This document shows, piece by piece, positions 1 to 25,568 of a stretch of DNA of 25,568 nucleotides. The position numbers and the translations under genes were made by a program. Within the stretch, counting starts at the first letter, position 1; every line of letters starts with the position of its first letter. The notes beneath the pieces are model-generated. The model had not been told where the DNA came from. It worked only from the letters and a program-made list of their open reading frames with translations, and did no database searches. The DNA comes from a virus, in IMG/VR virus record IMGVR_UViG_3300037099_000049, positions 1-25,568 of that record; one strand, given 5' to 3'.

Positions 1-1199
1 GGAATCCTTGGCAAAGGCATAAACCGCCGCCTGCCCCTGCCCCTACTTTAACGAGATAAACGGCTTGCGATGTCAACATAGGTACGATAGCTTGTTCAAG
101 CGCTGTGTCTAATATCGCAGAAGGCATGCTACTCCAAATACCAGTCGCGGATGCTCCACTAACTGATGTGGGCCAGATCGCTATCCCGACATTCCCGGAA
201 GAATAGGTGCTCAAACCAAGAGAAAAAAATCCTATCGGAGCGAGAGCGTTGGGAGGTATAACAATGATGGAACCGCTTGATACGGAATATTCGGCCAAGT
301 TAGTCGATGTGACCGGCCCTGCAATCGGTACGCCGCCGCCCAAGTAGAAGAAATCATAATTGGATTGGGTAAAAGGAAGAAAAGAAGACCCTCCATACGC
401 AGCGACCCCGATCCATCTAAGATAGTTGTATCCAGCGGGAAGGACCGGAGTTGCCGAAAGAGACATTAAAACAGCAGGAGTCTTGGTTGCGTCAGGGTCA
501 TAAGTTTCATAAATAAAATATAGCCCATTGCTCATAGTCCCTGTGTCTAATCCCCCTGCGCCGCTTACAGCACTATCGAGAATTTGTCCTGAAACAGCGG
601 TGGGCAGCGCGACAGTAATCCCGGACGTTGGATTTTGGAGAACCATTCCTGCACCGAAGGAAACACTGATCTGTGTCGGTGTCCCGCTGCTTAACGGGTA
701 CGAGTGAATCGAGAGATTTGAGAAACTTAATCCTTGTGTACTCTGTGTCGCCAGCGCCCCCTGATTATGGAACCCCGCCGCCGTGCCTTGGCTGGTGATT
801 ACATCGGAGTCGCTGAGCACCATCGCGCCGTCCGAGGCGGTAAGGTTCGCGCCGAGTTGCGCCCCAACTGTAGCGTTATCGTCCGGCTTAGACGATCCGG
901 TTACGTTGGAATAGTTGACCGTTGACGCCCCGCCCTGCTGCACGTTCGACGCCGGGTTCCCTGAAATAATCTGGACCTGAGTTTGTGTCTTGTTCGATAC
1001 AAGCGCCGTGGTCCGGGAATTCAGCGTATTAACCTGAGCTTCCAGATATTGAATCCGGCGCTGCAATTCGGCTGATGTAACCTGCATGGGCACGTTGGTT
1101 ATCCTTATTGTCTTTTTGGCTGAAGCCGGGGTTGAAGAAAGGCCCAAGCACACAATCACCGCTACTGCGAGAACGAAACTTTTCAGACTGCGTTCCATG
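1..1199 (-). CDS. Fibre-like protein with Sec signal peptide, C-terminus cut by window edge
   Basis: An open frame starts at ATG 1199 and runs without a stop through base 1 (about 399 codons seen), so the gene is partial. AGGAGG lies about 6 nt before the ATG and decides the start. Residues 1-27 form a clear signal peptide: basic start MERSLKS, hydrophobic core, and PASA before KK. Residues about 37-65 look like a short coiled coil (RIQYLEAQVNTL). The rest is Gly/Ser/Thr-rich and contains GLYFIYETYD, then LPAGYNYLRWIGV, then FLPFTQ, the pattern of beta-rich domains in phage tail fibres. A signal peptide is unexpected for a virion protein assembled in the cytoplasm. The gene has its own promoter (1250-1278). 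It may be a lysogenic-conversion or surface adhesin-type protein built from a fibre domain, or a fibre with a hydrophobic N-terminus. The coding assignment is firm; the role is uncertain. Confidence 0.8.
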
Positions 1200-1249
1200 T
1201 TGATCCTCCTATGGGATTCTGAGGTGAAAGTTTAATTCGGTCGGGAAGC

Positions 1250-1278
1250 ATTATCGCACAAAGCCCAGGGATTCGCAA
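1250..1278 (-). promoter_or_regulatory. Sigma70-type extended -10 promoter for the fibre-like gene
   Basis: On the minus strand TTGCGA (1278-1273) is followed by exactly 17 nt and then GATAAT (1255-1250), with TGC just before it giving an extended -10 (TGn). Transcription would begin near 1243, leaving a leader of about 43 nt with AGGAGG before the ATG at 1199. It sits directly after the stop of the ATP-grasp gene. This is the best host-type promoter match I found in the window. Confidence 0.65.
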
Positions 1279-2586
1279 TCACGCAAGGTCGATTCCGGCA
1301 TAAGATTTCGCCTTGGCAATTTCAGGCTTCATTTTTTCAAGGAATCCCTCACGGTATTCTATTCTATAAACCTTCAGACGTTTTGCACGTTCCTCGACCA
1401 TTTGCCCTACATCTTCAATGGAATTACCTACAGCGACCACGCTCCCGAAATGACCTCCAGCTTTATTCTCAATGCAATAAAGTTCGCTATCATCCCGCAT
1501 AGTGACATTGCGCAACTTCACCCATTGCGAGAGGTCTTTGTCCATCTTGGGGATGTGGATCTCATGTTTTTCATGATGGGAAGATGAGAGAATGATTTCG
1601 GCCCCATATTTAAACTTGGGTTGCAAAGTCGGCATTCTACCATAGGCAAGATCGCAAATTGCCTGAGCATAAGATTCGCCATAGAGTTCCATGAGCATCG
1701 AAGTGGGTGGGTTGGGAGCCCGGCAACAATCATCCATTGCGTATGCCACCCCCTTTTTGGTAATCCGGACCTCATTTGAATATATCCCCGAGAAACCAAG
1801 CTTTTTGTAGACCGGTTCAAGTTTTTTGGTAATATTGTCGAGAATGGGGGGAGGATCTTCAAATATGCGGCCCAGGTAAAGTTCCGCTTTTTTCTCTATC
1901 CCCACCACGCCGTTTTTAGGTATAACTCCATCTAACATAAAAGGGCCATCTCTGCCAATCTCGATTGCATCCTTTATGTCACGCTGAATGAGTAATTTGA
2001 TATTGTTAGACCGGTGTACGCCAAGCTCTGCGCGTTTTTCATTAAAGATTATCTGAGTTTGGAATGGATCATCGTGATAATCGGTTTCCCAGTCGGACCT
2101 ATAGCGTTCAGCTCCTTTGATCCACAGTCTTTCGTGTTTATCTTTCAAGAAGTCCCATGCCTTGTCCAGCCCTTCAAAGTACCACGTTTTAGGTACCGGG
2201 AGACCAGCTTTATTAAGCTGATCGAGAAAGTAATGCTTGTCGAGTTCCATTACCTCTCCGCCCAAAGCTCCGCATACGTTGTATCCATGCCGCTTGTAAT
2301 AAATTTGGTCTTCCTGATAGTTAATATCCGGGTAACAAAGCACAGTTGCCTTGTCGATGTATTTCTTATAATCAGGAACCCATTCAATACCAGGCATCCC
2401 TCGTCCTATTATGTGCTGAGACCCTTCGAGGAAAGCGGCTGCGATGGGTTTTGAGTACCATACTTTTCTGCAATATTTAGCAAGATGTTGTGCGAGAGTC
2501 GGCCAATATCCATTGTCGATGACTAAAATGGATTCTTTCGACATGTCTATCGGCTTGTCTTTTTTCGGTATCAGTTTGATATTCAT
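1279..2586 (-). CDS. ATP-grasp superfamily ligase-like protein
   Basis: The 435-residue product has the layout of an ATP-grasp enzyme, a family that joins a carboxylate to an amine or similar nucleophile through an acyl-phosphate. The N-terminal part (about 18-110) looks like a pre-ATP-grasp Rossmann-type lobe (SILVIDNGYWPTLAQHLAKY). Residues 113-134 (MELDKHYFLDQ, then AGLPVPKTW) match the start of the ATP-grasp domain in PurD, PurK and CarB relatives, and LWIKG (154-158) supplies the candidate ATP-binding lysine. NEVRI (271-275) and DDCCRAPNPP (285-294) occupy the metal-binding region, and the C-terminus has the FGSVVAVG segment typical of the last lobe. The substrate cannot be read. The start overlaps the stop of a 38-codon gene by ATGA, so translation is probably coupled. 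It follows the transglycosylase gene after a 273-bp gap. It is probably accessory cargo rather than a virion part. Confidence 0.75.
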   Translation of the reverse strand: MNIKLIPKKDKPIDMSKESILVIDNGYWPTLAQHLAKYCRKVWYSKPIAAAFLEGSQHIIGRGMPGIEWVPDYKKYIDKATVLCYPDINYQEDQIYYKRHGYNVCGALGGEVMELDKHYFLDQLNKAGLPVPKTWYFEGLDKAWDFLKDKHERLWIKGAERYRSDWETDYHDDPFQTQIIFNEKRAELGVHRSNNIKLLIQRDIKDAIEIGRDGPFMLDGVIPKNGVVGIEKKAELYLGRIFEDPPPILDNITKKLEPVYKKLGFSGIYSNEVRITKKGVAYAMDDCCRAPNPPTSMLMELYGESYAQAICDLAYGRMPTLQPKFKYGAEIILSSSHHEKHEIHIPKMDKDLSQWVKLRNVTMRDDSELYCIENKAGGHFGSVVAVGNSIEDVGQMVEERAKRLKVYRIEYREGFLEKMKPEIAKAKSYAGIDLA

Positions 2587-2699
2587 CTCTTGGCTACTTT
2601 CTCACCGAAATCGAAGCGGCGCGTTGTTACGATGCTGCTGCCGTCAAATATTTTGGCGAATTTGCTCGGCTGAATGGAGTTTGACTTGATTTCGGGCAT
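2583..2699 (-). CDS. 38-aa peptide coupled to the ATP-grasp gene
   Basis: A short frame from ATG 2699 encodes 38 residues (MPEIKSNSIQPSKFAKIF, then a Ser/Thr/Arg-rich tail ending FGEKVAKR). Its TGA overlaps the ATG of the ATP-grasp gene as ATGA. AGGA lies about 10 nt upstream, a modest ribosome site. The peptide is hydrophilic, with no membrane segment, cysteine or recognised motif. The coupling favours a real translated leader or gene. It could be a regulator, a leader that sets translation of the ATP-grasp gene, or, more speculatively, that enzyme's substrate peptide. Confidence 0.5.
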   Translation of the reverse strand: MPEIKSNSIQPSKFAKIFDGSSIVTTRRFDFGEKVAKR

Positions 2700-2734
2700 G
2701 TTCCGTTTTATCCTATTGGGAAAGGAGAAGCGAC

Positions 2735-2863
2735 ATGGAATTTATGATTATTTTTGCTGTCCTTTATGTTGTGCTCAAACTGTTGGACCGGGCGAATGAC
2801 CCACATGGAGTTTCGGACTTTTCAGTCCAACTCCTCAGAGGGATTGAAGAGAGCAAACGTTAA
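2735..2863 (+). CDS. Possible 42-aa single-span membrane protein, opposite strand
   Basis: A plus-strand frame starts at ATG 2735 with AAAGGAG (2721-2727) 7 nt upstream and ends at TAA 2861-2863. The product begins MEFMIIFAVLYVVLKLLD, a good membrane helix, followed by a charged tail ending EESKR. It lies in a 160-bp gap between minus-strand genes and converges on the transglycosylase gene, with the two stop codons overlapping. TTGATT, 17 nt, TATCCT (2686-2714) could be a weak promoter but would leave almost no leader before the ribosome site. Good initiation signals and protein-like composition support it; the lone orientation argues against it. Confidence 0.42.
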   Translation: MEFMIIFAVLYVVLKLLDRANDPHGVSDFSVQLLRGIEESKR

Positions 2864-4893
2864 TACTCATCGCCTCCGATCTCGCGCCAAGGGTCTTCCT
2901 GCTCAGTTCCAGGCTCCTTTTTTGCCTTGACCGCTACCCCCGTTGGCCCTAAAAGCCTTAGCGCCGGTTTTAATTTACGGGCTTCGGCCATCCCCTTTCC
3001 GAACATCCGCAAGAACTCCCCAGTTACTCTTGGAGAACTCGCGACCAGAACGGGCCAGAATCCTGGATGTACAAAATGGGCCAGAGCGATTTCACTTGTG
3101 ACAGCCGGCCCTGTCCCAGCAAGACCCCGCGGCATAAGACTGCTCATCGAATGCCCGGCCACTTGCCCGGCAATGTCCTTGCCGGATACTCCTCCCAGGG
3201 CGTCCACTAAGTCTTTGCGCAAAGAAAAGTTATCCCGCATAGCAGAAGTCAGACGCCTGAGTGTTTGGTCTGCTACTATCCTGCCGGACATACCTTGTTT
3301 CCTCATCATGAGGCCGGATTCAATGTCCTTTATGAGCTTGGTGGCCTCAGCATAGTCTTTCGTCATCTTGCCATATTCAGGCACGTTCTTTACGATCAAA
3401 TCTTTTACTTCATTTCGCATTGATGCTACAAATTGCCGAGCTTGTGAAGAATCAGAATAGAAGTCATCCAATTGCCGCTTCAAAGTATCCAGCCCCATTG
3501 CGGTATTGTCACCAGGCTTTTTACCCCAGTTTTTCATAGTGCTCAAAACATCAGCGATATCTTTCCGGCCAGCTTTGCCCATTGCGATTCGAGAAGTATC
3601 AAAAGTTCCATTAGGATTGGCTTTTATGCCATATCTGTCCATAAGCGCCTGGATTTTCCCCCAAGCAGGTCGAGTATCAATGTTGGCTTTGTTCGAGCTG
3701 ACTTTTTTTAACTCAGTTTGATATGCTGCCTGCCGTTTGTCCTTTACTATTCCAAGGGCCTCTTTGGCATTATCCACCACTTCATCGCCGGATATTTCAC
3801 CCCGAAGCGCTTTATCAAACATAGTCTTGGATTTAAGAGGGTTGCCACTAAATAGTCCTGTTGATTCTCCACTTTTGAGAGCCTCATCAACGGCCGCCGT
3901 GCCCGTACCGGTTAATCTTCCCAAAAGAGGCTTTGCGATCTTACCTGTCAGGCTTGCTGCGCCTTCGATAGCCTTGCCCGCCACCTGACCACCAGCTTCC
4001 ATTAACGCACCTTCTGCAAGGTCTTTGCCTGCCTCTATGACTGGCTTAGCGCCTCGCTCAGGCGTTTCTCCGCCTGCTTCCCGTATCGCTCTGGCAGCCT
4101 GACGCCCTGCGCCGTAACCGAGCGCTGAGCCTGCTACCATTCCCAACGGTCCAGTAGGAGTTGCTGCGAGTCCACCGGCCACCATACCGGCGATGGGGAG
4201 CACTGTATCTGTAACGGGTGCGGCTGATTTGGCGTTTTCGCTGAGCCGCTCCGCAATGGGTTTATTTCTTATTGTGTCAACCTGTTTAACGGCAGCATCG
4301 AGGTCTTGCGGATTACGCATATCCGGCGGTCTTGCTCCCGGAGGAAGCGGACCTTCTACAGGCCGGGGCGGAGGGATTTGAGGTTGCCCCCCCTGCTTCG
4401 GCTGGCCTTGGGGTTTGGATTCGATCCCTTGCTGTTTTGCCAGCTTAAGAAGTTCCTCGTTTGACATCTTGGCGAGGTCCAACTGCTGCGGAGTCGCCCC
4501 TGCAATCTGCTTGAGGTATTTGCGAGTTTCTATCGGCATTACGCGAGCTTCCACCTTGCCCGGCCCTGCGTTATAAGCCCACAGTGCCCGCTCCCAACTC
4601 CCGAATTTGTCTTTTTGCTGCTTGAGATATTTTGCCCCGCCGTAGATGTTTTCTATCGGGTCGTTTATGTTCACGCCCAAATCTTTGGCGGTCCCCGGCA
4701 TGAGTTGCATCACACCATGGGCACCCTTCGGCGAAGTGGCCGCCTGATTGCCGCCCGATTCCGTCTTCACCATTTTGTGAAGCAAGTCTTCGGGAATCTC
4801 GAACTTTTTGGAAGCCGCCTTGACCGTTGTGGGGATGTCTGCCTTGGCGGCCTTCAACAGATCGGTATCTGACATTTGCGATAGGTCAGCCAT
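2860..4893 (-). CDS. Internal virion protein with lytic transglycosylase (SLT) domain
   Basis: The 677-residue product has a soluble lytic transglycosylase domain at about 20-118: catalytic Glu45 in KTESGGNQ, HGVMQLMPGTA (59-69), the IYGGAKYL segment (83-90) and WAYNAGPG (105-112). Such domains cleave peptidoglycan glycan strands and, in phage virions, open the cell wall during DNA ejection, as in T7 gp16. The motif MS-x-x-D/E-LLK-x-AK occurs twice (7-17 and 143-153), flanking the enzyme domain. Residues 160-195 are Pro/Gln-rich, and 231-264 form a Gly/Ala-rich hydrophobic stretch of glycine-zipper type that could insert in a membrane. The start overlaps the preceding stop as TAATG. The C-terminus is charged. 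The position after other internal-protein genes fits an ejection protein. Confidence 0.88.
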   Translation of the reverse strand: MADLSQMSDTDLLKAAKADIPTTVKAASKKFEIPEDLLHKMVKTESGGNQAATSPKGAHGVMQLMPGTAKDLGVNINDPIENIYGGAKYLKQQKDKFGSWERALWAYNAGPGKVEARVMPIETRKYLKQIAGATPQQLDLAKMSNEELLKLAKQQGIESKPQGQPKQGGQPQIPPPRPVEGPLPPGARPPDMRNPQDLDAAVKQVDTIRNKPIAERLSENAKSAAPVTDTVLPIAGMVAGGLAATPTGPLGMVAGSALGYGAGRQAARAIREAGGETPERGAKPVIEAGKDLAEGALMEAGGQVAGKAIEGAASLTGKIAKPLLGRLTGTGTAAVDEALKSGESTGLFSGNPLKSKTMFDKALRGEISGDEVVDNAKEALGIVKDKRQAAYQTELKKVSSNKANIDTRPAWGKIQALMDRYGIKANPNGTFDTSRIAMGKAGRKDIADVLSTMKNWGKKPGDNTAMGLDTLKRQLDDFYSDSSQARQFVASMRNEVKDLIVKNVPEYGKMTKDYAEATKLIKDIESGLMMRKQGMSGRIVADQTLRRLTSAMRDNFSLRKDLVDALGGVSGKDIAGQVAGHSMSSLMPRGLAGTGPAVTSEIALAHFVHPGFWPVLVASSPRVTGEFLRMFGKGMAEARKLKPALRLLGPTGVAVKAKKEPGTEQEDPWREIGGDEY

Positions 4894-6530
4894 TACATCA
4901 ATCCTCGCCGTTGCATTTCGGCCTGTATGTCTTCGGGAGCATGGCTTCCGCCGCCCTTCCCCGCCGCTTCACCACCGGCTTTGTTTTCTGCTTCGGGTCG
5001 CGTCTCTTGCTTGGGCTCTAATGCCTCAACGGACTCTTTGCCCACCAGCTTTTCAAGGGTCTGCCTTGACCGAGGTGAAAGTATCGGAAGCTGGCTAAAA
5101 GGCCCCATCCCGGCTTCGTATTTACTCTTTAGCGCCCCAAGTCTCGACCCCATAAGTTCAACGGATTCATGAATAGCCGTCTGTAATTGTTTTGGGCTCT
5201 GCGATGCACTTATTCTTTCCCGCCAGGCTTTTATCTCCTGGTCGGTCGCTCCGGTCTGCTTAAATACTGCGGCAAGTTCGCTTTCGACGGCACCCAGGTC
5301 CATATTGAATTTCGTGACCTTGGGGTCTCCGAAGGCAGTTATCCCCCGGTTTGCGAGGTTATTCCAAAGTTGAATTTTTGAGTTGCCAAGTTCTTTGGCG
5401 GATTTATCCAGGCTTCCCAAGTGACCGACAAGTGTGTTGATCGAAGTGATATTTTTGGCATCGGGACCAGAAGTGAAGGATTTGCGTGTCTGTTCTCTTA
5501 TTTTGTGCTGCGAGGCGTTCCATGTCGGGTCAAGATCGGTCGCCGCCTGCACAACTGCCTTCCATTGTGGGTCTCTCAGGGCGAACGAACTCGGATACGG
5601 GATTTCGGCGGCCACCATCTTTTTCGCCAGTTTTTGAATCTCCGGCGTGTAGTTTTGGAGGGCCGCTTCGCCCGTAAGGCCCGCATCGGGGTTATCAACC
5701 ATTCCCGACTGGCCTGCGGCTTTTGCCTGAACTTTATCGTAGGCCTTGGCCCACGACTTGTCCTGAATACTGACCGGCTGCCCGAGTTCTTCTTGCTGGG
5801 CAATGCTGATGCGCCGTTGCTTGTCCTCCGCCGCCGTGTCCGGCTTATTATTCATTCGCTCTGTAATCGCGGCAATACTTTTATCCTGTCTGGCTGCAAT
5901 ATTGCTCTGAGTTTGCGCCATCCGGTCATCCGTCCTGTCCTGCTTGTAAATATCGGCCGATCTAAACCCCGGAGGGGGAGCGGACCCATAAGGCAAATCA
6001 ACTCGCTGGTCAGTTTCGGGATTGATGTATTCCACCGTCTTTGGTTGCGCCAGCTTTTCGACGTCCGCTCCCATGGGAACATTACCAGCATTACTTAACT
6101 TGCCGGTAGGGTCAAGGGCATAAATCGGCTGGCTTGGCGCTCTCACAGGGGCTTGCTGCTGTGCCTGCTGGTTCCCGCCCACAAGTCCCTTGAGCCATCC
6201 ACCTTGCCTTTGAGGCTGTCCAGGCTGTCCAGGCTGCCCCCCCTGCGCCTGTACCTGTTGACTCAAACCGGATAGAGACGATTGACCTAGTGTAGGCTGC
6301 GGCTGAGGATTACCCGAAGGTTGTTGCTGATCTTGCCCTTGCTGCCCGCCAACACCTACCAGTTTATTGAATTGGCCCGCAAGTTCGGGAGGGAGTTCCG
6401 TGGCACCGGGATTTGCGGATTGCCACATCCCCACACGCTTGCCGAGGTCTTCCAGGTTATTTTTTTGCTGGCGCTGTTGGAAGTCCTTGTAGCCTTCATA
6501 CGCCGTGACCAGATTGGTAAGAATGCCCAT
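4893..6530 (-). CDS. Large internal virion (ejection) protein, putative
   Basis: The 545-residue product starts MGILTNLVTAYEGYKDF with AGGAG about 8 nt upstream. Residues about 15-60 are predicted helical, 60-135 are Gln/Pro/Gly-rich with a GQPGQPGQP run, and the remainder is a mostly helical charged domain (segments IYKQDRTDDRMAQTQS and GHLGSLDKSAKELGNS). There is no enzyme motif or membrane span. Size, composition and position immediately before the virion transglycosylase resemble the second large ejection protein of podoviruses. Its stop overlaps the transglycosylase start. The assignment rests on context; I do not recognise a specific family. Confidence 0.6.
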   Translation of the reverse strand: MGILTNLVTAYEGYKDFQQRQQKNNLEDLGKRVGMWQSANPGATELPPELAGQFNKLVGVGGQQGQDQQQPSGNPQPQPTLGQSSLSGLSQQVQAQGGQPGQPGQPQRQGGWLKGLVGGNQQAQQQAPVRAPSQPIYALDPTGKLSNAGNVPMGADVEKLAQPKTVEYINPETDQRVDLPYGSAPPPGFRSADIYKQDRTDDRMAQTQSNIAARQDKSIAAITERMNNKPDTAAEDKQRRISIAQQEELGQPVSIQDKSWAKAYDKVQAKAAGQSGMVDNPDAGLTGEAALQNYTPEIQKLAKKMVAAEIPYPSSFALRDPQWKAVVQAATDLDPTWNASQHKIREQTRKSFTSGPDAKNITSINTLVGHLGSLDKSAKELGNSKIQLWNNLANRGITAFGDPKVTKFNMDLGAVESELAAVFKQTGATDQEIKAWRERISASQSPKQLQTAIHESVELMGSRLGALKSKYEAGMGPFSQLPILSPRSRQTLEKLVGKESVEALEPKQETRPEAENKAGGEAAGKGGGSHAPEDIQAEMQRRGLM

Positions 6531-6540
6531 TGTGGCGCTC

Positions 6541-6894
6541 CTAAATAAAAAGTGCTGCGAGCCCGGCTATTTTGCTGACATCGTTTAGCGCTCCACCCAC
6601 CATGCCGCCTTGCTGCTTTCCACCCGCCTGTTGTGCAAGATTTGCTAAAGGCGAGGGGTTCACCGGCCTTGGAGTCGTTGGAACAGGCTGCTGTGATGCC
6701 GTAATGGCCGGTGTCATTTGCGGGGAAGCGGCCGGTTGCGACCATTCCATACCGGGAGTTGCCGATGGGGTCGCGCTCGGTTGTGCGTTAGCGGGCTGTG
6801 CGCTTTGAGAGTTTTGCAACGCTTTTATTAAAGACGCTACACCCCCTGCCATGCCTCCACCTGATTGTTGTTGAGATTGTCCGCCGCCGGTCAT
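6541..6894 (-). CDS. Small Gly/Gln/Pro-rich protein, probably virion-associated
   Basis: The 117-residue product is low in complexity: a Gly/Gln start (MTGGGQSQQQSGGGM), a short helix (VASLIKALQNSQ), a Pro/Ala/Thr-rich middle, and a hydrophobic C-terminus (DVSKIAGLAALFI). AGGGA lies about 7 nt before the ATG. It is packed between two likely internal virion protein genes with gaps of about 10 nt, so it is probably a minor internal protein. No family is recognised. Confidence 0.55.
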   Translation of the reverse strand: MTGGGQSQQQSGGGMAGGVASLIKALQNSQSAQPANAQPSATPSATPGMEWSQPAASPQMTPAITASQQPVPTTPRPVNPSPLANLAQQAGGKQQGGMVGGALNDVSKIAGLAALFI

Positions 6895-6904
6895 ATTTTA
6901 GTCC

Positions 6905-7366
6905 CTAAATTATAGACGAAAGAGTTGAAAGCAAACTTCCCGTTTGCGTTCCGCTTTGCCCCGTCGAACTCGGTGAGTACGCAATCCCCATGGCGCGGAA
7001 CAGGTTGTTTAAATTTGTCTGCTTTTGGTTGATATCCATTCCTTGAAGATTGGAAAGCCCCTGAGCGGTCCCCTCGACACCCCCTCGTGCAATATCGGCC
7101 TGCCCTTCAGTTACAGCTCCACGGCCCGCAAGATTGCCCTGCCGGGCGGTCTGATCCTGGAATGATTGTTCTTGGGATGCGGTATTCTGTGCTACTCCCT
7201 GATTGATTTGCCCGGAATAATAGGATTGCTCCAAAGGGGTGAGGCCGGTATTTGACTGGCTCATCAGGGAAGGCAAAAGGCCCTTCATTTCCTTGCCTGC
7301 CAAGTTGGCAGCCGAGCCCTGAGCCGGGAAATAACTATTTGAAGTTGAACCGGAGCTAGTTGCCAT
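6905..7366 (-). CDS. Putative small internal virion protein
   Basis: The 153-residue product is rich in Gln, Ser, Gly and Asn, with helical repeats of the type SQEQSFQDQTARQGNLAGRG. AGGAG lies 10 nt before ATG 7366. Its start overlaps the end of the acetyltransferase gene by 11 nt. Such Gln/Ala/Gly-rich proteins often precede the large ejection proteins of podoviruses. There are no enzyme motifs, Cys or membrane span. The function is inferred only from composition and place. Confidence 0.55.
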   Translation of the reverse strand: MATSSGSTSNSYFPAQGSAANLAGKEMKGLLPSLMSQSNTGLTPLEQSYYSGQINQGVAQNTASQEQSFQDQTARQGNLAGRGAVTEGQADIARGGVEGTAQGLSNLQGMDINQKQTNLNNLFRAMGIAYSPSSTGQSGTQTGSLLSTLSSII

Positions 7367-7835
7367 GTTTTATCTTCTCCTGAATATCGCCCGCCATGAG
7401 GTACTGAACGACTTTGAGCCCGTGCTTTTCGTATGCTTTAAGGCAACCAGTATTGCCGGGCAAAACGTAAGCCGTCGATATGGTTGCACCCCGTTCGGTC
7501 CTCCACGTCTCGAACGCCTTAAACAGTCCTACGGATGCAAAGGATATAGGGTACAAGTGCCTTATTTCGCCCACCAGCGTGTGCTTATGGTAATTCGGAT
7601 ATCGGACCAACGCCCCGGCGATCATGCCCTTGAGCACCCCTGAGTCGTCTTCCTGGACGAATATTGCAGCGTTGGGGTCATTCATCATTAACACCACATG
7701 CTCGATTATCCCGGTTGTGAGAATACCGTCGTCTTCAGAAAATACATCAGCGCCGGATTTACGGCAATATATAATCAGGTCTTTAACCATGCGGCTCACT
7801 TCGATTAAATCCCTGGTTTCGGCACGTCTTAACAT
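7356..7835 (-). CDS. GNAT-family acetyltransferase-like protein
   Basis: From ATG 7835 the product has 159 residues. The frame extends to a TTG at 7841, but AAGGG lies 7 nt before the ATG and decides the start. The sequence follows the GNAT fold: N-terminal MLRRAETRDLIEVSRMVKDL (strand 1, helix 1), then the pair AAIFVQED and LKGMIAGALV, VGEIRHLYPI where the acetyl-CoA-binding strand falls, and AYVLPGNTGCLKAYEKHGLK, the usual C-terminal N-x-x-A-x-x-x-Y-x-K-x-G pattern. It would move an acetyl group from acetyl-CoA to an amine. Phage GNAT genes often sit within head-tail modules; possible targets are virion proteins, host proteins or DNA. The 3' end overlaps the next gene. Confidence 0.75.
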   Translation of the reverse strand: MLRRAETRDLIEVSRMVKDLIIYCRKSGADVFSEDDGILTTGIIEHVVLMMNDPNAAIFVQEDDSGVLKGMIAGALVRYPNYHKHTLVGEIRHLYPISFASVGLFKAFETWRTERGATISTAYVLPGNTGCLKAYEKHGLKVVQYLMAGDIQEKIKHGN

Positions 7836-7847
7836 AGTCAATCCCTT

Positions 7848-8414
7848 TTACGCTTTGAAATATGTGATTATACCTTGGATGGAACTCGTGCCTGTAAAAT
7901 TGGTATCCGCAATAACACCACACCCGGCTGCGCCTTGGGAGAGCAACAATATAGTAGAACCGCTGTTCGTTATGATTATCGGGCCGGAAAGCCCCGACAT
8001 ACCTGCATCGTATCCAACAACTCCGCCGGAAGGCTGCCCGATACCGGCGAACGGGAGCGAGGTAATGACCGCCGCACCGGTCGAAGACCCTTTACTCGTC
8101 AGTGTTATGTTAAAAGAGCATGTAATAAGGTTGCCGACAATCTGATATTTTCCAAAAGTGGAACCATAAGTTATTCCTACTGCGTTTCCGCCAAAAGTTA
8201 AGGCTGGGGTCCAGGTTGAAGAAGGTGCGAAGGCGGCGATGGCCGCTGCAATCGCCGAAGATACGTAAGAAGATAACGTACCTCCAAAAAGCCAGGTTGC
8301 CAGATTGTTTAGCGACAGTCGCCTAACCCCTTGCCCGGTGCTGTCGGTATAAAGATATTCAACCCCGGTCGGAGTTAGATCGGTTTTGGCTTCAAGCCTG
8401 AAATTATTCGGCAT
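7848..8414 (-). CDS. Short tail-fibre or spike-type protein
   Basis: The 188-residue product begins MPNNFRLEAKTDLTPTGVEY, followed by a helical Ala-rich stretch. From about residue 67 (STWTPALTFGG, then YGSTFGKYQIVGNLITCSF, then ITSLPF) it has the beta-rich pattern common in phage fibre and spike C-terminal domains: W-x-P, a G-x-Y-x-x-x-G strand pair, and a closing LPF. It starts 3 nt after the nozzle gene and probably binds there or to the host surface. At this length it could be a head fibre or a distal knob rather than a complete tail fibre. Confidence 0.65.
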   Translation of the reverse strand: MPNNFRLEAKTDLTPTGVEYLYTDSTGQGVRRLSLNNLATWLFGGTLSSYVSSAIAAAIAAFAPSSTWTPALTFGGNAVGITYGSTFGKYQIVGNLITCSFNITLTSKGSSTGAAVITSLPFAGIGQPSGGVVGYDAGMSGLSGPIIITNSGSTILLLSQGAAGCGVIADTNFTGTSSIQGIITYFKA

Positions 8415-8416
8415 GG

Positions 8417-10951
8417 CTAATCTGCCTCTTCTGAATATTCTATTTTGAGGGGCAACGTCAGAATAAAGCCGGTCCCTTCGTCTGCCGCCAGCTCGTAGAG
8501 TTCGTCTTCAGCATAGTTCCCGGATTCATCGACAACAAGCTCACCCTGCGGTGAAGAACTGAGGATCAGACCTTGAGAAATCGACATTCCCGCCGGGAAA
8601 GATATCGGGTTCCCGTCCAGCGGAGCATCCGGCAAAGGATATCCGCCTTGCCCGTATCCTCCCATCCCGAACCCCCCCTGACCGTAGCCCAAGAGCAGCA
8701 ATATCCTTTGTCGAACCACCTGCATGGCGATAGGTCCGCCTGAAAGATCATAATTCATCCGCAGGAAGGACTTTATCTTCGTGTTTTGTGCAAACTGTTC
8801 GGGAACCGTAAGAAGAGTCGGCACAGGTCCGGCCCCCGCGTCGAATTGATAGATTTGATTCCCGATAGCGTAAAACACCTGCTTGGCTACCGGGTCCGCG
8901 AAGATGCAACTTGGCGTGATGTTCTCGACGTAATGAGCAACCGGGCTTCCGGGTCGATAGTCGATTCGCAAAATTCGGGGAACCCCATCGGTATCGACAA
9001 AATAGAGATAGACCAGATCGCTCGCCTGAGCGCCGAATATCGGAGATGACGCACCCATTGCCCAGCCGATTTGCGGGAGGTACTCGCTATCGGCCGTCTG
9101 CCAGAACTGGTATCCATTAATCGCTCCGGTATTATCTACCGATTTGGCTATCCAGGCGTGCTGCCCGCCCCCGAGATTAATCATGAATCTGGAAGTTATC
9201 GAACCTTCACGCGCTCCCGAAGTTATGGCCCAGGTAGTCGCATCGGAGGATAAAACCTGAATGAGAGTCTCGGCGTTCCCCCTGACGGCGATATACTGAT
9301 TTTGATAGAGAGCGATCTGGTTTAAAATCTCAGTAGGGAACGAGATAAAGTTCGCAGCTGGGAATCCCTCATAGAAACCGGCATCGCTGTAGTAAAGGCT
9401 ATTCCCTGAGACCATCCACACTCGGTTGTAAGCCAAGATCATATCAGTGCAAGGTTGCGGAGGGTCTTCGTTGAAGTTGGTCTCGATTGTCGTTAAATCG
9501 GTATCCTCCAGGTTGTACGTGTAACTCGTTGTTGTGTTGTCCCCTATAAAGAACACCATGGGACTCGTCATTGACCCCCCGATGACGACAAGCCGCCTCT
9601 GCGTGGTTTGAGGGTCGGTATCGGGCGTTAAACCGGATAAAACGATCTGCTGCCCGACTGAATCGACCGGTCCCGCAAATTCGCTATAGGGGCCGTAATT
9701 TCCGAATTGGTTTTCATATGCGGTGGCGAACCAGTAATTCCCGAACGGATACCCGCCGCCCAACTGGTTGAGTGAATCAACATTTACCGACCCCGCCTTT
9801 GCTCCGCAATTGAATTTGATTTGAATCGCGGTAATCGTTGACCAATCCCTATTGGCGTTCGCTCCCGACCGTGTGAATTCTGACATTTGGAACTGGAACT
9901 CCATCCAAATCCCGGATGTTGTGGTCGTCTGCCTTTTCGTTTTCTTGAGAACCAGCACTTGGCTGAATTCGATTGGGGCTTCCGAAAAGTCATAAGCCTT
10001 ATACTGTACGACATCCTGCTTTTTCGTGTTGCTCTTCGGAATCCCGAACACATCGAGCTGCTGAGCCGTTGCGTCGTAAGTGGCTGCCGGGACTTGCCCC
10101 GAAGCGGTGCTTGGGATGGGGACCGATCCTGACGGGACAGGGACCGTCCCCCCTGCCGCGTAGGTGAGTGTTTGAGTCGCGACGTTATTGATTGTTATGT
10201 CTGCCTGGTACCAATCTGTCTTGAAATTACCCGTTGCCGAGCAATCGAAAAGAAGATGCAGCGATGTAACAGCCGTGAGATCGGTCGCCAGGAACCAAAC
10301 ACTTATGAACCCAGTCCCAAGGTCACCGGCGGTAACAAATTTCGAAAGATCAAGGGTGGCAGCCTTGGTGAGTTTCACCGTAGCCCCAGCCGCAGCGGCA
10401 AGATTGATAGAACCCGTTCCGGACTGATAGTTGACAGTATCGAGTGTTGCCGTCCCACCGGTGCATACCCAGCCGGTAAGCGAATCACATGCGTCGATCA
10501 CCTTTGTTGTGAGTGAGGACAGGGTAAGGGTCGGGGCCGGGGGAGTGTTAAGACCCCATTGGTCGGTTGTGGTCCAGCCTGGAAGCCATTTTTTTACAAG
10601 CGCCGAGTTGGAAAACACTATGTACTGATCATTAATCGCCAAGCATTTGAAAAGACCGGTGAACACTGAATCTATGAGCGTTACCACGCCGCCGGACGTA
10701 ACTCGAAGCCCGTCGGAATGTGTGGAAAACTGGTATTTTACCCCGAGGATGTATTGGACATGGACGTCAATGACATCGGGAACACCGGGAGCGAATTGCT
10801 GAATAAGGGCATCGGCCTGCATGGGGGTGATTACGCCAGGGACAGAGAAATCACAACCTATCGACTCACCCGTATAACCGGGAGCAATGTCGATGGAGCT
10901 ATTCTTGAGATCCATCCCTTTGTTTAAATCTGTGATGATCGCTTTCCCCAT
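8417..10951 (-). CDS. Tail nozzle protein, P22 gp10-like, with large insertion
   Basis: The 844-residue product has features of the podovirus nozzle (P22 gp10 or T7 gp12 type), a beta-propeller ring below the head-tail adaptor. Visible propeller-type segments include VWMVSGNSLYYSDAGFYEGF, AVRGNAETLIQVLSSDATTW, REGSITSRFM and VPRILRIDYRPGSPVAHYVE. Residues about 150-395 form two jelly-roll-like stretches (DSLTGWVCTGG to FKTDWYQADI, and IWMEFQFQM to SLNQLGGGYP) that look like an insertion, making the protein far longer than P22 gp10 (about 470 aa). Near the C-terminus there is a GYGQGG-type glycine repeat. It lies directly after the adaptor gene, the expected order. Confidence 0.75.
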   Translation of the reverse strand: MGKAIITDLNKGMDLKNSSIDIAPGYTGESIGCDFSVPGVITPMQADALIQQFAPGVPDVIDVHVQYILGVKYQFSTHSDGLRVTSGGVVTLIDSVFTGLFKCLAINDQYIVFSNSALVKKWLPGWTTTDQWGLNTPPAPTLTLSSLTTKVIDACDSLTGWVCTGGTATLDTVNYQSGTGSINLAAAAGATVKLTKAATLDLSKFVTAGDLGTGFISVWFLATDLTAVTSLHLLFDCSATGNFKTDWYQADITINNVATQTLTYAAGGTVPVPSGSVPIPSTASGQVPAATYDATAQQLDVFGIPKSNTKKQDVVQYKAYDFSEAPIEFSQVLVLKKTKRQTTTTSGIWMEFQFQMSEFTRSGANANRDWSTITAIQIKFNCGAKAGSVNVDSLNQLGGGYPFGNYWFATAYENQFGNYGPYSEFAGPVDSVGQQIVLSGLTPDTDPQTTQRRLVVIGGSMTSPMVFFIGDNTTTSYTYNLEDTDLTTIETNFNEDPPQPCTDMILAYNRVWMVSGNSLYYSDAGFYEGFPAANFISFPTEILNQIALYQNQYIAVRGNAETLIQVLSSDATTWAITSGAREGSITSRFMINLGGGQHAWIAKSVDNTGAINGYQFWQTADSEYLPQIGWAMGASSPIFGAQASDLVYLYFVDTDGVPRILRIDYRPGSPVAHYVENITPSCIFADPVAKQVFYAIGNQIYQFDAGAGPVPTLLTVPEQFAQNTKIKSFLRMNYDLSGGPIAMQVVRQRILLLLGYGQGGFGMGGYGQGGYPLPDAPLDGNPISFPAGMSISQGLILSSSPQGELVVDESGNYAEDELYELAADEGTGFILTLPLKIEYSEEAD

Positions 10952-10962
10952 TGCACATCCCG

Positions 10963-11871
10963 TTAGGTTAACCAGTCCATATCAATGATCTCGGACATCG
11001 ATTCATCCTGGTAATGCTCGGTATTGTACTGCTCGACGTATTCCGCGAACTGCTTCTTCGCATCGACCGCCTTATCCGGCTGAGATACTCCATTGTGCAT
11101 CTGCCGTCCCAAGCGCCAGACCGCATAACACACAACCGCATCGTGATAGTCGTAGGGCAGTTCACAAACATAGGTGAGCGCCGTTGCACTCATCGGAACA
11201 GGCCGCCTTGAGACATCGAGCCACAGATTATCCGTGAATGCAGAGAAGTCCCCGATAGCCCCTATGGATGTTCCAAGGTCGTCCGTACCTGCCGCTATTA
11301 CCGAGCATGTTCCTGCCGGAACATCTATCGCTAATCCCCAAGGCCCGTTAGCCGGTAGGGTCGTCGGCCATATTCCAGCATTTAGCACTACCACACCCGA
11401 GTTAACAGCGTTAAACGAAGTCCCGTCCGTATCCGGATAAGGCGATATGCCGAACTGGATCAAATCATTATTCTTATACGACGGGTAGAGGTACGTGGCC
11501 GGGCTTCCGGCATATCCCCGGTAAACCGAGTCTTCCATCTGCATCCGGCGAGCATCGGTCAGGATATCGAGTTCCTGGTACGATTGCCGATCATCCCCAT
11601 AGTAATATCGCGCGGCGGTAATCTTCAAAACACTATGGGGCAAAGCGTAATTTTGGACGTTCCCGGCCATGACCATGAGCACAGGCATGGTTAGACATTT
11701 GGTGTCCTTTGCGAACTGAGAGGCCCCGGCATTCAGCGCTCCGATGCAGGCAGCGAGCGAATAACGGATGTAGTCGCCGGGCGCAACGTCGAGCCATGAT
11801 TGAAGAGAGTAAACCATCTCCTGGACGGTCAAACCAAGACCATCGGTAGCATAAGGAATGTACCCGCTCAT
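10963..11871 (-). CDS. Head-tail adaptor (connector) protein, putative
   Basis: From ATG 11871 the product has 302 residues. A TTG at 11877 is also in frame, but AGGAGG sits 7 nt before the ATG, and the ATG overlaps the preceding stop as ATGA. The N-terminus (GLTVQEMVYSLQSWL) and the helical C-terminus (KAVDAKKQFAEYVEQYN) match the layout of adaptor proteins that bind under the portal: an N-terminal helical bundle, a beta insertion and C-terminal helices. Internal motifs are ILTDARRMQMEDS and YVCELPYDYHDAVVCYAVW. Its place between the head genes and the nozzle gene supports this. Confidence 0.7.
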   Translation of the reverse strand: MSGYIPYATDGLGLTVQEMVYSLQSWLDVAPGDYIRYSLAACIGALNAGASQFAKDTKCLTMPVLMVMAGNVQNYALPHSVLKITAARYYYGDDRQSYQELDILTDARRMQMEDSVYRGYAGSPATYLYPSYKNNDLIQFGISPYPDTDGTSFNAVNSGVVVLNAGIWPTTLPANGPWGLAIDVPAGTCSVIAAGTDDLGTSIGAIGDFSAFTDNLWLDVSRRPVPMSATALTYVCELPYDYHDAVVCYAVWRLGRQMHNGVSQPDKAVDAKKQFAEYVEQYNTEHYQDESMSEIIDMDWLT

Positions 11872-12461
11872 CCGCAAACCTCCTTGGCGAATTCAGCGGA
11901 CCGGCCAATTCGCGAGGCTATCCACTGGATAATGACGATAGGCTCCTGAATCGGTTGTGAAATACCATCCTCGAAGTTGTATGCGCTCGGGAGCTTCGTG
12001 ACCGTCACATCTTTTGCCGCCTCATAATCATGGGCGAGATTGCTGAAATTTTCCTGATCGGCCGCTCTATTATCCGGGAACATTCGATTGCTCAAAATCC
12101 AGTCTTTAATGAAGGACCTCGATACTTCATTGTTCTTGAAGAAGATCATTGACGCCAAGGCACAACCATTACCGTTTTCGACAAAGGCGATATTGGTATG
12201 AATATCATCCAGAAGCTCGGGGTATCGCTTTATCTCCGCATCGGCATCAAGGAAAACGATATCCCGGTCCGGGAACATATCCATCATCTCGAGAATGAAC
12301 GGTGCTTTTGCAAAGCACTCTTGGCTCCAATCTCCAACCCGATTTTTTCGGACGATATGAGATTCGAGGCCAAAAGCGTTGAGGCTCTTGATCAATCGGC
12401 CGGCTTGCCAAGTATAGAAATCGTCAGGGGTGTGGAATGAGATAAAGATCGGTTTAGACAT
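11868..12461 (-). CDS. GT-A-type glycosyltransferase-like protein with DxD motif
   Basis: The 197-residue product resembles small nucleotide-sugar transferases. It begins MSKPIFISFHTPDDFYTWQA, followed by an alternating strand-helix pattern. DIVFLDADAEI (67-77) gives the DxD metal and nucleotide-sugar-binding motif (D72, D74), then SMIFFKNNEVSRSFIKDW (104-121) and ADQENF (134-139), both typical of PF03407-like nucleotide-diphospho-sugar transferases. It is soluble, with no signal peptide. It sits between a second glycosyltransferase-like gene and the adaptor gene, overlapping both (8 nt and 4 nt), so it is expressed with the structural genes. Likely acceptors are a virion protein or a host surface sugar; the sequence does not show which. 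Confidence 0.7.
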   Translation of the reverse strand: MSKPIFISFHTPDDFYTWQAGRLIKSLNAFGLESHIVRKNRVGDWSQECFAKAPFILEMMDMFPDRDIVFLDADAEIKRYPELLDDIHTNIAFVENGNGCALASMIFFKNNEVSRSFIKDWILSNRMFPDNRAADQENFSNLAHDYEAAKDVTVTKLPSAYNFEDGISQPIQEPIVIIQWIASRIGRSAEFAKEVCG

Positions 12462-13002
12462 CAGGCGCTCCGAAGGTATCGCGGGTCCAGCCAGACAGCG
12501 ATCTGACCTTACCGCCGAAGAACCGGCTAAAGATCATCCATTCCTTCTGCATGGTCTCGGCACTGATCCTGCCCACTTCACCGTTCAACTTTGGATCGTC
12601 TGAAACAGGAATACCGGCTAGTACAATTGAGTCAAAGCCCATTAAAAGGCTCACAACTATCGCGGACAGTCCAGACGTTGCCCCATCGGCGTGAATGTCG
12701 AAAATTATCTCCGGCCATCCACCGGCCCTATGCGTGCTGATCGGAATGGGATTGTCTTTTCTCGCTTTACACCAGAACCAAAGTTTGCTGGGGTGAAGCG
12801 ATACAGCAAAATCTAGCTTGCCTTTGTACCATGGGATAGCATCGTTTACACCCATGCGAGCCCCGGAATGGAGCTTATCGTATCGCTTCAAGTCGTCTTG
12901 GACACAAGCGGCACTGCCTATTACCAAGAGGCTCCCGGACCTGGAATTGACCAAATCCGGGAGGTTGCTTCGAGGTTGAACATACCTGATTAGATCGTCC
13001 AT
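12454..13002 (-). CDS. Rossmann-like protein, DUF115/GT29-type putative glycosyltransferase
   Basis: The 182-residue product has GSLLVIGSAACVQDDL (23-38), a nucleotide-binding-like first strand and turn, GVNDAIPWYKGKLDFAVSLH (51-70), and GATSGLSAIVVSLLMGFDSI (107-126) followed by VLAGIPVS. This pattern (VIGsG, N-D-A, then TSG-x-A with G-x-x-x-I-x-L-x-G) recurs in DUF115/MptE-like proteins and sialyltransferase-like (GT29-type) phage proteins. AGAGG lies about 7 nt before the ATG. Its stop overlaps the start of the neighbouring DxD glycosyltransferase, suggesting the two work on the same glycan. The family assignment is by eye, so the exact activity is uncertain. Confidence 0.55.
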   Translation of the reverse strand: MDDLIRYVQPRSNLPDLVNSRSGSLLVIGSAACVQDDLKRYDKLHSGARMGVNDAIPWYKGKLDFAVSLHPSKLWFWCKARKDNPIPISTHRAGGWPEIIFDIHADGATSGLSAIVVSLLMGFDSIVLAGIPVSDDPKLNGEVGRISAETMQKEWMIFSRFFGGKVRSLSGWTRDTFGAPDV

Positions 13003-13014
13003 ACGTCCACCTCT

Positions 13015-13551
13015 TTACGGGTGTACGATAAGGTAATTCGTTAAATCGGGCAGTATCCACTTTCTGAACCAGAGGAAACCCACAAACGCCACACTTCCAG
13101 ACGCGCAAGTATAGCTCAGGGTCTTCGAAGTGCCGTTCCCGATAAAGTTCTGATAGACCGGCACAGCGTTATGTTCGGCGGTGTTGGCTCCATCTTGGCC
13201 CTTCTTGAAGAGCGCCCCGATGGTTGATGCCGAAATATAGGCCGCGTTGGTCCCCTGCGAAACGGTCCAAGTAGGCCTGACCCATCCGGTAGACGCTGTG
13301 GAAATTCCGGCAAGCAGGCCGCTCGCATTCCCCCCCGATTCAGTGGAAAGCATCCCTACGTTAAGGGTCTTGGCCCCTGTCGTCTCGGCCGTCTGAACAA
13401 ATACAGCCATCGACTGCCAGTCGATTTCATCGTTTAACGAGAGAATCGACCCTTCCCCGGTGAATGCGGTTTCAACATTGCTGTTAAAAACCATCTGCAT
13501 GCACACATAACGCGGGGCATTGGTGAAGTTAATCGCGTTTCTGATGGTCAT
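13015..13551 (-). CDS. Structural-type protein of unknown role near the capsid gene
   Basis: The 178-residue product is beta-rich and low in charge, with Gly/Ser/Thr/Ala-rich segments (LSTESGGNASGLLAG, IGNGTSKTLSYTCASGSVAF) and an aromatic C-terminus (FLWFRKWILPDL). AAAGGG lies 6 nt before the ATG. It sits between a small capsid-adjacent gene and the glycosyltransferase pair. A head decoration or minor head protein is plausible. It could also be the acceptor of the adjacent glycosyltransferases, which is pure inference. Confidence 0.5.
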   Translation of the reverse strand: MTIRNAINFTNAPRYVCMQMVFNSNVETAFTGEGSILSLNDEIDWQSMAVFVQTAETTGAKTLNVGMLSTESGGNASGLLAGISTASTGWVRPTWTVSQGTNAAYISASTIGALFKKGQDGANTAEHNAVPVYQNFIGNGTSKTLSYTCASGSVAFVGFLWFRKWILPDLTNYLIVHP

Positions 13552-13566
13552 TGGTTTCCCTTTCTA

Positions 13567-13583
13567 ACCGCTCAGTCTGCGGT
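13567..13583 (-). other. Short hairpin between two capsid-adjacent genes
   Basis: ACCGC and GCGGT form a perfect 5-bp stem with a 7-nt loop immediately downstream of the small capsid-adjacent gene. No U-run follows, so it is not a standard terminator. It could protect the 3' end of abundant capsid mRNA or tune expression of the next gene. Confidence 0.3.
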
Positions 13584-13859
13584 CTAGTGCCCGATTGCAA
13601 ATATCGTGTGAACCTTTGTGCTCGCTACGGCGTTTGCATAGGTGATTTGGTTCTGCACGGAACTCGACAAAGACAGAGGTTCCAGGTTTGCCCTCGTGTC
13701 CGTTGTCGATGCACCGGCATTAAGTGTTACCTCCGCATATTCGACCGTGGCTAAAGGGACTAGAATCGTGGTTGTCGATCCGTCCCCCGTCACCGAAGCA
13801 AAGCACGCTTTCTTGTTACCCATGGAAATATAGGTCCAGTTGCCAATAGTGAGTGCCAT
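13584..13859 (-). CDS. Small capsid-adjacent protein, possible decoration protein
   Basis: The 91-residue product (MALTIGNWTYISMGNKKACF...) has a strongly alternating beta pattern with many Thr, Ser and Val residues and no charged clusters. CGGAGG lies 6 nt before the ATG, a strong ribosome site consistent with high expression. It begins 14 nt after the major capsid gene. Small beta proteins in this position are often capsid cement or decoration proteins; I do not recognise a specific family. Confidence 0.5.
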   Translation of the reverse strand: MALTIGNWTYISMGNKKACFASVTGDGSTTTILVPLATVEYAEVTLNAGASTTDTRANLEPLSLSSSVQNQITYANAVASTKVHTIFAIGH

Positions 13860-13872
13860 TTAAACCTCCGAA

Positions 13873-14808
13873 TTAATAGAGCGACGAATGACTGCCATGT
13901 GCATTCCGGCGTTTGCAAATCATCTGCCCGCACCAAATTATTTGCGTCGTGTAAACGGGTTTGTCCGCCGGTGACTGCCACGGGCGCCTGTTAAAGAAAA
14001 AGCTCGTATGGCTCAAGAAATCCATGTAATGCTCGTTGAGAGCAAACAGATATCCGGTAGGGCACTGGTAGTCGGATACAAGCGGTATCCCGTCGATCAT
14101 CAGGTTCTTGAAGCCGATTTCGGCCAGTTCTGTATTCTCATAACGCTTACTGGCCTGCGTCTGGTCTTCAACCTGGTCTTTCAGGATACGGGTTGTGAGC
14201 ATGATACTCGGCTCATCTTTGCCTTCATCGCCGACTTGGCAAGCGGTACGAAGCTTTCTCATAACGCTTCCGGTGATCGGCTCTGCCGTGGTTGTAACCG
14301 CCCCCGCCGTCCATTCAGCGATGTCGGAGTTACTTACCTGACCGTAGGCCGTGGTGGATTGCGAAATCATCGCGGGAAGACCGAGGATGCTTCTGCCGGT
14401 TGTTCCGTAGGTCGATGAATTGTAGAAGTCATAAGCCATCGAGTAGCGGATTTTGGTCTGAGCCAGAGTCATCTTTTCGGCTACGATTTTGATTTCAGCC
14501 GCCGGTCCTGCGTTGTCGGTCTGATCGTCAATATCATAGGTGACCGGTTCGTAGTACATGGCCTTGGTGAAGAAGGCCGCATTGAATTCTTCGCGCTTTT
14601 TGGTATCGAAGGTTGATTGAGAGTTAAATGCCCCGCCTGCCGGCTGACCGTAACCAATCGTTACGCGAATTGCTTTGCCGCCGGAATACTTTTTCCCCCG
14701 TTTGAGCAGCCGGTACAACATGACGTTGCCCAAGAAGTACATATCGAGGGAACCCTTTTCCCAGTTATCGAGTGTGAGAGACTCGATTTCGGAGAGAGTC
14801 AATGCCAT
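13873..14808 (-). CDS. Major capsid protein
   Basis: The 311-residue product follows the scaffold gene and has AGGAG about 7 nt before its ATG. It starts MALTLSEIESLTLDNWEKGS, then has LYRLLKRGKKYSGGKAIRV, YGQPAGGAFN and FFTKAMYYEPVTYDIDD, which recall the N-arm and E-loop region of HK97-fold coat proteins. Later segments (GRSILGLPAMISQS, FKNLMIDGIPLVSD, CPTGYLFALNEHYMDFLSH) match the axial-domain region of podovirus coat proteins of about 310 residues. Length, neighbours and composition agree. Several hundred copies would form the shell. Confidence 0.85.
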   Translation of the reverse strand: MALTLSEIESLTLDNWEKGSLDMYFLGNVMLYRLLKRGKKYSGGKAIRVTIGYGQPAGGAFNSQSTFDTKKREEFNAAFFTKAMYYEPVTYDIDDQTDNAGPAAEIKIVAEKMTLAQTKIRYSMAYDFYNSSTYGTTGRSILGLPAMISQSTTAYGQVSNSDIAEWTAGAVTTTAEPITGSVMRKLRTACQVGDEGKDEPSIMLTTRILKDQVEDQTQASKRYENTELAEIGFKNLMIDGIPLVSDYQCPTGYLFALNEHYMDFLSHTSFFFNRRPWQSPADKPVYTTQIIWCGQMICKRRNAHGSHSSLY

Positions 14809-14857
14809 TTTGGTTCTCCTGGTTTGGATTGACCCTCATAGGGGTTCGGGGTTGAAA

Positions 14858-15733
14858 TCACTTTTGGTGCATTCTGTTGTACTGATCAATCATCGCATCG
14901 GCCAGATCGTCGGCCGAGGTAAAGGTTTTCGGTGCATCGGAAGCGTTGCCTCGTGAGGAAGCCCGCGCCGTTCCACCGCCAATCAGTCGAAGCGTACCTC
15001 TCGCCTTAGCGGTTTTGAGCGCTTCTTTCTCGCCTGCCTGTTTCCCGGTCTTTCCCGCCTGCTCGATCTGCGCTTTGAGCGCCGCCACTTCTGAAGCATG
15101 GGCCGCCGCCTGGTTCTCCAGTTTCATCGCCAGGAACCCCTCTATTGGACCGTATTGGGGATTTGCCGCCAGATAGGTTTTAATCTTGCCGGTTTGTGCT
15201 GCTTCGGTAAAATCGGAATGCGCGGCGAGGAACCGCTGTTCCGCCTGCTGCTGGTTGAAAGCGGAGGTAGATGTCTGCTGGGCCTGTAACTGGGTTAATT
15301 GCCCGAAAGCATCAAGAAGAGCCGGAATAGCATCGGGGTCGCCATTTTGAAATCTGGCAAGAGCATCTTGAGCCTGAGCCCGGACCTGTGCTACGGGGTC
15401 GGCTAACTGCTGACTCTGTTGCGTAGCCATTGGCTGCTGGACCACTGGCACTGGAGCGGGAGTATTGATCTTAGCCTGAAGCGCGGCGTTTGCAGCTTCA
15501 AGTTCGGCCAGCTTGGCGAACCTATCCATGATATCTTTGCCGGTGATTTTGCTGGTCGTATCGCCTTCGTTCAGTTCAAACTCAAGGGCTGCAAAATCAT
15601 CTCCGGCGTCTTCTTTGGGGGCCTCCTCGCCTTTATCTTGCGTTACCTCGCCAGCGAGCGTTTCCTCTTCTATCGGGACACCCGCCTCGCTCTCGTTCGT
15701 GATTCTGTCATCCAGTTCATCAATGTCGAACAT
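14858..15733 (-). CDS. Capsid scaffolding protein
   Basis: The 291-residue product is acidic at the N-terminus (IDELDDRITNESEAGVPIEE), has a coiled-coil-like helix (FAKLAELEAANAALQAKI), a Gln/Ala-rich helical middle, and a basic Gly/Arg stretch before the C-terminus (GTLRLIGGGTARASSRG). Long helices, an acidic start, no cysteine and a position between portal and coat genes are typical of scaffolding proteins that direct shell assembly and are then lost. AAAGGA lies 8 nt before the ATG. A minus-strand terminator lies 28 bp upstream of the start. Confidence 0.78.
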   Translation of the reverse strand: MFDIDELDDRITNESEAGVPIEEETLAGEVTQDKGEEAPKEDAGDDFAALEFELNEGDTTSKITGKDIMDRFAKLAELEAANAALQAKINTPAPVPVVQQPMATQQSQQLADPVAQVRAQAQDALARFQNGDPDAIPALLDAFGQLTQLQAQQTSTSAFNQQQAEQRFLAAHSDFTEAAQTGKIKTYLAANPQYGPIEGFLAMKLENQAAAHASEVAALKAQIEQAGKTGKQAGEKEALKTAKARGTLRLIGGGTARASSRGNASDAPKTFTSADDLADAMIDQYNRMHQK

Positions 15734-15760
15734 CGGTATTTCCTTTTTTGCCCAGGGTTT

Positions 15761-15797
15761 AAAACAAAACCCCGGACAGGATTGCTCGCTGCCGGGG
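15761..15797 (-). terminator. Rho-independent terminator between portal and scaffold modules
   Basis: On the minus strand CCCCGGCAG (15797-15789) pairs with CTG-T-CCGGGG (15779-15770), a 9-bp stem with one bulged base. It is followed by TTTTGTTTT (15769-15761). Stem GC content and the U-rich tail are those of an intrinsic terminator. Only 28 bp remain before the scaffold ATG, too little for a separate promoter after it, so it probably acts as a partial (read-through) terminator. Confidence 0.75.
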
Positions 15798-15837
15798 TCT
15801 TCAAGAGACTCAAATTGCCAAACTTATTCTATTCACA

Positions 15838-16068
15838 TTACGGATGCGGTTCTTTGCCCAAATAATTGATAGTTCCGCATCTTAAACACTTGATCTCGAT
15901 TGTTCCTTGAATGTCGCTCGTCTTACATAACAGTTTCATGCATGATATGCATCTTTGCTTTATCCTTACCAGGGTAGATGGAGGGACCGATCTACCGATG
16001 GCCACACCATACTCCCTTTGCTTTACGTTATAAGAAAAATGATCGTCGTGCAATATCTTTTTCCTCAC
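15838..16068 (-). CDS. Com-like zinc-finger protein
   Basis: The 76-residue product contains RCISCMKLLCKTSDIQGTIE followed by IKCLRCGTINYL. This gives two Cys pairs (C40/C43 and C61/C64) with the K-L-L and I-E-I-K-C-x-R-C spacing of phage Mu Com, a zinc-binding RNA-binding protein that activates translation of the mom DNA-modification gene. The start is GTG 16068, overlapping the preceding stop as GTGA. The 39 residues before the finger are longer than in Mu Com, so an internal start is possible. Many phages carry Com-like proteins without mom, and no mom gene is recognised here, so the regulatory target is unknown. Confidence 0.6.
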   Translation of the reverse strand: MRKKILHDDHFSYNVKQREYGVAIGRSVPPSTLVRIKQRCISCMKLLCKTSDIQGTIEIKCLRCGTINYLGKEPHP

Positions 16069-16364
16069 ACTTCCGTGCGGTTAAAACTATCCTTCTGCCG
16101 AAGACCTTTTTCCGAAAGATAATTGTGGAAATCGGACCTTGTTTTCATCTCTCGCTCGCCACGCTGGTATTCTCGCGATACTACATTGGCGTGCTCGTGA
16201 AGCCAAGTAGCATTATCTTCAAGCTGGGGCCGAGCGGGAACAGATAAGACTTTTACCCGGCTAGATCCGCAAAGTTCGCATCTGACTTTATCCGGGACAT
16301 CCGAAAACCAGATATATTCCTGATCGTCGTTACACTTCGAGCAGTGGTAATCGAAAATGGGCAT
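16065..16364 (-). CDS. FmdB-family zinc-ribbon protein
   Basis: The 99-residue product begins MPIFDYHCSKCNDDQEYIWF with C8/C11, then C29/C32 in CELCGSSRVKVLS, the compact zinc ribbon of the FmdB regulatory-protein family. The C-terminal half is charged and helical (SREYQRGEREMKTRSDF). AGGAGG lies 9 nt before the ATG, and the gene follows the portal stop by 2 nt. Small FmdB-like proteins are common in phage head modules; their role is unproven and could be in regulation or assembly. Confidence 0.68.
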   Translation of the reverse strand: MPIFDYHCSKCNDDQEYIWFSDVPDKVRCELCGSSRVKVLSVPARPQLEDNATWLHEHANVVSREYQRGEREMKTRSDFHNYLSEKGLRQKDSFNRTEV

Positions 16365-16366
16365 AG

Positions 16367-18556
16367 TTACATCCCTCCTATATTTTGCGGTGCCGGGCTT
16401 TGCTGCTGCTGGTTCGGAACTATTTGCGGCTGAGACTTGGGCGAACTTTTTACCCCTTGTCCCAGGCCAGCTTCCTGCACAGCTTCCGCAGCTATCGCTG
16501 TAGGCTTGGCCTGCGGGAAGGCCCGTTCAAAATCTTTTTGAGATAGCGCCAGAATCGTAGAGATTGCTTGCAAAAGTTCGGGCTTAAACAGATTCGTTCT
16601 TTGCAACTTCGAAAGCTGCTGTCTCATCGGTCCCTCCATCATGCGCTGAACTATTTCATCTCGCTTCGGGATGTTCAACATTTCGAGTAGTGCCGGCAGG
16701 TCGATAAATTTAGCTTGAGCGAGTTGCATGTATAACTGCTGCATCGCCCATCTGTCTGTCGGTAGAGTCGAACCGGTCTCTATCTTGAAGGCATGTTCGC
16801 CCTGGAACTGCTCGGATACGCCCTTAAACTCTATTTCCTGCTCCCCGCTTTCGCCGAAGTATTTAAGAAGGCGAGGCTTTGTGTACCAGTTCTGGCCAAG
16901 AGATATGAACATCCGGCCTTTTTCGACTTCGCCCACTTCCACATTCCGGATCTTTTCCCGGAAAACAACTTGAGCTTTTTCCTGTAAAGACCTTATGGCT
17001 GAATTTGCCGTTATCCCGCCGGGTTTTCTCCCCTCCGAAACATCGGTAAGGCCAGTCACCATATCGACAAGTCTTATCAAAAGTTGGATGTAAAGCGTAT
17101 AGTCTTGAGGAAGAGCAGGGATTTGGAGAAATCTGATCGCGGCAGATATCCCACTGATGGGCTCCCAAATTCTATCGGGGAGATTATTAACCTGCCTTCG
17201 ATCTATCCCGCACCCTTTTGGGAGAATCAGCGGAGGTAGGGCCGCAACGTCGAGATGCGCGGCAATCTTCGTAATTTTCTTGCTGATCTCAATTACCAAC
17301 GGTTCGATCTGCTCGATAATGCCCAGGCCATATTCCGAGAGGCCATCCGAGTATGACAGGCGGCGGTTGAATGGGAATTTATCCCAAAGGTAGCAATCAC
17401 ACGTTACTTCGCGCGGGATATCTGGATTGATCGAAGGGTTGGGCAGGTCATCCAGCACAAGCTTCCCGCTGTTCGTCACATGGATGCATCGGATAAATCC
17501 TGGATACTTCGATTGGTAAATTGCTTCGGCCTGTTTGATGACCTGGACCTGCCGCATGACTGGCTGGTTGGTCATCGGGTCAACCACGGGCTGCATTGTC
17601 AACGGGTCTATGGCTGGTTGGGATTCCAGGGCGGGGTAAAGTAAATCTTCTTTTTTGGGCTTCCCCTTGGTGCTCTTGCCCGTAACGGGATTCACCCATT
17701 CCATCGTATAGTCTTTAACCCAAAGTTCCATTACAAGGGCCTTGGGGATATCCTGAGTCCCGAAGTCCCATGCATCGTCAGGTTCGATAGGTTTGAATGT
17801 TCCGGGGTATTGGTGGCCCGTCCCCAAGGGGCGGACGGCCGAGCGGAGTCTATTGCCGCGAACCGGCTTCCTACTTTCCCCCAAAGTCAGGGAAAGGTTT
17901 GGGTCTTCCTGGACTTTACCCTTCGACTTCGGCCACCTACGATATATCTCCCCTATTTCCATGGCTTCGAGATGAGCGATCATGGGAGATTTCTGGATAT
18001 CAAATACACATCCCGGCCAAAAGAGGATACCGAAGGAATCACAAAGGACAGTCTCTATTTCGCCAAGTCCCCCGTCAAGATCAAAGTTGAAAATCATCTT
18101 CTCGACTTGAAAACCATAGAGTTCTGATAGCCCAACCGACTCTTGCAAAATGCGCTGCTGAGATGTGATCTCCCACCATTCATCATATGCAGCCTGCCAG
18201 GCGTTCCCCGAAAGATCGGATGATCCGTTCCGTCCCTGGATAGTGGCGCGAGGCTTATTGTCTGTGAGATTGCCCTTGAGGGTGTTTATCGTTTTCCAGA
18301 TAAGATTGACGGGGACTTGAGGATATTTGGTTTTAAGTTGAAAGAATTTGCCCCGATAGAGTTCATGATTGTGGATGAGAAGATCGTCTATTCCGAGCCG
18401 CTTCCTGTACTGCAACATTTTAGCTACCGAATTTTGGACGAAAGAACCTACCCGGCGGTCCCCCTCCGCTGGCGGCTCAAGGCTCCACTTCGGATGGTTT
18501 GGAGTATTCCACGCCGATTCGCTGCTGCTCAGTTCTGCACTTGTTTCATAGGACAA
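16367..18556 (-). CDS. Portal protein
   Basis: The 729-residue product has the size and layout of podovirus (P22-type) portals, the dodecameric vertex for DNA packaging and ejection. N-terminal segments (YRKRLGIDDLLIHNHELYRG, INTLKGNLTDNKPRATIQGR), a mid region with LYGFQVEKMIFNFD, the helical LVIEISKKITKIAAHLDVAA, and TANSAIRSLQEKAQVVFREK support this. The C-terminus is Gln/Pro-rich. The start is weak: TTG 18556 is the only early start codon in frame after a TAA 12 nt upstream, with no ribosome site in front of it. A 10-codon ATG frame (from 18562) overlaps it and might feed reinitiation. The next in-frame ATG would remove 46 residues. Confidence 0.82.
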   Translation of the reverse strand: MSYETSAELSSSESAWNTPNHPKWSLEPPAEGDRRVGSFVQNSVAKMLQYRKRLGIDDLLIHNHELYRGKFFQLKTKYPQVPVNLIWKTINTLKGNLTDNKPRATIQGRNGSSDLSGNAWQAAYDEWWEITSQQRILQESVGLSELYGFQVEKMIFNFDLDGGLGEIETVLCDSFGILFWPGCVFDIQKSPMIAHLEAMEIGEIYRRWPKSKGKVQEDPNLSLTLGESRKPVRGNRLRSAVRPLGTGHQYPGTFKPIEPDDAWDFGTQDIPKALVMELWVKDYTMEWVNPVTGKSTKGKPKKEDLLYPALESQPAIDPLTMQPVVDPMTNQPVMRQVQVIKQAEAIYQSKYPGFIRCIHVTNSGKLVLDDLPNPSINPDIPREVTCDCYLWDKFPFNRRLSYSDGLSEYGLGIIEQIEPLVIEISKKITKIAAHLDVAALPPLILPKGCGIDRRQVNNLPDRIWEPISGISAAIRFLQIPALPQDYTLYIQLLIRLVDMVTGLTDVSEGRKPGGITANSAIRSLQEKAQVVFREKIRNVEVGEVEKGRMFISLGQNWYTKPRLLKYFGESGEQEIEFKGVSEQFQGEHAFKIETGSTLPTDRWAMQQLYMQLAQAKFIDLPALLEMLNIPKRDEIVQRMMEGPMRQQLSKLQRTNLFKPELLQAISTILALSQKDFERAFPQAKPTAIAAEAVQEAGLGQGVKSSPKSQPQIVPNQQQQSPAPQNIGGM

Positions 18557-18593
18557 ATCATTTTATTTGGGCTGTCTAGCAGCTCGCTCAAGA

Positions 18594-18773
18594 TCAGATT
18601 TTCTCCCTTGTTCCCTTACCCTTTTGCCTCATGCCTCTTTCTTCCGGAGACATGTTCGCGTATAGAGCCCGCATCTGAGCTTCGGCTTTCTTCCGGCTTT
18701 TGTGCTTCCCCTTTACGCCGGAAGGACCCCGCACAATAAATTCTCCTTTTCTCTCTTCGATTTTGTAGGGCAC
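18594..18773 (-). CDS. Small basic phage protein, 59 aa, GTG start
   Basis: A frame from GTG 18773 encodes VPYKIEERKGEFIVRG, then a Lys/Arg-rich stretch with KSRKKAEAQMRALYANM, ending TREKI. AAGGAG lies 6 nt before the GTG and overlaps the preceding stop. The GPSG-x-K-x-K-x-H-K-S-x-x-x-A-E-A-Q-x-R-A-L-Y pattern is familiar from short phage proteins near portal and terminase genes whose role is unknown. A DNA- or RNA-binding role would fit its charge. Confidence 0.62.
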   Translation of the reverse strand: MPYKIEERKGEFIVRGPSGVKGKHKSRKKAEAQMRALYANMSPEERGMRQKGKGTREKI

Positions 18774-18775
18774 GG

Positions 18776-19276
18776 CTAACTCCTTTTTGTTCGTTCCTTG
18801 TACTGACTCCGTTCGCGAACGTTCTTTTTAAAAGCTCCGGTTGGATTTTCTTTGAGATTATCCAGAAGCAGAGAGAGCCGAGCTTTCTTCTCGGGATTCA
18901 TTGTAGCATTCGGGGTAGTTGACGGCGGAACTTGTGAGGCATGTTCGACTCGCTTTTGGAAGTCAATCTTGGCCTCTTCAACGGCAACCCACGCCTTGAT
19001 GTCATCAAGAGACTTAAACGCCGAGAAGCGCTTATCCTCATCAATCTTTACCCGGAGGAAAGGCGTTATCTGCCCGTCTCTATGCCCGAGCGGAAAGCTG
19101 AGGCATTCGGGGCATTGGAGATCAAAGTCAATCCGACCGGCAAGTGACCACATGCGACCGTAAGGCGAATCGTAGGGGATCGTGAACATGCCTGGTGTAA
19201 AAGGGAAGCCGAGCTTCTCGGAATCACCCCTGAGTATCCAGTCGCCACAACTGCCGCAATATATCTCGAAGAGCAT
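18776..19276 (-). CDS. Protein of unknown function with N-terminal zinc-ribbon-like Cys pairs
   Basis: The 166-residue product starts MLFEIYCGSCGDWILRGD, with C7/C10, and has C55/C58 in FDLQCPECLSFPLGH, a possible treble-clef or ribbon metal site. The second half is charged and helical, ending in a basic tail (KKNVRERSQYKERTKRS). The start overlaps the preceding stop as TAATG, with GGAG about 8 nt upstream. I do not recognise a family. It is one of four Cys-pair proteins clustered around the portal gene. Confidence 0.55.
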   Translation of the reverse strand: MLFEIYCGSCGDWILRGDSEKLGFPFTPGMFTIPYDSPYGRMWSLAGRIDFDLQCPECLSFPLGHRDGQITPFLRVKIDEDKRFSAFKSLDDIKAWVAVEEAKIDFQKRVEHASQVPPSTTPNATMNPEKKARLSLLLDNLKENPTGAFKKNVRERSQYKERTKRS

Positions 19277-19683
19277 TACTTGATCTCCGTCGTCTTGTCC
19301 AGAAACTCTGCGTATTCCTGAGAATCGCTGACCGGATATTCCTCTTTGATCCTTATAGACTCGGCGGCTTCCAGTTCAGCGAAGATTTCGTTTTCCTCTT
19401 CGGCCCGCTCGGCTTCCAACTCAGGATCAACAAACGGTACGTTGAGACCTCGCAGTGGACTCGGGTGCGCAAAATCAGGGATCTCTTCCACAACCTCCCC
19501 CTTGTCCTTCAGCACGCCCATTTTAAGAAGCTGCTCACGGATAGATTCATCCTGTACCGCGCCGGGCATCAACAGTCCTCTTATGCCCGATATGATCTTC
19601 TGCGGCAGGAAGAAAGCACATGCCACCGCTGCAATACAAATTACGAACATGAAGCACATCGCCAGGGTAAGAGCGAGTTCCAT
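19276..19683 (-). CDS. Small membrane-anchored acidic protein, unknown
   Basis: The 135-residue product begins with a long hydrophobic segment (ELALTLAMCFMFVICIAAVA, residues 2-21, continuing to about 26), then has a soluble Glu-rich domain (ELEAERAEEENEIFAELEAA). No lipobox or clear signal cleavage site is seen, so it is likely a single-span membrane protein. AAGGA precedes the ATG by about 9 nt. No family is recognised. A role in lysis or membrane interaction is possible because other membrane proteins cluster here. Confidence 0.5.
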   Translation of the reverse strand: MELALTLAMCFMFVICIAAVACAFFLPQKIISGIRGLLMPGAVQDESIREQLLKMGVLKDKGEVVEEIPDFAHPSPLRGLNVPFVDPELEAERAEEENEIFAELEAAESIRIKEEYPVSDSQEYAEFLDKTTEIK

Positions 19684-19695
19684 TAAATATGATCC

Positions 19696-19911
19696 TTACG
19701 GCTCTACAACCGGAGTTTCAGGGATTACCACCGGTGCCGGTGCTATCGTTGTAATACCCAAACCTGCGCCGATGGATGACAGACTGGCCACAATGGCCAG
19801 AATTCTATCCAGTTCGTTGGCCAGGTTGTGCAGTGCCGCCGCGTCGAGATTGGCGATGGCCGTACTGGCCGCCGCCTGGAATTTGGTTTCCACGTCCGAT
19901 ATCTGGATCAT
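19696..19911 (-). CDS. Small Ala-rich helical protein, unknown
   Basis: From ATG 19911 the product has 71 residues. A GTG at 19920 is in frame, but AAGGAG lies 8 nt before the ATG and favours that start. It has an amphipathic Ala/Leu-rich helix (AAALHNLANELDRILAIVAS) followed by a hydrophobic and Pro/Val-rich tail (APAPVVIPETPVVEP). It has no Cys and no recognised domain. Confidence 0.5.
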   Translation of the reverse strand: MIQISDVETKFQAAASTAIANLDAAALHNLANELDRILAIVASLSSIGAGLGITTIAPAPVVIPETPVVEP

Positions 19912-19925
19912 TTTGCACACTCCTT

Positions 19926-20303
19926 TTAGATTCGGTTCAGCCCGTTTGGGTCGTTCGGGTCCACCGCTGCGGATGTTTGAGGTGGAGCATTAGTCAGCAG
20001 TGCTGCTGAATCCCGGCTATGTCTCGGATCATAAAGAGCTATAGGACGTTCTGCGGCTTTCTCGGTTGGGTCCTGTTGGATACCGGTCTTGGAGTCGAAC
20101 AGGGCACCGAGACCAACCGCAGCGGCGACGATCTTGATTTGAAGCTCAGAGTCGATCTGCACACCACAATACTTGCCAATCTCTGTTGCTACCATACCAA
20201 CGACAAGACCCATGAGCTTCGTATCGCACCAATAGGGGCGGCCAGCTGCTTGGTCCTTCTTGTAGTAATACATAGTGTCGATGAGCTTCCAGAAAATGTC
20301 CAT
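19926..20303 (-). CDS. Two-hydrophobic-segment protein, holin candidate
   Basis: From ATG 20303 the product has 125 residues. The frame extends further upstream, but GGAG 5 nt before this ATG and the TGATG junction with the small Cys-rich gene favour it. Segments KLMGLVVGMVATEIGKYCGV (about 29-48) and LQIKIVAAAVGLGALFD (about 53-69) are two hydrophobic stretches joined by a short turn with QIDSE, a layout seen in some phage holins (G-x-x-id-x-E-x-x-x-x-I). The tail is hydrophilic and Pro/Asn-rich. It lies about 2.3 kb downstream of the endolysin gene in the same run. It could instead be a minor structural protein. Confidence 0.5.
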   Translation of the reverse strand: MDIFWKLIDTMYYYKKDQAAGRPYWCDTKLMGLVVGMVATEIGKYCGVQIDSELQIKIVAAAVGLGALFDSKTGIQQDPTEKAAERPIALYDPRHSRDSAALLTNAPPQTSAAVDPNDPNGLNRI

Positions 20304-20452
20304 CACTTCTCCGCGGTAATTCCGGCCATATCCATCACGGCCACATAGTTTTTGTATTCCGAACAACAATCTTTGCAACTCAGGTTCCGCTCCACAAACC
20401 AATAGGCAGTACAGGTTAGGCACGGTGGATCGTAGAGGGCTAGAGTGTCCAT
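20303..20452 (-). CDS. 49-aa Cys-rich mini-protein
   Basis: A short frame from ATG 20452 encodes MDTLALYDPPCLTCTAYWFV, then ERNLSCKDCCSEYKNYVA and a short tail ending AGITAEK. The pairs C11/C14 and C26/C29/C30 suggest a small zinc knuckle. The gene overlaps the end of the nucleotidyltransferase-like gene by 13 nt and the next start by 1 nt (TGATG), which supports real translation. GTGGAG lies about 9 nt upstream. A competing longer frame over the same bases lacks these signals. Confidence 0.58.
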   Translation of the reverse strand: MDTLALYDPPCLTCTAYWFVERNLSCKDCCSEYKNYVAVMDMAGITAEK

Positions 20453-20949
20453 TTCAGCTTGCTCCACTTCGGGGCATTGGTATCAACATACGCTCCGAGC
20501 GGATTACGCCGCTTTTTGCCGTGCATCTCGCCATTTGCCTGAGACATGGATTGAATTTGGAAATCAATTTTCAACCCGGTCCTCTTTGCCATGTACTCGC
20601 TGATAGCTGTGTTGACGAGAGACCAGAAGGGGAGTACTTCCCCATTTTCACCTGCGCCGAAAAGCGTGTGCCATTTCTTATCACCAAGAATCAAGCGGAC
20701 ATCCACGTCCCGGAAGTCCCGGCTTTGCGTTGCGGACCCCACGAGATAGCAGCACCACTCCCCGAAACAATGAGCGACGAAGCTGGACACGTGTTCAAGG
20801 GCGAATATTTCAGGTGCTCCAACCCAGCAATACCGATCGATGGCTTCTGCCACCGACCGCTCAATCGCTGCCTCCCGCGACCGGTCAAGTTCTTTCTCGA
20901 AATCAGAATCGGGAGTCGGCCCTAAACGTGCGTCGATGGCGTCGGTCAT
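20440..20949 (-). CDS. Minimal nucleotidyltransferase-fold protein, putative
   Basis: The 169-residue product contains CCYLVGSATQSRDFRDVDVR (66-85) followed by LIL: a G-S pair (71-72), then D81-x-D83, the signature of the polymerase-beta nucleotidyltransferase superfamily. LKIDFQIQ (126-133) supplies the third carboxylate, D129. These residues normally bind two metal ions and transfer a nucleotide to an alcohol, protein or RNA. The N-terminal half is helical (EKELDRSREAAIERSVAEAI). At this size it is a bare catalytic fold without the helical domain of larger members. It lies 1 nt after the phospholipase-like gene. The substrate is unknown. Confidence 0.62.
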   Translation of the reverse strand: MTDAIDARLGPTPDSDFEKELDRSREAAIERSVAEAIDRYCWVGAPEIFALEHVSSFVAHCFGEWCCYLVGSATQSRDFRDVDVRLILGDKKWHTLFGAGENGEVLPFWSLVNTAISEYMAKRTGLKIDFQIQSMSQANGEMHGKKRRNPLGAYVDTNAPKWSKLKWTL

Positions 20950-20950
20950 T

Positions 20951-21397
20951 TCACAGTTTCCATTTCAGCGGATACGCCGGATCATATGGGTCGTTTGGGC
21001 CACCCTTATGCGCGAAAAATGCTGCCTGCCCCCAATCCGCAACGGCCTTGTAATAGCTGAAAGCAACCGAACGGACAGCTACACGGCGTACTCTGTCGAC
21101 AACGCCAGCAGCAGCGCAATGAGCATCCACAAGTACCAACAGGTTATACAAAAAACATCGGTCGGCGATTCGCTTGTCGACATCGTTTGCCCCAAAATGA
21201 TAGCAACAATCGTGGATCTCACATGCAGAGAAGAAGTCCACACCATCAATCGAGTCCGGTATGAGCTTGACTTTCATGGACTGCGGCCCACAACCATTAG
21301 TAAGATCCGTTCGTTGCGCATCAGTGAGATCGGCAACCACTTTGGGCATGATAAGGCCGTCTTTGCCCTGGACAATTTCTCCGAATACGTCGGTCAT
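20951..21397 (-). CDS. Phospholipase A2-like protein
   Basis: From ATG 21397 the product has 148 residues. NGCGPQS (34-40) resembles the glycine-rich calcium loop, and ACEIHDCCYHFG (58-69) is the C-x-x-H-D-x-C-Y helix with the His62-Asp63 pair that activates water in secreted phospholipases A2. ADRCFL (78-83) supplies the second Asp (D79). These enzymes cut the sn-2 acyl chain of phospholipids. There is no signal peptide, so export would need holin lesions or release into the cell. The start overlaps the lipoprotein stop as TGATG. Its position within the lysis cluster suggests an action on host membranes. Phage proteins with the NGCGP...IPD...HD pattern are known mostly as hypotheticals. Confidence 0.68.
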   Translation of the reverse strand: MTDVFGEIVQGKDGLIMPKVVADLTDAQRTDLTNGCGPQSMKVKLIPDSIDGVDFFSACEIHDCCYHFGANDVDKRIADRCFLYNLLVLVDAHCAAAGVVDRVRRVAVRSVAFSYYKAVADWGQAAFFAHKGGPNDPYDPAYPLKWKL

Positions 21398-21756
21398 CAC
21401 TTACTCGTCTTTACTGTAGTTGTTGAACTGCTGCTGGTCGTCGGAAGCAGCGCGCCCATTATCGGGGCCATAACCGCCGCGTTCCCGCCGGAACCAACAG
21501 CGGTATTGACCACTTGCTGAAAAGGACCCGCTCCGCTTGCTGAATCCGAGTGAGCAACCGTAGCCTTGCCGTTCTCGATCACATACCGGTCGGAGCCTTT
21601 ATGGATGATGCCGAACCCGCCAGCGTCGCTACTCTCCCAAAAGACTACGGCACCGACTTGGGTAGGAGTCAGATCGACGTACTTGACGCTTGCGGTCTGG
21701 GATGCAGCACAGGCGCATAGGGTCAGACAGACGAAACAAAGGATTATCCAGCGCAT
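21397..21756 (-). CDS. Putative lipoprotein A of the lysis region
   Basis: From ATG 21756 the product has 119 residues; GAGG lies 5 nt upstream, favouring this over the GTG at 21759. The N-terminus MRWIILCFVCLTLCACAASQ is a short signal with a likely lipobox ending at C16. The body contains YVDLTPTQVGAVVFWESS and a Gly-rich region, and the C-terminus is a Ser/Thr tail. After acylation it would sit in the outer or inner membrane. It could act as an outer-membrane spanin subunit or a surface protein. It is co-translated with the phospholipase-like gene. Confidence 0.55.
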   Translation of the reverse strand: MRWIILCFVCLTLCACAASQTASVKYVDLTPTQVGAVVFWESSDAGGFGIIHKGSDRYVIENGKATVAHSDSASGAGPFQQVVNTAVGSGGNAAVMAPIMGALLPTTSSSSTTTVKTSK

Positions 21757-21763
21757 CACATCC

Positions 21764-22177
21764 TCACTTCGTGGCTGTGGGCAGGGCAGACGTGGTGCCC
21801 GTTGTGGTGGTCGGACTGACGGCCTTATAAACGTCGGTCACGGATCCCGACACATTTTTCAGATCGGTCGCAACGGCAGCGCTGTTATTCGCGGTCGCGT
21901 CGGTCGCGAGCTGGAGAGCCTGAGTGGTCGTCTTGGCTACTGCGGCGGTAATGGTGGCATCCTGCGGGAGAACCCCTTCGGCGACATTAGCGGCGAGGGC
22001 GAGGGCCAGAGATCCCCAGTAATTAACCGACGCCATGGTGGTCGCTGTGTCTGTGGTTGTCGCGGCGGCGGTGGCCGTCCCGGTCGTAGCGGGTGCGGTT
22101 GTGCTGGTAGTCGTGGAGCATCCCGCCAAAACAACGGCCAGTGCCAATACTGCCAAAATCCCAAGGTACTTTTTCAT
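21764..22177 (-). CDS. Putative lipoprotein B of the lysis region
   Basis: From ATG 22177 the product has 137 residues (a TTG at 22192 is in frame, but GAAGGG precedes the ATG by about 7 nt). MKKYLGILAVLALAVVLAGC is a textbook lipoprotein signal with lipobox LAGC and acylated Cys20. The mature part is a Thr/Ala-rich low-complexity linker (20-50), then a helical Ala-rich domain, then another Thr-rich tail. The body is longer than a usual outer-membrane spanin. It is the second lipoprotein beside the endolysin, so a spanin-like or surface role is likely but unproven. Confidence 0.6.
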   Translation of the reverse strand: MKKYLGILAVLALAVVLAGCSTTTSTTAPATTGTATAAATTTDTATTMASVNYWGSLALALAANVAEGVLPQDATITAAVAKTTTQALQLATDATANNSAAVATDLKNVSGSVTDVYKAVSPTTTTGTTSALPTATK

Positions 22178-22206
22178 CGTAATTCCCTTCAATGTGGTTT
22201 ATTTCA

Positions 22207-22518
22207 TCAGGTCATTGGCTCAAAATGTTCAAGCTCTGCCTGTTCTTTCACGGTCATCCCAGCACGCTCTGCCAATGCTCTAACCAGGATGCAAAGCCGT
22301 TTTATCTCTAACTTATGATCTGACATCTGGTTAATTAGTTCGAACCGGAGTTTAGCGGTCTCCGCATATAAATTAGTGGTCTCCGTTTTTAGTTCCAGCA
22401 TCCCGCATGAACGGCATTGGTCGCCACGAGCCAGAAGTTTTTGGAGAGCCATCCCCAAGACAAGGGCGACTATCACACCGACAACGTGCCAGCCGGAAGC
22501 CGCCAAAGCCTCCATCAT
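22207..22518 (-). CDS. Membrane protein with coiled coil, i-spanin or holin candidate
   Basis: The 103-residue product has one N-terminal membrane span (WHVVGVIVALVLGMALQKLL, 10-29), a CRSC pair (35-38), and a long charged helix (KTETTNLYAETAKLRFELIN onward) that could form a coiled coil. This N-in, C-out layout matches inner-membrane spanins of Rz type, which link to an outer-membrane lipoprotein. It starts with an ATGA overlap on the 35-aa membrane gene and is followed by two lipoprotein genes, the natural order for a spanin pair. Confidence 0.52.
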   Translation of the reverse strand: MMEALAASGWHVVGVIVALVLGMALQKLLARGDQCRSCGMLELKTETTNLYAETAKLRFELINQMSDHKLEIKRLCILVRALAERAGMTVKEQAELEHFEPMT

Positions 22519-22622
22519 CGTCCCGCCTCGATATCTCTCAGCATCTCATAGATCAGCCGGCCGAAACCAACAGCGACGAACACGGCGCCCATAACGGCAA
22601 GGATGGGGGAGTAGTCGGTCAT
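22515..22622 (-). CDS. 35-aa single-span membrane protein
   Basis: A short frame from ATG 22622 encodes MTDYSPILAVMGAVFVAVGF and a charged tail ending RDIEAGR. One membrane helix covers about residues 6-25. It overlaps the endolysin stop and the next start, both as ATGA, strong evidence for translation. Very small one-span proteins next to endolysins can be pinholins or holin regulators. No family is recognised. Confidence 0.58.
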   Translation of the reverse strand: MTDYSPILAVMGAVFVAVGFGRLIYEMLRDIEAGR

Positions 22623-23113
22623 GCGTATACCGCCAAGCGCGTGGCATATCTGGCCAAAAGGTCAAGCATTTTTCGGCCGCCCTGCTTATAGTTGTTGCCG
22701 GGGAAACTTGCCCACCTGGACGAACACGCCCTGATTGCGCTCTCGATGTGTCCGGATTCGATCAAATCAACCGCTCCGCATTCATGGATCATCTGGACTG
22801 CTATTTTGTCCTGAGAGAGCGGGGAGAAATCCGGGAGGTGAAGACTGATCTTGTACGCATCGAAATATCGGGCAAGCTCCTGATATCGTCCGGCCGCCGT
22901 TGAGTAAATGTGCAAACTGTGAATATCCATTACTCGCCGTGGATGGTCGGCGTAGGAATCAAAGAGAATCGGCTTCGCTGGCGTAGAGCCCACAATGACC
23001 CGGTAGCCGTTATTGGTGGCCTCCGTCATGAGCCCGTCACCGAGTTCGGACCAAGCGATTGTGTCGAGGAAGGCACGAAAGTGCGGAGACAGAGAACCAT
23101 CAGGCAGATTCAT
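22619..23113 (-). CDS. Endolysin, lambda R-type lytic transglycosylase
   Basis: The 164-residue product matches lambda R closely in pattern: FLDTIAWSE with candidate catalytic Glu23, GYRVIVGS, YADHPRR, STAAGRYQELARYFDAYK, LPDFSPLSQDKIAVQMI, IRACSSRWASFPG. Lambda R is about 158 residues, so the gene is full length. This enzyme cuts peptidoglycan between N-acetylmuramic acid and N-acetylglucosamine, forming an anhydro end, and depends on a holin for release; no signal peptide or SAR segment is seen. AGGGGG precedes the ATG by about 5 nt. The ATG overlaps the preceding stop, and the 3' end overlaps the 35-aa membrane gene. Confidence 0.92.
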   Translation of the reverse strand: MNLPDGSLSPHFRAFLDTIAWSELGDGLMTEATNNGYRVIVGSTPAKPILFDSYADHPRRVMDIHSLHIYSTAAGRYQELARYFDAYKISLHLPDFSPLSQDKIAVQMIHECGAVDLIESGHIESAIRACSSRWASFPGNNYKQGGRKMLDLLARYATRLAVYA

Positions 23114-23328
23114 TGCATCCCCCTATACGGCCAGTTAGCGAACAGACCGAGAAGTCCCAGATTGCGTTCAATCCTCAGACTCACAACCTCGAACAGTTTA
23201 AAACCTCGCGCTGCAGGACTCGTGCGGTCCGGATTATGCGCGAAACTATAGGAGCGTTGCCGGTCGATCCGGCGGATCAGCCAATCCTCAGTCTGGCGAT
23301 AATCGCGGGTGCGAGATGATCGGCACAC
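23110..23328 (-). CDS. 72-aa basic protein of unknown function, GTG start
   Basis: A frame from GTG 23328 starts directly after the TGA of the preceding gene, with AGGAG 7 nt upstream, and ends overlapping the endolysin ATG as ATGA. The product is basic (RDYRQTEDWLIRRIDRQRS) with a hydrophobic C-terminal stretch (IERNLGLLGLFANW). No domain is recognised. Tight packing on both sides supports it as a real gene co-expressed with the endolysin. Confidence 0.52.
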   Translation of the reverse strand: MCRSSRTRDYRQTEDWLIRRIDRQRSYSFAHNPDRTSPAARGFKLFEVVSLRIERNLGLLGLFANWPYRGMQ

Positions 23329-23667
23329 TCATATGCTCCTCAGCGCCGCCGGGACAACTCCCGACTGCTCGGCATTCCAGGAATGAGGGATATGCTCTTG
23401 AGGATGGGCTTTCATTTTTTTGAGATCGAATGTCTTTATGATCGCCGCTTCAGCGCAGGCAGTGAGGGATGCGCGGGCCTCGGCGGTTTGGGCCTGGTCC
23501 ACAATACGGAATGCTATGAGATGGAAGTCGCCGGCAGCCCGGAAGATCATCTTGGCCTCTTCGGAGAGGTCGGAAGCATCTCGGCCATAGATGCGGGCGA
23601 GTTTGAGTTGGAAAGCGTTTTCCTCACGTTTACGGAGCTTCTTCGCTTTTCTTTCAGATTTTGTCAT
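23329..23667 (-). CDS. Protein of unknown function, first gene of the leftward run
   Basis: The 112-residue product begins with a very basic segment (MTKSERKAKKLRKREENAFQ) and continues as a helical, Ala-rich domain (AARIVDQAQ-like helices around 45-85). A basic tail of this sort suggests nucleic-acid binding, but no motif is recognised. AGGT precedes the ATG by 6 nt, a weak ribosome site. It is the gene nearest the 615-bp non-coding region from which leftward transcription probably begins. Confidence 0.52.
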   Translation of the reverse strand: MTKSERKAKKLRKREENAFQLKLARIYGRDASDLSEEAKMIFRAAGDFHLIAFRIVDQAQTAEARASLTACAEAAIIKTFDLKKMKAHPQEHIPHSWNAEQSGVVPAALRSI

Positions 23668-24060
23668 CAGATACCTGTCGCGCTCGTCTAACTCTTTATT
23701 GCCGTTATGGCGTCACAGAGCAGAGGGGACCGGGTGGAGATATGTTTTTCAGGGTGAAGCCTCGATCATTTTTGGCAATCCGTTTTTATGGATACGGAAA
23801 TTATCGATCTGAGGGGAAGGATAAGGTTTCTGCCCCTCCCTGCGCTCCCTGGTTTTAAATGCACTTCGACTCCCGTCTAAAACCCTAAAAATATGTCTCG
23901 TGGATATATCGCAGCACCCGCAACACTCACGTAGTTGCCAACGACACGTCCCTTTGGTGTACATACTGAAAATATCTGCGTTTATCCGTTACCCTGGTCA
24001 GTTCCAGGCAATCGGCGCCTGAGAGTCTGGGCGCCCACGAGTTTAATTTACCCTCCGCAC

Positions 24061-24097
24061 TCCTCCTTTTGGGAGGTGGCCCCAGGGATAAGGAGGA
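24061..24097 (+). promoter_or_regulatory. SD-like AAGGAGGA with two alternative pairings
   Basis: TCCTCCTT (24061-24068) is fully complementary to AAGGAGGA (24090-24097). The same pyrimidine tract can instead pair locally as CCTCC/GGAGG (24062-24076). The purine site is a perfect ribosome-binding sequence in plus RNA, but no start codon follows at a usual distance. If transcribed, this would be a switchable structure or a ribosome decoy. Confidence 0.35.
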
Positions 24098-24150
24098 ACC
24101 CCGGAGCCTGGTGAGTGTGGGATGTCGGGTAGCTGAGGGGGGATTGTACG

Positions 24151-24173
24151 GCCGGTTTTAAAGGGAAACCGGC
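24151..24173 (+). repeat. 8-bp perfect inverted repeat (stem-loop)
   Basis: GCCGGTTT and AAACCGGC form a perfect 8-bp stem with a 7-nt loop (TAAAGGG). A competing pair, TTTTAAAGG (24156-24164) with CCTTTAAAA (24199-24207), uses part of the same stem and encloses the tandem repeats, so two exclusive folds are possible. Confidence 0.6.
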
Positions 24174-24200
24174 TATGACCGGCTATGACCGGCTATGACC
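24169..24200. repeat. Three tandem 10-bp repeats (CCGGCTATGA)
   Basis: CCGGCTATGA occurs three times without change, followed by CC. The unit length of about one helical turn would place three protein sites on the same DNA face. The array begins inside the right arm of the stem-loop and ends about 27 bp before the CTTGA/TCAAG palindrome. Confidence 0.85.
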
Positions 24201-24226
24201 TTTAAAATCAACCCTTTTAACTATGC

Positions 24227-24251
24227 CTTGACATATCAAGTGGTGTATTAT
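24227..24251 (+). promoter_or_regulatory. Palindrome and promoter-like elements before the sigma-HNH gene
   Basis: CTTGACATATCAAG (24227-24240) is a palindrome (CTTGA/TCAAG around CATA) that contains a consensus -35 TTGACA. TATTAT (24246-24251) resembles a -10, but the spacer is only 12 nt, so this is not a normal sigma70 promoter. A second CTTGACA follows at 24256. The palindrome may be an operator, and the promoter may need an activator or another polymerase. Confidence 0.4.
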
Positions 24252-24282
24252 GGGTCTTGACAACTCACAAAAGGGGGAAACG

Positions 24283-24978
24283 ATGACCGACCGCGAATCA
24301 CAAATTCTAAGATTGCGTTTCTTTGAGAACAAGACATTAGCGCAAATCGGTTGCGCTTTCGGCATAAGCCGAGAGAGGGTGAGGCAAATCGTAGACAGGA
24401 GCATTCGGGAACTGTTGAGGAAGCCCGAAGAGGAACGTATCACTTTCACTGAACCCGATGTTGAGACTACGACAAACTCAGACAGGCTAATGCGATTGTT
24501 CTACCTTATGGGTACTAAAAACCGAGACAAAATGTCAAGACTGGCAACATTGTACAATATTGAGAAACCGGAAGATTTTTTAAGGGTGTCGAGGAAACAA
24601 ATAACCAGCAACAGGGGTGTGGGTCCTCCCTTTTTCTATATTCTCAAAATGGGACTCTTCAAAATGGGCATCGTTTATGATGAAAACGATGACTTCGAAC
24701 TCCTTGAACGGAAGATTGAAGGATTTAAGGAGCCCGACCCCGCGACCAGAGGACAGAGACTCCGCTTTATGATTTTACAAAGAGACGGCTTCAAGTGCCA
24801 ATATTGCGGAAGAAACCCACGCTCCGATAAATCCGTGATTCTTCACGTTGACCACATTATGGCCATCGCTAACGGCGGCTCATGGGATGAATCAAATCTT
24901 ATAACCGCCTGTCAGCAATGTAACCTCGGGAAACTGCACACGATTATCGTTGACAAGAAATTACTTTTTCCTTCCTAA
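24283..24978 (+). CDS. Sigma70-region-4-like HTH fused to HNH endonuclease
   Basis: From ATG 24283 the product has 231 residues. AGGGGG lies 6 nt before it, so the earlier in-frame ATG at 24250 is less likely. Residues 3-46 (ILRLRFFENKTLAQIGCAFG, then ISRERVRQIVDRSIRELLRK) match sigma70 region 4.2, the helix-turn-helix that reads -35 elements. Residues about 84-130 (NIEKPEDFLRVS, RGVGPPFFYILKMG) resemble a helix-hairpin-helix of the kind in the RNA polymerase alpha C-terminal domain; this is tentative. Residues 160-216 are an HNH nuclease: C172/C175, H188-V-D190-H191, N205, C210/C213. It is the only substantial plus-strand gene, with its own upstream repeats. It may be a homing-type nuclease with a sigma-like targeting domain, or a transcription-linked nuclease. 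Confidence 0.85.
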   Translation: MTDRESQILRLRFFENKTLAQIGCAFGISRERVRQIVDRSIRELLRKPEEERITFTEPDVETTTNSDRLMRLFYLMGTKNRDKMSRLATLYNIEKPEDFLRVSRKQITSNRGVGPPFFYILKMGLFKMGIVYDENDDFELLERKIEGFKEPDPATRGQRLRFMILQRDGFKCQYCGRNPRSDKSVILHVDHIMAIANGGSWDESNLITACQQCNLGKLHTIIVDKKLLFPS

Positions 24979-25143
24979 AATCTGTTTGCGTCGCCACTCG
25001 GAAATCAATTCTGTATCACTCTCCCATATTCCAGAGAGTTTCTTGGCAGGGAATCCCTCCTCTTTGATCCATTCCAAGATCGTCGCCCAGGATCTCCCAC
25101 AAAAAGCCGCGATCCGCTTCTTCCCCGTCAGAACCAGATCCAT
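24961..25143 (-). CDS. Small HTH DNA-binding protein (Nu1/excisionase-like)
   Basis: The 60-residue product (MDLVLTGKKRIAAFCGRSWA onward) has a helix-turn-helix pattern: GKKRIAAFCGRSWATILEWI, then EEGFPAKKLSGIWESD and WRRKQI. The G-x-x-x-I-A-x-F-x-x-R-S-x-x-T-x-x-x-W and GFPA-x-x-x-x-G-x-W pattern is that of winged HTH domains at the N-terminus of lambda Nu1-type small terminases and in phage excisionase-like regulators. GGAGGGGAG precedes the ATG. Its last 18 nt overlap the end of the convergent HNH gene. Too short for a terminase subunit, it is probably a regulator. Confidence 0.7.
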   Translation of the reverse strand: MDLVLTGKKRIAAFCGRSWATILEWIKEEGFPAKKLSGIWESDTELISEWRRKQILGRKK

Positions 25144-25192
25144 TACTTCTCCCCTCCGCTAACATTGGCTAACGTGGCCGTTCTGGACGATT

Positions 25193-25568
25193 CTACGAAT
25201 TTATGTCCGAACGATAGCCAATGGCAATCTCATATCTCGGCGTGGTATTCGTGTAGAATTTCCCGCTCCAATTCGCATAACCGACTATGAGCGAGTCGTC
25301 AGCCCAGAATATTCCAGTTCCTATATCCTCGATATGTTTAAATATATTCGAAAGGTCTGGCCTTGAAAGTGGCCTGATATCTCCAGCCAGCGCCGCGGCC
25401 TCGAACCATTTGTATTTTCCCTTCTCAGGGGCAAGACACTTCCAGCCATCCGATACGGTGGTTGGAAGCTGGAAAAATGCCTTGAGTCCCAACCAGATAG
25501 GCCCTAAAAACGGTTTCTTTGGGGCATGCTGATAAAATAAAGCTTCAAGCTTCTTACAGTCCGTCTCG
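25193..25568 (-). CDS. Partial gene of unknown function at the right edge
   Basis: The frame is open from base 25568 to TAG 25193, so the start lies outside the window; 124 codons are seen. A TTG at 25492 is an internal codon rather than the start, because the frame continues upstream through KKLEALFYQHAPKKPFLGPI. The visible part is of mixed composition with aromatic segments (GKYKWFEAAALAG, DDSLIVGYANWSGKFYTN, YEIAIGYRSD). No domain is recognised. It lies 49 bp upstream of the small HTH gene on the same strand. Confidence 0.6.
   Translation of the reverse strand, partial: ETDCKKLEALFYQHAPKKPFLGPIWLGLKAFFQLPTTVSDGWKCLAPEKGKYKWFEAAALAGDIRPLSRPDLSNIFKHIEDIGTGIFWADDSLIVGYANWSGKFYTNTTPRYEIAIGYRSDINS

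Follow-up and report, generated by a model that had tools for sequence, protein, structure and literature searches.

A phage HNH nuclease joined to a sigma-70 region 4 helix-turn-helix and a helix-hairpin-helix domain, probably of the homing type

In phages, homing genes form clusters close to terminase and to other essential genes (PMC10448857). The HNH nucleases HK97 gp74 and Skunavirus HrdP, whose genes lie at this position, act in packaging (PMC10448857, PMC12724721), and homing and packaging roles are not necessarily mutually exclusive (PMC10448857). A homing-endonuclease fold is also combined with a helix-turn-helix (HTH) in WhiA, which serves as a precedent (PMC3781837). Here we describe a phage gene whose product joins region 4 of sigma-70 to a helix-hairpin-helix (HhH) domain and an HNH nuclease, and we argue that it is probably (at a probability of roughly 0.6) a free-standing homing-type HNH endonuclease that has borrowed region 4 and the HhH domain for targeting.

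The stretch of DNA analysed, which we call the window, is an IMG/VR-classed virus record of 25,568 bases whose minus strand carries nearly all genes. The nuclease gene lies on the plus strand with an AGGGGG-like ribosome site immediately 5' of it. A sequence-only reading of this DNA had called it the only substantial plus-strand gene, and so it is: the remaining plus-strand ORFs are short or lie opposite minus-strand genes. The gene, its domains and its neighbors are as follows.

24283..24978, plus strand: gene of the region 4–HhH–HNH protein, 231 aa (ORF, translation, Pfam, six non-redundant relatives)
24286..24414, plus strand: sigma-70 region 4 type HTH, residues 2-44, recognition helix ISRERVRQI (PF04545, PDB sequence matches, AF2)
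24529..24678, plus strand: HhH domain, residues 83-132, alpha-CTD-like or UvrC-like (profile matches, AF2 helices)
24751..24939, plus strand: HNH nuclease domain, residues 157-219 (PF01844, alignment with relatives)
24961..25143, minus strand: excisionase-like HTH gene of 60 aa, in convergent arrangement with the nuclease gene (homologues in L090 and L349)
25193..25567, minus strand: RusA-like Holliday junction resolvase, 5' end lost at the contig end (PHROG 1.9e-14, PF05866 2.2e-10)
22619..23113, minus strand: endolysin, close to the start of the lysis/structural run (phrog_90, E 3.2e-41)

The nuclease gene thus stands between the RusA/60-aa HTH pair, the second of which also has a weak terminase-small-subunit match, and the lysis/structural run. 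It is divergent from the genes of this minus-strand run, whose operon starts near 23667, and the non-coding DNA between them, about 600 bp, contained no terminase remnants. Searches of the 7 kb upstream of the portal gene (18557-25568) with one Pfam family and the terminases of L088 and L090 gave no terminase gene; in L088 and L090 themselves, TerS-TerL lies upstream of the portal. Elsewhere in the window, the product of 20951-21400 is a lysis-region protein (NGCGP...IHDCCYHFG) that is phospholipase A2-like by eye and has a homologue at the same place in L090. The portal (16367-18556) has its top match among named phages in Methanosarcina virus MetMV (26%), but the endolysin, together with a lipoprotein-like gene, points to a bacterium as host.

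Both ends of the nuclease protein are plain. Pfam detects region 4 at residues 2-44 (PF04545, Sigma70_r4; E 2.7e-14, 52.9 bits against a cut-off of 24.1), the top matches of a PDB sequence search are region 4 of sigmaA/RpoD, and this part of the AF2 model fits solved sigma-4 structures at 0.7-1.8 Å over 44-51 residues (Foldseek). By all three measures, the HTH that the earlier reading had placed at residues 3-46 and typed as region 4.2 is of the sigma type. Its recognition helix aligns with the RE..RQ of E. coli sigma70, which we take to be the residues that sigma70 uses at the -35 element. The match begins inside region 4.1 in the PDB alignments, however, so that helix 1 of a complete region 4 is apparently missing, and a sigma factor would have region 2 and region 4 in one protein, whereas Pfam gave no region 2 or 3 match in the 231 aa. 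At the other end, residues 172-217 match PF01844 (E 8.6e-12, score 45.5 against a cut-off of 21.4). Every residue of the HNH core named from the sequence is present: the DH-N-N motif is intact (D190-H191, N205, N214) and is accompanied by the zinc-type cysteines C172/C175 and C210/C213. AF2 models this part at low confidence. Its best NCBIfam match is the IscB/Cas9d HNH (5.9e-14, well below the cut-off), the alignment of phrog_8660 to the protein starts at residue 63, and branching in a tree of HNH domains was unresolved. Close HNH relatives also occur in named phages (L099, L100, L101 and L102), where the HNH is N-terminal; their genes have another, no less regular place, immediately ahead of a gene for replication initiation or for a helicase loader.

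The middle of the protein is missed by single-sequence tools. Residues 52-155 searched alone gave no Pfam match, the Pfam profile of the RNA polymerase alpha-CTD (PF03118) had no match in the window, and the middle as a single sequence scored no better against alpha-CTD than shuffled sequence. Only when relatives are aligned does an HhH signal emerge. The seven-member profile of the middle aligns with 17 bacterial alpha-CTD sequences over 50 gap-free columns (hhalign score 28.7, E 5.9e-5), a score that none of 300 column shuffles reached (highest 21.6). As controls among other HhH domains, the UvrC type scored 28.6 and RuvA 21.7; the DNA-ligase HhH control comprised two sequences only. A PDB profile search returned five alpha-CTD chains among ten matches, every one individually sub-threshold. 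The AF2 model, which was built from six sequences and has a mean pLDDT of 73 (about 83-91 over residues 71-140), places helices at 96-101, 104-108 and 115-127, presumably the positions of alpha-CTD helices 2-4 in the hhalign register. The alpha-CTD DNA-contact positions R265, N268, K298 and S299 are K, R, P and F in the window protein and are variable in its relatives. The profile comparisons therefore support an HhH domain, as had been proposed for residues ~84-130, and make the specific resemblance to alpha-CTD proposed with it one of two equal readings, because the UvrC-type HhH matches just as well. Several apparent BLAST matches of the middle were rejected. For Streptomyces phage Bmoc and Vibrio phage 2.095 the alignment covers the HNH alone, the annotated protein of Gordonia GAL1 gave no match, the match in Lactobacillus LL-H is a replisome-side HNH gene, and a Moraxella match examined with these was discarded as well. 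The PDB matches of a structure model of the relative L348 are meaningless, as that model is too weak.

The DNA upstream of the gene had been described as repeat-rich, which overstates what is there. The following elements were found.

24156..24207, no strand: 10-bp tandem repeat ACCGGCTATG, 3.3 copies at 24168-24200, inside a 9-bp inverted repeat
24227..24238, plus strand: first copy of CTTGACAnnTCA, holding TTGACA at 24228-24233 and the palindrome CTTG-N6-CAAG
24256..24267, plus strand: second copy of CTTGACAnnTCA, at a distance of 29 bp from the other and immediately ahead of the start codon

RNA folding of this region is within the ordinary range, and Rfam scans for structured RNA, introns and guide RNAs gave no family match. 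With no Rfam intron match and an ORF that stands alone, we found no sign of residence in an intron or intein. TTGACA occurs in nine exact copies in the window, a total close to expectation (12.1). Four of the nine, however, fall within 24228-24955, two of them in CTTGACAnnTCA within 55 bp upstream of the gene; four copies in any 727-bp stretch arose in 3.5% of simulated windows, so that the signal, which is also post hoc, is modest. Neither upstream copy has a correctly spaced -10 in the window. We take the clustering as a lead to autoregulation: by analogy with the autorepression of I-TevI (PMC2988022), the two CTTGACAnnTCA copies might be an operator for self-limited expression.

A search on the C-terminal HNH subtype, with follow-up, yielded six non-redundant relatives of 30-45% identity; with the window protein they make a family of seven non-redundant sequences, known from viral contigs only. 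Three share the order region 4, HhH, HNH (L266, L276 and L268) and three are HhH–HNH proteins that lack region 4 (L269, L271 and L348). Pfam detects Sigma70_r4 in all four members that bear it. Searches of genomes and plasmids returned HNH-only or sigma-only matches, and the full text of open-licence papers contained no description of the three-domain architecture, although one may exist in other papers. The family thus appears to be small and undescribed, and its architecture appears to be rare and not, as the earlier reading had allowed that it might be, that of a widespread, characterised homing endonuclease. Within the family the recognition helix varies, from ISRERVRQI in the window protein to ISIERTRQL (L266), ISFSRAMQI (L276) and ITRQRAHQR (L268), and only the window protein has the full RE..RQ set. 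In L276, moreover, DP replaces DH and the catalytic histidine is lost, a change that fits the decay expected of homing genes. Together, the divergent helices and the lost histidine are what one would expect of a nuclease family with a shifting target and decaying copies, and not of one held to -35 elements.

The seven members reside in phages with different portal families, whose portals and terminases are unrelated, and in every case the gene lies in the portal/terminase/head or lysis region. The gene in L348 has TerL and a small HTH gene on one side and the portal on the other, that in L352 lies between TerL and the portal, and that in L350 immediately precedes the TerL gene. Those in L346 and L355 adjoin portals of one family, and that in L349 adjoins a virion structural gene. 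All four genes that encode region 4 are antisense to their neighbors, as are five of the seven overall (window, L346, L349, L352, L355); those in L348 and L350 are co-oriented. Two of the genes have sigma70-type promoters ~35 bases before the start codon, TTGACT-17-TATAAT in L346 (11/12) and TTGACA-17-TAATAT in L355 (10/12). The nuclease gene of L349 faces a homologue of the 60-aa HTH gene in the same convergent arrangement as in the window. L090, a distant relative of the window phage by portal and capsid, has TerL, then a homologue of the 60-aa HTH gene and then directly the endolysin; the nuclease gene is absent. Indeed, the records L088-L091 (L088 and L089 being short fragments) gave no match to it, and no empty-site/occupied-site pair was found among closely related phages. 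L266 and L276 have a common neighborhood (portal, SbcC-like gene) at 45% identity, which suggests long vertical maintenance.

The modules of this protein recur in other phage proteins in other combinations. This C-terminal HNH subtype also occurs with PF18780 homing-endonuclease repeats (L120, L129) and, by inspection, with zinc-finger-like, LexA-like or other N-termini (L123, L143, L147, L411). In L202 (2299-3141) the order of the window protein is reversed, with sigma region 4 (E 1.4e-18) at the C-terminus, after HNH_3 and a weak AP2 match. Region 4 is also found with a PF18780 repeat and no nuclease domain (L052, 5980-6630), with tails that look His-Me-like or PD-(D/E)XK-like by eye and have no Pfam nuclease match (L210, L216, L219, L189), and with an alpha-CTD but no nuclease (L047, L190, L222, L248, L249). 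Because it is joined to HNH_3, PF18780 repeats and alpha-CTD in these proteins, region 4 seems to be a general-purpose DNA-binding cassette that can be exchanged between proteins. Nuclease-free viral proteins of the small region 4 plus alpha-CTD-type HhH kind occur in L047, L049, L051, L190-L192, L201, L212, L222 and L249. Their profile match to bacterial alpha-CTD is strong (E 1.4e-14), and they look like minimal promoter-contact mimics; this strong identity makes an alpha-CTD origin plausible for the HhH of the window family. Parts of two polymerase components also stand in one chain in a 451-aa phage protein (L248, 2188-3540), where sigma region 4 is followed by an alpha-CTD (PF03118, E 2.3e-14).

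The window protein has several traits of the homing type: a nuclease combined with DNA-binding modules, an intergenic gene and a scattered distribution. The modular architecture, the other pairings of HNH and of region 4 elsewhere, the unrelated host phages, the antisense genes, the promoters in L346 and L355, the loss of the histidine in L276 and the lack of the gene in L090 all argue for this interpretation, and of the readings offered from the sequence, a homing enzyme with borrowed targeting is the one best supported by family, modularity and position. Against it count the lack of an empty-site/occupied-site pair among close relatives, the vertical maintenance that L266 and L276 suggest, a location that would suit packaging as well, and the low confidence of the modelled HNH. 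The main rival, because HNH nucleases at such a position are known in packaging, is a packaging-associated nuclease that acts with terminase at genome ends and binds DNA through region 4 and the HhH domain. The placement in L348, L350 and L352 speaks for it, as do the excisionase-like HTH gene alongside, with its weak terminase-small-subunit match, and an HNH-bearing PHROG that matches four members and is annotated as terminase small subunit. We nevertheless consider it unlikely, if worth serious weight, since all four region 4-bearing genes run opposite to the head/packaging strand, two genes have promoters of their own, one member lacks the catalytic histidine, and the portals and terminases of these phages are unrelated.

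Two further possibilities relate the protein to transcription. Region 4 could bind a TTGACA-like -35 element or the beta flap, with the HNH cutting host or competitor promoters. This would agree with the sigma70 -35-reading residues retained in the window recognition helix and with the concentration of TTGACA at the gene, but those residues are not kept in L266, L276 and L268, three relatives lack region 4 altogether, the alpha-CTD contacts are unconserved, and the apparent loss of the first region 4 helix, the modest statistics of the TTGACA cluster and the fact that a -35 cutter would cut its own phage all weigh against it. The earlier suggestion of targeting to polymerase itself or to -35 sites thus fared poorly, and we think it improbable. 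It is similarly doubtful that a -35-like TTGACA read by region 4 serves the protein both as operator and within its target, so that promoter sequence would aim the nuclease, with region 4 and the HhH domain mimicking the promoter-contacting pair of sigma-4 and alpha-CTD. Least probable, to our mind, is a transcription regulator domesticated from a homing nuclease in the manner of WhiA, possibly controlling the divergent minus-strand operon. The gene does face the lysis/structural genes across non-coding DNA and a nuclease-dead relative exists in L276, but the HNH motif is intact in the window protein and the gene is not conserved with the phage lineage.

If the protein is a homing-type endonuclease, the HTH would read the major groove at a specific site while the HhH domain would grip the adjacent backbone or minor groove. 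Together, they would position the HNH on a phage genome without the gene, close to the boundary of the packaging and lysis modules, for a nick or cut there, and repair off the gene-carrying genome would copy the gene into the cut genome. In the window phage the protein might, more tentatively, also repress its own expression through the two CTTGACAnnTCA copies.

In general, the DNA-reading end of a sigma factor has been recruited, beside an HhH domain, into a phage nuclease family, where it is likely a targeting module, and the annotation "sigma-70 region 4" in a phage need not imply transcription. If target choice lies with the recognition helix, the four divergent helices offer a natural set for studying how homing nucleases change specificity. 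Among known systems, IscB/Cas9d have a similar HNH, but the window protein has no RuvC domain and Rfam gave no RNA partner in the window. WhiA likewise combines a homing-endonuclease domain with an HTH; it is, however, a catalytically dead LAGLIDADG protein and a cellular regulator, whereas the window protein is a phage HNH protein with an intact motif. The phage region 4 plus alpha-CTD proteins (L047, L190, L222, L249) have the same order, region 4 and then HhH, but lack the HNH, and their CTD is far closer to alpha-CTD (E 1.4e-14). The genes of HK97 gp74 and Skunavirus HrdP, like those of the window family, adjoin terminase and portal, but the region 4-bearing members are encoded on the other strand and have extra DNA-binding domains. 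Finally, in the free-standing HNH homing endonucleases, DNA is bound by AP2, zinc finger or PF18780 elements, whereas the window protein, for which we infer homing, would bind by region 4 and HhH. Nevertheless, T4 Mob, ICP1 IPA-HNH and the HNH proteins with PF18780 repeats resemble it in having a DNA-binding end and an HNH end, and their genes, like those of the window family, are intergenic, near essential genes, and served by an own or borrowed promoter.
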